Below, in pieces: positions 1 to 64,000 of a stretch of DNA of 64,000 bases (position 1 is its first letter; each line of letters opens with the position of its first letter). The stretch covers positions 62,001 to 126,000 of the forward strand of contig JACOUS010000014.1 of NCBI GenBank assembly GCA_016177735.1, read 5' to 3'. Origin of the DNA: Ignavibacteriales bacterium. GTDB taxonomy: Bacteria > Bacteroidota > Ignavibacteria > Ignavibacteriales > Melioribacteraceae. The notes beneath the pieces are model-generated. The model was not told the origin of the DNA. It made no database searches and saw nothing but the letters and a program-made list of their open reading frames with translations. The translations under genes and the position numbers were made by a program.

Positions 1-1109
1 TCATCGTTTAACCGCGCTGTAACGAAATTCTCCGCCATATATGAAAAGAGAAGAAGAGTTATCAAAATCATTCCCCCCGAAAGAATAGCACGCATACTCA
101 ACTGTTTTTCAAAAATGGATCTCTCTTTGCCGAGAAGTTCGGCATTCGTTAGATTAATTCGCGAATCATATTCATTAAATAATTTATTATATATAAGGTA
201 AGAACCAGTGTAAAAAGGATCATAACTTTCATACCCGTAATTAAAAGTTTCCGGAATGAATATTCTCGATATAATTTCTTTTAAGGAAATTGAGATATCG
301 GATTCACAGCTTAAATAGACATGAATATTTTCAAGACTTTTATCGTTTGCTGCAGCTTGAAGAATTGAGTAAAGTTCATCTAATGAATTGGAAATTGAAT
401 CGGCATTTAAGCGCTGAGAACCCATTTCGTTTTGAGAATAAAATTCACCGCTGAAAATGCTGCCCGAATAATTAACAAGAGTATAAATGATTTTTCCGGT
501 AGTGAAATCAAGAAACAAAATATTCTTTTCACTAAAATGAGTCATCAAGTTTAACGACAAAGAAAAAGGTGAAACACTTATTATGCGTAAGCCGCCCGTA
601 TTACAAGAATCATATATTTTTGAAAGGATATCCGCTCTTGCAACAACTACAAAGAAATTTTTAGAATTCTCATCATGATTATATCGTTCAAAAGAGAAAT
701 GGAAATCATTTGCCGGTCGCCCTTCGGGCAGAAACTTGCTTGTATTTTCTTTAAACCATAATTCAACATCATCGGTATCATAAGGTAACGTCACTGAGGT
801 AAATTTGAAATCATTAATTCCGATTACTGTATAGATTTCGTGTAAGCTGTTTTGCTCAATAAATTTCTTTAGTAAGGTTTTAATTAATGAATAGTCGCCA
901 TCAATACTATGCCTCTCTGAAGCTATTACTTCTATCTTTCTTAGTTCTTTCGATTTACTAAGTTGATAAAAAGGTTCTCTACTTTTTATACAAACAAATT
1001 TTACAACAGATGAATGGATATCAATAAGTAAAAGTTTATTTACACCGGCAGTTCTTAAAAAACTGAATTTGGCAAGTATATTTTTTATCGATCTACTGTT
1101 AGTTGTCAT
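1..1109 (-). CDS. GspL/PilM-like actin-fold assembly protein (partial)
   Basis: This reading frame has no stop before the left edge, so the gene is cut by the window; about 369 codons are visible. I chose ATG at 1109 because the frame has a TGA just upstream. The protein begins as a soluble domain without signal peptide, with a 'LLLIDIHSSVVKFV' opening and a 'NILFLDFTTGKIIY' segment that fit the nucleotide-binding strands of the PilM/GspL actin-like fold. Near residue 345-362 a membrane helix follows ('AILSGGMILITLLLFSYM'), as in GspL or a PilM-PilN fusion. It starts 27 bp after the secretin stop, so it is the next gene of the same operon. The overall plan resembles the PilM/PilN protein at 56737-58326. 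Family identification is by architecture and context, not by a clear signature motif. Confidence 0.7.
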   Translation of the reverse strand, partial: MTTNSRSIKNILAKFSFLRTAGVNKLLLIDIHSSVVKFVCIKSREPFYQLSKSKELRKIEVIASERHSIDGDYSLIKTLLKKFIEQNSLHEIYTVIGINDFKFTSVTLPYDTDDVELWFKENTSKFLPEGRPANDFHFSFERYNHDENSKNFFVVVARADILSKIYDSCNTGGLRIISVSPFSLSLNLMTHFSEKNILFLDFTTGKIIYTLVNYSGSIFSGEFYSQNEMGSQRLNADSISNSLDELYSILQAAANDKSLENIHVYLSCESDISISLKEIISRIFIPETFNYGYESYDPFYTGSYLIYNKLFNEYDSRINLTNAELLGKERSIFEKQLSMRAILSGGMILITLLLFSYMAENFVTARLND

Positions 1110-1136
1110 CTGGTTAGATTTCGTTAAACTGTAAAA

Positions 1137-3032
1137 TCATTTTGAATAATTATATGATGAGAATCCAAAATCTTCACCATAATTTATCCGTGGAGTCAGA
1201 TAAATAATTAATTCTCCTTTGCTTTTCTTTTTTGTAGAACTTGTAAAAAATGTGCCGATCAAAGGAATATCTCCGAGCAGTGGGACCTTGTCTTCAATAT
1301 TCGTTTCTTTTTCTTGTATTAGCCCTCCAAGAATTATAGTCTCGCCGTCTTTTAACCTGACAGTTGAGAAAAATGATCTTGTATTAATAGCCGGAATTAA
1401 TCTTTTATCCGGGACGAAATCCCCTATCGGTGTTTGAAATTCTGGTTTAATTTCAAGTGTCAGTTCGTTGTTTGGATTAACCCATGGTGTAATTTCAAAA
1501 GAAATGTTTGCTTCAATTTTTTCAATTCGTTCTCTTTCTAAAAAATTGGTATTAACAGTGCTTTGAATAGGGACTACATCGTTAAAAACATAATTTTGCA
1601 CCGTGCCGATTTTCAAGCTTGCGGTATGACCGTTTAGAGTTGACAGAATTGGTTTCGATTTTACGTTGGCAATCCCATCTTGTTCGAGTGCTTTTAAGTT
1701 GATATAAAAGTCGTCGGGTAATTTACCAAGTTTTGCAACATCAATATCCTTACCGAAAAGATTAATATTTCCAACACTGTTTAAGAGGTTATTAATTTTT
1801 TTGCCGCTGGCTGTAACGTTAATACCGGGGAACCATTTATCCTTTTGACTTACGGTTGCCGAATCGCCTCTACCGGCTGTCAATCCAAATTGTTTTGTGT
1901 TGTCTAAATTATAATCAACAACTATTGCTTCAATCATTACTTGGGGGACGGGCTTGTCCATAACTTCAATATACTCTTCTAAACTCATGATATTCTCATA
2001 ATTACCCGAAAGTACAAGAGCATTGTGTTCAAGAGAGATATTTACCGAAAGCTGCTGAGTTAAATTATTCGGAAGCTTCTCTTTTATTTTATCGGCACGC
2101 AAATAATTCAACTTCACAAGTTTAGTGTTATCCAACGACTTCGAATTTTTATTCCCGATAATGTATGCTTCCTTATCTTTCTTAAATGTGAAATCTGTTC
2201 CCTTAAATAGATACTCCAGAGCTTTATCGATATCAACATCGTTGCAGCGCAGACTTACATTAACGTTCGCTACCCCAAGTTTGACTACTTGTAAATTCAT
2301 TTGCTGAAATAAATCGTTTACAACCTTATCAAGATTGGTTTCGGTAACGTTGATACTAACCTTATCGTTTTCGGCTGATACCCAATATGAATTTTTGTCT
2401 TGAGGATTTTTAGGATCTGTAGAATATGCATATGATGAACGGGATATATAATAGATAGAATCTTTAACCGTAAAAAGAAATCCGTTGTTTTGAAAAATAA
2501 GTTTGAGTCCCTTATCGAGCTCGACTTCGTTTAACGTACCCGATAATCTTCCCGTTGTTCCCTGGGTAACAAGAAAATTTTTATTCGTCTCCTTCCTCAA
2601 TTTATCAACGAACTTATTTATATCAACATTATCGAGTTTCATTGTAATTTTTCTTTTATCATAGATAATTTCGGGCCGCGGTTCTTCAGGTTTCGGTAAT
2701 ATCTTTTCTTCTTTTTTCTTAACGATAAACCTTTTGTTATCGTAACTGAAATCGAGACCGTTATCTTCTGCGATAATTTTTACAACACTAAACAAATCCA
2801 AATTATAGAGTGCCGTGGAGATTCTCGTCGTAATGTTATTATCAACAACTATATTGGTTTTGTATTCGTAAGCAATTGATCTGAGAACATCTTTTACGTC
2901 GGAATCCTTAAAATTAAGTGCGATAACGATACTCTTGCTGTTGGGCGGATATTTCAGTGAATCTTGCTGGGAAAACAGCAACGACTGCGGAATAAAAAGG
3001 AGTAGTATGATAAAACTATAATGTAGTTTCAC
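1137..3032 (-). CDS. gspD: Type II secretion/type IV pilus secretin
   Basis: Outer-membrane secretin through which the filament or exoprotein passes. There is an N-terminal signal peptide ending near FSQQ, several repeated N-type modules (residues ~35-330, each with a VDINKFVDKL/VNDLFQQM-like helix), and a C-terminal secretin core from about residue 365 (VMIEAIVVDYNLDNTKQFGL) to the end. The core holds the usual 'ETIILGGLIQE' and 'VPLLGDIPLIGTFF' signatures and a terminal 'ELIIYLTPRI'. About 631 aa, a normal length. An ATG at 3044 is possible, but a GAGG six bases before GTG 3032 and a typical K-rich signal-peptide start favour 3032. Its start overlaps the 3' end of gspE, so the two are translationally linked. 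Confidence 0.92.
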   Translation of the reverse strand: MKLHYSFIILLLFIPQSLLFSQQDSLKYPPNSKSIVIALNFKDSDVKDVLRSIAYEYKTNIVVDNNITTRISTALYNLDLFSVVKIIAEDNGLDFSYDNKRFIVKKKEEKILPKPEEPRPEIIYDKRKITMKLDNVDINKFVDKLRKETNKNFLVTQGTTGRLSGTLNEVELDKGLKLIFQNNGFLFTVKDSIYYISRSSYAYSTDPKNPQDKNSYWVSAENDKVSINVTETNLDKVVNDLFQQMNLQVVKLGVANVNVSLRCNDVDIDKALEYLFKGTDFTFKKDKEAYIIGNKNSKSLDNTKLVKLNYLRADKIKEKLPNNLTQQLSVNISLEHNALVLSGNYENIMSLEEYIEVMDKPVPQVMIEAIVVDYNLDNTKQFGLTAGRGDSATVSQKDKWFPGINVTASGKKINNLLNSVGNINLFGKDIDVAKLGKLPDDFYINLKALEQDGIANVKSKPILSTLNGHTASLKIGTVQNYVFNDVVPIQSTVNTNFLERERIEKIEANISFEITPWVNPNNELTLEIKPEFQTPIGDFVPDKRLIPAINTRSFFSTVRLKDGETIILGGLIQEKETNIEDKVPLLGDIPLIGTFFTSSTKKKSKGELIIYLTPRINYGEDFGFSSYNYSK

Positions 3033-4443
3033 GCAGCACCTCATCGTAAGTAGTTAAACCAAGCTTAATTTTTTCTAAGCCGGCATCTTTCAAAGTTTTA
3101 AATCCGTTTTCAACAGCTAATTTTTTAATAATGCCGGGTGATGCTTTTTGTGAAATTAAATCCGATAGGTTTTCGGATATATCGAAGAATTCAAAAATTG
3201 CCGTTCGTCCCGAATATCCTGTATAACTGCATTTAGTACAGCTGCTCCTTTCATAAAAACCTTGCGGTAAATCGGAAAACTCGTCATTAGTTTTTTCGAT
3301 CTTTGTTTTACAATCACACAATTTTCTTACGAGCCGCTGAGCAATTATCAGTTTTATCGAAGAAGCTACCAGGAAAGGTTCAATTCCCATATCGATTAAT
3401 CTTGTTATTGCCGAGATTGAATCATTAGTGTGAAGTGTGCTGAATACAAGATGCCCCGTAAGCGAAGAACGAATTGCAATCTCTGCAGTTTCGCGGTCTC
3501 TAATTTCTCCTACCATTATTACATCGGGGTCTTGCCGCAAAAAAGATCTAAGAGCACTTGCAAAATCATAACCTATTTCCGGCTTAACGTTGCTTTGGTT
3601 TATTCCTTCGAGGTTGTACTCAATCGGGTCTTCAATAGTTAAAATATTTTTTTCTATCGAATGGATTCGCTGCAAAGCGGCATATAAAGTTGTTGTTTTT
3701 CCGCTTCCGGTTGGTCCGGTAACTAATATCATCCCATACGGCAAATTGATTTTTTTTTGTAGAAGTTCTAACTGATCTTTTTCAAGTCCAAGGTTTGATA
3801 ACTCAATTTGTATCTGGGATCTATTCAAAATTCTTAGTACAATTTTTTCACCGAAGCTTGTCGGCAAAGAGGAAACGCGTATATCTATATTATTGTTATT
3901 ATGGGGAAATCTGATTTTGCCGTCCTGGGGTCTTCTCTTTTCTGAAATATCGAGGTTAGCCATAATTTTTAAACGGCTGATAATAGCAGCGCTTCTTGCC
4001 TTTGACAGATTATATATTTCTCTTAAATGACCGTCAACGCGATACCTGATTCTATATGCATGTTCAAACGATTCGAAATGAATATCCGATGCACCGGCTT
4101 TCACCGCATTTGAAATAATTTGATTAACGAATTCTACATTTGAGCTTTCGTTTACCGCGCTCTCAGATATTATTTCTGACTGACCGTTCTTTTTTGATTC
4201 TTCCGCCGGATAAATTTCTCTTAGCCTTGATAAAATAATTTCAGCCGGAAGTTCTACCGGTTTTATTTTTAAGCCTGTATGAAAGCTTATATCATTGATT
4301 AACCGCTGATTATTTTTATCCGATAAACCAACATGAAAATAGCCGTCTTCAATTTTTAACGGCAATATGTTTTCGTCGAAAGCTTTTCTTGCCGTTAGAA
4401 GCGAAGCAGCATCATTGGAGATATTTATTTGATACGATTTCAA
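3016..4443 (-). CDS. gspE: Type II secretion/pilus assembly ATPase GspE
   Basis: Cytoplasmic hexameric ATPase that powers pseudopilus assembly. 475 aa: short N-terminal region, then the GspE/PilB core with Walker A 'GPTGSGKTTTLY', Walker B region 'DPDVIMVGEIRD', the His box 'GHLVFSTLHTND', and a four-cysteine zinc knuckle (CDC... CTKC) near residues 385-420. The shorter N-terminus relative to the second ATPase (59651-61438) suggests a T2SS-type enzyme. Its start lies directly after the gspO stop (4444), with no gap, and it overlaps gspD downstream. Nothing looks damaged. Confidence 0.95.
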   Translation of the reverse strand: MKSYQINISNDAASLLTARKAFDENILPLKIEDGYFHVGLSDKNNQRLINDISFHTGLKIKPVELPAEIILSRLREIYPAEESKKNGQSEIISESAVNESSNVEFVNQIISNAVKAGASDIHFESFEHAYRIRYRVDGHLREIYNLSKARSAAIISRLKIMANLDISEKRRPQDGKIRFPHNNNNIDIRVSSLPTSFGEKIVLRILNRSQIQIELSNLGLEKDQLELLQKKINLPYGMILVTGPTGSGKTTTLYAALQRIHSIEKNILTIEDPIEYNLEGINQSNVKPEIGYDFASALRSFLRQDPDVIMVGEIRDRETAEIAIRSSLTGHLVFSTLHTNDSISAITRLIDMGIEPFLVASSIKLIIAQRLVRKLCDCKTKIEKTNDEFSDLPQGFYERSSCTKCSYTGYSGRTAIFEFFDISENLSDLISQKASPGIIKKLAVENGFKTLKDAGLEKIKLGLTTYDEVLRETTL

Positions 4444-5205
4444 TTAAACTCCGATAATTGTATAAAATAAAGGAAGTATCTTCTCATCAAAGACAGAAGT
4501 AAGTATAAAACCAATACCCAGAAAAAAACCAAATGGTATTCTTGTTTCACCGGAATGTGCTTTGCTTATTGATTTTATTAGATAGAATCCCGGAATGGAA
4601 ATAAGTGCGGAAAACCAGAGCCCTAAAAAGAAAAGTTGGTAGCCGAAAAATAAATTAATAACTGCCATTAGTTTTATATCGCCGTAGCCTATCACATTTT
4701 TATTAGTAATTATATCGAAGAGATTGTTTAAGAGTATAAACAGTACGCCTATCGAAAGCGAGATAATTACATTGAGGAGAAATTCCGTATTAAACAATGC
4801 GGCTTTCATCACAGAAATGAACAATAATATTATCACCAGCAAATTTGGAATTTTGTATGAATAGTAATCTATCACTGCAATGCACAACAACAAACAGTTA
4901 GCTGCAAAAAATAGGATGAACAACACCGACAAATTATATTCGATAAAAAAGATTAGCCCCATTGTCAACACAATCATTTCTATGATTGGATATCTCAAAG
5001 AAATATTTCTATGACAATAGCTGCATTTACCGCGTTGATAGATAAAATTAAAAAAAGGAATTAACTCAGCTGCCTTCAGCATTTTATCTCCGCACATACA
5101 ATAAGACCGGACCAAATCAAACTTCGATTTAAAGGAGAAATGTGAAATAACATTATTTGCAAAACTCCCGAATATTAATGAAACAAGAGCTGCAGCTACT
5201 ATCAT
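4444..5205 (-). CDS. gspO: Prepilin peptidase (type IV leader peptidase)
   Basis: Integral membrane aspartyl protease that removes prepilin leaders and methylates the new N-terminus. 253 aa with about seven hydrophobic segments. Two CxxC pairs near residues 36-62 (CMCG, CSYC) match the cytoplasmic zinc-binding domain. The catalytic aspartates are in 'IDYYSYKIPN' and in the GxGD motif 'GYGDIKLM'. The start overlaps the upstream lipoprotein stop by four bases (ATGA). It is the only prepilin peptidase visible in the window, so it may also process the pilins of the second cluster at 62890-63713. Confidence 0.94.
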   Translation of the reverse strand: MIVAAALVSLIFGSFANNVISHFSFKSKFDLVRSYCMCGDKMLKAAELIPFFNFIYQRGKCSYCHRNISLRYPIIEMIVLTMGLIFFIEYNLSVLFILFFAANCLLLCIAVIDYYSYKIPNLLVIILLFISVMKAALFNTEFLLNVIISLSIGVLFILLNNLFDIITNKNVIGYGDIKLMAVINLFFGYQLFFLGLWFSALISIPGFYLIKSISKAHSGETRIPFGFFLGIGFILTSVFDEKILPLFYTIIGV

Positions 5206-5759
5206 TCCGTGTCACTGATTTTTGAGGCTATCAGAACAATCATATCATCTATTTTCTCTACCAGTTTGTCATTGTATTTGCATGTATAGTTCGCAACACC
5301 AACAACTTCCTGATTTGCGACCGAAACAATCCTGAAACTTATATTTAGTTTCTTATCGTTATCGGCTTTGAAGTAATCTTCTTCGGTAATAAAATGGATT
5401 CTTCCAAGTATGAGGTAATTAGCTTTAAGTTTCTGACCAAATTTTTGAATTTGTTCAGAAGACATAAATTCGGTATTTGTGATTTCCATACTTGCTTGTG
5501 CATCGTTAACCCTTGCTCTTTCGATAACATTAAATCTCGTGTTTAGAAAAAATGCGTCAGCAAGTTTATCGGCTGTCAATTTACCGGCATCGCCCGGCAG
5601 CGGACCTATTTTTGAGAAATTAAGAATGGCAATACCGTTACCATCGAAATCTTTTCTAATTGATATTTCCGGTCCGCCAGAAAATAAATTTGTAATTGTA
5701 CCGCAGCTTATTAGCAGCGGAATAAGAATAAGGGGATAAAAGAGATGTTTGATTTTCAT
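5202..5759 (-). CDS. CsgG-like lipoprotein in secretion operon
   Basis: 185 aa with a lipoprotein signal peptide ending in the lipobox LISC, so it should be anchored to a membrane facing the periplasm. The body ('GIAILNFSKIG', 'ADAFFLNTRFNVIERARV', 'ANYLILGRI') follows the pattern of the CsgG/penicillin-binding-protein-activator LpoB-like fold: an N-terminal strand, a helix, then '(F)xVVERxxL'-type sequence. True CsgG forms an outer-membrane pore, but this protein is short and lacks an obvious barrel segment. In this operon it could act as a pilotin or secretin accessory; that is inference from position between gspG and gspO. Four-base overlap with gspO. Confidence 0.65.
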   Translation of the reverse strand: MKIKHLFYPLILIPLLISCGTITNLFSGGPEISIRKDFDGNGIAILNFSKIGPLPGDAGKLTADKLADAFFLNTRFNVIERARVNDAQASMEITNTEFMSSEQIQKFGQKLKANYLILGRIHFITEEDYFKADNDKKLNISFRIVSVANQEVVGVANYTCKYNDKLVEKIDDMIVLIASKISDTE

Positions 5760-5762
5760 AAT

Positions 5763-6173
5763 TTAGTCCGGGATTGTTTCTTTAATAATGCCGTCTTCAC
5801 TTACTTCCCAAACGTTGAACGTACCGTCGTTATCAAAATCTACAACAGCAGTTGCAACGGCTTTGAATGAGTTAACTTCGGCTTGCTCGATTTCAATTTT
5901 GTACCGTGCAGTTCCGCCTTCGGTAACCAGTTTTTCTTGTTCATAACCGATTTCAGCAACATTTGACGAATAGCGGTCGTACTCAAACTTGTAAGATTTT
6001 TCAAGCATGTATATTTGTTTCAAATTCATTTTTGCTTCTACAACTTTAGCCTTAGTTACAACAGGCATTAATCGGGGCAGAGCAAGCAAAACAAGAACAC
6101 CGATTATGACCAGTGCAACCATCAATTCTGTTAATGAAAATCCTTCTTGTACTGTAAATAATCTTCTTTTCAT
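5763..6173 (-). CDS. gspG: Major pseudopilin GspG-like
   Basis: Filament subunit of the secretion system. The start at 6173 (ATGAAAAG) lies one base after the gspF stop; an upstream extension to 6224 is open but would add residues not seen in pseudopilins. The leader is short and charged (MKRRLFTVQEG), followed by the cleavage site G|FSLTE with the conserved Glu5 and a hydrophobic helix of about 20 residues. The globular part is about 110 aa and ends with 'VDFDNDGTFNVWEV', an acidic turn that resembles the calcium site of GspG. Next gene downstream is the lipoprotein, four bases away. Confidence 0.88.
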   Translation of the reverse strand: MKRRLFTVQEGFSLTELMVALVIIGVLVLLALPRLMPVVTKAKVVEAKMNLKQIYMLEKSYKFEYDRYSSNVAEIGYEQEKLVTEGGTARYKIEIEQAEVNSFKAVATAVVDFDNDGTFNVWEVSEDGIIKETIPD

Positions 6174-6174
6174 G

Positions 6175-7221
6175 TTAAACACCAAAGTTGTTGACAATTT
6201 CAAATATCGGCATGTACATAGCAACCAATATTACTGCTACAATCACACCAATAGTTAATATTAGTACCGGTTCAAGTAACGAAGTAAGGTTATCAAGAAA
6301 AAATTCAAAGTCCTTTTGATAATAGCTGCTGATCAGCGAAAAGACTTTATCGAGTTGCGCGCTTTCTTCGCCGGCAATCAATAATTGTGAAAAGGTGATA
6401 TCAAAAAACCCGGATCTTTTTATAACTGCACTGAAACTTTCTCCCTTGGAAATTTTTTTTACTATAACATCTATCTCATCTTTAAATAATTTATTGGAAG
6501 TAGTATTCCTGGAAATTTTCAATGCTTCAAGTAGAGGAACTTTACTCCTCAAAAGAAATGATAAAGAGAGTGAAAAGCGGGCTACTACATTCTTAATGTA
6601 TATTTTAGAAATCAACGGTGCTTTAACTAAGAACAATTCAATAAATGAATTAAGCGTTTCAATCTTTTTGTAATTAATAAACAGAACTGCCAAAAAAACT
6701 ATCGCAATAAAAATTGTTGGGGAATTATCCTTTATTAAGAAACTGACTGCCATAATAGTTTGCGTAAGCGGAGGCAATGAAAATTTTGACGAAGTAAAAA
6801 GTGTCTGGAAAGTCGGTATCAAAAAGAAAACCATAAAAGAAATAACTCCGGCAGCAACAAATAAAACCAGCAAAGGGTAACGTATCGCCTGGATAACTTT
6901 TCTTTTCAGGCTTTGTATGGTTTCCATATACTCGGTGTACTCGCTTATAACAGTATCGAGTTGACCGGTTTCTTCTCCCACTCTCAAGTTTGCAATGTAT
7001 ATCTCGGAAAATAATTCGGGATATTTCGAAAAACTTTTTGAGAGTGATAACCCCGATTTAATATCCTTCAACGTTTTTTTAATGATCTCCCGAAACTTTT
7101 CGTTTTTCATCTGCATCGATAATATTTCCAAAGCCTGCACAAGCGATAACTTCGAAATCAGCATCAAGCTGAATGTCTTATTGAATTCTATAAATTCTTT
7201 GTTCGAAATCCGGTTGAACAT
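6175..7221 (-). CDS. gspF: Type II secretion inner-membrane platform GspF
   Basis: Polytopic platform protein of the pseudopilus machine. 348 aa from ATG 7221 (preceded by GAAAAG); the frame runs upstream to 7296 but those codons lie in a repeat-containing spacer. Two GspF domains are visible: residues ~15-135 ('LSLVQALEILS', 'GLSLSKSFSKYPELF', 'RVGEETGQLDTVI') and ~215-340 ('SKVPLLEALKIS', 'GESFSAVIKRSG', 'LIAGEESAQLDKVF'), each followed by long hydrophobic helices. The repeated GE(E/S) motifs are diagnostic. It sits between gspJ and gspG. Confidence 0.93.
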   Translation of the reverse strand: MFNRISNKEFIEFNKTFSLMLISKLSLVQALEILSMQMKNEKFREIIKKTLKDIKSGLSLSKSFSKYPELFSEIYIANLRVGEETGQLDTVISEYTEYMETIQSLKRKVIQAIRYPLLVLFVAAGVISFMVFFLIPTFQTLFTSSKFSLPPLTQTIMAVSFLIKDNSPTIFIAIVFLAVLFINYKKIETLNSFIELFLVKAPLISKIYIKNVVARFSLSLSFLLRSKVPLLEALKISRNTTSNKLFKDEIDVIVKKISKGESFSAVIKRSGFFDITFSQLLIAGEESAQLDKVFSLISSYYQKDFEFFLDNLTSLLEPVLILTIGVIVAVILVAMYMPIFEIVNNFGV

Positions 7222-7254
7222 CTTTTCACGTATAATGTGATTTATTATTATGGA

Positions 7255-7312
7255 ACACGGATAAAATCTGTGAGAATCTCCCGCAAAACGGGACAAGCTG
7301 TTTCATCCGTGT
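7255..7312 (-). repeat. Inverted repeat between gspJ and gspF
   Basis: In the 117-bp gap between gspJ (stop at 7339) and gspF (start 7221), ACACGGAT at 7255-7262 faces ATCCGTGT at 7305-7312, with a second inner pair CCCG/CGGG around a CAAAA loop near 7291. The wording (CACGGAT, AATCTGTGG) is of the short repeated kind seen in intergenic DNA of many Bacteroidota-like genomes. It could fold in the mRNA and modulate expression of gspF relative to the minor pseudopilins, or be a passive repeat. Confidence 0.6.
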
Positions 7313-7338
7313 AATCTGTGGTCTATTCTTCACATTCA

Positions 7339-7866
7339 TTACAAATTCTTAAACCGTTTGTACGGAATCTGTTTATTGTAAATAGTGCTATTGTAGATTC
7401 TGTTTTTTACTAGCATTAAAGAAATACTTTTGATACTATCCGATGCATACATATTGGTTTCACCGGTCGTCATTAAATTTTCCGCTTTGCCGTTTGCCAG
7501 AATCAGGCTGTTGCCGGAAATAAAAAAAACTTTCACTTCATATTTTTCTATTTCGTCCACGTACATAAATTTATTGCCGGTTATTTCTCCGGCAGAAAAA
7601 TTTAGTGTGCCGCCGCTGCTGATAATCTGTGATGTGCTGTCGTTTGTCTGTATAAAATATTGTTCCGATTTGTCCAGCATTTCTCCGAGCTTGTAGAAGA
7701 AATCGTATGTGGCGTGTTTCTCTTCTGCCCTCTTTGTTGTACCGATAAATATTTTATTGATCATCAGAAAAAAAGAAATGATGAAAGCAAGTGCCATAAA
7801 AGAAAGGTTGATGGTTACCATTAGTTCGATCAGAGTAAAACCTTTTTCGTCTTTTATCAATTTCAT
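7339..7866 (-). CDS. gspJ: Minor pseudopilin GspJ/PilW-like
   Basis: 175 aa. Leader MKLIKDEKG is followed by the prepilin cleavage site G|FTLIE with Glu5 and a hydrophobic helix (ELMVTINLSFMALAFIISFF). The body of about 140 aa has no motif I can name. Size and place (after the GspI-like protein and before GspF) suit GspJ, the larger minor pseudopilin that caps the filament tip with GspI and GspK. Its ATG overlaps the gspI stop by four bases, so the two are translated together. Individual I/J identity is an inference from size and order. Confidence 0.78.
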   Translation of the reverse strand: MKLIKDEKGFTLIELMVTINLSFMALAFIISFFLMINKIFIGTTKRAEEKHATYDFFYKLGEMLDKSEQYFIQTNDSTSQIISSGGTLNFSAGEITGNKFMYVDEIEKYEVKVFFISGNSLILANGKAENLMTTGETNMYASDSIKSISLMLVKNRIYNSTIYNKQIPYKRFKNL

Positions 7867-8207
7867 TTCTTTATGTCTGCCGAAAGTTTAACAAGCTCTT
7901 TTGGGTCTTGAACCGTTGTAACAACAACCTCGACTCTATTAAACCTTCCCATGCCGGTAATTTTTCGTTCGATTGATAAATTCTTATTCTCGTTTGTGTA
8001 GGCAGTATCTGTAAATATTTTTTTATTTATCGAATTAACGATTTCATTGTTTGCAAGGTAAAGCGCTTCATTCCTTAATAATATTTTGGGATTGGAAAAA
8101 AAATTTTTGTAAACCATAGCCGAAAGAACGATCAGAACACCGAGCAAGCCGATACTCACGAGTGTTTCAATTAATGTGTAGCCCGATTGGTCTTTCAGTA
8201 TTCCCAT
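7863..8207 (-). CDS. gspI: Minor pseudopilin GspI/PilV-like
   Basis: 114 aa with leader MGILKDQSG, cleavage site G|YTLIE (Glu5 present) and the helix 'TLVSIGLLGVLIVLSAMVY'. The short body matches the small GspI-type tip subunit. It overlaps the end of gspK by 13 bp and the start of gspJ by four, so the three minor pseudopilins form one tightly coupled block (K-I-J). Confidence 0.78.
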   Translation of the reverse strand: MGILKDQSGYTLIETLVSIGLLGVLIVLSAMVYKNFFSNPKILLRNEALYLANNEIVNSINKKIFTDTAYTNENKNLSIERKITGMGRFNRVEVVVTTVQDPKELVKLSADIKK

Positions 8208-9583
8208 GTTTCCTTAAGTATTTCCAGCTTGGGAGATTTCGTAAAACCAACCGGTATTAAAAATAATTCATCCAGTTTCTTCCGGTTGATGTTCAGATTA
8301 ACAAGCCAGTTTATGTATTGAGTCGGTTTTTTGTAAAACATTATGTTATACGTGTACAGAGTCCCGGTCACACTCGATGAGAGTTCAACATTATTTTCAC
8401 TGTAAATCAATCCCTGAATTTTGCTTTTATCGTCAATCAAAATCCTGCTCTTGTTTTTGTTTGATGCAGCATCCGAAGCCAATAACATTATTGTACCGTT
8501 TATTCTGCTCTCGTTTATCGTGATTGCACTTCTTTGTTTTGCCGTATCTTCAGGCTCAACATACAAACACAATATCGAAGGGAAATTCATCACCGCATTT
8601 TCACATTCGATTTCCTTTTGGGAAATGAACTGAACATTTTTACAAAGTACGTTTCCGCCGATCTTTATTTTACTTTTTGCCGACACTAATAAATTTTCTA
8701 TCACGGCTTCGGCATTTATTGTTAAAGTCGAATCGCAGTAAATCTCAAAATCAACATCGGTTACTGTTTTCGTTTCGACAGTTGTTTTACCGCTCACAAA
8801 TATTTGTTTTGTTTTTTTGTTGCTGGTTAAACTGCCCGTTAATGTCAAATCACCGTTAATAAATAACTGCGACGCGGTATCGTTCCGAGCAAGAAAATAT
8901 TTATCAATTGTTACGTTCTCGTCAAATATTTTGACTGCGCTTGTTATATTATCGTGCGCGTTGAAAATTTCATTTGTCAATACGCTGTCGTTGAACAATT
9001 TCGGAAATATTTTTTCCGATGCTTTAACGATTCCTTCGTGATAATTTTCGCGTACCTGACCAACACCGAATATTTTTCCTTTTGTAACTTTATCAGTAGT
9101 GCCGAGAATATTGCCTACAATTTTTGTACTGCCGGCAACCACTGCATTTAAACCTGGTCTTGAAATTACAACTGCATTATCAAAAGGGTCTTCTGCTTTT
9201 TCGGCAAGCAAGCAAGTTACCGCAGATGAATCGGTTTTATTTTTTGACTTTGCCGTTAAGCTGTAATAAAATCCTTTTTGCCTGCAGTTAAGCAGAACCT
9301 CTGTTGAATCAACCAAAAATATTTGCTCTTCGCTGAGATCGATTTTCTCTTTTGCAATGAACTGCTGGACAGCAGAGTAGCAAGCCAGATCGAGTTTCTT
9401 TTTGTTCTGTTTACGTATCTCGTATTTGTTGTAGATGTAAAAGAAATTTATTGTTAACACCAACAAAGTTGTAACAAGCAAAAACGTAACAAGTAAGTAA
9501 GGCAGCGCATAACCGGATTCGTCTTTAACTATTTTTGGCAAAAGATTCCGCGTTTTTTTAGACAAAGATATTTTGCTCCGCAA
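8195..9583 (-). CDS. Large minor pseudopilin, GspK/PilX-like
   Basis: 462 aa, first gene of the secretion operon. A leader of about 25 residues ends in DESG, then the processed end would be G|YALPYLLVTFLL: position 5 is Pro, not Glu. Loss of Glu5 is a known trait of GspK, the subunit at the extreme filament tip. The remaining 400 residues are rich in short beta-type repeats ('GDLTLTGSLTS', 'GNVLCKNVQFIS', 'SRINGTIMLLAS'), which suggests a beta-helix-like ectodomain and differs from classic GspK, which is near 330 aa. So the role (tip pseudopilin) is supported by leader and order, but the ectodomain looks particular to this lineage. Confidence 0.7.
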   Translation of the reverse strand: MRSKISLSKKTRNLLPKIVKDESGYALPYLLVTFLLVTTLLVLTINFFYIYNKYEIRKQNKKKLDLACYSAVQQFIAKEKIDLSEEQIFLVDSTEVLLNCRQKGFYYSLTAKSKNKTDSSAVTCLLAEKAEDPFDNAVVISRPGLNAVVAGSTKIVGNILGTTDKVTKGKIFGVGQVRENYHEGIVKASEKIFPKLFNDSVLTNEIFNAHDNITSAVKIFDENVTIDKYFLARNDTASQLFINGDLTLTGSLTSNKKTKQIFVSGKTTVETKTVTDVDFEIYCDSTLTINAEAVIENLLVSAKSKIKIGGNVLCKNVQFISQKEIECENAVMNFPSILCLYVEPEDTAKQRSAITINESRINGTIMLLASDAASNKNKSRILIDDKSKIQGLIYSENNVELSSSVTGTLYTYNIMFYKKPTQYINWLVNLNINRKKLDELFLIPVGFTKSPKLEILKETWEY

Positions 9584-9591
9584 GAATTGTC

Positions 9592-9646
9592 ATGTGTATG
9601 TGTACACATTTAAACACATTTTTCTTGTATGTATTCCTACACATTT
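9592..9646. promoter_or_regulatory. ACACATTT box array upstream of the secretion operon
   Basis: The 81-bp gap between the LuxR-type gene and gspK contains three copies of ACACATTT (9604-9611, 9614-9621, 9639-9646). The first two are exactly 10 bp apart; the first forms part of a perfect TGTGTACACA palindrome (9599-9608), and another ATGTGTA lies at 9592. Helically phased repeats immediately before the operon suggest an operator or activator site; the neighbouring LuxR-type protein is the natural candidate binder. No binding data are implied. Confidence 0.5.
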
Positions 9647-9664
9647 AGAGGAGTGTTTATCTTT

Positions 9665-10579
9665 TTATTGTAGGGACAATGCGAATTTTCTTAATTCCTG
9701 CATACTCTCAAAATCTAGTTTTTCTTTGATGTGCTGTAAATGATTTTCAACTGTTCTTTTATCAACATAAATTTTACTTGCAATTTCTTGATTTGGTAGC
9801 CCTTCCGATAAAAAAGACAACACTTCTCTTTCCCTTCGTGTTAATCCATGGTTTATCTGGGTAATCTGATTAGTAACAGCGAAGATATCTGGGTTAATAG
9901 TGTTAACCGCGCTTGGTATTTCAATCTTACTATTTGATATGTTTGTTGGTCTATTAAATCTGATATACCGAAAGAAACCGTTTTCTGTTTTTAGCAGAAT
10001 TCTACCTTTATTTAAAAAGGTGATATTGATTTTTTTTATCGGACCCCAAATAGAAAGCAAGAAGAGGATGGTAATATTAATTGATAAGATTAATGGGTAT
10101 AAACGCACATATATATTTACAGCTTCTTGGTATAATAACATCCCCGTACCAGTTAGAACTGCCTCCAATAATAATAATAAATGATAAGCAGAAACGTATC
10201 CTTTACCATTCTCTTTCACTTCTATCAGCATAAGCTCAAACAATTCTATTGAGACAAAAACAAAAGCAAGTACATTAGAGATAACTGTAACAATTACTTC
10301 GATGTCGAAATGGAGCATTGATAGCACAATAATTGTTCCCAAAAATAATTTCGACCTTAGCTTATCTGATGGATAGGCAAATAAAATGAAGAGCGTTACA
10401 ATAGATTGATGAGTAATATTAGGAATACTTATAGGGAAAAATTTTTTTATAATTACAAATACCGGATCAAGAGCAGCTAAAACATATAAATAGTAAAAGA
10501 AACGATGGTGAAGAAATTTTTTTGCCGCGAAAAAACTGGTAATTAAGTAAACAATAAAAAGAATCCAATTAATAGGCAT
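9665..10579 (-). CDS. Membrane-anchored LuxR-type transcription regulator
   Basis: 304 aa. The first ~190 residues form six or seven hydrophobic segments with few charges; the end is a classic LuxR/GerE helix-turn-helix: 'LTRREREVLSFLSEGLPNQE' followed by 'IASKIYVDKRTVENHLQHIK'. There is no receiver domain, so the signal is probably sensed in or at the membrane. GGAGG precedes the start. It is transcribed in the same direction as, and just upstream of, the secretion operon, so local control of that operon is likely (inference). Confidence 0.85.
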   Translation of the reverse strand: MPINWILFIVYLITSFFAAKKFLHHRFFYYLYVLAALDPVFVIIKKFFPISIPNITHQSIVTLFILFAYPSDKLRSKLFLGTIIVLSMLHFDIEVIVTVISNVLAFVFVSIELFELMLIEVKENGKGYVSAYHLLLLLEAVLTGTGMLLYQEAVNIYVRLYPLILSINITILFLLSIWGPIKKINITFLNKGRILLKTENGFFRYIRFNRPTNISNSKIEIPSAVNTINPDIFAVTNQITQINHGLTRREREVLSFLSEGLPNQEIASKIYVDKRTVENHLQHIKEKLDFESMQELRKFALSLQ

Positions 10580-10611
10580 TTTACCCTCCTGATTAAGTAA
10601 GAGAATTTTTG

Positions 10612-10723
10612 GCTTTTACAAATCAGCAATAAAAGTTTGGTACAAAATTATTGAATAGTACAAAATAGAATTAGCCTATAATTTTTATATTGATTTGTAT
10701 TCCAAATTACCTTTTGTAAAAGC
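10612..10723. promoter_or_regulatory. Repeat-rich control region of the LuxR-type gene
   Basis: The 285 bp upstream of the regulator contain an 11-bp perfect inverted repeat (GCTTTTACAAA at 10612-10622; TTTGTAAAAGC at 10713-10723) and inside it two direct copies of GTACAAAAT (10640-10648 and 10658-10666), 18 bp apart. Such spacing is typical of a dimer or two-site operator. I see no gene in this stretch. Confidence 0.4.
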
Positions 10724-10864
10724 TAAACCTGATGTCTCATTTTTTTTCTTTAGTATTCAAGGGGTCAATAGCAGTGCGTTCTGATATGATGATTGAAGTT
10801 TTTTATGGGAAATACTAAAAGGTTCATAACAATTGATTAATACTTCACTAAGCAAAGACTATTT

Positions 10865-11923
10865 TCAAACAATTTTCTCCACCACAAACAAATCCATAAA
10901 CTGGGCGCCGAATGCAAGCGATGGTGTGTACGTTCCCGGTTTTACTTCATCATTTAAAATTCGTGCTGCACATTCGGCAGCACCTTTTGCAGTTAAGTTA
11001 TATCCTTCCATCACTTGATAAACTTCTTCAAGCATTTCACCTTTTTCATTTTCTATTCTGCCCCAAATGAATGTTTCGGCTGCATCGCGGCTTTGTTTAT
11101 CCGGTCCGGTAAAATTTCTGCTGATAAAGTTTTGTACCAATCTTTTTACAAATGGAATTTTTAAAAGCTTTGCAAAGAGCAGTAAAAAATTTCTAAACGT
11201 AATCACGATTTTCGGCAAGCCGAGATAAACTTCTACATTCGGTATGCCGGTTGAGATGTACGATGTAAAAATATCTCCCCATGGAATTGAAATACCGGTA
11301 AAAGAAAAATCATCCCTATTAATTTTTATTGTGTATTCTCCAATCGGCGATTCAATAATTTTTCCGTCTCTTCTGATTCTTCCACTGCCGTTCAGGAAAT
11401 CAAGAGTTGTAAGCCAGGTACCGCGCGAGATTTTTCCTTTTTTATTCAGCAGACCGAGTTTCAAATATTTTGCATCCGGCATCTGTTCGCTCAAACGTTT
11501 TGCAAGGCAGTCGGTTGGAATAATATCGAATCCAACACTTGGCAAAATCACAATTCCTTTTTCTTTTGCTTGCCGATCGCATCCAAACGCATAAGCATGA
11601 ACCGGCATTTCCCCGGTGATATCGAGATAGTTTATTTGTGTTTGCAGACATGCATCGATCATGTCTTTAGCCGTGTTCTTAAATGGTCCGGCACAATTGA
11701 GAACGGTATGAATATCTTTCAACGAAGAGATTGTTTTTGCCTCATCATTTAAGACGAATATTCTGTGCTCACATGAAAATTTTTCAGCAATAATTTTAAC
11801 GGCTTGTTCATTTCTTCCGGCGAGAACAGGTTTTATTTTTCTTGCAATCAGTTCCTCGATAATTAATTGAGCAGAGTAACCGTTGGCTCCGTAAATCATT
11901 AATTTTTTTTTTGATGATTCCAT
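10865..11923 (-). CDS. Saccharopine dehydrogenase-like NAD(P)-binding reductase
   Basis: 352 aa soluble protein opening with a Rossmann motif 'IYGANGYSAQLIIEEL' and 'LAGRNEQAV', then 'VLNCAGPF' and 'YLDITGE', which together mark the saccharopine dehydrogenase-like / trans-acting enoyl reductase family. Members reduce varied substrates (in lysine, polyketide or lipid metabolism), so the substrate cannot be named. C-terminal 'FGAQFMDLF' is also seen in the family. It stands alone: about 160 bp without a gene separates it from the Rnf locus. Confidence 0.8.
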   Translation of the reverse strand: MESSKKKLMIYGANGYSAQLIIEELIARKIKPVLAGRNEQAVKIIAEKFSCEHRIFVLNDEAKTISSLKDIHTVLNCAGPFKNTAKDMIDACLQTQINYLDITGEMPVHAYAFGCDRQAKEKGIVILPSVGFDIIPTDCLAKRLSEQMPDAKYLKLGLLNKKGKISRGTWLTTLDFLNGSGRIRRDGKIIESPIGEYTIKINRDDFSFTGISIPWGDIFTSYISTGIPNVEVYLGLPKIVITFRNFLLLFAKLLKIPFVKRLVQNFISRNFTGPDKQSRDAAETFIWGRIENEKGEMLEEVYQVMEGYNLTAKGAAECAARILNDEVKPGTYTPSLAFGAQFMDLFVVEKIV

Positions 11924-12086
11924 TTGCCCTCAGCAATAAAAGATTCAGTTATGATTGGTATTAATTCCCTTCTCATTTGATCTTACTCTTACTCGTGCTC
12001 TTGTTTTTCGATAAAATCAAGATTAAGGTACTGTAATAAGAACGTGAGTATTAGCAAGAAAAATATCTTCGTAAATAAATTAACAC

Positions 12087-12524
12087 TTACTTGTTTCTTT
12101 TTACAAATACAATTTTAGGAAGGTTATGATTGTGTGAATTTTTGTTGGACGAAATTGTCATTACAAAGTAGATTGTAATTAATGCAATCCCGAAAAGGAA
12201 GGAGAATAATTCTTTGTAGCTGAGATCCGAAAAGATAAAACTGCCGGAAAAAATTCCTACCAAAAGAAGAATTAACGGCAAGCCGTAAAGATTAAACGAT
12301 GTTTTCAAAAGCGTCTTGCCGTGTATTTCAATTCGTACTTGATCGCCGATTGCCGCGCCGAACGGATCGATTGCCCTCACTAGATTCAAGTTATCTTTTT
12401 GAGGTTTGCAAATAATTTTTGCCGAGCACTCTTCGCAGTTACCGCTTTGCTGAATCGATACTTCGGCAATTCCGTTCGCAGAAGCAAAAACAATTCCTTC
12501 TTCAACTAAAACTTCGTCTCTCAT
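12087..12524 (-). CDS. rseC: RseC/MucC-type membrane protein, Rnf-associated
   Basis: 145 aa from ATG 12524, which shares one base with the rnfB stop (TGATG). The N-terminal domain has the four-cysteine-type motif (CEEC, IIC) and a beta fold; two membrane helices follow ('LYGLPLILLLVGIFSG', 'LFSFLFGIALITIYFVM'). RseC proteins act with Rnf/Rsx complexes, for example in keeping SoxR reduced in Escherichia coli. Placement at the end of the rnf genes agrees. The tail is Lys/His-rich. Confidence 0.87.
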   Translation of the reverse strand: MRDEVLVEEGIVFASANGIAEVSIQQSGNCEECSAKIICKPQKDNLNLVRAIDPFGAAIGDQVRIEIHGKTLLKTSFNLYGLPLILLLVGIFSGSFIFSDLSYKELFSFLFGIALITIYFVMTISSNKNSHNHNLPKIVFVKRNK

Positions 12525-13342
12525 CAATTAACCGGAATTTCTTTTCCGTTGAGATATTTAATTGCGCCGGTGCTGCATTTTTCAAAAGGAATTTTCGACA
12601 CATCGAGTTTATCATAATTGATGACACCGAGATTATTTATCATCTCAATTCCGCCGTCGGATTTGCGCGCGCATATTCCGCATCCGATGCACGAAACAGA
12701 ACAGACTTCTTTTGCACGTTTCGGGTCATCCTGATTTTTACAGAACAGAAAAACATCTCGATCTGCCGGATGCATTTCAATAATATTTCTCGGACACGCT
12801 TTCGCACACAAGCCGCAGCCGGTACACAATTCTTCGATTACTTCGGGCAGATCATTTTCATTCATAATCATTGCACCGAACGGACAAGCTGAAACACAAT
12901 CGCCGCCGCCGAGGCATCCGTAAAAACAAAGTTTATCACCGCCCGAAACAAGCGACGCAACTTTACAACTCACCGGTCCGTAATAATCTGCAGATTTTTT
13001 CACGGCTTCTTTGCTACCGCCGCCGCATAAAATTTTTGGAATCATTTTTACAGACTCGCCGGCTTCAACGCCGAGTATTTGTGCAATAATTTGTGCCGTT
13101 TCATCTCCGCCGACCGGGCATCCGCCCGGGGAAACTTTTCCATCGACAACACGAACTGCAAAATCATAACAGCCGGCGCTTCCGCATCCGCCGCAGTTTG
13201 CGTTCGGGAGTACTTCATTAACTTGACCGATGAGAGGATTTTCTTCAACGCGTAATTTTTTATCTGCCAATGCCAAACCTCCCGCAAAAATAAATCCGAG
13301 TCCGCCCATAGTTGCAATTGCAATGATGATTGTAAATTCCAT
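12524..13342 (-). CDS. rnfB: Rnf electron transport complex subunit B
   Basis: Iron-sulfur subunit that passes electrons between ferredoxin and the membrane complex. 272 aa: an N-terminal hydrophobic anchor, the Fe4S domain motif 'NCGGCGSAGCYDFA' with a later 'GGCPVGG', then two or more ferredoxin-type clusters ('CVSACPFGAM', 'CTGCGLCAKACPRNI') and a further cysteine set ('CSVSCIGCGICA'). Length and cluster order match RnfB of the long type. It is two bases downstream of apbE and overlaps rseC. Confidence 0.95.
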   Translation of the reverse strand: MEFTIIIAIATMGGLGFIFAGGLALADKKLRVEENPLIGQVNEVLPNANCGGCGSAGCYDFAVRVVDGKVSPGGCPVGGDETAQIIAQILGVEAGESVKMIPKILCGGGSKEAVKKSADYYGPVSCKVASLVSGGDKLCFYGCLGGGDCVSACPFGAMIMNENDLPEVIEELCTGCGLCAKACPRNIIEMHPADRDVFLFCKNQDDPKRAKEVCSVSCIGCGICARKSDGGIEMINNLGVINYDKLDVSKIPFEKCSTGAIKYLNGKEIPVN

Positions 13343-13344
13343 AA

Positions 13345-14304
13345 TTACCTCGATAAATATTTTACGAAGCCGGATGATTGATGCACGGCTCCGGTTGTGT
13401 CAATTATAATTCCTTCAACGTCATTTAATTTTTCTATTAACTCGATTCCCTTTTCCGGACCGAGCACAAAAATTCCGGTTGAAAGCGCATCGGCTGTCAA
13501 TGCATCATTGGCAATAATTGTAACCGATTCACATTCATCTGCCGGCATTCCGGTAACCGGATTAAAAATGTGTGTTATTCTCTTTCCGTTCTTTTTAAAA
13601 TATTGTTCGTAATCTCCCGAAGTAGAAATTCCTTTCCCGATTGCGTTAACAACCCCAATCAATTCATTTTGCTTGCGCGGATGTTGAATGCCGACGCTCC
13701 ACTTTCCGCGCATAAAAATTTCTCCGCCGACATTTATTAAATATTCTTTGATTCCATAGTTCGATAAAAGATTTGCAATGCGGTCTGCAGCGTAACCCGG
13801 CACACAAGCATTAAAACTGATTTTAACGTGCGAAGGTTTTACGAGAACGTCCGGTTCTTTTAGTTGAATATGTTTCCATCCAACTTTGCTCAACGCTTCT
13901 TGAATTTCTTTTTGTGAGGGCATGTGCGGGGATTTTTTTTCGAAGCCGATAATATCAATTAATTTTCCGATTGCCGGATCGAACGCACCGTTTGTTGACC
14001 GCCAGAGTTCATCGCATTTTTTCAACATGAAAAACATTTCGGCATCGACAATAATTTCGTCCGCTTCGGTGTTGTTTAATTTCCACATCGGATTGCCGGT
14101 CATGTAAGTTGAGAAGAGTGTGTCGAGTCTTCTCACTTCTGCAAATGAAGCTTCAATAGCTTTGTTTGCAGTAACCTCATTCACGCCGCGCACTTGAATT
14201 TCGACGGTACTGCCCATTGAAATTGTTGTGCGTTTAAAAATTTTATCGCTGCTGCAAGAAATAAATAATACGATTGATAATATGTACGTGAAATTTTTTT
14301 TCAT
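13345..14304 (-). CDS. apbE: FAD:protein FMN transferase, lipoprotein
   Basis: 319 aa with a lipoprotein signal (lipobox near FISCSS). ApbE links FMN covalently to threonine in RnfG and RnfD-type proteins. Family marks: 'SMGSTVEIQVRG' near the N-terminus, 'ISFNACVPGYAADRI' (the GKGYAVD region, here with PG before YA), 'LINVGGEIFMRGKW', 'HIFNPVTGMPA', and 'DALSTGIFVLGPEKG'. The gene lies between rnfA and rnfB, so the cell makes the flavinylating enzyme with its targets. The 'GKG' of many homologues being 'VPG' is a small deviation. Confidence 0.93.
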   Translation of the reverse strand: MKKNFTYILSIVLFISCSSDKIFKRTTISMGSTVEIQVRGVNEVTANKAIEASFAEVRRLDTLFSTYMTGNPMWKLNNTEADEIIVDAEMFFMLKKCDELWRSTNGAFDPAIGKLIDIIGFEKKSPHMPSQKEIQEALSKVGWKHIQLKEPDVLVKPSHVKISFNACVPGYAADRIANLLSNYGIKEYLINVGGEIFMRGKWSVGIQHPRKQNELIGVVNAIGKGISTSGDYEQYFKKNGKRITHIFNPVTGMPADECESVTIIANDALTADALSTGIFVLGPEKGIELIEKLNDVEGIIIDTTGAVHQSSGFVKYLSR

Positions 14305-14314
14305 GTTTTCCGTA

Positions 14315-14371
14315 GAGACGCAATATATCGCGTCTCAACATTTTTTGGGAGACGCCATGTATGGCGTTCTC
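14315..14371. repeat. Two GAGACG-type hairpins in tandem
   Basis: Between apbE and rnfA are two palindromes: GAGACGC...GCGTCTC (14315-14336) and GAGACGCCAT-GT-ATGGCGTTCTC (14349-14371, one bulge). Both share the GAGACG outer arm but differ inside while keeping base pairing. A third relative is at 45143-45165. They could work as RNA stems that stabilise or separate the rnfA and apbE parts of the transcript. Confidence 0.75.
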
Positions 14372-14380
14372 TACTGTATT

Positions 14381-14953
14381 TTAAATCATCCCGGCGAAGC
14401 CCATAAAAGCAAGTGCAAGCAATCCGGCAGTAATTAATGTAATCGGTGCGCCACGGAATGCTTTCGGTACATCGGTTAATTCAAGTTCTTCCCGGATGCC
14501 AGACATGATAAACAATGCAAGCGTAAATCCGGCGCCGGCACCCAAACCAAATATAACACTTTGCATGAATGTATATTCCCGCATCGAAAGCAGAAGTGCC
14601 AAACCGAGAATTGCACAGTTGGTTGTAATCAACGGAAGAAAAATTCCAAGTGCACGGTACAACGGCTGACTCACTTTCTTTATCACCATTTCAACAAATT
14701 GTACGAGCGCCGCAATCACTAAAATGAAAGACGGTATCTGCAGAAATTCCATTTTATACGGAACCAAAATTAAAAAATACAACAGCCAGCTAACGATTGC
14801 AGTCAGCACCATTACAAAAGTAGTAGCCATACCCATCGAAAGTGCGGACGAAGTTTTATTCGATACGCCGATGAACGGGCAAATGCCGAGGAACATTGCT
14901 AGCACAAAATTATTTACAACCGCCGCCGAAATAAAAATTATTAACAAATCCAT
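14381..14953 (-). CDS. rnfA: Rnf electron transport complex subunit A
   Basis: 190 aa integral membrane protein with six hydrophobic helices. 'NNFVLAMFLGICPFIGVS' near the start and 'TTNCAILGLALL' in the middle are the RnfA/NqrE signatures; the cysteines in these two inverted helices bind the membrane [2Fe-2S] cluster. Full family length. It starts two bases after the rnfE stop. Confidence 0.96.
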   Translation of the reverse strand: MDLLIIFISAAVVNNFVLAMFLGICPFIGVSNKTSSALSMGMATTFVMVLTAIVSWLLYFLILVPYKMEFLQIPSFILVIAALVQFVEMVIKKVSQPLYRALGIFLPLITTNCAILGLALLLSMREYTFMQSVIFGLGAGAGFTLALFIMSGIREELELTDVPKAFRGAPITLITAGLLALAFMGFAGMI

Positions 14954-14954
14954 T

Positions 14955-15635
14955 TTATGCCTCCATTCCTTTTACTTCTACTTTTACTTCGGGCTTTCTA
15001 AACTTCGCAATCAATTCTTGCTGTTCAATTCTTTTTTTCCGTTCGAGATAAAAATTTGAGAAGCCCATCAACAATCCGAAAGTAAGAAACGCGCCGGCAG
15101 GCAAAATCATTACAACCAAAGGTTCAAATCCGTTTGGTAAAATTTGATAACCCAAAATTGTTCTGCTGCCCAGCAATTCTCTGATACTTCCCATAATAAG
15201 CAGAGCAAGTAAAAATCCGGCGCCGTTGCCCAATGCATCAAGTACCGATTTCCACGGAGAATTTTTTGATGCAAACGCTTCTGCTCTTCCGAGAATTATA
15301 CAGTTCACGACAATCAACGGAACGAACGGACCGAGCGCTTTGCTCAGTTCGGGAAATTTTGCTTTCATCACCAAGTCTGCAATCGTAACAAATGCGGCAA
15401 TGATAACGATGTACGCGGCAATTCTTACTTGATTCGGAATAAACTTTCTAACGAGCGAGATAAATAAACTTGAGAAGACCAAAACAAATGTTGTTGCAAG
15501 CGCCATCGCAATTCCATTCATCACAGAAACTGTTACTGCAAGTGTGGGGCATGTACCGAGAATCTGTTTAAATGTTGGATTAATTTCCCAGATGCCTTTG
15601 TAAAATTCATACCAGTTTGATTTTTGCTTGCTCAT
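14955..15635 (-). CDS. rnfE: Rnf electron transport complex subunit E
   Basis: 226 aa, six membrane helices, homologous to RnfA. Motifs: 'LGTCPTLAVTVSVMNGIAM' near residue 26 and 'VNCIILGRAEAFA' near residue 115, with the paired cysteines for the shared iron-sulfur cluster. The C-terminal tail is charged and Lys/Glu-rich. The start overlaps the rnfG stop by four bases. Confidence 0.96.
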   Translation of the reverse strand: MSKQKSNWYEFYKGIWEINPTFKQILGTCPTLAVTVSVMNGIAMALATTFVLVFSSLFISLVRKFIPNQVRIAAYIVIIAAFVTIADLVMKAKFPELSKALGPFVPLIVVNCIILGRAEAFASKNSPWKSVLDALGNGAGFLLALLIMGSIRELLGSRTILGYQILPNGFEPLVVMILPAGAFLTFGLLMGFSNFYLERKKRIEQQELIAKFRKPEVKVEVKGMEA

Positions 15636-16195
15636 AGTTTGCCCCGTTCTTTTAGTTGGCGCGCTTTTGTTAACCCGGCATTAATAATTGCAACAACAGA
15701 TTTGGAAGAAATTGTTGCGCCGGTAACTGTTTGTATCTCATTCGGCTTTTCGGGCGATTTCCCTTTTACCCATTCAATCTGCGGTGAAGTCTGCAAACCT
15801 TTAAACTGATTTCTGAAAGGGTCTTCAGTTACTTTTGTGCCGAGTCCGGGCGTTTCAACTTGTTCAAGAATTTCGAGAGAGGTGATGTTATTTAAATCTG
15901 CGCTCAATCCAATCATCAATCTAATTTTTCCTTGAAAGCCGTTCCCCTCATAAGCCATCGAGAAACCGGTTAGATTTTTATTTTCATCAAACACTTTATA
16001 AATCTCGAAACCGGCGCCGGCAACAGCTTCATAACTTTTTCCAGAAGGTTGAACAAGAAAAATTGCTTTCTCGGTTTCGGCTTTTTGATTCATTGCAATC
16101 AACGGAACAGCCCAGTCGCTCACTTCCGACAACAATCCTCCGGCAATAACGCCGATGATTGTTAATGTAGCAATCATGTGAATTACAGTTTTCAT
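15632..16195 (-). CDS. rnfG: Rnf electron transport complex subunit G
   Basis: 187 aa with a single N-terminal membrane anchor and a periplasmic flavin domain. The covalent FMN site is clear in 'TVTGATISSKSVV' (the threonine of the S/TGAT motif), which pairs with the ApbE gene in the same operon. 'VEQVETPGLGTKV' is the other conserved RnfG/NqrC motif. Overlaps rnfD and rnfE by four bases each. Confidence 0.95.
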   Translation of the reverse strand: MKTVIHMIATLTIIGVIAGGLLSEVSDWAVPLIAMNQKAETEKAIFLVQPSGKSYEAVAGAGFEIYKVFDENKNLTGFSMAYEGNGFQGKIRLMIGLSADLNNITSLEILEQVETPGLGTKVTEDPFRNQFKGLQTSPQIEWVKGKSPEKPNEIQTVTGATISSKSVVAIINAGLTKARQLKERGKL

Positions 16196-17157
16196 TTCGC
16201 CTCCCCAAAAATTGTTGGGCGCGTGTATCGGTTAATAATCGGCACAACGGAATTCATAATCAGTATCGCGTACATTACGCCTTCGGGCAATCCGCCGAAA
16301 ATTCTAATCAAAACAATTATGAATGCAATTCCGAAACCGAAGATGTACATTCCTTTTGAAGTGAGCGGCGACGTTACCCAATCTGTTGCCATGAAAAATG
16401 TTCCGAATAAAAATCCGCCGGCAAATAATTGAAAAAGCGGGTTCGGATATTTTGCCGGATCAATCACCCAAAAAATTCCGCCGAAGATCAGCACTCCCAA
16501 AATCATTGCGATCGGGATGCGGTAATTCACAATGCCGATTGCAATCAAAAAGATTCCGCCAATTAAAATTGCTATTGCTGATGTTTCGCCGATTGAGCCG
16601 CCGATATTTCCCAAAAACATCGGCTGAATCTCTGCGAACACTTTATCGAATTTGTATGCGGCAAGCGGAGTTGCGCTTGTTACCGAATCGACTGCAAAAT
16701 TCGGTTTCGCCCACGTTGTCATCGCAACCGGAAATGCAGCTTGAAGAAATGCACGACCGGCAAGTGCCGGATTAAAAATGTTGTAACCGAGTCCGCCGAA
16801 AATTTCTTTGCCGATTGCAATTGAAAAGACAGCACCGATTGCCGCTGCCGAAAGCGAAAAATTCGGAGGCAGAATTAATCCGAGTAAAATTCCGGTGATG
16901 ACTGCACTTCCGTCATCAACTGTAATTTTTTTCTTCCTAAATTTTTTGATAGCAAATTCAGTCCCGGCACAAAAGACAACACTCGTCAAAACAATTAATA
17001 ATTGATACGGACCAAAAAACAGAACGGCGGAAATCAAAGCCGGAATAAGCGCAAGTACAACAAACCACATTGCATGTTTTGTTGACCACCGCGAATGAAT
17101 GTGCGGTGAACTTGAAAGTTCTAATTTGTAAGCCGGATTAACAGTAATAGTTTCCAT
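16192..17157 (-). CDS. rnfD: Rnf electron transport complex subunit D
   Basis: 321 aa polytopic membrane protein with about nine helices. The conserved 'SPHIHSRWSTKHAMW' start, 'YNIFNPALAGRAFLQ' and 'FMATDWVTSPLTSKG' are RnfD/NqrB signatures. The probable covalent FMN acceptor is the threonine in 'DSVTSATPLA'. The acceptor motif is S-A-T rather than the common S-G-A-T. Start of the rnfDGEA block; the lipoprotein gene lies 65 bp upstream. Confidence 0.95.
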   Translation of the reverse strand: METITVNPAYKLELSSSPHIHSRWSTKHAMWFVVLALIPALISAVLFFGPYQLLIVLTSVVFCAGTEFAIKKFRKKKITVDDGSAVITGILLGLILPPNFSLSAAAIGAVFSIAIGKEIFGGLGYNIFNPALAGRAFLQAAFPVAMTTWAKPNFAVDSVTSATPLAAYKFDKVFAEIQPMFLGNIGGSIGETSAIAILIGGIFLIAIGIVNYRIPIAMILGVLIFGGIFWVIDPAKYPNPLFQLFAGGFLFGTFFMATDWVTSPLTSKGMYIFGFGIAFIIVLIRIFGGLPEGVMYAILIMNSVVPIINRYTRPTIFGEAK

Positions 17158-17222
17158 TAGTAAGTTCTACTTTTATTAAGAAAGTTTTCTATTTTTTTTT
17201 TTGCTTCTGGCTCTTACTCATA

Positions 17223-17708
17223 TTAATTGATTTTTATTATTATGCTTGAAGGATTGATTAGTCCATAAATGGTTCCAGCCGCAGCACCAGCCAATGTTGA
17301 GTATAATAAAAAATATACATCACCTTGAGGAGCGCTGCCGCCGATATCTTTCAATTGCCCAACTAAGCCAATTCCTCCTCCAATCAATGAGCCGAACAGA
17401 AAGCCATCGAATGCCCCTTTCGACATTTGAGGGAAAGTGATTGTAGATATGTTTTGTGTTTTTTTTATGATAATTAGATTTGTTGAGTTATCTGTAAAAC
17501 TCGTTGTATCAACATCGATTTTTAGTTCTCTTCCTTTATATTTTTCTTTATTAATAGTTTCAATGAGTAAATCATTTTGTCCTTTACTTATTTTCTCGAC
17601 TCTACTATAAAACTCAATTTCATTTTCACCACTATACCTTGTAACTGTATGAGTACAACCACAAATGGATAATGATATTACGAATACTGATAACAATATT
17701 TTTTTCAT
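17223..17708 (-). CDS. Glycine-zipper lipoprotein inside the rnf locus
   Basis: 161 aa from ATG 17708, preceded by GGAGGG. The signal peptide ends in a cysteine pair (ICGC), so it is probably a lipoprotein. The middle (residues ~25-85) is polar and unfamiliar. The C-terminal half has two glycine/alanine-rich hydrophobic stretches, 'GAFDGFLFGSLIGGGIGL' and 'TLAGAAAGTIYGLI', like glycine-zipper membrane inserts. It separates rnfC from rnfDGEAB. Base use is slightly more AT-rich than its neighbours, suggesting a later insertion. Function unknown; a link with Rnf is only positional. Confidence 0.72.
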   Translation of the reverse strand: MKKILLSVFVISLSICGCTHTVTRYSGENEIEFYSRVEKISKGQNDLLIETINKEKYKGRELKIDVDTTSFTDNSTNLIIIKKTQNISTITFPQMSKGAFDGFLFGSLIGGGIGLVGQLKDIGGSAPQGDVYFLLYSTLAGAAAGTIYGLINPSSIIIKIN

Positions 17709-17844
17709 AATACCCTCCACTAATTGATGTTTGTTTTAATGCCCTATCTAATTATAACCGATTATTCCCAGCATTACTTATTATCCAGTTTATATATAAC
17801 TTGCTGCTCATTCCCGTTAAAATGCACCGGGCATGAGTAAGATT

Positions 17845-19182
17845 TTATACCGTTTGTCTTTCCCTTTGCAAAGTCATCACCCGTTGTTTTCCAAAACGGA
17901 TCCACTGCACAAGCGGTATGTTTGCCGGACAAGTGTACGTACATGTTCCGCATTCCATGCAGACAGTGATATCAAGTTGTTCGGCTTCTTCAAATTTTTC
18001 GAGCGATGATAAACGCGCAAGTTTTGTCGGTATCAAATTCAACGGGCATGCATCAACACATTTTCCGCAGCGGAGACACGGGGTCTGTTTGTTATCGTTA
18101 ATTTCTTTTTCGGTGAGTACCAAAATGCCCGATGTTGCTTTCATAACCGGCGCGGAAAAATCATATTGCGCAATACCCATCATCGGTCCGCCAACTACAA
18201 CTTTAACCGCATCGTCTTTTACACCGCCGCAAAAATCCAAAATATCACCCAGTGGAGTGCCGACATTTGCAATTACATTTTTCGGATTATTAATTCCAAA
18301 TCCCGAAACAGTGATTGCAGAAGTAAGCTGCGGTTCGCCTTTCACAACAGCATCGTGAATTGCAATAGCAGTTCCGATATTTTGGATAACCGCACCAACA
18401 TCAAACGGAAGTTTGCCCGGAGGAACTTCTCTTCCGGTAACAGCTTTGATCAACATTTTTTCCGCACCTTGCGGATATTTTGTTTTAAGAACTTCCACAG
18501 AAATGTTGGAATATTTTTTTACCGCCTCGCGTAACTTTTCGATTGCTTCGGGCTTGTTGTCTTCAACCCCGATTGCACCTTTTTCAACGCCGGCAGCTTT
18601 CATAATCAAACGAAGTCCCGAAACAACATCATCGGTTCTTTCGATCATGAAACGATAATCACGTGTAAGATACGGTTCGCATTCGCATCCATTTAAAATT
18701 ACCACATCAACTTTTTTCTCTTTCGGCGGATTTAACTTCACATAAGTAGGAAACGCCGCTCCGCCTTGTCCAACAATTCCGGCGGTTTTCACTCTTTCAA
18801 TAATTTCTTCCGCCGTTACATTTTCAGAATCGAGCGGAGGCATTTTAACAAATTCGCTTACGCCGTTTGTCTCGATTACAATTGCATCTTTCGGAAATCC
18901 GGAAACATTTTCCGAAGCGGTAATCTTCGTAACTTTTCCGGAAACCGGGCTGTGCACCGGCGAAGAAATAAAACCGTTCTGCTCGGCAATAATTTCGCCG
19001 GCTTTAACTTCGCTTCCTTTTTTAACAATTGGTTTTGCCGGTTTGCCGAGATGCTGGTTGAGAGAAACAATTACAACTTTTGGAACCGGCATCGTTTCGA
19101 ATGAAAGATTTTCGGTTAATGATTTGTTTTCGGTAGGATGAACACCGCCGTTAAAACTTTTGGTATGATTTAATAGGAACAT
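17845..19182 (-). CDS. rnfC: Rnf electron transport complex subunit C
   Basis: 445 aa from ATG 19182; the open frame goes to a GTG at 19212, but 'FNGGVHP' close to the N-terminus is where RnfC normally begins. The barrel-sandwich domain carries 'GFISSPVHSPVSGKV', the NADH/FMN-binding core has 'GQGGAAFPTYVKL', and the end has two 4Fe-4S motifs ('CLRCGKCVDACPLNL', 'CMECGTCTYTCPANI'). It is the peripheral subunit that takes electrons from or to NADH. Shorter than the proteobacterial form, as it lacks the long repetitive tail. Confidence 0.95.
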   Translation of the reverse strand: MFLLNHTKSFNGGVHPTENKSLTENLSFETMPVPKVVIVSLNQHLGKPAKPIVKKGSEVKAGEIIAEQNGFISSPVHSPVSGKVTKITASENVSGFPKDAIVIETNGVSEFVKMPPLDSENVTAEEIIERVKTAGIVGQGGAAFPTYVKLNPPKEKKVDVVILNGCECEPYLTRDYRFMIERTDDVVSGLRLIMKAAGVEKGAIGVEDNKPEAIEKLREAVKKYSNISVEVLKTKYPQGAEKMLIKAVTGREVPPGKLPFDVGAVIQNIGTAIAIHDAVVKGEPQLTSAITVSGFGINNPKNVIANVGTPLGDILDFCGGVKDDAVKVVVGGPMMGIAQYDFSAPVMKATSGILVLTEKEINDNKQTPCLRCGKCVDACPLNLIPTKLARLSSLEKFEEAEQLDITVCMECGTCTYTCPANIPLVQWIRFGKQRVMTLQRERQTV

Positions 19183-19389
19183 AGTTTGTCCGCTTTTTAA
19201 AAACAGATTCACTACGAAGTCATATTTTATGCCAGATAAAAGCCGGACAAATATTTCACATTACTATCAAAGAATGATGTTTTGCACTTTAAAGCGGAAA
19301 CAAATAAGCTAATCGGAGTGGATATTTTTTTTCACTTTTCAAAAGTGAAAAGATTTATTTGGAAGTGAGAAATAGCGGATAGTCAGTAT

Positions 19390-20320
19390 TCAATAATTTA
19401 CTGCTTGCACTGCAAAATTGTTTTCAAAATTCTTTTGATGACTATTTCCGTTAGTGCCAATCAAGTTTAGATTAACATCTATTTGAGCGCCGTCGATATC
19501 AATGAAAAAAATTCCGGCTTCTTGTTTAGAATCATTTTCAACCGAAGCGCCGGCATTCAAAAATTTTATTCCCTTCCGGAAAATACTCTTTTAATTCGTG
19601 GCTGTGCCCGTGCAAAACGAGTCCTACTTTGTTATCATGAAAAAGCTTAAAGAGCTTTTTCTTTTTGCGGAGTTTCATTGTAAAGCTTTCTATTTTATTC
19701 CAGAGGGTGCTCTCCGAACTTTTTGCTTGAACTTCACTTTTACAAAAATGATGGTGAATGAGCACAATCTTCATTTTATCGATAAAACATTTCTCGCTGA
19801 AAATTTTTTGTAAACCGACCATCTGATTTTTTGAAACATGTCCGTTGGATGCAAAAGGATTTTTTAGTTTGGAATATTCATCAATAGAATTAACGCCGAT
19901 CAAAACAACATCGTCTATCTCTTTTGCAAACGGAAACATTTCTTCCTTGTGCGGTATAAAAGTATTTTCAAAAAGTTCTTCAAAATATTTTACGAAGTTT
20001 TCAACTTTTTGACGGTAGTTCGTGTTTAGGCATTTTGAGGGGAAGTTTACAACATCATGCGCAGTCTGAACTCCTCCGAAAATATCGTGGTTTCCGATAA
20101 CCATGGAAACGCGTTCCGCCGAAAGGAGTCCGAACGACTGGAGTGTTTTTCTGAAAATAAAAAAATCTTGTTCTTGTGCATTATCGGAAATATCGCCGGT
20201 TATTACAATGTGGTCTGCACCGGAATCGAGTGCGTGCTTTAATAATTTTTTCGTCTTAACAATATTGTTCCTTTTGAATTTTGAACAAATATGCAAGTCG
20301 GAGATGTGAGCAAGTCTCAT
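19390..20320 (-). pseudogene. Metallophosphoesterase, interrupted by a frameshift
   Basis: Calcineurin-like phosphoesterase with intact metal motifs: 'HISDLHI' at the start, 'GDISD', 'GNHDIFGG', 'IHHHFC' and 'HGHSHE'. As written the frame stops at 19538, giving 260 aa. Right after HGHSHELKEYFPEG the frame shifts: dropping one base in the GGG (19571-19573 on the plus strand, CCC) restores 'IKFLNAGASVENDS', the normal end of this family, and the frame runs on to a TGA at 19390-19392 (about 309 aa in total). Either a true mutation, a sequencing or assembly error, or a ribosomal slip. The catalytic part is complete in the shorter product. Confidence 0.8.
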
Positions 20321-20523
20321 GTAGAATCCGGTGATATTGATATTCTAAAAATAATTTCCAATTATTAAGCAGAGATAAAATGAATGTTAACATTATATTA
20401 AGAACAGCAGTGTCTTCGTTAATCAGTTCTTAATAATAATTTAACTTCATATCCGTTCTGCATCGAGGGTTTAAAAAATATTTTTTTATAATTTTATTAA
20501 CTCCATAAACAAAGTTGAGAGCT

Positions 20524-21546
20524 ATGCGGAAAAAGAAAGTTCTTTTTATTGGGGGTTCGGTCAATCAGACTTCAATGATGTACCAGATTTCACAATACCT
20601 TAATGATTGCGAATGCTGGTTTTCTCCATACTACGGCGACGGTTATATTGATTTTCTTGCCGGGAAAGGATATCTCGATTTCAGTATTCTCGGCGGCGAA
20701 TTCAAAAGACGCACCGAAGAGTATCTCAAAAACAATCACTTAAAAATTGATTATAAAGGCACACGCAATAACTACGATCTTGTTTTCACCGGTTCGGATT
20801 TAATTGTTCCAAAAAATATCAGAAATAAAAAAGTCATTCTCGTTCAGGAAGGAATGACCGATCCGGAAAACTTTCTAACATTTCTTGTAAGAAATTTTAA
20901 TCTGCCGCGGTGGCTCGCAAGCACGTCAACTACGGGGATGTCAAATCAATACGATCTTTTCTGTGTTGCTTCGGAAGGTTACAAGGATTTATTCTCTAAA
21001 AAAGGTGCAAGGTCAAACCGCATTCTCGTTACCGGAATTCCGAATTTTGATAATGCAAAACAATATCTCGCAAATAATTTTTCTCATAAAAATTTCGTGC
21101 TTGTGGCAACTTCGGATGCGCGGGAAACCTTCAAGTACGAAAACAGAAAAAAGTTTATTAAGGAATGTGTAAAAATTGCAAAAGGCAGACAGTTGATCTT
21201 CAAGCTTCACCCGAATGAAAATGTTGAAAGAGCTGTTAAAGAAATAAATAAATATGCGCCGGGTGCTTTGGCTTTTCATAACAGCAACATAAACCACATG
21301 ATTGCCAATTGCGATGTACTGATCACAAAATATTCATCGGTAGTTTATATCGGAATGGCGCTCGGCAAAGAAGTGCATTCGGCTTTCAAGCTGGAAGAAT
21401 TACAAGAACTTACTCCGATACAAAACAACGGAACGTCTGCAGAAAGAATTGCAAGTGCAGCGGCACATTTAATGGAATCGCCAAACGTTACTGTTGAAGA
21501 ACTGCAAGAAGAAATCAGCGTTAAACATGTTATTTATTCCCGATAA
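20524..21546 (+). CDS. GT-B-like glycan protein (2-epimerase/transferase-like)
   Basis: 340 aa from ATG 20524 (a TTG nine bases earlier is open but less likely). It has two Rossmann-type halves: 'KKVLFIGGSVNQTSMMYQIS' at the start and 'LVTGIPNFDNA', 'LIFKLHPNEN' and 'DVLITKYSSVVYIGMALGKE' in the C-half. The last pattern resembles the nucleotide-sugar side of UDP-GlcNAc 2-epimerases and CDP-glycerol/polysialyl-type transferases. It is the first gene of the sugar cluster and lies six bases before spsF. It might make the hexosamine precursor or transfer the finished sugar; I cannot decide. Confidence 0.6.
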   Translation: MRKKKVLFIGGSVNQTSMMYQISQYLNDCECWFSPYYGDGYIDFLAGKGYLDFSILGGEFKRRTEEYLKNNHLKIDYKGTRNNYDLVFTGSDLIVPKNIRNKKVILVQEGMTDPENFLTFLVRNFNLPRWLASTSTTGMSNQYDLFCVASEGYKDLFSKKGARSNRILVTGIPNFDNAKQYLANNFSHKNFVLVATSDARETFKYENRKKFIKECVKIAKGRQLIFKLHPNENVERAVKEINKYAPGALAFHNSNINHMIANCDVLITKYSSVVYIGMALGKEVHSAFKLEELQELTPIQNNGTSAERIASAAAHLMESPNVTVEELQEEISVKHVIYSR

Positions 21547-21552
21547 GATTTT

Positions 21553-22395
21553 ATGCCGACTATCAAAGTAGTTACAATAGTTCAAGCAAGAATGTCTTCC
21601 ACGCGTCTGCCGGGAAAAGTTTTTCTGCCGGTTCTTGAAAAACCTTTGTTGGTTCGAATGCTTGAACGTGTTCGAAACGCAAAACTGATCGGCGAACTTG
21701 TTGTTGCCACTTCAACAAACAGCGATGATGATCAAATCGAAGAGCTTTGTTCGAAAGAAAATATAAAATGTTTCCGCGGACATTTGACCGATCTGCTCGA
21801 CCGGCATTATCAAGCCGCAAAAAGATTTGATGCCGATGCCGTTGTAAAAATTCCTTCCGATTGCCCGTTGATCGATCCTAAAATTATCGACAAAGTTTTG
21901 CAATTCTATATTGATAATTCGGATCGTTTCGATTTTGTGAGCAACCTTCATCCGGCAACTTATCCAGACGGCAATGACGTTGAAATAATGTCATTCTCAG
22001 CAATTGAAAGAGCATGGGGAGAAGCCGTAAAAGATTTCGAACGCGAACACACTACCCCTTACATTTGGGAAAACCCCGATAAATTTAGAATTGGAAATGT
22101 TGTGTGGGAAACCGGACTCGATTTTTCTACAACTCAACGATGGACAATTGATTTTGAAGAAGATTATCTCTTCATCAAAAAAGTTTATGAAGAATTATAT
22201 CCGCTCAACCCGAAATTCGATTTGAATGATATTCTGACTTTGCTGAAACAAAAACCGGATATTGCCGCAATCAACCAAAAATATCTCGGCAAGTACTGGT
22301 ACGAAAAACATTTGAATGAACTGAACCACATAGAAGAATACAAAGTGAAGCACGAGGTACGATCCGCCGTAGGCGGAACGAAGTACGAAGAGTAA
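21553..22395 (+). CDS. spsF: SpsF-type cytidylyltransferase
   Basis: 280 aa. The opening 'VVTIVQARMSSTRLPGKVF' is the nucleotide-binding loop of the SpsF/NeuA-like family, which activates nonulosonic sugars as CMP-sugars; 'IPSDCPLIDP' follows at about residue 98. The main domain ends near residue 265. The last dozen codons run through a palindromic element (GATCCGCCGTAGGCGGAAC) and a TACGAAGTACGAA stretch, so the C-terminal tail was probably created or altered by a repeat insertion. Close to the preceding gene. Confidence 0.85.
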   Translation: MPTIKVVTIVQARMSSTRLPGKVFLPVLEKPLLVRMLERVRNAKLIGELVVATSTNSDDDQIEELCSKENIKCFRGHLTDLLDRHYQAAKRFDADAVVKIPSDCPLIDPKIIDKVLQFYIDNSDRFDFVSNLHPATYPDGNDVEIMSFSAIERAWGEAVKDFEREHTTPYIWENPDKFRIGNVVWETGLDFSTTQRWTIDFEEDYLFIKKVYEELYPLNPKFDLNDILTLLKQKPDIAAINQKYLGKYWYEKHLNELNHIEEYKVKHEVRSAVGGTKYEE

Positions 22396-22440
22396 TTTTG
22401 GATTTACGAAATACGATTTAATCGGTAAGTACGAATTTTA
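22364..22440 (+). repeat. Palindrome and TACGAA repeats at the end of spsF
   Basis: TCCGCC-GTA-GGCGGA (22367-22381) is a perfect 6-bp hairpin inside the last codons of spsF, followed by TACGAAGA, TTACGAAATACGA and AAGTACGAA in the following 60 bp. The rest of the gap up to 22578 is an A/C-rich run (AACAACTAACCACC...) that ends at the next start codon with no evident ribosome binding site. Confidence 0.6.
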
Positions 22441-22578
22441 AAGCATGATTTTTAGATTTAGGAATTAGAGTATGCGCTTGATTCAATCATTAAAAAATCC
22501 AGAAACCAGTATCGAGCACCCGGAATCTAATATCAAGAAAGAAAACAACTAACCACCAACAACATACAACTAACAACT

Positions 22579-23913
22579 ATGGCAAATAAAATAAGTTTAA
22601 CGAATGATTATCCGGTCATTAAAAATTCGGACCAGCTTTATAACCGCGCGTTAGGATTAATTCCTTCCGTTACACAAACACTTGCAAAGGGACCCGGTCA
22701 ATGGGTAAAAGGCGTTGCACCGAAATATCTTGTTAAAGGAAAAGGCTCGCATGTTTGGGATGCCGACGGCAATGAATATATCGATTACATGATGGCGGTC
22801 GGTCCTCTTTCGCTCGGCTATGCATATCCAAAAGTTGACGAGGCAATTAAAAAACAATTGGAAGACGGAATAACTTTTTCGATGATGCATCCGCTTGAAG
22901 TTGAAGTTGCAGAATTGATAAGCGGAATCATTCCGAATGCAGAAGCAGTCCGTTACAGCAAAACCGGTGCAGATGCAACAAGCGCGGCAGTGCGGCTTGC
23001 ACGCGCCTACACGGGCAAAAATAAAATTTTATGCTGCGGCTACCACGGCTGGCATGATTGGTACATCGCAGTTACGGCAAGAAATCTTGGAATACCCGAA
23101 GCAGTGCAGGCAATATCGTTCACGTTCAATTACAACGATATTGATTCGGTAAAAAATTCTATTGATGACGACGTTGCAGCAGTAATTCTAGAGCCGGTTG
23201 TTTTCCAGGAACCGAAAAATAATTTCTTGCAGAAGCTTGCGGAACTTTGCGAACAAAAAAATGTCGTGCTGATCTTTGATGAAATGTGGACCGGATTTAG
23301 AATGGCAGTCGGCGGTGCACAAGAATATTTTGGTATCACTCCCGATCTCGCAACATACTCGAAGGCGGTTGCCAACGGAATGCCGATTTCAATTCTCACC
23401 GGCAAAAGAAAAATTATGAATCTCGCAAACGAAGATATTTTCTTCTACACAACATTCGGCGGAGAAGCACTTTCGCTTGCTGCAGTAAAAGCTACAATTG
23501 ATGAACTCCGCGAAAAAAATGTTCCGAAGTATTTGAACGAACAAGGGAAAAAATTAAAAGACGGTTACAACTCGATTGCACAAAAACTCGGAATGGATTA
23601 TACAAAAGCAATCGGTTACAACTGGCGTTCGATGGCAGCGTTTGATGAGAAAGCCGGCGACCCGCTCGTTCAAAAATCTTTGATGCAGCAAGAGATGATT
23701 AAACGCGGTGTGCTCTGGCAAGGATTCCATAATATGTCTTTCTCGCACTCCGATGCAGATGCTGATTATACTTTGCAAGCTTTGGAAGAATCTCTTTCCG
23801 TTTTGAAAAAAGCTGTCGATGAAAATAAATTGAAAGAAATGCTGCGCGGCGAACCGGTTCAACCGGTATTCAGAAAAGTTGACAACTTCAATATGAAGCC
23901 GGTAAAAAAATAA
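22579..23913 (+). CDS. Class III PLP aminotransferase (GSA-aminomutase-like)
   Basis: 444 aa, fold type I aminotransferase. 'HVWDADGNEYIDYMMAVGP', 'RYSKTGADATSAAVRLARA', 'YHGWHDWY' and 'IFDEMWTGFR' match the glutamate-1-semialdehyde aminomutase subfamily; the PLP lysine is in 'ATYSKAVANGMPISI'. Here the neighbours are sugar-activation genes, not haem genes, so it probably transfers an amino group to a sugar or sugar-acid intermediate. Unusual: amino groups in nonulosonate pathways are more often added by DegT-family enzymes. No Shine-Dalgarno is visible before ATG. Confidence 0.85.
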   Translation: MANKISLTNDYPVIKNSDQLYNRALGLIPSVTQTLAKGPGQWVKGVAPKYLVKGKGSHVWDADGNEYIDYMMAVGPLSLGYAYPKVDEAIKKQLEDGITFSMMHPLEVEVAELISGIIPNAEAVRYSKTGADATSAAVRLARAYTGKNKILCCGYHGWHDWYIAVTARNLGIPEAVQAISFTFNYNDIDSVKNSIDDDVAAVILEPVVFQEPKNNFLQKLAELCEQKNVVLIFDEMWTGFRMAVGGAQEYFGITPDLATYSKAVANGMPISILTGKRKIMNLANEDIFFYTTFGGEALSLAAVKATIDELREKNVPKYLNEQGKKLKDGYNSIAQKLGMDYTKAIGYNWRSMAAFDEKAGDPLVQKSLMQQEMIKRGVLWQGFHNMSFSHSDADADYTLQALEESLSVLKKAVDENKLKEMLRGEPVQPVFRKVDNFNMKPVKK

Positions 23914-23965
23914 TGCAGAATGATGAATGTAGAATACAGAAAGAATCATTAAGGAAATTTTGTAA

Positions 23966-24769
23966 ATGGAATTATTCAGCTTAAAAAATAAAACAGCAAT
24001 TGTAACCGGTGCTCTGGGATTAATCGGAAAAGAACATTGCAGAGCATTAAGTGAAGCCGGCGCAAACATTGTTGCGGCAGATATAGATGAATTAAAATGT
24101 GTTGAATTTGTAAAAACTTTGGAAACGGAATCTATTGGAGCGGTGCTCGATGTTACGAATCCCGATTCAATAAAAAAATTACGCGATCATGTTCTTGAAA
24201 AGTTTGGACACATTGATATACTTGTGAACAATGCGGCAATTAATGATATGTTCGAAAATCCGAAAGCGGCAAGCGAGCAATCTAAGTTTGAAAATTATCC
24301 GCTCGAACTCTGGCAAAAATCTATCGATGTGAATTTGACAGGTGTGTTTCTCTGCTCGCAAATTCTCGGTTACGAAATGGCAAAACAAAAATCGGGAAGC
24401 ATAATTAACATTGCATCAACTTACGGAATTACTGCGCCCGATCAATCGCTTTACATAAAAGAAGACGGGACACAATCTTTTTACAAACCGCCGGCATATT
24501 CTGCTGCGAAAGGTGCAGTGATAATGTTTACGCGTTACCTTGCATCCTATTGGGGCAAAGACGGCGTGCGTGTTAATACTTTAACTCCGGGCGGAGTAGA
24601 AAATTCTCAAAATGAGTTTTTCATTCAAAAATATTCTGCTAAAACTCCGCTTGGCAGAATGGCAAAACCAAACGATTACAAAGGTGCATTAATTTTTCTT
24701 GCGAGCGATGCATCAAGTTATATGACCGGCGCAAACCTTGTGGTTGACGGCGGCTGGACGGCTTGGTGA
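23966..24769 (+). CDS. SDR-family oxidoreductase (PtmA-like)
   Basis: 267 aa short-chain dehydrogenase. Cofactor motif 'VTGALGLIG' (TGxxxGxG type), 'DILVNNAAIND', catalytic Ser in 'INIASTYG' and YxxxK in 'YSAAKGAVIM', closing with 'GANLVVDGGWTAW'. The opening 'LKNKTAIVTGALGLIGKEH' is typical of SDRs annotated as flagellin modification protein A in surface-sugar clusters. With the aminotransferase upstream it could make an oxidation/transamination pair on a sugar hydroxyl (inference). Substrate unknown. Confidence 0.88.
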   Translation: MELFSLKNKTAIVTGALGLIGKEHCRALSEAGANIVAADIDELKCVEFVKTLETESIGAVLDVTNPDSIKKLRDHVLEKFGHIDILVNNAAINDMFENPKAASEQSKFENYPLELWQKSIDVNLTGVFLCSQILGYEMAKQKSGSIINIASTYGITAPDQSLYIKEDGTQSFYKPPAYSAAKGAVIMFTRYLASYWGKDGVRVNTLTPGGVENSQNEFFIQKYSAKTPLGRMAKPNDYKGALIFLASDASSYMTGANLVVDGGWTAW

Positions 24770-25096
24770 ACAAACTCTGAGTGAAGCGAAGAGTCCTATA
24801 CTAAAAACGTAACGAGATTTGTTTTTTGTAATCCACGCTTTCATAACTATGAAGAACTTTTTGTGTTCTTTTTTCGTGAAAAAAAAAATTGTACCACGAC
24901 CTAAAGAGTCTATGGTAAAAACTCTCTGCGCACTCAGCGCCACTCCACAAACTCTGCGCTTGCCAGCCGCCTTTTGGCGGGGTTAAAATCCGCCGCCGCG
25001 GATTTCACGCAAAGAATGTGCAAAGGTCGCAAAGAGAAAATAAATAAAAATTTTAGCTACTCTGACCAAGATATTTTAATTACAACAAGGTGAACA
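24770..25096. repeat. Gene-free spacer made of dispersed repeats
   Basis: This 327-bp gap in the sugar cluster has no credible gene but several repeat phrases found elsewhere: CTGAGTGAAGCGAAGAGTC near 24777 (relatives at 27387 and 36272); CCACGACCTAAAGA at 24894-24907 (again at 54564); CCGCC-TTTT-GGCGG near 24968 and AATCCGC-CGCC-GCGGATT at 24988-25004 hairpins; and a TTCACGCAAAG...CGCAAAG run at 25004-25036 (again at 40981). The kdsC-like gene after it has its own AAGGTG ribosome site. Confidence 0.7.
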
Positions 25097-25642
25097 ATGT
25101 CGAAAAAAAAATTATCCAAAAAAGAAATTTTGAAGAGAGCATCAAAAATTAAATTTGTGTTGACCGATGTTGACGGCGTTTTAACGGATACCGGCGTTTA
25201 CTACTCGGCAAAAGGTGAAGAGTTGAAAAGATATTCGATACGTGACGGAATGGGTGTTGAACGGCTCCGCAAGTTAGTAGGTGTTGAAACCGGAATAATG
25301 ACAAAAGAAAACACGGACGTTGTGAGAAGCAGAGCGGCAAAACTAAAAATCGAAGAACTGCATCTCGGCATTTTGGAAAAAGAAAAAACTTTGGAAGAAA
25401 TCATTTCGAGAAAAAATATCTCTGCAAAAGAAATTGCTTTTATAGGTGATGATACAAACGATGTTGAAATAATGAAGAACGTCGGTTTGAGTGCTTGCCC
25501 GAACGATGCAACAAAGTTCGCAAAAAAAGTTGCAGACATTATTGTTGAAAGCGGCGGCGGCAACGGTGCGTTTCGTGATCTCGCTGAAATAATCATCGAA
25601 GCAAAACTGCAAAAACAAAAAATTAAAAAGGAAGACAAATGA
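25097..25642 (+). CDS. KdsC-type HAD phosphatase
   Basis: 181 aa. Motif I 'DVDGVLTDTGVYYSAKGEE' with the nucleophile and acid aspartates, motif II 'IMTKENTDVV' (Thr where KdsC usually has Ser/Thr), and motif IV 'IGDDTNDVEIMKN' are those of the tetrameric C0 HAD family that removes phosphate from Kdo-8-P or from N-acylneuraminate-9-P. In this cluster it probably acts on the product of the NeuB-like synthase. Overlaps that gene by four bases (ATGA). Confidence 0.88.
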   Translation: MSKKKLSKKEILKRASKIKFVLTDVDGVLTDTGVYYSAKGEELKRYSIRDGMGVERLRKLVGVETGIMTKENTDVVRSRAAKLKIEELHLGILEKEKTLEEIISRKNISAKEIAFIGDDTNDVEIMKNVGLSACPNDATKFAKKVADIIVESGGGNGAFRDLAEIIIEAKLQKQKIKKEDK

Positions 25643-26532
25643 AACCAGCAAAAGTAAAAGCCGGAAATCGTTTCATCGGAGATGGAGAACCCGTTTATAT
25701 TATTGCTGAAATAGGAATAAATCACAACGGCTCAGTCGAGCTTGCAAAAAAATTAATTGACGGCGCCGTATTCGCCGGATGCGATGCCGTAAAATTTCAG
25801 AAACGAACTCCCGAACTTTGCGTTCCGCGCGATCAATGGGATATCGAACGCGACACCCCGTGGGGTAGAATCACTTATCTCGAATACCGCCACAAAGTTG
25901 AATTCGGATACGATGAATACAAAGAGATCGACAACTACTGCAGACAAAAAGGAATTGATTGGTTTGCTTCGCCGTGGGATGAAGCTGCACTCGATTTCCT
26001 TGAACAGTTTGATCCCGTTCTTTATAAAATCGCATCCGCTTCTTTAACGGATGATGATCTGTTGAAAAAAATGAAAGATTCCAGCAGACCGATAATGTTG
26101 TCAACCGGTATGTCATCTTTGGAAGAAGTTGAACAAGCGGTAAAACTACTTGGCGAAGAGAATTTGATGATTGCACAATCAACCTCAACTTATCCGTGTA
26201 AATTGGATCAACTAAATCTAAAAGTAATCAGTTCATACAAAGAAAAGTTTCCGAAAGTGCCGGTCGGTTATTCTGGTCATGAAGTAGGACTTGCGCCGAC
26301 ACTTGCTGCTGTAGCGCTTGGCGCCGCTTTTGTTGAACGGCATATTACTTTGGACCGCGCAATGTGGGGAACCGATCAAGCCGCTTCGGTTGAAATCGGC
26401 GGGATGTTCCGATTGGTAAAAGATATTCGCGATATTGAAAAAGCTTTGGGCGACGGAATGAAAAAAGTTTACGATAGCGAGTTCGGAAATATCAAAAAAC
26501 TTAGAAGAGCAAAAAAGGAAGTCCCCGTTTAA
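25639..26532 (+). CDS. neuB: NeuB-like nonulosonate synthase without SAF domain
   Basis: 297 aa. The TIM-barrel of the sialic-acid synthase family is clear: 'YIIAEIGINHNGSVELAKKL', 'AVKFQKRTPE', 'DWFASPWDE', 'YKIASASLTDDDLL', 'MLSTGMSSLEEVEQAV', 'YPCKLDQLNL', 'VGYSGHEVG' and 'VERHITLDR'. These enzymes condense phosphoenolpyruvate with a hexosamine or its 6-phosphate. The typical C-terminal antifreeze-like (SAF) domain is missing: the protein ends at 'LRRAKKEVPV', where it would begin, and the following DNA does not encode it in another frame. The pairing with a KdsC-like phosphatase hints at a phosphorylated substrate. Confidence 0.87.
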   Translation: MKPAKVKAGNRFIGDGEPVYIIAEIGINHNGSVELAKKLIDGAVFAGCDAVKFQKRTPELCVPRDQWDIERDTPWGRITYLEYRHKVEFGYDEYKEIDNYCRQKGIDWFASPWDEAALDFLEQFDPVLYKIASASLTDDDLLKKMKDSSRPIMLSTGMSSLEEVEQAVKLLGEENLMIAQSTSTYPCKLDQLNLKVISSYKEKFPKVPVGYSGHEVGLAPTLAAVALGAAFVERHITLDRAMWGTDQAASVEIGGMFRLVKDIRDIEKALGDGMKKVYDSEFGNIKKLRRAKKEVPV

Positions 26533-26577
26533 TTCATTTCCGGCAAAGTGCTGAGGGCAAAGAAGAAAGAGTAATTA

Positions 26578-27378
26578 ATGATTGATGCTGTTGCAAATTT
26601 TATTTTAAATCTCGAACCGTATGCAAAAATTTCTTATTCGATAATTATCGGTTCTGCTTTTCTGTTTATTATTCTCGAAAGAATTTTTCCGTACAACAAA
26701 GGACAACGAATTTTGCGCGAAGGTTTTTTTGATGACCTCGCACTTTATACTATTGCGCAGAGTTACATACTCGGAATTTTTATTTTCACTTACTTCATCA
26801 ACATAATTGATAACGCAACCGGACTCTCGCGTTTAAAAATTTTTGAACATGTTCCGATCTGGCTTCAGCTTGTTATCTTCACTGTTACACATGATTTTTA
26901 TATTTATTGGATGCACCGCTGGATGCACAAGAACAAATTCTTGTGGCGGCTTCATGAAGCACACCACTCGCCCAAGAAAGTTGATTGGCTTTCCGGCTCG
27001 CGCTCGCATGCATTCGAAATATTGATTAATCAAACAGTAGAATTTTTGCCGATTGTTCTTCTCGGCGCTCCGCCCGAAGTTGCGGCGTACAAAGGTGTTA
27101 TTAGTGCCGTGTGGGGAATGTATATTCACTCCAACTTAAATGTGCAGACCGGCAAATTGCAGTTATTAATTAACGGACCGGAGATGCACCGGATTCATCA
27201 CACAACCGGCAAAGGGCGCAACAGAAATTTTGCAACCAAGTTTGCTGTTTGGGATTGGCTTTTCAACTCGGCGTTCATTCCCGAAGAGAAAGCAAATGAA
27301 TACGGATTAAAAACTTTTTTCCCCACACATTTCTTCATGCAGTTTGTGTATGCCTTCCGGAGCTTTAAAAAATCCTGA
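26578..27378 (+). CDS. Sterol desaturase/fatty acid hydroxylase family protein
   Basis: 266 aa membrane enzyme of the di-iron hydroxylase superfamily. The histidine boxes are all present: 'HDFYIYWMHRWMH', 'HEAHHS', and 'HRIHH' with a further 'HSNLN' in between. Four or more hydrophobic segments surround them. Substrate could be a lipid carrying the cluster's sugar or an unrelated membrane lipid. It is 45 bp after neuB, same strand, so probably in the same transcript. Confidence 0.85.
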   Translation: MIDAVANFILNLEPYAKISYSIIIGSAFLFIILERIFPYNKGQRILREGFFDDLALYTIAQSYILGIFIFTYFINIIDNATGLSRLKIFEHVPIWLQLVIFTVTHDFYIYWMHRWMHKNKFLWRLHEAHHSPKKVDWLSGSRSHAFEILINQTVEFLPIVLLGAPPEVAAYKGVISAVWGMYIHSNLNVQTGKLQLLINGPEMHRIHHTTGKGRNRNFATKFAVWDWLFNSAFIPEEKANEYGLKTFFPTHFFMQFVYAFRSFKKS

Positions 27379-27521
27379 CATGTAATTCTGAGCACAGCGA
27401 AGAATCCCCTACCCTTCTAAGTTAGAGATTCTTCTACCCTTTCTTAAAAATATTTTTTCGTCCAGCTAAGAATCTCAAATTAAACATGCAGCAAATATTA
27501 AATTGCTTCCGTACTATTCAT

Positions 27522-27570
27522 AGACTCTCCCATAGGTATGCCTACGGCATTCGCTTCGCTCAGAGTTAAA
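27522..27570. repeat. 49-bp dispersed repeat, copy 1
   Basis: A 49-bp segment beginning AGACTCTCCCAT and ending CAGAGTTAAA contains the palindrome TGCC-TACG-GGCA. It agrees with 36300-36348 at 44 of 49 positions by eye. Its end overlaps the stop end of the DUF4139 gene (27566). The same spacer also holds ATTCTGAGCACAGCGAAGAATC at 27385, another repeat phrase present before copy 2. Confidence 0.85.
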
Positions 27571-29164
27571 GGCCGATTATCGTTTTATTTTTCGGGTATC
27601 TCACCGAATAAACAAGTTTCTTCGCTTCGGATTTGTTACCGTCAAGACTGACATTCCATTTTATCTTTCCGTCTTCGCTTGTGTAAATTCCGTTGGAACG
27701 ATCGAGAAGTTCTATTTCTATCTCCTCGTTTTTGGAAATCGGGATTTGTTCTTCAACTAAAATTTTCACCGGAATGTTTTTGTTATTCTTGATCTTAATT
27801 TCATATCCAAAAATTCTTTCGACGTCATTGCTCAAAAATTTCTGTTCGGTAAAATCTTTCAGCGTTTCTTTTGTTACGGAAATATTCCGGTCGCTTCCGA
27901 GTGAAATTGTTAACGTATCTTTGGATGTGAACGGATTAATAAACGATTGCCCAACGTAAGAATTTTCAAAATAGATATGTGTTTGCCCCGGAAGAAGATT
28001 CAAGTTGTTCCACTCGGTTAAATAAGCAACAAGAAAAGCGTTGTTGTCAAATTTCGGCGCGGCATAATATTCATAGCTTGCTTTCAATGTATAATCTTGA
28101 ATTACTGCCGCGTGCTGTTTGCCATCCGAAGGAATTGTGTATTTAATAGATGGGGTAAACTCAACCGATAATTGTTTTTGTTCAACATCAACAGCGAGGG
28201 AATAATCAACAGCATCTTCCTCTTTTGCAGCACCTTCTATCTGCATTGGAGACACTGTTATAGATTGCGGTACGTCTCCCCTTGCGCCCTTACGAAGTGA
28301 ATTTCTTTCAAAATCGATGAACCAAGGATACAAATCGGGTTTGGTATTATTCTGCCACGGATTTCTTGTTGATAGAATAAGATTAACATCATCCCATTCC
28401 AAGCCGCAGTTCTGCCAAACATTTGCTCTGTAACTCAAACTTGCCGGTTGATCCAACTTTGCAACCCGAATATCATAAACCGGCGACCAGCCGGCTTGGT
28501 ATGTGATGTACGAAAGATCAAATTCGAGTGTTGATTGATTTTTTGCAGAGACTGTTACAATTAATTCATTTGTAGGTTGATTCTGTTTGCTATTCAATTC
28601 TTCGAGTTGTTTCTTGATTCTATCAATCTCTTTTTCGGCTTTCTTTATCACATTGGTTAGCTGAAGTTGCTGTGATTTAATTTCGTTTAATCTTTTGTTG
28701 ATGTATTCTGCCATCTTTTGTAGTTCTGCAACAGTAACTCCTTTGTCTTTACTGCCAATTGATTTGTTTGCTTGCAGAAGATCAATCTCCATTCTAAAGA
28801 CATCCATTTCGTTTTTCTTCGCCATAACTTTTTGGTCAAGCATTTCAAGCGAATCTTCGAGCATAACAACTTTGGGAGATTTTTCTTGCGGACGCAGATA
28901 ATCGAATCTTTGCACAACAGCTAAAATTACCGCATCGCCTTTTACGGAAGCATTAACGCTGTTAACATCAATCTTCTCTGCTAATCCGCTGAAAACTATA
29001 TCGGTAATTCCTTTATCAACTTTTATTTTGGCATTATGAAATAATTCTGCTCCGTTTTGAAATACCTTTACACTGTTTAATCCCGGTTTGACCGATATTT
29101 CATTCGAAGCGAAAATTGAATTGAACAACAGAAGTGTTAACAGAAAAACAAAATTCTTTTTCAT
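27566..29164 (-). CDS. DUF4139/DUF4140 secreted protein (MuiA-like)
   Basis: 532 aa with a signal peptide ending at IFAS. The N-terminal DUF4140 part ('SVKVFQNGAELFHNAKIKVD', 'ILAVVQRFDYLR') is followed by a long coiled coil (residues ~110-195) and the beta-rich DUF4139 part ('SYITYQAGWSPVYDIRVAKL', 'NVWQNCGLEWDDVNLILST', 'NPFTSKDTLTISLGSDRNIS'). The family includes mucoidy-inhibitor A-type proteins; biochemical role is unknown. Monocistronic and opposite to its neighbours. Confidence 0.85.
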   Translation of the reverse strand: MKKNFVFLLTLLLFNSIFASNEISVKPGLNSVKVFQNGAELFHNAKIKVDKGITDIVFSGLAEKIDVNSVNASVKGDAVILAVVQRFDYLRPQEKSPKVVMLEDSLEMLDQKVMAKKNEMDVFRMEIDLLQANKSIGSKDKGVTVAELQKMAEYINKRLNEIKSQQLQLTNVIKKAEKEIDRIKKQLEELNSKQNQPTNELIVTVSAKNQSTLEFDLSYITYQAGWSPVYDIRVAKLDQPASLSYRANVWQNCGLEWDDVNLILSTRNPWQNNTKPDLYPWFIDFERNSLRKGARGDVPQSITVSPMQIEGAAKEEDAVDYSLAVDVEQKQLSVEFTPSIKYTIPSDGKQHAAVIQDYTLKASYEYYAAPKFDNNAFLVAYLTEWNNLNLLPGQTHIYFENSYVGQSFINPFTSKDTLTISLGSDRNISVTKETLKDFTEQKFLSNDVERIFGYEIKIKNNKNIPVKILVEEQIPISKNEEIEIELLDRSNGIYTSEDGKIKWNVSLDGNKSEAKKLVYSVRYPKNKTIIGL

Positions 29165-29266
29165 GGTCCCTCATTTATTTTATTCAAAGTTAACCAAACA
29201 TTTCCTTATACATAAAAGAAAATTTTTCTGTTCCACTTTCGATTAGACCTTGCGTGTGAACTGCTT

Positions 29267-29335
29267 GCCGGTCTTGAAAGTTTCTACAGCCCTTTAGGTG
29301 GCGGTTCATCAACACGGCTTTCAAATCAAACCGGC
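29267..29335 (+). other. Structured leader or terminator-like hairpin before kinase gene
   Basis: GCCGGT-C-TTGAAAG (29267-29280) pairs with CTTTCAA-ATCAA-ACCGGC (29318-29335), leaving a 37-nt apical region with CAGCCCTTTAGGTGGCGG, and is followed by the T-rich TTTCTTTATTTTT. This is a long imperfect stem with a U-tract, on the strand of the kinase that begins at 29413. It may be an intrinsic terminator, a leader with attenuator function, or part of a small RNA. It does not match a riboswitch class I know. Confidence 0.4.
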
Positions 29336-29412
29336 TTTCTTTATTTTTACTTCCCGATTTGAACGGTATTCACCTCTTTCAAATACTATTCAAAAGTAAA
29401 GCTGTCATGTAA

Positions 29413-30912
29413 ATGAAAAAATTATTAATAGAATTCCTAAAGAAACATTTTAACGACATAGTTGAAGACTGGTCTGCAAAACTTTTACATCTGTTGAAAG
29501 ACAAGCTGACCGAAGCACAATTGATTACATATGCCGAGAACAGTTTAAATGCTTTCATCGATGTTATCGCTTCAAGTGATTACAGCAATGCCGATCAATA
29601 TTTGATTGACATCTATACACTTTTTTCGAAAGCGAATCTCAATCTGCTTGAAGTAAGCCAGTTGTTTAGTGAGGGAAGGTTTGCTGTTTTAAATGCGATC
29701 GAAAAAGAGAACACGGGTAATTTTGATCCGGTGATACTGCTCGGTTACGTTGATGAAATTATCGAGCAAATTTATGCGCGGTACAGTCTGCTCCATCAAG
29801 AAACAAAGATGAAAGAGATTGAATACGACCGCGACCGTTTGGCTTCAAAACTTGAACTGAACCAGCTCTACTTAAAAAATATCCTCCACACTTCCGATTC
29901 CGCAATAATGATGGTTGACGAGAACGAAAAATTTATCGCATGGAATAAAGGCGCAGAAAAAATTTTCGGATACCCTGAAGAGGAAATACTCGGCAAACCT
30001 TCTTCATTTCTCCTTCCCCAGGGCGAAAAATATTTGGAAGAGTTGAAACTGATTCAAGAAATTGCAATCAACGATGACCAGCCGAGATATTTCGATACTG
30101 AACGCCGAACAAAAGACGGAAAAATATTAAGCGTGAAGTTGAGTGTTTCGAGACTTCCAAGTACCAGCGGTGAATATGTCGGCAGATCAATCATCATAAA
30201 AGATCACACCGAGTACAAAAAACTTCAAGCGCAGATTGATCAATCCGAAAAACTTGCAGTGATCGGGCAGCTTGCCGCCGGTGTTGCACACGAAATAGGA
30301 AATCCTCTTGCTTCAATTTCTTCACTCGTCCAAATTTTACAGAGAAAAAGCCAAGAGCCGTTTATAAGTGAACAGCTTTCCAACATCAAAGAAAACATTG
30401 ACAGAATTACACGCATCGTTCGCGAGCTTGTAGATTTTTCGCGTCCGCCAAGTTACGAACTCGCCGTTCAGGATATTACCGACATTATCAAAACTGCACT
30501 CGGCATCGTGAAGTACGATAAGCGGATTCGCAAAGTAAAATTTGAAACCGATTTGCGCGACAACCTTCCAAAAATCAATATCGCCGCCGATCAGCTTCTG
30601 CAAGTTTTTGTGAACATATTGATAAACGCTCTCGATGCCATCGAAGGTAACGGAACAATTTCCGTGAAATCCGATTATGACAAAAAAAATGTTTATGTTG
30701 AGATGGCAGATAACGGCTGCGGTATGGATTCGGAAACATTAGAAAAAATATTCGATCCTTTCTTTACAACAAAAGAAGTTGGCAAAGGTACCGGCCTCGG
30801 TCTTTCGGTGAGTTACGGAATTATCAAAAGATTCAACGGCGAAATAAAAGTTGAAAGTACTTTGCAAAAAGGAAGTAAATTCACAATTACATTACCAATT
30901 GTACAAAATTAA
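29413..30912 (+). CDS. Sensor histidine kinase (RsbRD-PAS-HisKA-HATPase)
   Basis: 499 aa without membrane segments. Residues ~1-130 look like the RsbRD N-terminal helical sensor ('[15 protein letters not shown]', '[20 protein letters not shown]'-like), residues ~150-270 are a PAS domain ('[20 protein letters not shown]'), then HisKA with the phosphorylated His in '[16 protein letters not shown]', and an ATPase with N box 'INALDAIEG', 'DNGCGMD' and '[14 protein letters not shown]'. It is an NtrB-like cytoplasmic kinase. The gene ends 12 bp before an NtrC-like regulator, its likely partner. Confidence 0.92.
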
Positions 30913-30924
30913 AACGGAGTAAAA

Positions 30925-32298
30925 ATGCCGGCTAAAATTTTAATTGCCGATGATGAAAAACCGATACGCGATTCATTGAAAATGGTTTTGGAAGAAGAAG
31001 GTTATCTAACCGATACAGCCGGTGACGGCGAAGAAGCGCTGCAAAAAATTCAATCGGGAAATTATGAAATCATAATTACAGATATTAAAATGCCGAAGGT
31101 TGACGGCATACAAGTTCTTGATACAGCATCAAAAATTTCTCCCGAATCATTTTTTATTATTATGACTGCGTATGCTTCCGTTAAAACCGCAATTGATGCT
31201 TTGCGGCACGGCGCTTACGATTATTTGATCAAACCGGTTGAATTTGATGATGTAATAATCCGCATCAAACATCTGCTCGAACACAAAAAGCTTGCGCTCG
31301 AGAACAAAACTCTCCGTCAAAGAATTTCTTCCGATGCCGGTTTCACCAACTTGATCGGCAAAAGCATGCCGATGAAAAAAGTTTTTGAAATTATTACTCA
31401 AGTTGCACCCACGAACAGCAACGTTCTTATTTCGGGCAAAAGCGGAACCGGTAAAGAACTTGTTGCAAAAGCAATTCATTACAACAGCAAAAGGAAAGAC
31501 AAAATTTTCCTTCCGATAAACTGCGGAGCTATTTCCGAAAACTTAATTGAGAGCGAATTATTCGGGCACAAGAAAGGTGCTTTTACCGGTGCGGCAGACG
31601 ACAAACAAGGCTTATTCAAAGTTGCAGACGGCGGCACACTATTTCTCGATGAGATCGGCGAACTTCCGCTCAACATGCAAGTTAAACTTCTGCGCGCAAT
31701 CGAAGACCGCGAATTCATTCCGGTCGGCGGCATTAAACCGGTTAGTACAGATGTTAGAATAATCGCCGCAACAAATCAAAATCTTTTTGAGAGAACAAAA
31801 AGCGGAGAGTTCAGAGAAGATCTTTACTACCGTTTGAACGTAATTGAAATTAAACTGCCTACACTCAACGAAAGGAAAGAAGATATTCCGCTGCTTGTTA
31901 ATCATTTCGTAGAAAAATACTCCAACGAGATGGGCAAAAAAATTGTCGGTGCAGATAATGAAACAATGAAGGTGCTGATGTCTCATGATTGGCGCGGCGG
32001 CGTTCGTGAGCTTGAAAATGTTATCGAGCGCGCAATTATTTTCTGCGGCAACGATATGCTTACATTAAATGATCTTGCCGATTATATAAAAGGCGCTGCG
32101 GTTGCTTTCGGCTTCCCGGATTCTTTGAAAGATGCTTTAAAGAATTTCGAACGAGAACATATTTTGAAAACAATTAAGAAGTTCGATTACGATAAAGAAG
32201 AAGCCGCCAAAGCGCTCGAGATCGGACTCTCGTCTCTCTACAGAAAAATGGACGAACTCGACATTCCCACTAAATCGCAAAAAGAAGAAGGTGCATAA
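30925..32298 (+). CDS. Sigma-54-dependent NtrC-family response regulator
   Basis: 457 aa: receiver domain with the phosphate-accepting Asp in 'IIITDIKMPKVDG', AAA+ domain with Walker A 'SGKSGTGKELVAKAIHYNS', the sigma-54 contact loop 'GAFTGA', Walker B 'GGTLFLDEIGELP', the R-finger region, and a C-terminal Fis-type HTH ('AAKALEIGLSSLYRKMDEL'). All signatures for sigma-54 promoter activation are intact. Partner kinase immediately upstream. Confidence 0.95.
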   Translation: MPAKILIADDEKPIRDSLKMVLEEEGYLTDTAGDGEEALQKIQSGNYEIIITDIKMPKVDGIQVLDTASKISPESFFIIMTAYASVKTAIDALRHGAYDYLIKPVEFDDVIIRIKHLLEHKKLALENKTLRQRISSDAGFTNLIGKSMPMKKVFEIITQVAPTNSNVLISGKSGTGKELVAKAIHYNSKRKDKIFLPINCGAISENLIESELFGHKKGAFTGAADDKQGLFKVADGGTLFLDEIGELPLNMQVKLLRAIEDREFIPVGGIKPVSTDVRIIAATNQNLFERTKSGEFREDLYYRLNVIEIKLPTLNERKEDIPLLVNHFVEKYSNEMGKKIVGADNETMKVLMSHDWRGGVRELENVIERAIIFCGNDMLTLNDLADYIKGAAVAFGFPDSLKDALKNFEREHILKTIKKFDYDKEEAAKALEIGLSSLYRKMDELDIPTKSQKEEGA

Positions 32299-32388
32299 GA
32301 TTCCATCTTCACCAACGGAAACTTTTGCTCAGCGGCATATTTCTGTTTTTCTTATATTTGATCAAAATACTATTCGCCATAGAGGTTT

Positions 32389-33873
32389 ATGAATAACAGC
32401 CAACCGCGCTTCGAACCGCTTGCGGAATTATGCAGCGGAGTGAAAGATATTTTTTTTATAAGCCTTAACAAAAACAGAACAATCAATTTTCACTCCGATA
32501 ACGTTTCCTATATCACGGGTTACACTGTAAATGAAATTAATTCGCTGCCGGAAAAAATTCATTCGTTAATCGGCGAAGAATATCTGCCGGCTATAAAAAA
32601 AGAAATTGCAGATTTTGAAAGCGACAGTTCTAAAAACGGGATTGAATATTCTTACCGCATAACATCAAAAGACGGAAAGAGCATCTGGCTGAAAGAAATC
32701 CAAAATGTAACACGGGATTCCGAAGGCGAAATAATTCAAACAGATTCTATTTTTATAAATCTGACTCCCTCCAAAACAAAAGAAGCCGAATTGGAAAAAG
32801 CGTACGGTAAGTTAACCGAAATTAATGCCGCAAAAGATAAATTTATATCAATTATCTCTCACGATCTCCGCGCACCCTTTACAACGCTTCTCGGTTTTTC
32901 TGAAATACTGTTAAATGAAAAAGATATTTCAGAAGAAGAAAAGAACGAATACCTCCGTTACATTTACGATGCATCCAAGACACAGTTGAATTTAATAAAC
33001 TGTCTTTTGGATTGGTCGCGTCTGCAAACCGGAAGAATTAAAGTCGAACCGGCACGGCTGAATGTTAAATCCGCAATTGCTATTGCAATTACTCCTTTAA
33101 CCGGCGATGCCGTAAGAAAAAACATCGAAGTAAAGATTGATATCCCCGCAGATCTTTACATGAGCGCCGATGAAAGGCTCATCTCACAAGCCGTACTTAC
33201 TTTGGTGAGCAACGCAATCAAATACACACCGGAAGGAAAAGAGGTTCTTATCTTTTCTCAAAGATTTAAAGCCGGAATGATCGAGCTTGTTGTTCGAGAT
33301 GAAGGACTTGGCATAGCAGAAGAAAATCAAACCAAACTTTTCAGAATAGACCAAAAATTTTCTCTCGTCGGAACCAACGGCGAAAAAGGAAGCGGACTCG
33401 GACTCACTTTGATGAAAGAAATTATAGATAAACACGGCGGACAAGTTTGGTTCTACTCAAAAGTCGGCGAAGGAAGCGAGTTTCATTTCACCGTGCCCGA
33501 AGCAAAAAACATTGCACTAATTGTTGAAGATGAAATTCCGGTGCGCACTTTATATCAAAGAGCCATCGAAGCAGAAATGCCAAACTTTGAAGTTAAGACG
33601 GCTGATAACGGTTACGAAGCAATTAAAATGCTGAAAGATTTTATTCCGACAATAATTATTACCGATCATGACATGCCTTTGATGAACGGCATACAGCTGA
33701 TCGAAGCTATTTATAAAAAAGAGAGCGGCAAAACAATTCCGGTTATTGTTGTTTCGGCAAAATTAAACGATGAGATAAACAGAAGTTACTCTAAACTTGG
33801 CGTTGATAAAATCATCCCGAAACCGGTTAATCTCGAAATACTCGTTGAAGCAATGAAAGAATGTTTGTACTAA
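32389..33873 (+). CDS. Hybrid histidine kinase (PAS-HisKA-HATPase-REC)
   Basis: 494 aa, soluble. A PAS domain (~20-135, 'GIEYSYRITSKDGKSIWLKE'), HisKA with 'ISHDLRAPFTTLLGFSEIL', ATPase with 'VSNAIKYTPEG', 'DEGLGIAEEN' and 'GSGLGLTLMKEII', then a C-terminal receiver ('LIVEDEIPVRTLY', phospho-Asp in 'IITDHDMPLMNG'). GAGG lies before the ATG. It follows the NtrC regulator by 90 bp and may use a separate promoter; no output domain, so it probably hands phosphate to another protein. Confidence 0.92.
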   Translation: MNNSQPRFEPLAELCSGVKDIFFISLNKNRTINFHSDNVSYITGYTVNEINSLPEKIHSLIGEEYLPAIKKEIADFESDSSKNGIEYSYRITSKDGKSIWLKEIQNVTRDSEGEIIQTDSIFINLTPSKTKEAELEKAYGKLTEINAAKDKFISIISHDLRAPFTTLLGFSEILLNEKDISEEEKNEYLRYIYDASKTQLNLINCLLDWSRLQTGRIKVEPARLNVKSAIAIAITPLTGDAVRKNIEVKIDIPADLYMSADERLISQAVLTLVSNAIKYTPEGKEVLIFSQRFKAGMIELVVRDEGLGIAEENQTKLFRIDQKFSLVGTNGEKGSGLGLTLMKEIIDKHGGQVWFYSKVGEGSEFHFTVPEAKNIALIVEDEIPVRTLYQRAIEAEMPNFEVKTADNGYEAIKMLKDFIPTIIITDHDMPLMNGIQLIEAIYKKESGKTIPVIVVSAKLNDEINRSYSKLGVDKIIPKPVNLEILVEAMKECLY

Positions 33874-33897
33874 TTACTTTTTACTCATAGAAAAAAT

Positions 33898-34419
33898 ATG
33901 CAGAACTTGATTGTCATAAAAAGAAATTGGTACGCACTTTATACCAAGCCGCGTCATGAATTTAAAGCGAAGGAACAGCTTTCCGCGGTTTCGGTTGAAC
34001 ATTACCTTCCTACTTTCTTAAAAACAAAACAATGGAGCGATAGAAAGAAAAAAATTCTAGAGCCGCTTTTCAAAGGATACATTTTTATTTATGCAAATGA
34101 AAAAGAAAGGCTGACCTCGTTAGAGCAAACCGCCGTTGTCCGTACGATAAGTTTTAAAGGCAAACCGGCTGTTATTCCAGAATGGGAAATTGAAAACCTA
34201 AAAAAAGTTCTTTCGGAATCGCCCGAAGTAATTGTGAGTGAAAGAATTGAAACCGGCGCACATGTTAAAATAACATCGGGACCTTTCAACGGAGTTGAAG
34301 GCGTTGTTACCGAATACCAGAAAGATGAGAAATATCTTGCAGTATCGGTTGAACTTCTGCAAAGATCTGTTCTGGTAAAACTTCCAAAAGAAAGCGTTAT
34401 CAAAATAAAAGAGAGTTGA
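33898..34419 (+). CDS. NusG-like antitermination factor (UpxY/RfaH type)
   Basis: 173 aa. NGN domain at the start ('NWYALYTKPRHEFKAKEQL', 'EPLFKGYIFIYA', 'VVRTISFKGKPAVIP') and a KOW motif at residues ~120-150 ('HVKITSGPFNGVEGVV'). The 'YLPTFLKTKQWSDRKK' insertion is typical of specialised NusG paralogues of Bacteroidota that antiterminate polysaccharide operons, not of housekeeping NusG. No polysaccharide operon follows directly, so its target lies elsewhere, possibly the surface-sugar cluster at 20524. Confidence 0.88.
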   Translation: MQNLIVIKRNWYALYTKPRHEFKAKEQLSAVSVEHYLPTFLKTKQWSDRKKKILEPLFKGYIFIYANEKERLTSLEQTAVVRTISFKGKPAVIPEWEIENLKKVLSESPEVIVSERIETGAHVKITSGPFNGVEGVVTEYQKDEKYLAVSVELLQRSVLVKLPKESVIKIKES

Positions 34420-34479
34420 ATCTTTCCGCTTCAAAATATTTTTAATAACTTGGCAGTATAGAACACCAATGTTAAAATC

Positions 34480-35460
34480 ATGATAGATCAAAAAAAATTA
34501 AATGAACTGACAACCGGCGAAGAATTTATCTCTTTCCTAATTGTTACCAAAAGTGAAGTTAAAACGGCAAAGAACGGGAAACTTTATCTGAATTTAGAAA
34601 TGCGGGATCAATCTCTTTCCTTGCCGGCAAAAATGTGGGATAAAATTGACGATGTAAAAAATATTCTTAAAGAAGGAACGATAGTTAAAGTTGCCGGAAC
34701 ACTGGAAGAGTTTGCCGGCGCTCCGCAGATAAGAATTGATAAAATCCGCCCGGCAAAAGAAGACGATAACGTTAAGCCGGAAGATTTTCTCCCTAAATCG
34801 AAACGCCCGCTTAATGAAATGATTGATGAATTCAACAGAGTGATCAATTCGATTTCAAATCCGTACTTGAATCAATTATTGAAAAATATTTTTAGTGGAG
34901 ACAGCTTAAATAAATTTACACTCTCTCCGGCGGGCAAAGGATGGCATCACGCATACATTCACGGATTACTCGAACACACGTTGGAGATTGTAAAAATTTG
35001 TGATTTGATTTGTTCGATTCATTCCGAAGTTAACCGCGATCTTTTAATAAGCGGTGCTCTTCTGCACGATTACGGAAAAACGGAAGAGCTCACTTACGAT
35101 ATTAATTTCGATTACTCCGATAAAGGAAAATTGATCGGACATATAATGATCGGTGCACTTGCCGCCGAAAAAAGTGCCGCAGATATTGACGGCTTTCCGG
35201 CAGAATTGAAAGAACAACTGTTACATTTAATTTTGAGTCATCAAGGTAAACTTGAATTTGCTTCGCCTGTTGAACCGAAAACACTTGAAGCAATCGTGTT
35301 ATATCAAGCAGATGAATTGAGCGCCAAAACAAATGCATACAAGAACGCAATCGAATCGGAAAAAAATAAAGGCAGCAAGTGGACACGCTTTCTTCCCCTT
35401 GCCAATACTTCTTTATTCATACCCGGCGAAAATTTTGACGAGAAAAATTTAACGGACTAA
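34480..35460 (+). CDS. yhaM: YhaM-like OB-fold/HD-domain 3'-5' exoribonuclease
   Basis: 326 aa. An N-terminal OB-fold nucleic-acid-binding domain (residues ~15-90, 'TAKNGKLYLNLEMRDQS', 'IVKVAGTLEEFAGAPQIRI') and an HD phosphohydrolase domain with 'HHAYIHGLLEHTLEIVK' and the HD pair in 'LLHDYGKTEEL', then 'HIMIGALAAEKS' and 'LILSHQG'. This is the YhaM architecture, a 3'-5' exonuclease that trims RNA or ssDNA. Complete in length. Confidence 0.9.
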   Translation: MIDQKKLNELTTGEEFISFLIVTKSEVKTAKNGKLYLNLEMRDQSLSLPAKMWDKIDDVKNILKEGTIVKVAGTLEEFAGAPQIRIDKIRPAKEDDNVKPEDFLPKSKRPLNEMIDEFNRVINSISNPYLNQLLKNIFSGDSLNKFTLSPAGKGWHHAYIHGLLEHTLEIVKICDLICSIHSEVNRDLLISGALLHDYGKTEELTYDINFDYSDKGKLIGHIMIGALAAEKSAADIDGFPAELKEQLLHLILSHQGKLEFASPVEPKTLEAIVLYQADELSAKTNAYKNAIESEKNKGSKWTRFLPLANTSLFIPGENFDEKNLTD

Positions 35461-35485
35461 CTCAAAATCATAACGAGGAATAGAA

Positions 35486-36262
35486 ATGAAAAAAAATATC
35501 CTTTTTTGCCTCTCTATCATCTTCCTCTTTTCAAATTTAGTTTTCTCACAAACCGCCGCACAGTTAGTTGAAGAAGGCGATAAATATTATTCCAAATTCG
35601 AAAATGAGACAGCACTCGAAGCATATAAAAAAGCCGAGAAGCTCGATCATAACAACGTTGAAGCTTTGTGGCGTATCAGCAGAGCTTATGTTGATATCGG
35701 AGAACACATGCCGGCAAGCACTGATGAACAAGAAGAAGCTCAGATCGCAGCATACCAAAAGGCACTTGAGTACGCAGAGAAATCAGTTAAAACCGCACCC
35801 GATTTATCTGTTGCATATTTGCGCCGTGCAATTGCCAATGGAAGAATCGCTCTCTTCAAAGGAATTTTTTCTGTAGCCGGAGTAGTTAATTCTGTGAAAG
35901 CGGATCTTGAAAAAGCGATTCAACTCGGCAACGGTGGGAACGATATTCAGGCTGTTGCGCATTACGTATTTGCAAGGACACATGCAAAGACAAGCGATAA
36001 ATGGAAACCGGCTCGTTCGGTACTCGGTCTCGGCTGGGCTGATAATGAAATTGCTCTTCAAGAATATAAAAAGGCAATCGAATTGAAACCGAACTTTATT
36101 ATGTTCTATGTTGATTATGCAATCTCGTTAATCAGAGAAGATGAATACAAAACCGCACGCGAAATGCTGAACAAAGCTTTGAACTCTCCGGTTGACGACG
36201 AAGACGACGACAAACGCAAAGCCGAAGCAAAACAATTATTGAATGAGATTAAAGACGAGTAA
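35486..36262 (+). CDS. Secreted TPR protein
   Basis: 258 aa with a signal peptide ending at VFSQ. Several TPR-like helices: residues ~25-60 ('EEGDKYYSKFENETALEAYK'), a second at ~95-115 and a last pair at ~195-235 ('EYKKAIELKPNFIMFYVDYA'). The helical segment 'SVKADLEKAIQLGNG' lies between. Scaffold-type protein in the periplasm, partner unknown. A Lys/Glu/Asp-rich end. GAGGAA precedes the ATG. Confidence 0.85.
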   Translation: MKKNILFCLSIIFLFSNLVFSQTAAQLVEEGDKYYSKFENETALEAYKKAEKLDHNNVEALWRISRAYVDIGEHMPASTDEQEEAQIAAYQKALEYAEKSVKTAPDLSVAYLRRAIANGRIALFKGIFSVAGVVNSVKADLEKAIQLGNGGNDIQAVAHYVFARTHAKTSDKWKPARSVLGLGWADNEIALQEYKKAIELKPNFIMFYVDYAISLIREDEYKTAREMLNKALNSPVDDEDDDKRKAEAKQLLNEIKDE

Positions 36263-36299
36263 TATAAAATTCTGAACGAAGCGAAGAATCTCTTTTAGG

Positions 36300-36348
36300 A
36301 GACTCTCCCATCGGGATGCCTATGGCATTCGCTTCGCCCGGAGTTAAA
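36300..36348. repeat. 49-bp dispersed repeat, copy 2
   Basis: Same 49-bp element as at 27522-27570 (five differences by eye), preceded by ATTCTGAACGAAGCGAAGAATC at 36269, as copy 1 is preceded by a similar phrase. It ends seven bases before the sirtuin ATG, so it supplies the immediate 5' context of that gene. An open frame extends into it but is not real coding sequence. Confidence 0.85.
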
Positions 36349-36354
36349 TTACAC

Positions 36355-37083
36355 ATGGAATTCAAAAAAGAGTTTCTCGAAAAACTGCATACCGCAAAAA
36401 AGATTATCTTCTTCACCGGCGCCGGAATTTCTGCAGAAAGCGGTATTTCTACTTTCCGCGGAAAAGACGGAATCTGGAATAAGATGAAGCCCGAAGAACT
36501 TGCTAACTTCAATGCGTTCATGCGCAACCCGGATTTGGTGTGGGAATGGTATCAACACAGAAGGGATATCGTTCATAAAGCCCAGCCGAATGCCGGACAC
36601 ACCGCAATTGCGAAACTTGAAAAATTTTTAGACGTATCAGTTGTAACACAAAACATTGATAATCTTCACCGCCGCGCCGGTTCTACAAAAATTTTTGAAC
36701 TGCACGGGAACATCGAAAGAAATTTTTGTGTTGACTGCCGCACATTTTACAACATGCCCGAACTTGAATTAACGCACGGCGTTCCCAAATGCAAAAAGTG
36801 CGGCGGACTTGTCCGCCCCGACGTAGTTTGGTTCGGCGAGATGCTTCCGCAAGATCAATTTGCCGGCGGCGAAAAAGCCGCTGAGCAAAGTGATATCTGT
36901 TTTGTTGTTGGTACTTCTGCAATTGTTTATCCGGCGGCATACATTCCGATGAGTGCAAAACAAGCCGGCTCGTTCATCGTTGAGATTAATATTGAACCGA
37001 CAGAACTAACACGTTATGCAGATTATTCGTTGTTTGGAAAAGCCGGAGAAATTCTGCCGGAAATTTTAGATATTGTAAAGTAG
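36355..37083 (+). CDS. cobB: Sirtuin NAD-dependent protein deacylase
   Basis: 242 aa from ATG 36355. NAD-binding 'FTGAGISAESGISTFRG', 'TQNIDNLHRRAGS', catalytic His in 'ELHGNIERNF', zinc cysteines (CVDC... CKKC), and 'VVGTSAIVYPAAYIP'. The YxxR pair in 'WYQHRRDI' is the acid-binding feature of class III sirtuins (SIRT5, CobB), so it should remove succinyl or similar acidic acyl groups as well as acetyl. The longer frame from 36316 is within the repeat element. Confidence 0.93.
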   Translation: MEFKKEFLEKLHTAKKIIFFTGAGISAESGISTFRGKDGIWNKMKPEELANFNAFMRNPDLVWEWYQHRRDIVHKAQPNAGHTAIAKLEKFLDVSVVTQNIDNLHRRAGSTKIFELHGNIERNFCVDCRTFYNMPELELTHGVPKCKKCGGLVRPDVVWFGEMLPQDQFAGGEKAAEQSDICFVVGTSAIVYPAAYIPMSAKQAGSFIVEINIEPTELTRYADYSLFGKAGEILPEILDIVK

Positions 37084-37123
37084 TGATCACAATCCGACGC
37101 GGCGGATTGCATTCCGGCGTAGT

Positions 37124-37537
37124 TTATATTTTCGCTTCTACTTCCGCGTAGGTGTTTTCTGTTTCAAGAACACGCACTTTAAGTGAATTAATGTTTGCGG
37201 GCAAATTCGAAGATTTAATTTTATCGAGCAGATAAATGCAGATATTTTCTGCGGTAGTTTGAAAATCCACAACAATTTTTTTTGAGTTCAGTTTATCGAG
37301 CGCTTCAATCAATTCTTTATCGCCGCCGAAAACCATAAACGAATGATCGAGTTCTTCGAGAATCGGTTCGATAATTTTTTTCATATCATAATAATCGAGA
37401 ATCATTCCGTTCGTATCGGATTGACCGCCGAGTTCAATCATACATTTATAAGAATGCCCGTGCAGATTTTTGCACTTCCCTTCGTGGAAAGGTAAGCGGT
37501 GCCCCATTTCCCATGTAAATTCTTTTGCAATTTTCAT
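37124..37537 (-). CDS. queD: 6-carboxytetrahydropterin synthase QueD
   Basis: 137 aa from ATG 37537, which overlaps the queE stop by one base (TAATG); an open extension to 37621 lies inside queE. Zinc histidines and active-site Cys are in 'MGHRLPFHEGKCKNLHGHSY', with 'MILDYYDMKKIIEPILEELDH' after it and 'TAENICIYLLDKI' near the end. It makes 6-carboxytetrahydropterin in the queuosine and archaeosine pathway, feeding QueE. Confidence 0.94.
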   Translation of the reverse strand: MKIAKEFTWEMGHRLPFHEGKCKNLHGHSYKCMIELGGQSDTNGMILDYYDMKKIIEPILEELDHSFMVFGGDKELIEALDKLNSKKIVVDFQTTAENICIYLLDKIKSSNLPANINSLKVRVLETENTYAEVEAKI

Positions 37538-38175
37538 TATACGCCTTTTGTTTCGGGATGCCAGATTATTTTGTGCATCTGCAATTGATAACGTACTTTT
37601 AGTTTGTCTTCGAGAATCCAATTTACAAGTGTTACCGGTTCAAGTTCTCCGAAGACAACCGAAAATAAAACCGCACACTTGTTTGTTAAATCATATTTTG
37701 CAAGCATCTGTTTCGACCATTCGTAATCTTCACGTGAACCGATCACAAATTTTATTTCATCCGTTGGTTTTATGAAATCAATATTCTCGTATAAATTTTT
37801 CTTCGTCATTTTGCTCGACGGGCATTTGAGATCCATAATTACCATCACGCGTTTATCAATCTCTTTTATCGGCAGACTGCCGCCGGTCTCAAGCAGAACT
37901 TCAAAACCTTCATTGCAGAGACGTTCCATCAGTTCCCAGCACTCTTTTTGGAAGAGCGGTTCGCCGCCGGTAATCTCGATTAGCTTGCAATCAAACTTTT
38001 TTACTTCGTTTAGAATTTCATCAATAGTTTTATCCGTTCCTTCATAAAAAGCATATTCGGTATCGCAGTAGGAACAGCGCAAGTTGCAGTAAGTCAGTCT
38101 CACAAAAACACACGGCAAACCGGCTTTCGAACTTTCACCTTGAATTGAATAATATATTTCGTTGACCTTTAACAT
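37537..38175 (-). CDS. queE: 7-carboxy-7-deazaguanine synthase QueE
   Basis: 212 aa radical-SAM enzyme. The cluster motif CxxxCxxC is in 'LTYCNLRCSYCDTEYAF', preceded by 'NEIYYSIQGESSKAGLPCVF', the standard QueE opening; 'EITGGEPLFQKECWEL' follows. Converts the QueD product to CDG for queuosine. Operon with queD. I looked for a preQ1 riboswitch upstream and did not see one. Confidence 0.94.
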   Translation of the reverse strand: MLKVNEIYYSIQGESSKAGLPCVFVRLTYCNLRCSYCDTEYAFYEGTDKTIDEILNEVKKFDCKLIEITGGEPLFQKECWELMERLCNEGFEVLLETGGSLPIKEIDKRVMVIMDLKCPSSKMTKKNLYENIDFIKPTDEIKFVIGSREDYEWSKQMLAKYDLTNKCAVLFSVVFGELEPVTLVNWILEDKLKVRYQLQMHKIIWHPETKGV

Positions 38176-38468
38176 TTACCAAACTTTCTATCTTTGTGTG
38201 CAAAAATAACAATCACAAAGTGGAAATAACAATTCTCAATTAACAAATAACAGCGAATAACCAATTCCCAATTACCAGCTTCGGTGTTCGAAATTCCGGA
38301 AAATGGACAATTATCAATACCCGAACAACGATAAATTCAATTAAAAATTGGTATTCGAGCTTTGCTTGTTTCACGGATTTTGAGCATTGTAATTTCTCAG
38401 GTTATTTGATTCGCATAGCTTAGAGTGCTATATTTACCACCGATTTTAACAAACTTTAGGAAAAATTA

Positions 38469-38732
38469 ATGGCTCACCATAAGTCGGCACAAAAAAGAAT
38501 ACGCCAAAACAAAAGAAGACAGGCAAGAAATAAAACGGCTTTATCAAAAGTAAAGACACTCGTTAAGAAAGTTTATGCAACCGAAGATAAAGCTCAAGCA
38601 GAAACATATTTGAGAGAAGCCGTGGCTACATTGGATAAACAAGCTGTTAAAGGAAGAATTCATAAAAACAACACAGCAAGAAAAAAATCAGTTCTTACTA
38701 AATACGTTAACAAATTAGCTGTTACCGAATAA
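38469..38732 (+). CDS. rpsT: 30S ribosomal protein S20
   Basis: 87 aa basic protein: 'MAHHKSAQKRIRQNKRRQAR' and 'VKGRIHKNNTARKKSVLTKY' are the S20 signatures. Binds 16S rRNA in the small subunit. AGGAAAAATTA precedes the ATG. The 293-bp upstream gap has an AT-rich core near 38431 (GCTATATTTACC) that could be a promoter, and AC-rich repeated text (AACAAATAACAG, ACCAATTCCCAATTACC). Confidence 0.97.
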   Translation: MAHHKSAQKRIRQNKRRQARNKTALSKVKTLVKKVYATEDKAQAETYLREAVATLDKQAVKGRIHKNNTARKKSVLTKYVNKLAVTE

Positions 38733-38750
38733 AGCTTTCTAAAACTTCTC

Positions 38751-38783
38751 GACCTTGAAGCGGCTATTGCCGTTTTCAAGGTC
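38751..38783. terminator. Convergent terminator between rpsT and GlmU-like gene
   Basis: GACCTTGAA-G-CGG-CTATTG-CCG-TT-TTCAAGGTC forms a strong stem in the 61 bp between the two converging stop codons. The T-tract is weak on either side (AGGAAAACA; GAGAAGTTTTAG on the other strand), but position and stability suit a shared terminator. Confidence 0.7.
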
Positions 38784-38793
38784 AGGAAAACAA

Positions 38794-40278
38794 TCATAAA
38801 TTTTTTATTGCCTCAACACCTTCCGGCTCGGGTAAATAGAATCTAACTTTGTAGATATCAGCCTTCGAAGTTTCCGGTTTTACAATCTGTTTTTTAATCA
38901 GTACAGAATGTTCTATAAAAATATTGTCGCCGATCTCCGATCCGAAAATGTAAGTTACCCCTTTTACCGTTACCCTCTTTCCTATTTTGACCGGAGACTC
39001 ATCATTGCCGGTAATTCTAACACCGGATTCTATGGAAGATTTTTCGCCGATTGAAACGTTCCCTTTTATAACATCTCCCCAAAAAATTTTAACATCATCA
39101 CCCACAGTTATTGTTTGTCCGTAAAAACAAGTGAGTTGTGCGTTTTCGTTTATTATAACATTTTTACCGAAATGAATTTCCCCGTTGAGCAAAACATTTT
39201 TCATCAAGTGAATGTTGTAATTCAATTTAATTCCTTTACCGATGTACACACCTTTCCCGATTTTAATATCGAGCGGCAAACCTTCTTTATCCATTTCCAA
39301 AATTTCATCGATAACATTTTCGTCAATAAAAAAGTCATCCGGATCGTCAATCGTAATTACATCTTTCAATTTTTCGTATGTAATTTTTCTTGCGATTGCA
39401 TCCATCTCTTTCAGAACGGATTTATTATTGAATCCCATCAGCACATATTGATTTTTCGGGCTTACAGCCGAAACCGAATATTTATTCTTATTGAAAAGAT
39501 AGATCATGTCGGTAAGATAAATTTCGTTCTGCACATTGTTGCTTTCTATTTTTCGAATAAGCTCTGCCAGCGGCTTGAATTTGAAGACAAATACCCCGGA
39601 ATTAAATTCGCGGTTAGCAAGTAATTCTTTTTTTGTGTAGTCGAAAACTTTTTTATTGTGTTTTATTTTGTAAAGCTTCTTATCGCTGATATTCAATATA
39701 TCTTTGTACTCAATAATTTCGAGAACATTTCCGTTCGGCACTTCTTTGTTTTTTATTTTCTTTTTTTCACGGACTATTCTACCGTAGTAATTATTTTCGA
39801 TATCACCTTCGTATTGACCGGTTAGCACCATCATATCTGTTTTGGAGACGGCAAATTCATCTTTAAAAAATTTCACTGTGTCTGCATCAATCAAACCCAT
39901 GTCCCCCGGGAAAACATAAACAGTTCCGTCATATTTCGAAAAATCGATCAACTGCAATCCTATTTGCACGGCATGCCCGGTTCCGTTTTGAAATTCCTGA
40001 TAGGCATACAAAACGGAATTTTTTTTGCCGACCATACGAATCACATCTTCTGCTTTGATGCCGACAACAATAATTATGTTTGCATCGGAAAGCCCTTTTG
40101 CACAAGCGTTGTACACTCTTTCAACGGTTGGAATTTCCCAAATCTTGTGAAGCATTTTTGAAGTATGCGATTTGATTCTTTTGCCGTGCCCGGCGGCTAA
40201 AATTATTACAGTCTCTTTTTTTGAATAATCAAATTGATCGGAATATTCTTTCAGCAGTTGGTTTATTTCATTGTTCAT
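38794..40278 (-). CDS. GlmU-like nucleotidyltransferase with left-handed beta-helix
   Basis: 494 aa from ATG 40278 (preceded by AGAGG). N-terminal nucleotidyltransferase: 'VIILAAGHGKRIKSHTSKML' with the signature G-x-G-T/K-R loop, 'YQEFQNGTGHAVQIG' and 'VFPGDMGLI'. The C-terminal quarter is a hexapeptide beta-helix ('GKGVYIGKGIKL', 'GKNVIINENAQL', 'GEKSSIESGVRI'). This is the plan of GlmU (UDP-GlcNAc synthesis), but a ~60-residue acidic insert ('DPDDFFIDENVIDEILE') divides the halves and the helix is short, so the acetyltransferase function is doubtful. Best called a GlmU-like sugar-phosphate nucleotidyltransferase. Confidence 0.8.
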   Translation of the reverse strand: MNNEINQLLKEYSDQFDYSKKETVIILAAGHGKRIKSHTSKMLHKIWEIPTVERVYNACAKGLSDANIIIVVGIKAEDVIRMVGKKNSVLYAYQEFQNGTGHAVQIGLQLIDFSKYDGTVYVFPGDMGLIDADTVKFFKDEFAVSKTDMMVLTGQYEGDIENNYYGRIVREKKKIKNKEVPNGNVLEIIEYKDILNISDKKLYKIKHNKKVFDYTKKELLANREFNSGVFVFKFKPLAELIRKIESNNVQNEIYLTDMIYLFNKNKYSVSAVSPKNQYVLMGFNNKSVLKEMDAIARKITYEKLKDVITIDDPDDFFIDENVIDEILEMDKEGLPLDIKIGKGVYIGKGIKLNYNIHLMKNVLLNGEIHFGKNVIINENAQLTCFYGQTITVGDDVKIFWGDVIKGNVSIGEKSSIESGVRITGNDESPVKIGKRVTVKGVTYIFGSEIGDNIFIEHSVLIKKQIVKPETSKADIYKVRFYLPEPEGVEAIKNL

Positions 40279-40437
40279 TAAAACCTCTTCGGTATCTAAT
40301 ATCTCTTTGAACAAATTTAAGAATAATTATTCTTTCTTCTACCACGAATCAAGCAAAGTTATTTCGAACCGCCTTTCTTTTGTTTTCATTTTTTTATTTA
40401 TTCGCATTAGACATAACTACCAACATGGAGTTACAAA

Positions 40438-40899
40438 ATGAAGAAGTTTGTTCTGCTTTTATTGCCTGCTTTTTTATTAATGAATATAAGTGCCAGTGCA
40501 CAAGATAAAGGTTTCGGTGCCGGAATAATGATTGGCGAACCGACCGGCTTAAGTGCAAAGTATTGGCTCAACGGAACTAACGCACTTGATTTCGGTTTGG
40601 CTTATTCTTTTGTAAGAAAGAACAATGCCGTTTCGTTGCATGCCGATTATTTATATCATGCTTTTGATTTGATAAAATCGAGTGAACGAATTCCGGTTTA
40701 TTACGGATTCGGTGCACGTTTGAGAATTGTAGAAAATGAAGACACCGGCTTGGGCGCAAGGGGAGTTATAGGTGTTGCGTGGCTCAGCAGTCAAGTGCCC
40801 GTTGATGTTTTCATTGAGCTTGTTCCGGTATTCAATCTTTTTCCATCAACGTCATTAAATCTTGATGCGGCAATCGGTGCACGATTCTATTTTTATTAA
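40438..40899 (+). CDS. Small outer-membrane-like protein
   Basis: 153 aa with a signal peptide ending at ASAQ, then alternating hydrophobic strands ('GFGAGIMIGEPTGLSAKYWL', 'ALDFGLAYSFV', 'YYGFGARLRI', 'LDAAIGARFYFY') that end in an aromatic residue, which suggests a small beta-barrel in the outer membrane. Related proteins of unknown function occur widely in Bacteroidota. GGAG precedes the start; the gene is alone. Confidence 0.78.
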   Translation: MKKFVLLLLPAFLLMNISASAQDKGFGAGIMIGEPTGLSAKYWLNGTNALDFGLAYSFVRKNNAVSLHADYLYHAFDLIKSSERIPVYYGFGARLRIVENEDTGLGARGVIGVAWLSSQVPVDVFIELVPVFNLFPSTSLNLDAAIGARFYFY

Positions 40900-40955
40900 A
40901 AATTATCTCTCATCTTTTTTATATTTTTTTGCTCACCCTTACTACATTGCGATCC

Positions 40956-41017
40956 TTGCGTGAAAAGAAAGAAAAAGAATTTCACGCAAAGACCGCAAAG
41001 GAACCACAGAACGCAAG
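40956..41017. repeat. ACGCAAAG inverted repeat and repeat phrase
   Basis: TTGCGTGAAA (40956-40965) and TTTCACGCAA (40980-40989) form a perfect 10-bp stem with a purine-rich loop, followed by CGCAAAGGAACCACAGAACGCAAGG. The second arm and its tail resemble 25004-25036. The rest of the 248-bp gap before the 7TM kinase shows no gene. Confidence 0.7.
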
Positions 41018-41147
41018 GTAGTTAAACTCAGCGCATACATTGTTGTTATATTCAACATCAAAAATTTGCTAGCGCGGTTTTCGGTTGCTTCAAAAAATTT
41101 ATAAGTTTGTCATCGCTAATATGTTATTCATTTAACAGCCGAAAAAA

Positions 41148-42875
41148 ATGCCGATAGCCGAACAGGTAGTCCTATATTTATTATTAACAGCCGCCTCATT
41201 TTCCATTATAATTTTTTATCTGCTCAGCAAACGAAGGAACGCACCCGGCGCACTCTATTATGGATTTGCCGCGCTCTCAAGTTTTATTTGGTGCGTCGGT
41301 TACACAATAGAATTTTTTGCGTTGAGTCTCGAATACAAATTTTTTGGAGTACAAATTCAGTATTTCTTCGGTATTCCATTCGTTCCAATTTTATGGCTTG
41401 CCGCCGCAGTCAATTATAAAACTTCCGGCAGCAGACCTTTTTTAAGAGAACTTGTTTTCATTTCCGTTGTACCGGTAATTACCATGATTCTTTTATGGAC
41501 CAACAACGCGCATCATCTTGTTTACGAAACAATGAAGTTGGTTCAAAGCGGCAATTTTTTATTGATCGAAAAAAAAGTAGGATTTTGGTACTACATTAAT
41601 GTTGCGTATTCGTATCTCGCAATGTTAATCGGTACCGTCATTCTGCTCAGGTCTGTTTTTCGTTCAAAAGATATTTACAGAACGCAGTTGATACTTTTTC
41701 TGGTGGCTTCCGTTCTTCCATGGATTGCAAATTTACTGTATCTAATCGGAATGAACAGCTTCATGCGCGTTGATATTACTCCGATTGGATTTGCATGTTC
41801 AACTGTGCTAATCGGCTTCGCGGTTTTGAAATACGGATTATTCGAAATCGTTCCGGCGGCACATCAGCTTGTTATCGAATCGATGAACAACGGTTTGATC
41901 GTACTCGATACTCAAAACAGAATTGTTGATATCAATCCGGCAATGCGAAATATTCTTGGTAAATCAAATGCATTGGGCAGTTATTTAAAAGATGTGTTCA
42001 AAGAAATAAATGCTGATTTCGAAATCCCGGGTTCCGATTTACACCAAACCGAAATTGAAATCGGCGGTCAAACTTTTGATTTGGCAGTATCCGCCGTTTA
42101 TGATAAGCATCGAAATATTGCCGGAAGAATTCTGAATTTTTACAATATCACCGAAAGAAAAAAATCTGAAAAAGAACTGCGCGATTTGAATTCTGCAAAA
42201 GACAAACTCTTTTCGATTATCGCACATGATTTGAAAAATCCGTTCTTCGGAATAATCGGCTTCTCGGAAATTTTGTACGAAGATTACAACGAACTGAACG
42301 ATGAAGAACGGAAAAAATTTGCAAAAGATATTAACGAGCTTGCAGACAACACACACAAGATGCTCGAAAATCTTTTGGAATGGTCGCGGCAGCAGACGGG
42401 CAGAATCGAGTTCAATCCCAAAAATTTCGATGTAACTCCTTTAATTCATGAAAGCATCAATGCTGCATGCCATCAGTCAAAAATCAAAAAAATAAAAATT
42501 AATTCGAGTCTATCCGAAACAATCAACGTCCGCGCCGACCAAAATATGATCAACACGGTGATAAGAAACTTGTTATCCAATGCCGTTAAATTTACAATGC
42601 CCGGCGGTCACATAGAAGTTTCTGCCGCGATGAATGGCACAAAAGTTTTCATCAGCATCAAAGATAACGGCGTTGGAATGGACGAAGACACTTTGAAAAG
42701 ATTATTTAACATCAACGATGCGATCAAATCTTCCGGCACATTCGGCGAAAAAGGAACCGGGCTCGGTTTAATCCTCTGCAAAGAATTTGTTGAAAGAAAC
42801 GGCGGAAGTATTTCCGTACAAAGTATTCTTGATAACGGAAGCACTTTCACTTTTTCGATACCGACTGTTAATTAA
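41148..42875 (+). CDS. 7TM sensor histidine kinase with PAS domain
   Basis: 575 aa. Seven hydrophobic helices in residues ~1-225 (histidine-kinase N-terminal 7TM region), a PAS domain at ~240-340 ('NGLIVLDTQNRIVDINPAM'), HisKA with 'IIAHDLKNPFFGIIGFSEIL', and ATPase with 'LLSNAVKFTMPGG', 'DNGVGMDEDTL' and 'GTGLGLILCKEF'. No receiver and no neighbouring regulator, so an orphan kinase. Senses a signal within or near the membrane. Confidence 0.92.
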   Translation: MPIAEQVVLYLLLTAASFSIIIFYLLSKRRNAPGALYYGFAALSSFIWCVGYTIEFFALSLEYKFFGVQIQYFFGIPFVPILWLAAAVNYKTSGSRPFLRELVFISVVPVITMILLWTNNAHHLVYETMKLVQSGNFLLIEKKVGFWYYINVAYSYLAMLIGTVILLRSVFRSKDIYRTQLILFLVASVLPWIANLLYLIGMNSFMRVDITPIGFACSTVLIGFAVLKYGLFEIVPAAHQLVIESMNNGLIVLDTQNRIVDINPAMRNILGKSNALGSYLKDVFKEINADFEIPGSDLHQTEIEIGGQTFDLAVSAVYDKHRNIAGRILNFYNITERKKSEKELRDLNSAKDKLFSIIAHDLKNPFFGIIGFSEILYEDYNELNDEERKKFAKDINELADNTHKMLENLLEWSRQQTGRIEFNPKNFDVTPLIHESINAACHQSKIKKIKINSSLSETINVRADQNMINTVIRNLLSNAVKFTMPGGHIEVSAAMNGTKVFISIKDNGVGMDEDTLKRLFNINDAIKSSGTFGEKGTGLGLILCKEFVERNGGSISVQSILDNGSTFTFSIPTVN

Positions 42876-42935
42876 ATTACATCTTCTGTTTTGCAAAAAC
42901 ATTATTTCATGAATTGAATAAATCGCGGAGTGTTT

Positions 42936-45126
42936 ATGATTTTTAAAAGCAACCTTTACCGCTTCTTCAAATTAACTGCATTTCTTTTTATATCATCGCT
43001 TGTTCTTGGAATGCTGCCGGCAGAACCGGAAGAAGGAATGTACCCGCTAAGCGAAATCGACAAAGTTGATCTCGTTAAAGCCGGATTAAAAATCGATCCG
43101 AAAGAAATTTACAATCCGGATGGAATCAGTCTTGTTGATGCGCTAGTAAATATCGGCGGCTGCACCGGAAGTTTTATTTCTTCCGATGGATTAATAATTA
43201 CAAATCATCATTGCGCATTCGGCGCTATCGCCCGTTCAAGCACTGTTGAAAATAATTATCTCGAAAACGGATTTTACGCGAAGAGTATCGAAGAGGAAAT
43301 TCCGGCAAGCGGTTACACATGCCGGATAACCGAATCGTATGAAGATGTTTCTTCACAAATTCTCGATGCTGTCAAAAATATTTCCGATCCGGCGGAACGC
43401 GTTCGAACCATTTCAAAAAAAAATGAAAGAACTTGCCGATGCCGCATCGAATGAAAAAGAATCGCTTACTGCGGAAGTCTCCGAAATGTTTGCCGGAAAA
43501 ACTTATGTGTTGTTCAAATACAGAATAATCCGTGATGTAAGATTAGCTTACGCACCGCCGCAGTCAATTGGAAATTTCGGCGGCGAAACCGATAACTGGG
43601 TTTGGCCCCGTCATACCGGCGATTTTTCCATCATGCGCGCGTATGTTTCCAAAGACGGCAAAGCAGAAACTTTTTCGAAAGAGAATGTCCCGTTCAATCC
43701 GAAAAAATTTTTGAAGATCAACCCGAACGGCGTTGACGAAGGAGATTTTGTTTTCATACTCGGTTACCCGGGCAGAACATACAGACACCGCCCCTCGCAG
43801 TATTTGAAGTATCAACAAGAATATCTTTTACCATACACTGCGGAATTATATAACTATGCAATCGAAACATTACAACAACTTGGTAAAGGGAACAAAGAGT
43901 TTGCACTTGCAACCGCAAACAGAATTAAAAGTCTGGCAAACACAGCTAAAAATTTTCAAGGCAAACTAAAGGGGTTAAAGAAGCTTAATCTTGTTTCTCA
44001 AAAAGAAAATGAAGAAAAAGAACTTCAGAATTTTATTAACGCCGATCCCGAACTTTCTGTTAAATATGGAGGCTTGTTAAAAAAGATTGACGGGGTTTTT
44101 GCTAATGTTAATGAAACAGCCCAAGCAGAACTTTGGCTGAGACAAATTTTTAATCTCTCGCCTACTCTCTCACTCGCTAATTTTGTTTTTACTTACGCCG
44201 AACAATTACAAAAACCCGATACCGAACGTTTGAATCAATTTCAGGAAAAAAATCTAAAACAGACTTTATCGAATATTAAAAACACGCTGTCTGTTTATAA
44301 CAAAGAATACGAAGAAAAAATTTTACTCAAAATTTTCACCGATGCAAAAAATTTCAGCAAAGGTTCCCGTATTCTTGTAATCGATCAAATGTTAACCGGT
44401 GACAATCCGAACAGCGATGAAGTTTTCAGCAAATTTATTCACAGCACAATAATTGATTCCAAAATTCTTGATGAAGAATATTTCAACTCGCTGTTGAACA
44501 AAACTATTCAAGAACTTTCATCAAACAGCGATCCTCTGCTAAATTTTGTAAATCAAATACGAATACAAAACAAAATTGTAACCGAAAAGAATGAACGAAA
44601 CGAAGGTGAACTGAACGAACTTTACGGTGATCTCGTTGATGTGAAAATTTTATGGAAGAGAACTAATTTTATTCCCGATGCAAACAGTACTCTCCGCTTA
44701 ACATACGGTTACATTAAAGGATACAGCCCGGCAGATGCTTCTTATCTGAAACCGTTCACAACAATCGACGGCATAATTGAAAAAAATTCTACGGGCAGCG
44801 AAGACTTTGCAATTCCCGATAAACTCCGCACACTTTACGATAAAAAAGATTTCGGCAGATATGCCTCCGCTAAATTGAATAATCTTCCCGTCGCAATACT
44901 TTACAACATGGATACAACCGGTGGAAATTCCGGAAGCCCGATCTTGGATGCACACGGCGAACTTATCGGTGTAAATTTCGACCGCGCCTACGAGGCAACA
45001 ATAAATGATTTCGCATGGAATGAATCTTACAGCCGCTCAATCGGTGTTGATATCCGTTATGTTTTGTGGGTGCTCGATAAATTTTCCGGCGCTGAAAATT
45101 TATTGAAAGAGATTGGTGTTAATTGA
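42936..45126 (+). pseudogene. S46 dipeptidyl-peptidase (DPP11-like), A9 frameshift
   Basis: Two frames make one S46 peptidase of about 729 aa. The first (from ATG 42936, SD GGAG) has a signal peptide and the catalytic His in 'IITNHHCAFGAI'; it leaves the family reading at 'RTISKKNERT' and stops at 43454. The second frame continues 'ISKKMKELADAASNE' from the same point and holds Asp in 'WPRHTGDFSIMRAY' and Ser in 'TTGGNSGSPIL'. The switch is in a run of nine A (43415-43423); removing one A restores a single frame. 'GVNFDRAYEA' has Arg where DPP11 has it (Gly in DPP7), pointing to cleavage after Asp/Glu. A run of nine A can also be read through by polymerase slippage, so the gene may still work. 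Confidence 0.85.
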
Positions 45127-45142
45127 TTTAATTTTTTCTCTG

Positions 45143-45165
45143 GAGACGACCCGATGGGTCGTCTC
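45143..45165. terminator. GAGACG-type hairpin after the S46 gene
   Basis: GAGACGACCC-GAT-GGGTCGTCTC is a perfect 10-bp stem 17 bp after the peptidase stop, followed by AAATTTTGTTG, so it can work as an intrinsic terminator. It shares the GAGACG arm with the pair at 14315-14371, with different inner bases. Confidence 0.75.
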
Positions 45166-45220
45166 AAATTTTGTTGCCCCTTCACTTATTAATCCTTACA
45201 AAAAAAATATTCCCCATTTT

Positions 45221-45883
45221 TCAGAAATCAATAAAGAAAGCAAGCAAACCAACAAGAACCAAAATTATTCCGCTGATAAGTTTATCATGATGCTCAAGAA
45301 AATGCCAGCGTAATTTCTGCACACCCTTCGAAGCAAAATAGACAAGCGAAAGGATTCCGAGAACTGTAATAAAAAAATATACTATCGATACAATTGAAAT
45401 CCCGAGCCAGCCCAAACTACTTGCGGTAAAATAATAGACTTCAATTTCAAGGCACGGTGAAAAAAACATTGCGATGCTTAATGTAAGCACAATCGAACGC
45501 TTGCTCTTTCTTTTTTTAATTATGCCGTCAACATCAATGTGATGATGGTGATGTTCTGCTTTCAATTTACCATGACGGTATTCAAGAAAAAAATAAACAA
45601 GCCCGAGCGCAATTAAAATTACCGGCGCTATAAAGTGAGTTATATAATGATATGATTCCGATAATTTGTACCCGATTAGACCAACAATAATTCCGATGAT
45701 AACAGTACTCAATGTATGAGCAGTAGCGGTTATTGTCGTGACAGTAAGTGTTTCCCGCTCATTCCATTTTTCGGCTTTGCTGATTGCAATCATAGGAAGC
45801 CAGTGGCTTGGAATCAACGCATGAACTATGCTAAGTAAAAGACTGCCTATTAATATTTGTATGTACGGCTGCATAATATCCAT
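45221..45883 (-). CDS. Polytopic membrane protein, nickel/cobalt-transporter-like
   Basis: 220 aa with six hydrophobic segments. 'IGSLLLSIVHALIPSHWLPM' opens the protein with the HxxxP/H-x-W pattern of NicO/TauE-like exporters, and a His-rich loop (HHHHH near residue 113) could bind metal. 'FFSPCLEIEVYYF' in a helix resembles the Cys-bearing helix of such transporters. I infer metal efflux or uptake; the family assignment is tentative. The first ATG is used; another lies three codons later. Confidence 0.6.
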   Translation of the reverse strand: MDIMQPYIQILIGSLLLSIVHALIPSHWLPMIAISKAEKWNERETLTVTTITATAHTLSTVIIGIIVGLIGYKLSESYHYITHFIAPVILIALGLVYFFLEYRHGKLKAEHHHHHIDVDGIIKKRKSKRSIVLTLSIAMFFSPCLEIEVYYFTASSLGWLGISIVSIVYFFITVLGILSLVYFASKGVQKLRWHFLEHHDKLISGIILVLVGLLAFFIDF

Positions 45884-45967
45884 CAGTTTTTGTTTTATAA
45901 TTATAATGAATTTCGGAAAAACTAACTTGCTTGAGAGTTGCTTAAAAAATTTTTGGATGGTGGTTAA

Positions 45968-46885
45968 TTAATCCGGCGAAAGAAATTTTAATTCTTTCTT
46001 CAGCACAGTCATACTCAAAGGAAGCGTACCGGCAAGCTCACCGTCTGTTTCCAATAGAAGTCCGTTATCGAGAGGTTCAATCGTACATGATTCAACTTCG
46101 TGGTAGCTTAACCCCGGATGATTAATAAATTGTTGTCTGCGGATTTTCGGTAGGTTTTTCAGATAATCGAACAAACTTATATCTCCGGCAATAACAACAG
46201 CAATTTTTCCGTCATCAACTTTTGCGTGCGGAGCTATTCCCAATCCGCTGCCGAAGTAACCGGCATTTGCGAGACACAAAATCAAAACCGCACCTTCCCA
46301 AACAAATTCTTTTGAAACAATTTTTATTCTTTTCTTTTTATAACTGAAGAATGCCTGAATGGATGCTTTAAAATATCGAAACGTTGGTCCAAAGATTTTT
46401 TTACTGCGATTTAAAATTGCAACCACCTCTCCGCCCAAACCTATATCTGCAATATTGTTAAAGTATCGGGTGATATCCCGGTTATTAAAATCTTTGCATT
46501 TGATTTCACCGAGGTCAATAACACGGTAGTTATTTTGCAGAATCATTTTTTTAAGGTAGGCAATATCCGAACTCAACTTCATTGTTTTCGCAAAGTCATT
46601 TCCCGAACCGGTAGGCAGCAATCCGACAATTAAATCATTTCTTTTTTCTTTCGGAGCTTTCATTACACCGTTAATTACTTCGTTGATTGTGCCGTCCCCG
46701 CCGATAGCAATAATATAATCGGCACCGTTAGATAAACTACGTTCCGCAAGCGTTATTGATTCGGTGCTTCTCGGAGAAATTAAAAATGATAAATCAAATT
46801 CTTCGGAAAATTGATTTTCTATTTCTGCACGGATTGAATCAATGTTTTTCAGTAATCCGTTTACAACAAAAGAAATTTTCTTCAT
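45968..46885 (-). CDS. Diacylglycerol kinase-family lipid kinase
   Basis: 305 aa. ATP-binding motif 'GGDGTINEVINGV', 'GLLPTGSGNDFAKTM' and 'NIADIGLGGEVVA' mark the YegS/BmrU/DagK lipid kinase family; 'YFGSGLGIAPHAKVDDG' closes the active site. Phosphorylates diacylglycerol or a related lipid at the inner membrane face. Single gene, 84 bp after the membrane protein's start. Confidence 0.92.
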   Translation of the reverse strand: MKKISFVVNGLLKNIDSIRAEIENQFSEEFDLSFLISPRSTESITLAERSLSNGADYIIAIGGDGTINEVINGVMKAPKEKRNDLIVGLLPTGSGNDFAKTMKLSSDIAYLKKMILQNNYRVIDLGEIKCKDFNNRDITRYFNNIADIGLGGEVVAILNRSKKIFGPTFRYFKASIQAFFSYKKKRIKIVSKEFVWEGAVLILCLANAGYFGSGLGIAPHAKVDDGKIAVVIAGDISLFDYLKNLPKIRRQQFINHPGLSYHEVESCTIEPLDNGLLLETDGELAGTLPLSMTVLKKELKFLSPD

Positions 46886-46976
46886 TAAATTTTTTTAGAA
46901 AAATAATAATAACGGAAGTGAAGATATTCAATTTCTTGAATTCTCTAAAGAAAAAATTGGATGTGACATACAGAAA

Positions 46977-47006
46977 TGATTTGATGATATAAACTGTGTA
47001 CATCAT
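46977..47006 (-). pseudogene. GIY-YIG nuclease start remnant
   Basis: Ten codons 'MMYTVYIIKS' repeat the beginning of the GIY-YIG frame at 47268 and then lose similarity. It lies 18 bp beyond the 3' end of a tRNA remnant, the same spacing as the longer copy after tRNA-Lys. The DNA 46981-47039 is identical to 47243-47301 except for one base. Confidence 0.7.
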
Positions 47007-47023
47007 CTTTGAGTGTAAATATG

Positions 47024-47113
47024 TGAGCGCGGGTGGGCTTCCCGATTTCATCGGGATAAACTTCTCACCGACCCCTCCGACTTATCAGTCGGAGTGCTCT
47101 ACCACTGAGATAG
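47024..47113 (-). pseudogene. tRNA remnant (D arm to acceptor) with inserted hairpin
   Basis: The minus strand shows a D-arm text (TCTCAGTGGTAGAGCA), an expanded anticodon arm (CTCCGACT-TATC-AGTCGGAG on plus, 47075-47094; stem CTCCG with a 10-nt loop), then GGTCGGTG and finally CCCACCCGCGCTC, equal to the tRNA-Lys 3' end. The 5' acceptor strand is absent: it abuts GIY-YIG sequence. The T loop is replaced by the palindrome TCCCGAT-TTC-ATCGGGATAAACTTC (47040-47064). Not able to form a tRNA. Confidence 0.75.
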
Positions 47114-47268
47114 TTTTTGCAAATAACTAATTGCCACGGACGTTTCCCTTTTGTAAAAGGGCTTCTATTTTCGTTGTGACGTTTTAGTCTGTCTTCAAGA
47201 TTTGCTGTGTGACCGATATAATGAAGATCGTGCAATGTGGAATTGATGATATAAATTGTGTACATCAT
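47113..47268 (-). pseudogene. GIY-YIG nuclease, 3' truncated
   Basis: Starts ATGATG at 47268, 18 bp after the end of tRNA-Lys. 'MMYTIYIINSTLHDLHYIGH' has the GIY-YIG pair as IYI...YIG, followed by 'TANLEDRLKRHNENRS', 'FTKGKRPWQLV' and 'ICKN', the usual first 50 residues of the small stand-alone GIY-YIG (UvrC-like) family. The last third, with the family's Glu helix, is replaced by the tRNA remnant, so the frame ends in tRNA text (stop at 47065). Probably inactive. Confidence 0.75.
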
Positions 47269-47285
47269 CTTTGAGTGTAAATATG

Positions 47286-47357
47286 TGAGCGCGGGTGGGC
47301 TCGAACCACCGACCCTTTGCTTAAAAGGCAAATGCTCTACCCCTGAGCTACGCGCCC
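47286..47357 (-). tRNA. tRNA-Lys(TTT)
   Basis: A 72-nt cloverleaf: acceptor GGGCGCG pairs with CGCGCTC (one G-U), D arm GCTC...GAGC, anticodon stem TTTGC/GCAAA with loop CTTTTAA (anticodon TTT), variable GGGTC, T arm GGTGG-TTCGAGC-CCACC, discriminator A. CCA is not encoded. The only intact tRNA in the window, flanked by two damaged relatives. Confidence 0.95.
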
Positions 47358-47382
47358 TATTACTAACTAAAATTTTTTAAAA

Positions 47383-47462
47383 GAACCACCAACCCCTCCG
47401 ACTTGACAGAGTCGGAGTGCTCTACCACTGAGCGAAGTTCATCCCGATTTTTCGGGACGCCC
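47383..47462 (-). pseudogene. tRNA remnant, 5' hairpin insertion and 3' truncation
   Basis: Upstream tandem partner of tRNA-Lys. It begins GGGCG like the intact gene, but the rest of the acceptor is replaced by TCCCGA-AAAA-TCGGGATGAACTTC (plus strand 47434-47457), then GCTCAGTGGTAGAGC, an anticodon arm with a 12-nt loop (CTCCG...CGGAG), GGGTTGGTGGTTC and an abrupt end in the T arm. The flank GCCCTATTACTAAC and the following AT text occur after both copies (47354-47386; 47459-47489), proof of a tandem duplication of about 105 bp. Confidence 0.75.
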
Positions 47463-47707
47463 TATTACTAACAAAATTTCTTAAAGAACTGGCTATATGC
47501 TTACAATACTGTCTGAAGTCAAAATTTGAGCCGTAAATATATACATTTGAGGATATAATTTCCAAACTACCACGAATATTCTTTCATCGAATAATTCTGT
47601 ATTCGCCTCTGATTAAATCATAGCTTAACACAAAGCGCAATGATATTCACGAATGGTTTTATCGCTGAATTTTTATATATTGTTTTTAAACCAATTCTGA
47701 AAGTTTT
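47463..47707. other. Gene-free spacer before signalling island
   Basis: About 245 bp between the tRNA remnant and the sigma-54-type regulator. Apart from the duplicated tRNA 5' flank (to 47489) I see no gene, strong hairpin or repeat. It must hold the divergent promoters for the tRNA (minus) and the regulator (plus). Confidence 0.5.
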
Positions 47708-49051
47708 ATGAAAAACATCAAAATCCTTATCGCAGACGATGATGAAACATTATGTTACCTTTTAAAAGAAGAACTCGTTCACGAAGGCTACACGGTTGAT
47801 ATTGTTTACGACGGAAAAGATGCGATAGAAAATATCAAGAAACAGCCGTACGATATTGTTCTGCTCGATCTTGAAATGAGAGAAGTTCACGGCGAAAAAG
47901 TTTTGGACTACGTTAAGGAAAATCATTCCACAATACAAGTTATTGTTTTAACAGCCAAGTCGGATATTAGAACAGCGATTGAATGCATCAGGCGCGGCGC
48001 TTATGATTTTATTACCAAACCTTACGAGTTCGGACAACTCTGCGTTATAATTGAACGGGCTGTTGAACACAAAAATCTTATTCTCACAAACAAAATTCTT
48101 TCTTCTAAATTAGATCAGAATATTCCGAATACAATCATCGGCGAAAGTGAAAGCATAAAAGAAGTAATACGTCTTTCCGAGAGAGCCGCAAAATCAGATT
48201 CAAACATTTTGCTTGAAGGAGAAACTGGAACCGGTAAAGAATTATTTGCCGAATTTATTCACAAAAATTCCGAGAGAGCCGATAAACCGTTCGTTGCAAT
48301 CAACTGCGCTTCTCTGCCCGATCAATTAATTGAAAGCGAATTATTCGGCTACGAGAAGGGCGCCTTCACCGATGCGAAAAATTCAAAACAAGGACTGGTA
48401 GAAATTGCAAACGGCGGCACTTTGTTCCTCGATGAAATCGGAGAACTGAGTTTATCGCTTCAGCCGAAACTTTTACGCTTTCTGGAAAACGGTGAGTTCA
48501 GAAGAATCGGCGGAATCACAAACTTAAGTTCGAATGTACGGGTGATCGGTGCAACAAATAAAAATTTGATGGAAGAAGCGGAGAAAAAAAATTTCAGGCG
48601 CGACCTTCTTTTCAGATTGAACGTGATAACATTAACAATACCGCCTCTGCGCGAGAGGCAAAGCGATGTTCTTCTCCTCTCAAATTATTTCTTGCAGAAG
48701 AAATCGCCGGTACGATTGATTAAAAAACTTTCCGAAGAAGCCAAGCAAAGTCTAATGCGTTACAACTTTCCGGGCAATGTCCGCGAGCTTGAACATATCA
48801 TCGAACGTGCAATTATTTTTTCGGAAGGAGATTTAATTCACAAGCGTGATTTGAATATTCCGAAAGATGATTTTGATTTTACAAACTTCGTGCTTGAAGA
48901 CGGAACATTTCTAACTCTCGAAGACATCGAAAAAGTTCACATCAAAAAAGCTTTGGACCACAACAGCTGGAACCGCGAAAACACCGCGCGGTCGCTCGGC
49001 ATCAGCCAAAAAACATTGTATTCAAAAATCATCAAGTATAAACTAAAGTAA
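47708..49051 (+). CDS. NtrC-family response regulator with GAFTDA loop
   Basis: 447 aa: receiver ('DDDETLCYLLKEELVHEGY', phospho-Asp in 'IVLLDLEMREVHG'), AAA+ with Walker A 'EGETGTGKELFAEFIHKNS', Walker B 'GGTLFLDEIGEL', and Fis-type HTH ('TARSLGISQKTLYSKI'). The sigma-54 contact loop reads GAFTDA, not GAFTGA as in the regulator at 30925. Changes in this loop often weaken sigma-54 contact, so it may activate poorly or differently. Overlaps the kinase gene by one base (TAATG), its likely partner. Confidence 0.92.
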   Translation: MKNIKILIADDDETLCYLLKEELVHEGYTVDIVYDGKDAIENIKKQPYDIVLLDLEMREVHGEKVLDYVKENHSTIQVIVLTAKSDIRTAIECIRRGAYDFITKPYEFGQLCVIIERAVEHKNLILTNKILSSKLDQNIPNTIIGESESIKEVIRLSERAAKSDSNILLEGETGTGKELFAEFIHKNSERADKPFVAINCASLPDQLIESELFGYEKGAFTDAKNSKQGLVEIANGGTLFLDEIGELSLSLQPKLLRFLENGEFRRIGGITNLSSNVRVIGATNKNLMEEAEKKNFRRDLLFRLNVITLTIPPLRERQSDVLLLSNYFLQKKSPVRLIKKLSEEAKQSLMRYNFPGNVRELEHIIERAIIFSEGDLIHKRDLNIPKDDFDFTNFVLEDGTFLTLEDIEKVHIKKALDHNSWNRENTARSLGISQKTLYSKIIKYKLK

Positions 49052-50139
49052 TGCAGAACAAAGATTCATCTTTGATTAGCCATCTCGCTCACGACCTCAA
49101 TAATATTTTAACAAGAATAGTGAACAGCGTTGAACTGTTGAAAATGAAAGTTGAACTCAACGATGATACTAAATCACTGTTAAGCAGTATTGAGAACGGA
49201 ACATTTATGGCTTCCGAAATAATTGAAGATGTTATTTCCGAATCAACCAACAAAACCATTCGTAAAAAAAGAATCAACATCAACACACTTATTGAGGATC
49301 TTGTTAATACAATCGGTGTTCAACTTAAAAATAAAATTACGTTTGAATTAAAGCTGGATAGGCATTTAAATTTTGTCGAGGCAAGATACTCCGATCTTTA
49401 CCGTGTAATAATGAACCTGATTATCAATTCTGTGGAAGCGATTAAAGGGAAAGGGACGATATCAATAATTACAAGCAACACCGGAACAACAAAACATAAC
49501 ACAAACGAGCCAAAGCTTTTCGATCAGGGCTTTTACGTTCAGATAAAAGTTATCGATAACGGAATGGGAATCGATTCTTCAATTCTGCCTTATATCTTCG
49601 ATGAAAAATTTTCCACAAAAGCCGGAAGGAAAAATAGAGGCTTCGGATTATCGATTGTAAAAAAAATCATTGAAGATTGGTCGGGCACAATTAAGATAAT
49701 AAGCGATAACGGCAAAGGCACGGAGTTTACAATTACATTCCCGGCTGTACAGCAAATTGAAATCGTGGGCAGCATATCCGCGAAATTAATTTTGGTTGCA
49801 GAAGACGAAGATGTCCAGCGCGAACTTTTGGTTGAACTACTCGAGTCATACAATTACCGTGTTGTGTCTGTTTCTACCGGGAAAGAAGTGCTGAGATATT
49901 TGGGCAAAAAAGAAATTCCCGATCTGCTGATAATTGATCAGAAAATGCCGGACATTGACGGCACTGCATGCATAAAAAAAATTAAAGCAAAGAAACTGAG
50001 AATACCGATAATACTTGCTTCGGGTTCACTTGAAGATGCAAGCGAAAAAAGCGGATTGAAAAATTCCGTCAATAAAATTATCTGTAAGCCGTACAACTTC
50101 GATGAGATGCTTTCGGTCATAAAAGAATTGATCGGGTAA
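49051..50139 (+). CDS. Histidine kinase-receiver hybrid, no sensor domain
   Basis: 362 aa. Starts directly with HisKA ('ISHLAHDLNNILTRIVNSVE', phospho-His in AHDLNN), ATPase with 'LIINSVEAIKGKG', 'DNGMGIDSSIL' and 'GFGLSIVKKI', then a receiver ('LVAEDEDVQRELLVELLES', Asp in 'LLIIDQKMPDIDG'). No input domain, so it takes its signal from another protein. Cotranscribed with the regulator upstream; converges with the next gene with no intervening base. Confidence 0.9.
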   Translation: MQNKDSSLISHLAHDLNNILTRIVNSVELLKMKVELNDDTKSLLSSIENGTFMASEIIEDVISESTNKTIRKKRININTLIEDLVNTIGVQLKNKITFELKLDRHLNFVEARYSDLYRVIMNLIINSVEAIKGKGTISIITSNTGTTKHNTNEPKLFDQGFYVQIKVIDNGMGIDSSILPYIFDEKFSTKAGRKNRGFGLSIVKKIIEDWSGTIKIISDNGKGTEFTITFPAVQQIEIVGSISAKLILVAEDEDVQRELLVELLESYNYRVVSVSTGKEVLRYLGKKEIPDLLIIDQKMPDIDGTACIKKIKAKKLRIPIILASGSLEDASEKSGLKNSVNKIICKPYNFDEMLSVIKELIG

Positions 50140-50808
50140 TCAATTCCCTTCCGCAGTCAAATCAATAATATTCAGGTTATTCACATACGGAGTGATAACC
50201 GGTTTTCTAATCGAGCCGAGTTTTTCCAAAACTTTTATTATATCCTGTGTAGCATTTTCAATGAACTCTACTCTTTTAGTTATTACTTCTTTCGAAATAT
50301 TCTCTTTGGAAAGTTCTCTTCTAATTGCCGCAGTGGAGAGATTTATTAATGTAAGCGGCTGTTTAATTTCATGATTGGCAGTAACAACAGTTGCGGCGTA
50401 CGTTTTGATTTTTTCTACTTCCAATAAAATTTTATTCGTCTCGCTGAAACGCAGAGCAGAATTGATTCGAGCAACAAGTTCAATTTTGTTAAAAGGTTTT
50501 TTGATGTAATCAAATGCGCCGAGCTGAAGCCCCTCTTTTATATTTTCCGCATCGGTGAGTGCCGTTAAAAGTATTATGGGAGTAAATTTTGTTTCCTCGT
50601 TTGTCGTGAGAATTTTACAGACATCGTAGCCGGAAACGCCGGGCATCATAATATCGAGAAGAATGAGATCCGGTTTTTCTTCTATCGCTTTTTGAATTCC
50701 CATATTGCCTTCGTAAGCTTTTATTACTTCAAAGCCTTCTTGTTCAAGTCTGTCTTGAAGTAAAAAAACATTATCCGGATAATCGTCAATCACTAAAATT
50801 TTTTTCAT
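50140..50808 (-). CDS. Receiver-HisKA protein without ATPase domain
   Basis: 222 aa: receiver ('KILVIDDYPDNVFLLQ', Asp in 'LILLDIMMPGVSG', Lys in 'YIKKPFNK') followed by a HisKA-like helix pair with an H box 'TANHEIKQPLTLINLS', then about 35 residues and stop. No N, G1 or G2 boxes, so it cannot phosphorylate itself; it may serve as a phosphotransfer protein or dimer partner for the big kinase at 50810-54340, whose stop is one base upstream. Not a recent truncation that I can see: no kinase text follows. Confidence 0.85.
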   Translation of the reverse strand: MKKILVIDDYPDNVFLLQDRLEQEGFEVIKAYEGNMGIQKAIEEKPDLILLDIMMPGVSGYDVCKILTTNEETKFTPIILLTALTDAENIKEGLQLGAFDYIKKPFNKIELVARINSALRFSETNKILLEVEKIKTYAATVVTANHEIKQPLTLINLSTAAIRRELSKENISKEVITKRVEFIENATQDIIKVLEKLGSIRKPVITPYVNNLNIIDLTAEGN

Positions 50809-50809
50809 G

Positions 50810-53800
50810 TCAGTTCACTTTTTCTTTAACGAAGGTTTTAACTGTGGATTCGAGAAGAGAAAAATTAATCGGTTTGGTCAGTAGCCCGTTGAAACCGTTC
50901 CGTTCTATAATATTTTTATTATCAAGCATGGCATATGCCGTTAAAGCTACAACCGGCAGATCGGCAAATTTATTTTCACTGCGGATTCTTTTAATAGTTT
51001 CAAAGCCGTCCATCTGCGGCATCATTATATCGAGCAATATTAAATCGGGCGTCATGTGATTCAACATCAGCAGGCATTCAACACCGTTGTGTGCAAAAAC
51101 CGTATCGCAATTTATTTCTTTTACATACTCGCCGATTGTGAAGAGCGAATCGTTATCGTCATCAACAATTAATACAGTCGGTTTTGTAGGCACTTTTTCT
51201 TGATCAAGATAAACATTTGTGCTGCGCTCGGCAGTTTCTTCTATCAGATTATTTTTTTTGTTCAACTCGGTTACATCAATTGCAAGCCGGTCCTTCAGAT
51301 CTTTTAACACATCAAGCGGATGGTTTTTACTTTCGAGCGTAAGTTTTTCCAATTCCATATTCAGTGCTGCAGATAATTTCTCTGCAATTGTATCCGGCAG
51401 AACGAACACAACAAAATTATTTTTGCTCATTTTTTTCTGCAATAACAAACTGCACAAACGCAGAGAATCCGTTCCCATCGTTTCAACGTCAACCAGAATC
51501 AAATTTGTTCCATTCGCTTTGATGCTTGCCGGCAATTCACTTACTTTATTTACACTGATCAAATTATTCTGAACTTTGTAAGATTCTTTCAAAACATCAA
51601 ATTCGCTTTTGTTATCGGTGAGACAGAAAATATTTTCAACTTTTGCAGCGGAGAATAATTCAATTTTTGTAATCATTTTTTTTATTTGAATCTCGTTCAA
51701 TGGTTTTACTGCAAACTCAAAAATATTCGGCAGCCAGCCGATTTTTTTATCCTCGAGTATTTCCGTAATTATTAATATCGGGTTTTGTGCGGACGGTTTG
51801 CTTTTAAGATTAACAATAAACTGCCAGATATTTATTTCATTTTTGCCCGAGCCGAGTATAACCGCTTCAACATTACTTTTATTAATTGTCTCGTAAATTT
51901 TTTCTATTGTACCGGCAAGTAAAACATTGTAATTGTATGAAGCAAGATAATCACCGAGAAGTTTGTTTGTGTTACTGCCTTGATCAACAATTAAAATATT
52001 TTTCTTAATCTCTTTTTCGGCACTTTCATCTTTTAACGACATAAATTGATTACCCGCCAATTCGATTACATCGAGAATTGCATCATGAAGTGTGACGGAA
52101 AAAACCGAACCTTTGCCGGGTTCACTTTGTAATGTAATTTCTCCGCCGAGCATTTCAACATATCTACGGCAGATTGCCAAACCCAAACCGGCACCGCCAA
52201 ATTTTCTATCCGTTCCGCTTTCTATTTGTTTGAACTCCGAAAAAATTGTCTGTTTGTGTTCATCGGAAATTCCAATTCCGGTATCGGCAACTTCAAAACA
52301 AAGTTCCGAATTATGTTTTTGCGAAATCGAAAGTTTTACATCTCCTCTTTCGGTAAATTTAATCGCATTAACAAGCAAGTTTGTTAATATCTGTTCCAAT
52401 TTCATTTTATCTGTGTTGAGCAGAATATCGGAATGGCGAAAAGTGTCAACGGTAAATTTGAGTTCCTTTTCGGATGCAAGCTGTTCAATGTTGGGCTGAA
52501 GTTCCGCTAAAAAGTCGCCCAGTAAAAAGCTTTCTTTCTTTACATCAATTTTTCCCGATTCAAATTTGGAGAACTCGAGAATGTTGGTTATCAACGAAAG
52601 AAGTTTTTTTCCGCTGCGGTTAACAATATTTATTCTCTCTTTAAATTTCATTTCGGCAGAAGAATCTTTCATCATTAATTCGGTGAGACCCAGTATCGAG
52701 ATCAGCGGTGTTCTTAATTCATGCGACATGCTTGCAAGAAATTGCGATTTAACTTTTGTAAGCTCAACGGCTTTTGCTCTCTGCTTTTCAAGTTCATCTG
52801 CTTTTTCTTTTAACCGCTGATGAAGCAGCAGCAGCTCTTCGTTCTGTTCAACAATTTGTTTGTTCTGTTTTTGATATTCTTCGTTCAATCTTTTCAGTTC
52901 CGCTACAAAATTTTCAAGCTGTTCGAGTGATCTTGCGTTGATCAAACCGTTTGCAAGTTGTTCCTGAATATTGCCGATGTAACTTTTTATATTTTGTTCC
53001 GGAATTGTTTCGGAGGCGGCTTCAAGTATAGCGATTGTTTCTTTATTGTAAACGATCGGGAAGATGAGAAGATATTTTATTTTGATTGAAGCAAGTCCGG
53101 TTTGTATTTCGGGATAATTTTCTTTGAACGTGAATTCAACCATCTCTTTCTTTTCGATTGCATTACTGTAAAAATCTGCCTCTTGTGTCGGTGTTAGTAA
53201 ATTACGACTGATTCCGAAAGATGAAATCACTCTCAATTTTTTTTGTTCAACGATATAAAGAACACCGAAAGTGAGTCCGGTTGATTTAATAATTTTTGCA
53301 AGTGCGGTTTCCGAAACTTCTTTGAGCGTAGGATTTTGATTTATTAGAGTAATAAACTCCGTGTATTCCTTTTCAGATTTCTCTTTCTGCTTCAATTCAT
53401 CGAGCATTCTGTTGAAAGCTTCGCCGAGTTTGCCGATTTCATCTTTTGTGAAGACAGCGACTTTGTGTTCAAAATCTCCCCGGCTTGCCGTTTCGGCGGC
53501 ATAATTCAATAAAGAAATTTGTCTGCGTAATTTTGTTGTAGATAACAAAACAAGAATGAACGTAAGAGCGGCGCCGGCAATTACAATTAGAATCATAACT
53601 GTGCGGAGCGTTGTTCTGAAATCAACACTCTCCGGGAAAAAGCTGAAGATTACAAAATTAATTTTGCCGCCCGGCGTAAGAATTTGGCGCGGCGTAAAAA
53701 GCGATGCAATGAAATCTGCGTTCTCTAATTCCTCGCCGTACAAATCATAATTGTTTTTGTATCTCAAATCGCGCGATGCATTTACCAAACTCAATAAATA

Positions 53801-54340
53801 TTTTTGATTTTTTTCGGAGTTAGATATTTCTACCGGCGAGTAATTGATAACAAGCGCAACTTCCGCTCTAATTTTTTCGGAGACCCGGTTCAATGTTTCT
53901 TGCGATATCACAAAGCCGTAATAAATCGTAACGCCGCTTGCAAGCTGTGTGTAATCGAGAACTGCATTCGGGTTATCGCTAAAAAACTGACGGAATGATC
54001 TCGACCGGATATTAAGCACCGCTTTACTCTTCACCCTAAATTCGGAAGTGTTAATCAGCGAATCGTTAACAAGAGTAAAAATAAAATCAATGCTCGTCGA
54101 ATCTATATCGAGATTTTTGATGCTCGAGAGTTCCGGCAAAATCTTTTTTAGATCATCTTCCGGCTGCTGCAATAATGTTTGAAATGAAAAAGCAAAATCG
54201 TTTGTGGAATTTAGTACTGCTTGCGATTGGTATTTAAAGAAAAGTCTTCCGGTGAGAGAATAAAAAATAAAAGTCGAAACAACTGAAATAAAGAGAACAA
54301 TTATCGAAGTAATTAATATTAGCCTGACATTTAATTTCAT
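50810..54340 (-). CDS. Large hybrid histidine kinase (sensor-HAMP-GAF-HisKA-ATPase-REC)
   Basis: 1176 aa. Two membrane helices (~8-28 and ~243-268) enclose a periplasmic sensor; HAMP (~270-320, 'ASRGDFEHKV'), GAF (~335-480), coiled coil (~490-550), HisKA 'SMSHELRTPLISILGLTELM', ATPase with 'LVNAIKFTERGD', 'DTGIGISDEH' and 'FGGAGLGLAICRRY'. Then two degenerate receiver-like parts ('NILIVDQGSNTNKLLGDYL' with Ser-Gly in place of Asp; 'NLILVDVETMG') and a true receiver at the end ('VLIVDDDNDSLFTIGEY', Asp in 'LILLDIMMPQMDG'). Likely signal integrator for the island; the type IV pilus operon lies just upstream on the same strand. Confidence 0.92.
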   Translation of the reverse strand: MKLNVRLILITSIIVLFISVVSTFIFYSLTGRLFFKYQSQAVLNSTNDFAFSFQTLLQQPEDDLKKILPELSSIKNLDIDSTSIDFIFTLVNDSLINTSEFRVKSKAVLNIRSRSFRQFFSDNPNAVLDYTQLASGVTIYYGFVISQETLNRVSEKIRAEVALVINYSPVEISNSEKNQKYLLSLVNASRDLRYKNNYDLYGEELENADFIASLFTPRQILTPGGKINFVIFSFFPESVDFRTTLRTVMILIVIAGAALTFILVLLSTTKLRRQISLLNYAAETASRGDFEHKVAVFTKDEIGKLGEAFNRMLDELKQKEKSEKEYTEFITLINQNPTLKEVSETALAKIIKSTGLTFGVLYIVEQKKLRVISSFGISRNLLTPTQEADFYSNAIEKKEMVEFTFKENYPEIQTGLASIKIKYLLIFPIVYNKETIAILEAASETIPEQNIKSYIGNIQEQLANGLINARSLEQLENFVAELKRLNEEYQKQNKQIVEQNEELLLLHQRLKEKADELEKQRAKAVELTKVKSQFLASMSHELRTPLISILGLTELMMKDSSAEMKFKERINIVNRSGKKLLSLITNILEFSKFESGKIDVKKESFLLGDFLAELQPNIEQLASEKELKFTVDTFRHSDILLNTDKMKLEQILTNLLVNAIKFTERGDVKLSISQKHNSELCFEVADTGIGISDEHKQTIFSEFKQIESGTDRKFGGAGLGLAICRRYVEMLGGEITLQSEPGKGSVFSVTLHDAILDVIELAGNQFMSLKDESAEKEIKKNILIVDQGSNTNKLLGDYLASYNYNVLLAGTIEKIYETINKSNVEAVILGSGKNEINIWQFIVNLKSKPSAQNPILIITEILEDKKIGWLPNIFEFAVKPLNEIQIKKMITKIELFSAAKVENIFCLTDNKSEFDVLKESYKVQNNLISVNKVSELPASIKANGTNLILVDVETMGTDSLRLCSLLLQKKMSKNNFVVFVLPDTIAEKLSAALNMELEKLTLESKNHPLDVLKDLKDRLAIDVTELNKKNNLIEETAERSTNVYLDQEKVPTKPTVLIVDDDNDSLFTIGEYVKEINCDTVFAHNGVECLLMLNHMTPDLILLDIMMPQMDGFETIKRIRSENKFADLPVVALTAYAMLDNKNIIERNGFNGLLTKPINFSLLESTVKTFVKEKVN

Positions 54341-54449
54341 AACGTTGTGTCATTTTACTTTGAACTCTTCCAAACACGAACTCGAATAGTTAATTACAGC
54401 AGTTACACAGATTAGCCGTTAAATAGCTCTGGCATTTCCCGTGTGAACG

Positions 54450-54583
54450 GGATTCCACTTAGCTGTGATGATATGCCGGAGGAAAAATAAACTCAACCGC
54501 GCCGCTTTAGCCGAAATTGGTTTTAATCTGCAGCTAAAGCCAATTCATAATAAAATTAACATTCCACGACCTAAAGATCGTGG
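54450..54583. repeat. Three palindromes between secretin and kinase genes
   Basis: The 273-bp gap has CCCGT-GTGA-ACGGG near 54459, an interrupted inverted repeat GCTTTAGC (54504-54511)/GCTAAAGC (54533-54540) and CCACGA-CCTAAAGA-TCGTGG (54564-54583). The last shares CCACGACCTAAAGA with 24894. The first lies closest to the kinase gene and the last to the secretin stop (54614), where it could end pilus transcripts. Confidence 0.65.
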
Positions 54584-54613
54584 CAATTAAAAATAAAAAC
54601 TCAGCACAACCTT

Positions 54614-55867
54614 TTAATCATCATCCTCTTCTTCTTGATTTTCTTTTTTCAAATTCGACTTGTATTTCTCCAGATCGGCATCATTCTTTTCGATTTCTTT
54701 TTTAAGAATTGTATCGTCTTTCTGCCGCGATAATCTTTCTTTCAGCGACGGCAGTATTTCCGCTTTAATGAGCATTATGATTTCTTTTTTAGCTACTTCT
54801 TTAGAATCAAAACCGGTTAAATACCTGATACCAAGCACCCACCACGGTAGGTCTCTCAAAAACGGGATACCGCGCCGCTCAATAGCTTCTTCGTTCACAA
54901 TCAGTCCACCGATAGCTGTTTCTTCGCCGTCCAATAAAAGCACGCTTGTTGTAGCTTGTGTTTTTCTAATTTCAGTGCTCAGTTCACCGGGTATTGCGGA
55001 ACTGCGCTCCACCTTTAATTTGAGGAGAACATAATCGATTCCGTCTTCATTATAAATGTAAGGTGTAACTTCAATAATAGTTCCGGTAGAATAAAATTTA
55101 TCAATTAAGTTGCCGGCAAAATCTCTTTCTTTAATTGAAAAATCCGAACCGACTTGAGTTCTGCCCTGAATTTTATTTCTAACAGTTACTGTTGGTCTTG
55201 CAATAATTTCCCCGAGATTTTCGGTCTCAAAAAATCTCAACAGCGCAGAAGCATTGCCGGTAAACTTTCCCATCTCAAATTCCGATTCGCTAGATACATC
55301 AAACGTGGGCGGATTTTGTGCTGCGGTGGAACCTTCTGTTGCTGCCTGTTCTTGTATGCTGACGAGTTTACTGCCGATTGAAAGCCCGCTTCTCGAAAAT
55401 AAAAATTCCCAGTTGATACCGCGTTCTCTCATACTTCCAACATTAGCTTCAAAAAGCAGTGCGGATATTTTCACTTCCCGTTCTTCAATCGGTGCGTAAA
55501 CATCTTCTGCAAGCAGTTCTTTGCCGGCATCTTTCTTTTTGACAATTATATTGTTCTCTGTTTCTTCAATTGTAAGATTATTGTATTGAACGATGATGAA
55601 CAAAGCCTTCTTGTAATGAATCTTCTCGAGTTCTACTCCGATTGGAGTAGTAATTGCAACAGTAGAAACAATACGTTTGCCAGAAACTTTCTCGCTCACC
55701 TTGCTAAGCACTTCTATTGCTTGATTAAAGGGAATATTCTGCGATAGAGTAACAAGCTCTTCAGGATTGGTTCCGCCTTTCAGCTTCTGAGCAAAATCTA
55801 TTTCGGCTTGAGCTTGTACAGAAAGAGTAAACCCCAATATTAACAGCAGTGTAATTAACCGTTTCAT
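54614..55867 (-). CDS. pilQ: Short pilus secretin PilQ-like
   Basis: 417 aa, signal peptide ending at VQAQ. A single short N-domain (~30-110) precedes the secretin core (~130-365) with 'EREVKISALLFEANVGSMRE', 'GEIIARPTVTVRNKIQGRTQ', 'LLLDGEETAIGGLIV' and 'GIPFLRDLPWWVLGIRYLTG'. The tail is a charged helix with an acidic end (EEEDDD). Much shorter than usual PilQ (which has AMIN and several N domains), so the periplasmic vestibule must be small or built by other proteins such as PilOP. Last gene of the pilus operon in view. Confidence 0.87.
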   Translation of the reverse strand: MKRLITLLLILGFTLSVQAQAEIDFAQKLKGGTNPEELVTLSQNIPFNQAIEVLSKVSEKVSGKRIVSTVAITTPIGVELEKIHYKKALFIIVQYNNLTIEETENNIIVKKKDAGKELLAEDVYAPIEEREVKISALLFEANVGSMRERGINWEFLFSRSGLSIGSKLVSIQEQAATEGSTAAQNPPTFDVSSESEFEMGKFTGNASALLRFFETENLGEIIARPTVTVRNKIQGRTQVGSDFSIKERDFAGNLIDKFYSTGTIIEVTPYIYNEDGIDYVLLKLKVERSSAIPGELSTEIRKTQATTSVLLLDGEETAIGGLIVNEEAIERRGIPFLRDLPWWVLGIRYLTGFDSKEVAKKEIIMLIKAEILPSLKERLSRQKDDTILKKEIEKNDADLEKYKSNLKKENQEEEDDD

Positions 55868-55868
55868 T

Positions 55869-56753
55869 TTATTTCTCTTCTTTTTTTCTATCGAGTGTTA
55901 ATGTTACTGTTTCAATAATGCCGCCTTTATTCAACACAAAATTAACTTCGTTAGTTTGATAATTGATGTTGGTCAAATAACCGAGATAAACATTATCGCC
56001 TTCCCAAAGAAGATAAGTGTTGCCCTGAGCATCGGATAAAAATGCGCCGTCTGGAATTAATGCCAGCAGAGAAGCTGTTTGAACATCGAGCAGATGATCT
56101 TTGTTCGGCGGTATTTCGTTCCGTACGAGCGGATAAAAAATATCGTATGCCGGGTTCGGTTCAAGTTTATTTTCCGTGTACTCTTTTACGTAAAAGCGGT
56201 CATCGTTTGAATAATAAACTTCCACTTTGAATTTGTAGCTGACGAGATAATACGGAGTACCGTCTTGTTCAACTTTTACGTTGTTGATTAAATCCAATGC
56301 AGAAATTTTTTTTAACAATTTGCTTTCTTCAACGGCATAGATAAAATGATTAAGATCATTAAACTCCGCAATACCGCTCACCAAATAATTATAAATATTG
56401 AAGTGCGGCTCCGTTTTCATATCTACGTATTCAATATTAACATAAGAATTCGGAGAGAACGAATAACTGACCTGATTTACGAAATCAAAAAAATCCGATT
56501 GAGGGAGACTGAAAGGAATGTTATACTTTCTGTTTGCAAGAATTGAATCGAGCTGGGCAACACGCTTGCGCAAAAAGACCAATTGCTGGGTAAGTTCTTC
56601 GGTATCGAGTTGATATAATTTTAAATCCTTCACCTTCTGTTCTCGTTCTTCAATCTTCCCCTTCAAAAGGACATAATTGAAGAGCCCGCCGACAAGGACG
56701 ATGCCGATCAAAATTACCAGAATGATTATAGTATTTTTAATTTTGCTGCTCAT
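55869..56753 (-). CDS. PilO-PilP-like inner-membrane alignment protein
   Basis: 294 aa. One N-terminal membrane helix (~9-29), a coiled coil (~30-70), a ferredoxin-like PilO domain (~75-175, 'DFFDFVNQVSYSF', 'FIYAVEESKLLKKISAL'), then a linker and a C-terminal beta domain ('LLALIPDGAFLSDAQGNTYL' and 'GDNVYLGYLTNINYQ') with the pattern of PilP. It thus looks like PilO and PilP in one chain, linking the inner-membrane complex to the secretin. Overlaps pilMN by 17 bp. Confidence 0.75.
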   Translation of the reverse strand: MSSKIKNTIIILVILIGIVLVGGLFNYVLLKGKIEEREQKVKDLKLYQLDTEELTQQLVFLRKRVAQLDSILANRKYNIPFSLPQSDFFDFVNQVSYSFSPNSYVNIEYVDMKTEPHFNIYNYLVSGIAEFNDLNHFIYAVEESKLLKKISALDLINNVKVEQDGTPYYLVSYKFKVEVYYSNDDRFYVKEYTENKLEPNPAYDIFYPLVRNEIPPNKDHLLDVQTASLLALIPDGAFLSDAQGNTYLLWEGDNVYLGYLTNINYQTNEVNFVLNKGGIIETVTLTLDRKKEEK

Positions 56754-58326
56754 CTACCTTTAACGAATCTTTTGCAGATTGTTCTTTTGGATCCTTCAGC
56801 ATAAAATTAATTGTATATGCGAAAGCACTTTTTTCGCGCAGAGGTTCGTAGTTGATAAAATTTACCAACCCGGAATTACTAAACTGTGCAAACTCAGTCA
56901 GCACACTTCGCGATAAAGCATAGCCGTAAATTTTTACTGCATTCGGTGCAACGGTTTCCAAACGTGTCAACCAAAAATTTCTTCTCCGTTCAATAAAATC
57001 GGAAACACTCATGATATTTTTATTCCAGATGCCCGCACCAATTGCCGCAGAATCAAGAATTGCCTGCGTAGCATCAAAGCTATTGATACGGCTGTCGAGC
57101 GGAGAAATTTCCTGAACGATTGCCTGGTTCTGCAATTGGCGTTGTGTTAATCTTTCGATCTCAAAATCGAGGTCTTTTATTTCTCTGTAGCTCGTTAAAA
57201 TCTGGAAAGTAAAAAAGAATGCCGCACCGAAAAGAAGAGGCGACAAAGCATAGCTGTGCCAGCCGAATTGTAAAAACTTTTGATTCTCCTGAATATACTT
57301 CGGCAGAAAATTTATACCGACATACTCTTTATTCAATTCATCGAAATATTCTACGGCTGTTGCAATTGGAACCGCATAAAGCGCGAGATTGGTAATATCT
57401 TCTTCTGTAATCGAAGAAGTATCGAAGAAACCTTCCATTTTTAATTCAGAGACATTTGCTTCGGGGAACGTTCCGTAAAAAGATAGAATCAAATTTTCGG
57501 ATCTGTCTTCACCGCAAATCATTATGTTATCAAGTTTCGGGACACCGCCGTTTTCCATTTCGAGAAGTATCTTGGAAAAATAAACATCGTATGTGTGAAG
57601 ATTTTTTGTACCGATATCTAATGTTGTACCGATATGTTTTAATTTTTGTCCTTCAAGAAAAATTAGTTTGCTGTATTCTTTTCCGATATAAATTACAAGT
57701 GTGTTGTCTTCGGGAAAAAATTTGTTTGTCTTGCTTATAAGATATGCTAAAGAAAGTTCTGCAGTTTTAACCGTAGGAATTTTCAGGTATCTTCTTTTAT
57801 TGTAGTTAGCAAGCAGATTAATAAGCTGAACGCACGGAATCTCGCCTTCAATAAATAAGCTCAGCATAGTTTTATCATTCAGCTCGGTAACATCTACGGA
57901 ATCATCCTCAACGGTAATTCCTTTGGCAGATTGTATATCGGCAACAACCATTTGCAGAAGTTTTTTCTTGTTCTCGTCTCTCTTTCCTTCGTAGAGATGA
58001 TAATTAACAACCGGTTCTGTAACAATCGGAATGTATTGAAGGCTTCCCGGTTTGAACCCGTACAATGCCGATTGCAAAAGTCCGATATCTGATTCTTCCG
58101 CCGGCTGAGCCCCTGAAGAAATGCTGTCGATGCTGTCGAAAGAAATTTCTTGCATCGTATCTGTTTTATCAAGTTCGGAGATGACATCGCGTTTGGACGC
58201 TGTTTGCAGAGAATGCGGCATATTTAAAGAAGCAACACGGTGGATTTTAATTTTGTCTTTCTCTTTCGAAAGAACGGCAATTTTTGTATCGGTGCCTTCG
58301 CAATATAAGCAAACAACAGGCTTCAT
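56737..58326 (-). CDS. PilM-PilN fusion protein
   Basis: 529 aa. Residues ~1-340 follow the PilM actin-like fold ('VVCLYCEGTDTKIAVLSKEK', 'NTLVIYIGKEYSKLIFLEGQ', 'DNIMICGED'), then 'GINFLPKYIQENQKF', the usual start of PilN, a membrane helix (~365-385) and a coiled coil with a periplasmic ferredoxin-like end. PilM and PilN are separate proteins in most systems; here they are joined like GspL. Comparable to the cut gene at 1-1109. Stop codon of the upstream pilT abuts its start. Confidence 0.82.
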   Translation of the reverse strand: MKPVVCLYCEGTDTKIAVLSKEKDKIKIHRVASLNMPHSLQTASKRDVISELDKTDTMQEISFDSIDSISSGAQPAEESDIGLLQSALYGFKPGSLQYIPIVTEPVVNYHLYEGKRDENKKKLLQMVVADIQSAKGITVEDDSVDVTELNDKTMLSLFIEGEIPCVQLINLLANYNKRRYLKIPTVKTAELSLAYLISKTNKFFPEDNTLVIYIGKEYSKLIFLEGQKLKHIGTTLDIGTKNLHTYDVYFSKILLEMENGGVPKLDNIMICGEDRSENLILSFYGTFPEANVSELKMEGFFDTSSITEEDITNLALYAVPIATAVEYFDELNKEYVGINFLPKYIQENQKFLQFGWHSYALSPLLFGAAFFFTFQILTSYREIKDLDFEIERLTQRQLQNQAIVQEISPLDSRINSFDATQAILDSAAIGAGIWNKNIMSVSDFIERRRNFWLTRLETVAPNAVKIYGYALSRSVLTEFAQFSNSGLVNFINYEPLREKSAFAYTINFMLKDPKEQSAKDSLKVDEQQN

Positions 58327-59556
58327 CTATATTGCCTTCATTAATTGCAGCATTCTGTTTTTGTTGTTTGAATAAGCAAGCGTATCCTCTTTGGATATTT
58401 TTTTTTCCGCATATAAACGCAGCAAGTCTTGTTCCATTGTTATCATTCCTTGCGGACCACCCTGATTAATCATCATATAGATTTCGCTTGTGTTGTTATT
58501 TTTGATTGCTGCTTTAACGCTTGGAGTTACTATTAGCACCTCCTTTGCAAGTACACGTTTCCCATCAAGACTGGGAACTAATTTTTGAGACACAACCGAT
58601 ATCAAAACATCTGCCAATCTATTACGGACACGCTCTTGCTCAATCGGGTTCACTTCGGCAATAATACGGTCAATTGATTCAACAGCAGAAGATGTATGTA
58701 ATGTAGAAAATACCTTATGACCTGTATCTGTTACCTCTAATGCCGCCAAAATTGTGTCCGGATCGCGCATTTCTCCGATTACTATAATATCCGGATCCTG
58801 ACGAAGTGATTGAATTACCCCTTCTTTGAACGATAAAACATCTCTTCCCACTTCTCTGTGCTTTATTATCGAAGTTTTTGACTTATGTACAAACTCTACC
58901 GGGGAAGCAATAATTACAATATGACACGGATCAAAATTGTTGTGGAAATCTATAATTGCATCGAGTGTGGTTGATTTACCCGAACCGGTTATTCCGGTAA
59001 TTAATGATAACCCGAACTTGATGTAATTATGACTCATCATTTTTACCACAAGCGGATGGAACTCCAGCGATTCAACCGGGCGGACTGTTGCCTGAATTGA
59101 ACGCATGTTCAATGCTAAAGTATCGAGATCAAAATAGGAATCAGCACGAAACCTGACATTTGTGTTCGCCTTCTCATAAAAAAAAGTATAACTGAAATCG
59201 AGATTTCTATTTTCCAGAAGGTAGCCGCATTGGTTTTTATTCAGTAAGGTAACAATTAATACCGAGGCTTCATCTTCTGTTAATTGTGGAAGTTCTTTTG
59301 CACGCTCCTTCTTGCCAAAAATTCTGAACCAGACAAACCCTTGCGCACCGAAACCGCCAATCTCAACATCCGATGCATGTTTTTCGATCATCAATGTTAG
59401 AATTTGGTTGGCAAGTTTGATAATCTCTATTTTATGTTCAACCGGAATTTGGTTTATGTTATCGATAATAAATCTAACTCGTTCCGGTCCTAAAACTGTC
59501 GGAGGGATTTGTTTGACAAATGCTGCTAAGATTTGTTTTGCCTGATCGGTCATCAA
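58327..59556 (-). CDS. pilT: Type IV pilus retraction ATPase PilT
   Basis: 409 aa. 'HASDVEIGGFG' start of the PAS-like domain, Walker A 'GITGSGKSTTLDAIIDF', Walker B 'DPDIIVIGEMRD', His box 'GHKVFSTLHTS', 'VVSQKLVPSLDGKRVLAKEV' and an AIRNLI-like 'VKAAIKNNNTSEIYMMI' segment, the PilT-specific part needed for retraction. The enzyme is longer than classic PilT (~345 aa) because of its N-terminal helix. Two Met codons start the frame. Presence of PilT marks this cluster as a retractile pilus. Confidence 0.92.
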   Translation of the reverse strand: MMTDQAKQILAAFVKQIPPTVLGPERVRFIIDNINQIPVEHKIEIIKLANQILTLMIEKHASDVEIGGFGAQGFVWFRIFGKKERAKELPQLTEDEASVLIVTLLNKNQCGYLLENRNLDFSYTFFYEKANTNVRFRADSYFDLDTLALNMRSIQATVRPVESLEFHPLVVKMMSHNYIKFGLSLITGITGSGKSTTLDAIIDFHNNFDPCHIVIIASPVEFVHKSKTSIIKHREVGRDVLSFKEGVIQSLRQDPDIIVIGEMRDPDTILAALEVTDTGHKVFSTLHTSSAVESIDRIIAEVNPIEQERVRNRLADVLISVVSQKLVPSLDGKRVLAKEVLIVTPSVKAAIKNNNTSEIYMMINQGGPQGMITMEQDLLRLYAEKKISKEDTLAYSNNKNRMLQLMKAI

Positions 59557-59650
59557 TGGTTACCGAATTACTTTTTGAATTTTGTTTTAAGACCTTTTAT
59601 AAAAGCAATATAACAAAAAGAAAAATTATTAACGCCGGAGAAGAAAGAGA

Positions 59651-61438
59651 TCAATCTTCCATAGTAGCGCCAATAACTTCATGGATTGAAGTTAATCCCA
59701 TTTTGGCTTTTTCAAAACCGGAGTCACGCAAACTCATGGTTCCGTCTTTACGTGCTTGCTCGCGGATCGATTCTTCATCAACCTCTTCGCCGGAACGTAC
59801 AATTAATCTTCTGATCTCGCGTGTAAAATACAAGGCTTCATGAATTGCCATTCTTCCTTTGTAGCCGGTATGATTACATTTATCGCATCCTACGGCTTCA
59901 TAAACAGTAGATTCAGCCCAGTCTTCAATTTTTAAACCGGCTTGTGCAACTTGCTCTTCAAGATTTGTTACTTTGCGTTTGCAGCTTTCGCATAATTTTC
60001 TGATCAATCTTTGAGCAACAATTATGTTAATTGCATACGCAATCAAGAATGGTTCAACACCCATTTTGTATAAACGCGCTACGGCACTTGGCGCATCGTT
60101 TGTGTGCAATGTAGAAAATGTTAAGTGTCCGGTGTTCGCAAGTTTGATAGCAGTCTCGGCTGTTTCTTTATCACGCATCTCGCCTACAAGTACAATATCG
60201 GGATCGTGACGCAATATTGATCGTATCGCCTGTTCAAAATTCATTTTGTACCCGATCTTCAACTGGCGTGCGCCTTCAATTACATATTCAACCGGGTCTT
60301 CAACAGTAAGAACATTTTTAGTAGGATCAATTACCTGATAAAGCGCAGCGACAAGTGTTGTACTTTTTCCGCTTCCGGTAGGTCCGGTTAAAATAATCAT
60401 GCCTTGCGGCTGGCTGATTGCCTTTACAAATGCTTTTTGCGCATACCCGGTTAAACCGAGTTTGCTGAGATCTCTAATAACTTTTCTATCATCAAGAATT
60501 CTTATTACAACGCTTTCGAACTTATTTTTTAATTCGGTTCCAACGGTTGGCAGCACCGAGACTCTGTAACGAATAATATGTCCGTCAATTTCTCTTTGAA
60601 TAAATCCGTCTTGTGCACGCTCTCTTTCGAACCTGTCCAATCCTTTCGAGCGGTCTTTAACAACAGCCATTAATGCTTCGGGCATAGTATTTTCTTGCAC
60701 GTGCCAAACTTGAAGTTTACCGTCAATACGAAAATGGATTTCCGTTCTTGTTCCGCTTCTTGGAATTATGTGAATATCACTAACACCTTTACGAACGCCT
60801 TCAACGAGCGCAGCTTCAATTAAATTAATTAATGCACTCTTATTTATTTCAGCATCAAGCTCATCTTCATTTATACTGGCTTCTTCTTCAACCACCTGCA
60901 TTTCTTCATCGGCTTCTTGAACAAATTTTAGGTACTCGTTCTCGGAAGAAACAAGCATGCTGATTAGTTTATCGTAGTCTTTTTTACGGAGATAGTTAAT
61001 CTCATATTTTTTTGCGTTCAATGTGTAGGCGATCTTCGCCAACGATCTATCGGTAGGATCTACAGCAGCAAGAATTAATTTGTCTCTTATTTTATCGTCA
61101 AATTTATACGGGATAACGCGGTGTTCGAGAAGCATTTTACTTACATCTTTCCCTTGCTTATTCAAGAGAGCTTTAAGTTCGGCAACGCGCTCTTCGGAGA
61201 GTTCTTCGGGATGAATATTCAATTCCTTGAAAGCATAAAGAACCGCAACCTCTCTAAAAATTATATCGTGGTCAAAATCAAATTCATCAACTAAAATTTG
61301 TGCAAGATTTCTCTTTTGTTTGAACTGATCGGCATCTTTAATTTTTAAAGCCTGCTCAAGAATTTTAGAATCGATGATTCCTTTTTTGAGAAGCAGATAA
61401 CCGATTTTGTCTGTCATTTCAAGCTGGGCATCAAGCAT
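59651..61438 (-). CDS. pilB: Type IV pilus assembly ATPase PilB
   Basis: 595 aa. N-terminal GspE_N domain (~1-170, 'IGYLLLKKGIIDSKILEQAL'), then the ATPase core: 'GVSDIHIIPRSGTRTEIHFR', Walker A 'GPTGSGKSTTLVAALY', Walker B 'DPDIVLVGEMRD', 'GHLTFSTLHTNDAPSA', and a zinc tetracysteine (CESC... CDKCNHTGYKGR). An acidic linker (~180-200) sits between. Drives pilus extension. 94 bp separate it from pilT. Confidence 0.95.
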   Translation of the reverse strand: MLDAQLEMTDKIGYLLLKKGIIDSKILEQALKIKDADQFKQKRNLAQILVDEFDFDHDIIFREVAVLYAFKELNIHPEELSEERVAELKALLNKQGKDVSKMLLEHRVIPYKFDDKIRDKLILAAVDPTDRSLAKIAYTLNAKKYEINYLRKKDYDKLISMLVSSENEYLKFVQEADEEMQVVEEEASINEDELDAEINKSALINLIEAALVEGVRKGVSDIHIIPRSGTRTEIHFRIDGKLQVWHVQENTMPEALMAVVKDRSKGLDRFERERAQDGFIQREIDGHIIRYRVSVLPTVGTELKNKFESVVIRILDDRKVIRDLSKLGLTGYAQKAFVKAISQPQGMIILTGPTGSGKSTTLVAALYQVIDPTKNVLTVEDPVEYVIEGARQLKIGYKMNFEQAIRSILRHDPDIVLVGEMRDKETAETAIKLANTGHLTFSTLHTNDAPSAVARLYKMGVEPFLIAYAINIIVAQRLIRKLCESCKRKVTNLEEQVAQAGLKIEDWAESTVYEAVGCDKCNHTGYKGRMAIHEALYFTREIRRLIVRSGEEVDEESIREQARKDGTMSLRDSGFEKAKMGLTSIHEVIGATMED

Positions 61439-61455
61439 GTTTTAATCCTTCCTTT

Positions 61456-62796
61456 TTACATTACCGGAGATTTTGGGCTGATCGTTGCTGTTTCGGCAGA
61501 GACCAAAGTTAATCCGATCATAACAATCATTATCACCATTGCAATCATTACTTGAATTAATTCTATAACATTTTTCAAGCGGAATACAGTTTCACTTTCA
61601 TAATAATTTGCAAGCTGCAACGCGGTATTTTTTATTGTACCGGTTTCTTCGCCGGAGTGAAATCTTGACAATGCTGTTTCGGTAAAAACACCGCTCGCTT
61701 CGAATGCTTCTGTAACACCAGCACCTTTTTTAATCATCAATGGAATCGCTATTGTTTTAATTTGCTGTTCAAAGTAAGTATTACCGGTTGCCTCAGCGGC
61801 AATTCTGATCGGTTCAATACTTTCTGCCGAGCCGCTGTACAAAGTATAAAATACACGGCTGAAAACTTCGATCAATGTTTTGTGTATCAACGAACCCATG
61901 ATAGGGATTTTCAACATGTATCTATCAACAAAATATTTTCCTTTTTTTGTTTTGCTAAACTGCCAGAAAACTATCGGAGGAATAATACAAACAGCGGCAA
62001 CCAAAAGTGTATTGCCAATTAAGAAATCACTAATCGCCAAGGTTGATGCCGTTAAAGGAGGTAAATCAATATCAAACTTTACAAACAGTTTTGCAGTCTC
62101 CGGAAAAATATAACCGACATAAAAAATAACAGCGAGAAAAAGTACAAACAATGTAACAAGCGGTGTAATAAGCGCACTTCGTAAATTTTTTCTGAATTCT
62201 TGTTGTCTTTCCAAAAATTTTGCAGTTGCTTTATAAATTTCGGCCATGTTACCGCTCTTTGATGCGAGACCAAGCATGTATGCTGTAAATTTCCCGAAGA
62301 TTGATTGATAGCGTAAAAATGCGGCTTCGCTATCGGCGCCTTTTTTTAATTCGTTGTTGATCTGCTTTAATGTTTCTTTGAGTGTTTTATTTTCTATATC
62401 ATTAATCAACAGAGTAAGAATTTCACTGAACGGTAGTTTTTGATCAAGTAGTTCAGCACTAATTTTAACGAATGATACAATATCTTGCTGAGGCGGTTTA
62501 AAATTAAAATCGAGAAGTTTTCTATTAACCGATACAACCTCGTAGCCAAGTTTGCGCAATGCGTTGGCAACTTCATCTTTGCTGAAAGCTCTTTGTTCAC
62601 CTATGATCGGTTTTTCTTTACCGCGTTTTATTTTATAAATGAAGGAGCCTTTTTTCTCAATCGAACTAATTTTTAGTTGATGACGTTCGGCAAGTTTATT
62701 TATTTTTTGTTTTGCTTCCTTAAAAGTAGGCTCACTTAAATTACCGGTAATTGACTGCCCGTTTGGTTTTACGGCATTGAATCGGACTTCGATCAT
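61456..62796 (-). CDS. pilC: Type IV pilus inner-membrane platform PilC
   Basis: 446 aa. About 100 residues at the N-terminus resemble the PilC/GspF N-tail ('KLGYEVVSVNRKLLDF'), then two GspF domains ('LPFSEILTLLINDIENKTLK', 'KSGNMAEIYKATAKFLERQQ'; 'GAGVTEAFEASGVFTETAL' and 'FHSGEETGTIKNTALQLANY') and three long hydrophobic helices. Complete; 17 bp before pilB. Confidence 0.92.
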   Translation of the reverse strand: MIEVRFNAVKPNGQSITGNLSEPTFKEAKQKINKLAERHQLKISSIEKKGSFIYKIKRGKEKPIIGEQRAFSKDEVANALRKLGYEVVSVNRKLLDFNFKPPQQDIVSFVKISAELLDQKLPFSEILTLLINDIENKTLKETLKQINNELKKGADSEAAFLRYQSIFGKFTAYMLGLASKSGNMAEIYKATAKFLERQQEFRKNLRSALITPLVTLFVLFLAVIFYVGYIFPETAKLFVKFDIDLPPLTASTLAISDFLIGNTLLVAAVCIIPPIVFWQFSKTKKGKYFVDRYMLKIPIMGSLIHKTLIEVFSRVFYTLYSGSAESIEPIRIAAEATGNTYFEQQIKTIAIPLMIKKGAGVTEAFEASGVFTETALSRFHSGEETGTIKNTALQLANYYESETVFRLKNVIELIQVMIAMVIMIVMIGLTLVSAETATISPKSPVM

Positions 62797-62823
62797 TTCT
62801 TTGTGCCTTCTTATTTAAAAAAT

Positions 62824-62855
62824 AAGGCTGATAAAAACAGTGCTTTATCAGCCTT
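62824..62855 (-). terminator. Hairpin terminator after the pilin genes
   Basis: AAGGCTGATAAA and TTTATCAGCCTT make a perfect 12-bp stem between the second pilin (stop at 62890) and pilC (start 62796); on the minus strand the stem is followed by ATTTTTTAAAT. An intrinsic terminator here would allow abundant pilin mRNA with reduced read-through to the machinery genes, a usual arrangement for filament operons. Confidence 0.82.
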
Positions 62856-62889
62856 AATTTAAGAAAATTCGTAGAAAAAAGAATTAAAA

Positions 62890-63276
62890 CTAATTGTTTA
62901 TTGTAGTTGATGTGATGGAGTTCGGACCTACAACCATCGTGGCTTGCACATTAGTTGTTCCGTTGTTTCCTTTTTCATTACCGGTGCCGGTTAATGTAAC
63001 TGATTGCGCCGCAACAACAGCAGTATAAACACCATTGCCTGTTGTGTCAAGTGCAGCTGGAACTGTCCATCCGGTAAATGTATTGCCGCCGCCGCCAAGA
63101 GCTGTCGGTTTTCTATAAAATTGCTGAGCTAAAGATGCGAGATTTGTACAATCTGCGATAATAGCATCTCTGTTTGCCTGTGAGCTGCTTGCAGTAAACA
63201 CGTTAATTCCTACTACTACCGCGATACCAACAATGATAACGCCAAGTACGATAAGCAGAAGTTGTTGCTGACCCAT
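62890..63276 (-). CDS. Non-canonical pilin-like protein, copy 2
   Basis: 128 aa. Starts 'MGQQQLLLIVLGVIIVGIAV', a long hydrophobic helix like mature pilins but with only 'MG' as leader and Leu, not Glu, at the fifth position after Gly. 'NRDAIIADCTNLASLAQQFY' continues the helix; the C-terminal domain is Gly/Thr/Asn-rich ('GGGGNTFTGW', 'TGTGNEKGNNGTTNVQ'). AAAAGGAGTAAGTC gives a strong ribosome site. Tandem with the copy at 63333 and just before pilC, so it is probably a pilus subunit. Confidence 0.8.
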   Translation of the reverse strand: MGQQQLLLIVLGVIIVGIAVVVGINVFTASSSQANRDAIIADCTNLASLAQQFYRKPTALGGGGNTFTGWTVPAALDTTGNGVYTAVVAAQSVTLTGTGNEKGNNGTTNVQATMVVGPNSITSTTINN

Positions 63277-63332
63277 GACTTACTCCTTTTGTTTAGTGAT
63301 GATTGAATTAATTATTTGAGTATTGGCAATAT

Positions 63333-63713
63333 TTAATTGATAATTTGTGTCCCAAAAGTTGTTGATTGAACAGTAATTTTAACTTTTACAGAATCATTAC
63401 TTGTTACTACTTCATTCCCCGTTCCGTTAATAACAACGCTGTCTGAAAAAACTTCAGCGATATAATGTCCGTTCGCAGTAGTTACTAATTCAGCTGGGAT
63501 TGACCATCCGGTGAAAGAACGAGAGCCGCCGCCAAGGGAACTTGGTCTCATGTAATACTGCTGTGCAAGTGAAGCAAGATTTACTAATTCATTTGTAATA
63601 TTATTTCTTTTTGCTTCTACTGCATTAGCTCTGAAAAGATTAATTCCTACAAAGATCGCAATACCAACAATGATTATTCCTAAAACTATTAAAAGCAATT
63701 GTTGCTGTCCCAC
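63333..63713 (-). CDS. Non-canonical pilin-like protein, copy 1
   Basis: 126 aa with a GTG start at 63713 (AGGA five bases before it). N-terminus 'MGQQQLLLIVLGIIIVGIAI' nearly identical to the downstream copy; then 'LVNLASLAQQYYMRPSSLGG' and 'SRSFTGWSIPAELVTTANGH'. Similar in the helix and in the FTGW region, differing at the C-terminal surface. First gene of the pilus operon, hence the likely major subunit (inference). Confidence 0.8.
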   Translation of the reverse strand: MGQQQLLLIVLGIIIVGIAIFVGINLFRANAVEAKRNNITNELVNLASLAQQYYMRPSSLGGGSRSFTGWSIPAELVTTANGHYIAEVFSDSVVINGTGNEVVTSNDSVKVKITVQSTTFGTQIIN

Positions 63714-63726
63714 TTACTTCCTTTTA

Positions 63727-63746
63727 ATTTACCACTATTGGTAAAT
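63727..63746. promoter_or_regulatory. ATTTACCA palindrome before the pilin operon
   Basis: ATTTACCA-CTAT-TGGTAAAT is a perfect 8-bp inverted repeat 13 bp upstream of the first pilin's start codon. Its location fits a protein-binding operator or a 5' leader hairpin covering the ribosome site region. No sigma-54-type promoter (GG-N10-GC) is evident nearby. Confidence 0.5.
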
Positions 63747-63932
63747 ATTTCCGATTACGTTTATGATCATTTTTTTTTGTTCTGTTAACCTAATAACAAA
63801 TATCAAACCAATTAGAAAAGTGGAAAAAATTTCCTATAGCGTGATTGGGAATATAAGGATTGGGTCTAAAAATGCAAAGGAATTTCTTGCGATGGAAAAA
63901 TGATTTTGAGTTAGTAAGTAATTGTTACTTGT

Positions 63933-63960
63933 AAAAGGGAGGAATAACATTCCCCCTTTT
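63933..63960. terminator. Strong bidirectional hairpin near right edge
   Basis: AAAAGGG-A-GGAAT-AAC-ATTCC-CCCTTTT with a single bulge, followed by ATTTAAC; T-tract on plus, A-tract on minus, so it can end transcripts from either side. It separates the pilus operon promoter region from whatever lies beyond the window. I see no gene in 63747-64000. Confidence 0.7.
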
Positions 63961-64000
63961 ATTTAACTTTGATATGAAGTTCATTGAGTTGAGCGATATC

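Follow-up and report, generated by a model that had tools for sequence, protein, structure and literature searches.

How does a tRNA gene that is the only one found for its anticodon come to stand between two damaged copies of itself, with a short nuclease frame just beyond its end? This question is raised by a locus in a window of 64,000 nucleotides, the whole stretch of DNA that was analysed (Ignavibacteriales bacterium, assembly GCA_016177735.1, contig JACOUS010000014.1, positions 62,001 to 126,000). A first-pass annotation, made without database searches, had proposed a tRNA-targeting mobile unit in which a GIY-YIG gene travels with a tRNA 3' end and repeated events leave truncated copies. 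The results reported here support this hypothesis, with DNA cleavage remaining an inference, and the window locus is most likely a decayed copy belonging to a large family of very small mobile elements of tRNA genes.

Results

A tRNA-Lys locus with patterned damage

Read on the minus strand, the locus consists of a damaged tRNA-Lys, a duplicated leader, an intact tRNA-Lys(TTT), a gap of 16 nt, a GIY-YIG gene, a second damaged tRNA and finally 29 nt of a GIY-YIG start (Table 1). The first-pass annotation had described one intact tRNA-Lys flanked by two damaged copies, and this held: the intact gene is the sole tRNA with anticodon TTT that ARAGORN found in the genome, and neither damaged copy was reported as a tRNA by an Rfam scan, even at E<=10. 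A GIY-YIG frame had been placed 18 bp past the tRNA end after two of the three tRNA-like units; the frame is real, the gap is 16 nt rather than 18, and the second frame is only a start fragment, with no Pfam match and only its first ~10 codons repeating the GIY-YIG start. The claimed 59-bp repeat with one difference is contained in a direct repeat of 62 nt (97% identical), and the claimed upstream duplication of ~105 bp also held, its two members being tRNA leader plus 5' end. What had escaped the annotation is that the damage is patterned. Each damaged copy carries a hairpin that replaces an arm plus a second hairpin, and in the downstream copy the hairpins stand in place of the anticodon arm and part of the T arm; the anticodon-arm hairpin of this copy recurs as an identical 20 nt at the same tRNA position in another genus (L050).

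Table 1. Features of the tRNA-Lys locus, in positions of the window
Feature	Position	Strand	Evidence or remark
Intact tRNA-Lys(TTT)	47285-47357	minus	ARAGORN; Rfam RF00005, 69.7 bits
Truncated GIY-YIG gene, 67 aa	47065-47268	minus	PF01541, 42.5 bits, profile 1-53/78
Downstream pseudo-tRNA-Lys, 3' end retained, 5' acceptor strand absent	47023-47109	minus	Hairpins for anticodon arm and part of T arm
Hairpin in place of anticodon arm, downstream copy	47075-47094		8-bp stem, 20 nt
Hairpin TCCCGATTTCATCGGGA, T arm of downstream copy	47040-47056		
Second GIY-YIG copy, 5' fragment (MMYTVYIIKS), truncated array end	46978-47006	minus	Repeat 46978-47039 / 47240-47301; ORF 46839-47051
Upstream pseudo-tRNA-Lys	47383-47462	minus	Hairpin for anticodon arm; second hairpin between acceptor and D arm
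Hairpin in place of anticodon arm, upstream copy	47396-47417		8-bp stem
Hairpin TCCCGATTTTTCGGGA, upstream copy, between acceptor 5' strand and D arm	47442-47457		
Duplicated leader and tRNA 5' end	47458-47485	minus	Partner 47353-47380, spacing 105, 86% identical

The GIY-YIG gene matches PF01541 well above the curated cut-off of 22.6 bits, and it is judged truncated because the match spans only part of the profile. About 50 aa are GIY-YIG; the remaining tail is read-through into the downstream pseudo-tRNA. Identity to full-length Lys-type relatives from two other genera is 47% (L067) and 44% (L050), and alignment to such relatives places the end of the window copy before the catalytic Glu; the copy is therefore probably dead, a judgement made from sequence alone. 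No intron family was found in 46700-47700 at E<=10 (Rfam) and the intact tRNA adjoins the gene, so an intron-borne nuclease was rejected; the gene is free-standing in the sense of not being encoded in an intron or intein. The annotation had also suggested a search for target-site duplications, and no separate one was found, the direct repeat being the tRNA part itself.

Damaged tRNA copies in the source genome

In the fetched stretches of the source genome, ARAGORN reported 45 tRNA genes, with every anticodon present once except CAT, which occurs three times. Ten of the 45 have a damaged copy of themselves on the same strand within 900 bp (>=14 nt exact), whereas 5 hits were obtained in 1854 comparisons with the flanks of tRNAs that carry a different amino acid, and 1 in 45 when the opposite strand was examined; damaged copies near their own tRNA thus exceed chance. 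PF01541 has 11 matches in the genome. Five lie near intact tRNAs (Asp, Met, Lys, Ala and Leu, the Met one ~450 bp off), and two at contig starts (C39 and C22) have a tRNA-Ala 3' end and the beginning of the gene in common, so that they probably represent a single locus.

Two further observations concern this genome. Upstream hairpin-bearing pseudo-tRNA copies occur at tRNA-Val(GAC), Pro(TGG), Glu(CTC) and Ser(TGA) (L017, L018, L035 and L039), in tandem in three of the four cases, and those stretches have no PF01541 match. The Asp locus (L021) contains an 11-N run within its repeated upstream copies, which leaves their number uncertain.

Linkage to tRNA genes and tandem arrays in relatives

In five single-contig relatives (G009, G035, G046, G048 and G049), 72 GIY-YIG rows were listed, from which 10 UvrC-type rows (open frames >=560 aa) and one row with three stops were dropped; the other 61 rows form 35 clusters of short GIY-YIG genes. 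Twenty-two of these clusters have a tRNA no more than 700 bp away, without exception on their own strand, where by a rough estimate, given ~45 tRNAs per genome, fewer than one would be expected by chance. When the cluster is 3' of the tRNA, the domain starts 5-56 nt from it in 12 of 15 cases (86, 263 and 545 nt in the others). In a set of 166 loci, each with a different nuclease sequence, 125 have their nearest tRNA within 700 bp oriented like the gene, and none has it oriented the other way.

The units also often form tandem arrays. Five copies encoding identical proteins follow a tRNA-Leu with a 450-bp period (L076), five near-identical copies follow a tRNA-Asp with a 315-bp period (L077), and three copies precede a tRNA-Pro with a 317-bp period (L078); in the arrays seen, the repeat unit is about 0.3-0.45 kb and holds one gene. 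These arrays bear on the possibility that the repeats in the window are an assembly artefact. In favour of an artefact, some source-genome matches lie at contig ends and the Asp array contains the 11-N run, but the same architecture, tandem tRNA-linked GIY-YIG units, stands inside single-contig genomes. We therefore consider an artefact very unlikely and reject it.

The first-pass annotation had named two observations that would refute it. Collapse of the repeats on re-assembly was not met, the arrays persisting inside single contigs. Occurrence of the same gene far from tRNAs was partly met, 13 of the 35 clusters being unlinked; several of these belong to a separate clade that is never linked, and of the 145 rows of the linked clade, 12 have no tRNA up to 700 bp away. 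One of the 13 (L123) lies just 3' of a tmRNA. At this locus in G048, the tmRNA occupies 1043-1401 and a GIY-YIG gene of the linked clade lies near 1560, on the 3' side and the same strand; no tmRNA repeat was found beyond the gene.

Species genomes were searched with five proteins, of which three are linked to tRNA-Asp, one to tRNA-Ala and one to tRNA-Ser. This yielded 295 relatives, of which 80 were analysed; these come from Ignavibacteria/Melioribacteraceae, Bacteroidota, Cloacimonadota, Neomarinimicrobiota, Zixiibacteriota and one Parcubacteria record. These loci were found by protein similarity alone, and at 65 of the 80 a tRNA stands no more than 600 bp away, never on the other strand; two of those tRNA calls (L155 and L219) belong to damaged copies. 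Of the 15 loci without such a tRNA, 9 start no more than 100 nt from the end of a contig. Matches to one Ala-type protein (E<=1e-15) were present in 44 of the 395 genomes of a phylum sample. A search of 50,697 phage and 72,556 plasmid records with one Asp-type protein gave no match, and viral contigs gave three weak matches for the five proteins searched. Membership of a defence system was dropped, the PADLOC matches being only weak.

Pseudo-tRNAs with exchanged arms

The typical unit comprises an intact tRNA, the GIY-YIG gene and then a pseudo-tRNA of the same isotype in which one arm, either the anticodon arm or the T arm depending on the isotype, is replaced by a hairpin. With two loci excluded for too little flank, a tRNA piece beyond the gene scored better than 50 shuffles in 50 of 63 loci and none was detectable in the other 13; at one of the 50 (L168) the match is another intact tRNA, leaving 49. 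At 71 of 101 loci, 12 nt from the 3' end of the tRNA are found again in the 2.5 kb that follow it. A hairpin that is absent from the intact tRNA and anchored in tRNA sequence on both sides was found in 60 of 107 loci, as against 1, 1, 1, 1 and 0 in five shuffled sets; the remaining 47 loci gave no hairpin by this strict test.

The position of the hairpin is exact. It takes the place of precisely the 17-nt anticodon arm in 19 loci of the Ala, Lys, Met, Pro and Val types, and a few further loci deviate from this by some bases. In two Gly loci and 16 Asp loci (L002, L059, L077, L131, L142, L144-L147, L149, L153, L154, L169, L197, L228 and L244), the exchanged segment is in every case the same 8 nt within the T arm. 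The rows behind these counts are related and not independent. By hand count, about 49 of the 67 hairpins listed have TCCCG..CGGGA arms with varying loops.

The tRNA piece that travels with the gene had been described as a 3' end, and this is the usual case; mirror-image units with the tRNA 5' half also exist. The tRNA lies after the gene in 20 loci, of which 14 have a tRNA 5' end before the gene, 8 of them with a flagged hairpin there.

Searched as a genome-wide family, one exact hairpin pattern gave only 2 matches at up to 3 mismatches, and the genome-wide counts use a looser pattern that replaced it. With this pattern, five genomes contain 5-36 hairpins of the TCCCG..CGGGA kind each, against 0-1 for a control pattern. 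G048 has 32 such sites, of which 6 are close to a GIY-YIG match and 26 are not. Because such hairpins, including hairpin-bearing tRNA copies, often occur without a GIY-YIG gene, the process that generates them may be separate from the gene.

Two side observations belong here. In a complete genome (G375), TCCCGA..TCGGGA palindromes at several of 14 sites (among them L292, L295, L303 and L304) resemble transcription terminators, and others sit inside longer repeats. At L288 (G035:C1:328500-331200, positions 871-1558), 11 tandem copies of ~67 bp precede a tRNA-Asn, the repeat consisting of leader, tRNA-Asn 5' part and hairpin; there is no GIY-YIG match there.

These hairpins suggest a rival explanation, in which the hairpin is the mobile part and the GIY-YIG protein recognises, moves or cuts hairpins, the tRNA arms being hairpins themselves. 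REP/RAYT and IS200/IS605 are systems of short hairpins tied to one small enzyme, like the present units; here, however, the enzyme is a GIY-YIG protein, and units of 315-450 bp have no room for a Y1 transposase. In favour of this rival, the TCCCG..CGGGA arms recur at exact tRNA positions across isotypes and phyla as well as elsewhere in genomes, the exchanged tRNA segments are themselves palindromic, and the closest solved relatives of the nuclease after UPF0213 are branched-DNA nucleases of the Slx1 type. Against it stand the 26 hairpins in G048 without a GIY-YIG match near, the terminator-like hairpins in G375, and the movement between two species of the whole block of tRNA, gene and pseudo-tRNA (see below). 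We regard this explanation as unlikely.

A single-domain nuclease whose lineages follow the tRNA isotype

A quick tree was built from 162 proteins, one per locus, with rows more than 80% alike dropped and few columns. It separates a clade of 17 rows (100% SH-aLRT) without a tRNA neighbour, 15 having none and 2 being cut at contig ends, which we take to be YhbQ/UPF0213-like. The other 145 rows include all 122 linked rows and 12 unlinked ones, the remainder lying at contig ends. Among the 12, L076 and L187 have a tRNA slightly beyond 700 bp, L161 has an Asp remnant, L214 a pseudo-tRNA, L123 the tmRNA, and at L167 a group I intron interrupts a tRNA-Met; for L060, L072, L120, L121, L218 and L257, Rfam found neither tRNA nor tmRNA. 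The tRNA isotype changes 36 times on the tree, compared with at least 72 times in 300 shuffles (113 rows). This pattern fits target-specific lineages, to which vertical descent may contribute, and 36 changes also mean that targets do switch. The tree's per-row 5' and 3' side labels cannot be trusted where the tRNA and the aligned frame overlap, and no result here draws on them.

Two of these loci deserve separate mention. At L167 (Runella zeae DSM 19591, 2421-3582), the GIY-YIG gene is flanked by hairpin-bearing copies of the tRNA-Met 5' part, and the intron that splits the tRNA-Met holds an HNH-like frame, judged by eye, so that two kinds of homing element share one tRNA. At L214 (2501-2790), a GIY-YIG gene and a hairpin-bearing pseudo-tRNA-Ala occur in a locus without an intact tRNA.

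The isotype pattern bears on a second rival, that the units are remnants of tyrosine-recombinase elements integrating at tRNA 3' ends, with the GIY-YIG gene as a passenger. The direct repeats formed by tRNA 3' halves, as at att sites, speak for it. However, units of 315-450 bp leave about 60-200 nt beside the GIY-YIG frame, which is no room for an integrase, the mirror-image units use the tRNA 5' half, and the nuclease lineage follows the tRNA isotype. This rival is very unlikely and was rejected on the first two grounds.

Full-length relatives of the nuclease are single domains of about 80-95 aa; an 82-aa protein was modelled by AlphaFold2 as one domain with a pLDDT of 93. The modelled protein is without the separate DNA-binding domain of I-TevI; since such a domain is missing from other GIY-YIG families too, this is not decisive. 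By sequence, the nearest solved relatives are UPF0213 (E 1e-16), Slx1 (1e-8) and the catalytic domain of I-TevI (1.6e-4); by fold, they are 1zg2 (E 7e-5, with a poor rmsd of 7.3) and Slx1 (E 4e-3 and weaker), the I-TevI match (E 0.46) not being significant. Seven proteins compared with TIGR01453, the group I intron-encoded endonuclease family, reached at best 29.9 bits against a cut-off of 56.05. An alignment of 20 relatives shows Tyr17, Arg27 and Glu63 as invariant and Tyr6 as nearly so. The catalytic residues of the GIY-YIG domain are Tyr, Tyr, Arg and Glu; roles for the Arg and Glu are also given in PMC2988022. Their conservation suggests that the relatives probably encode active nucleases, again an inference from sequence. 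Kinship with Slx1 may fit palindromic or branched targets and proves nothing.

Occupied and empty sites, transfer and selection

The synteny of the window's own Lys locus led nowhere: a neighbouring kinase-like gene was found in four other genomes, three of whose loci were scanned (L224-L226, one cut short by its contig) and had no tRNA, the fourth being a weak match in G035. Gene-bearing and gene-free sites were therefore compared in another genus, which we take to be flavobacterial, at a tRNA-Ala next to an enoyl-CoA-hydratase-like gene. The GIY-YIG gene is present at 6 of the 30 loci, with an in-frame stop at L268; 23 loci have only the tRNA, as scored by a motif search within 520 bp, and one has no tRNA. 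L241 and L242 of the same genus are also gene-bearing, giving 8 occupied loci in all. When an occupied locus (L258) is aligned with an empty one (L259), the left half of the empty tRNA matches the intact tRNA and the right half matches the distal pseudo-tRNA, a pattern to be expected had the anticodon arm been the point at which the original gene was divided; this possible reading rests on one discriminating base.

One pair of species documents movement. Between L241 and L276, the hydratase gene has a dS of 1.49 and the flanks are 81-83% identical, while the GIY-YIG gene has a dS of 0.05, and the stretch of 480 nt that begins with the tRNA and ends 47 nt beyond the pseudo-tRNA shows 14 differences (97% identical); L276 has an extra upstream pseudo-tRNA that L241 lacks. 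Because the unit is nearly identical while the neighbouring gene is so divergent, this is a recent horizontal transfer into the same site, and it is the only clear one found. Homing with co-conversion would produce this pattern; that the spread occurs by homing is an inference. The one-strand linkage, the tandem units in single-contig genomes, the gene-bearing and gene-free sites and this transfer together support the earlier claim that the gene travels with a tRNA piece and that repeated events left truncated copies.

The nuclease is under purifying selection. Its dN/dS is 0.07-0.21 in 14 pairs with finite, mostly large dS; six pairs are saturated, and the closest pair (L276/L241) gives 0.43 with very few changes. 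This selection has to be weighed with a third rival, in which the GIY-YIG gene belongs to the host and is transcribed together with tRNAs, serving perhaps the maintenance of tRNA loci, and its copies arose by slippage. The constant strand, the short tRNA-to-domain distance noted above for 12 of 15 clusters and the selection itself favour such a role, but presence at one locus is patchy within a genus, the tRNA partner changes between lineages and the gene is transferred horizontally. We consider a host gene very unlikely.

A tRNA recoded at the anticodon arm as a rescue copy was also considered. The 8 occupied loci have two kinds of anticodon arm (6 and 2 loci), which are also the commonest in the 23 gene-free loci (15 and 4), and such recoding was thus not seen.

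Discussion

The explanation we favour as likely is that the element is a free-standing homing-type nuclease acting on tRNA genes, with one working tRNA left in place. The linkage, the unit structure, the exact isotype-specific hairpin exchanges, the tandem amplification, the empty and occupied sites, the purifying selection and one transfer are shown; cleavage is inferred. The nuclease would cut the tRNA gene at the arm that is later found exchanged, and repair of the break from an element-bearing copy would copy the element in, by homing, along with some flank. Selection would always keep one intact tRNA as the only gene for its anticodon, and the spare copy would scar at the cut site. Tandem and truncated copies, like those of the window, would follow from repeated cutting combined with unequal repair. 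The strongest single piece of support for the putative cut site is that the scars lie at one exact place per isotype.

Several points weigh against the homing model. The element's own tRNA is spared although its anticodon arm is not recoded, which is unexplained, and so is the role of hairpin scars that so often have the same arms. No carrier between cells has been identified, one Asp-type protein having been compared with phage and plasmid records, and the six nucleases of the linked clade noted above have no tRNA nearby. Isotype conservatism could also be due in part to vertical descent. The lack of a separate DNA-binding domain, the hairpins and hairpin-bearing arrays without a GIY-YIG gene, the 47 loci without a hairpin, the 13 without a tRNA piece and the single clear transfer count on the same side.

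As far as the open-licence literature was searched, the nearest published case is SegB of phage T4, a free-standing GIY-YIG nuclease encoded between tRNA genes and implicated in cutting tRNA-containing DNA (PMC2988022, PMC13096335); escape phages carry tandem repeats of tRNA-Tyr with truncated segB, which arose by recombination (same sources). Both the position of a GIY-YIG gene by tRNA genes and the tandem repeats of tRNA and truncated nuclease gene resemble our observations. The present elements differ in being chromosomal, in encoding a single domain of 80-95 aa, in being tied mostly to one tRNA isotype per lineage and in having a pseudo-tRNA with an exchanged arm as part of the unit. UPF0213 and Slx1 (PDB 1zg2, 1ywl, 6seh) are the closest solved relatives by sequence and fold, and Slx1 acts on branched DNA; the UPF0213-like sister clade of the same genomes, however, has no tRNA neighbour. 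Synthetic home-and-rescue and cleave-and-rescue drives (PMC7968924, PMC7951863) likewise place a nuclease beside a working copy of an essential target, whereas the present element is natural and bacterial and shows no evidence that the working copy is recoded against cutting. We recognised no description of chromosomal tRNA-linked GIY-YIG units with hairpin-bearing pseudo-tRNAs in the open-licence PMC literature, a scope that excludes most subscription papers and preprints. We class the units as a variant of free-standing homing endonuclease elements, with a real chance of deserving a class of their own.

A bolder reading, which we find attractive and yet would not quite back at present, is that these units are a new class of minimal bacterial selfish elements, a natural home-and-rescue drive. 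A one-domain nuclease would attack an essential single-copy tRNA gene and keep a working tRNA as the rescue, and the hairpin-armoured pseudo-tRNA would be either a cut-proof homology arm or the enzyme's own recognition site. Such a class would reach many tRNA isotypes, perhaps tmRNA, and several phyla.

If the homing explanation is true, the tRNA genes of Bacteroidota, Ignavibacteria, Cloacimonadota and neighbouring phyla would be under attack by self-spreading elements that rank among the smallest, with every lineage tied mostly to one tRNA. This would explain many of the small GIY-YIG proteins to which no role has been assigned, the tRNA pseudogenes and the repeats flanking tRNA genes in these genomes, and it would provide a source of natural small nucleases with tRNA-gene specificity. 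The persistence of a selfish nuclease on an essential single-copy gene would thereby become testable.
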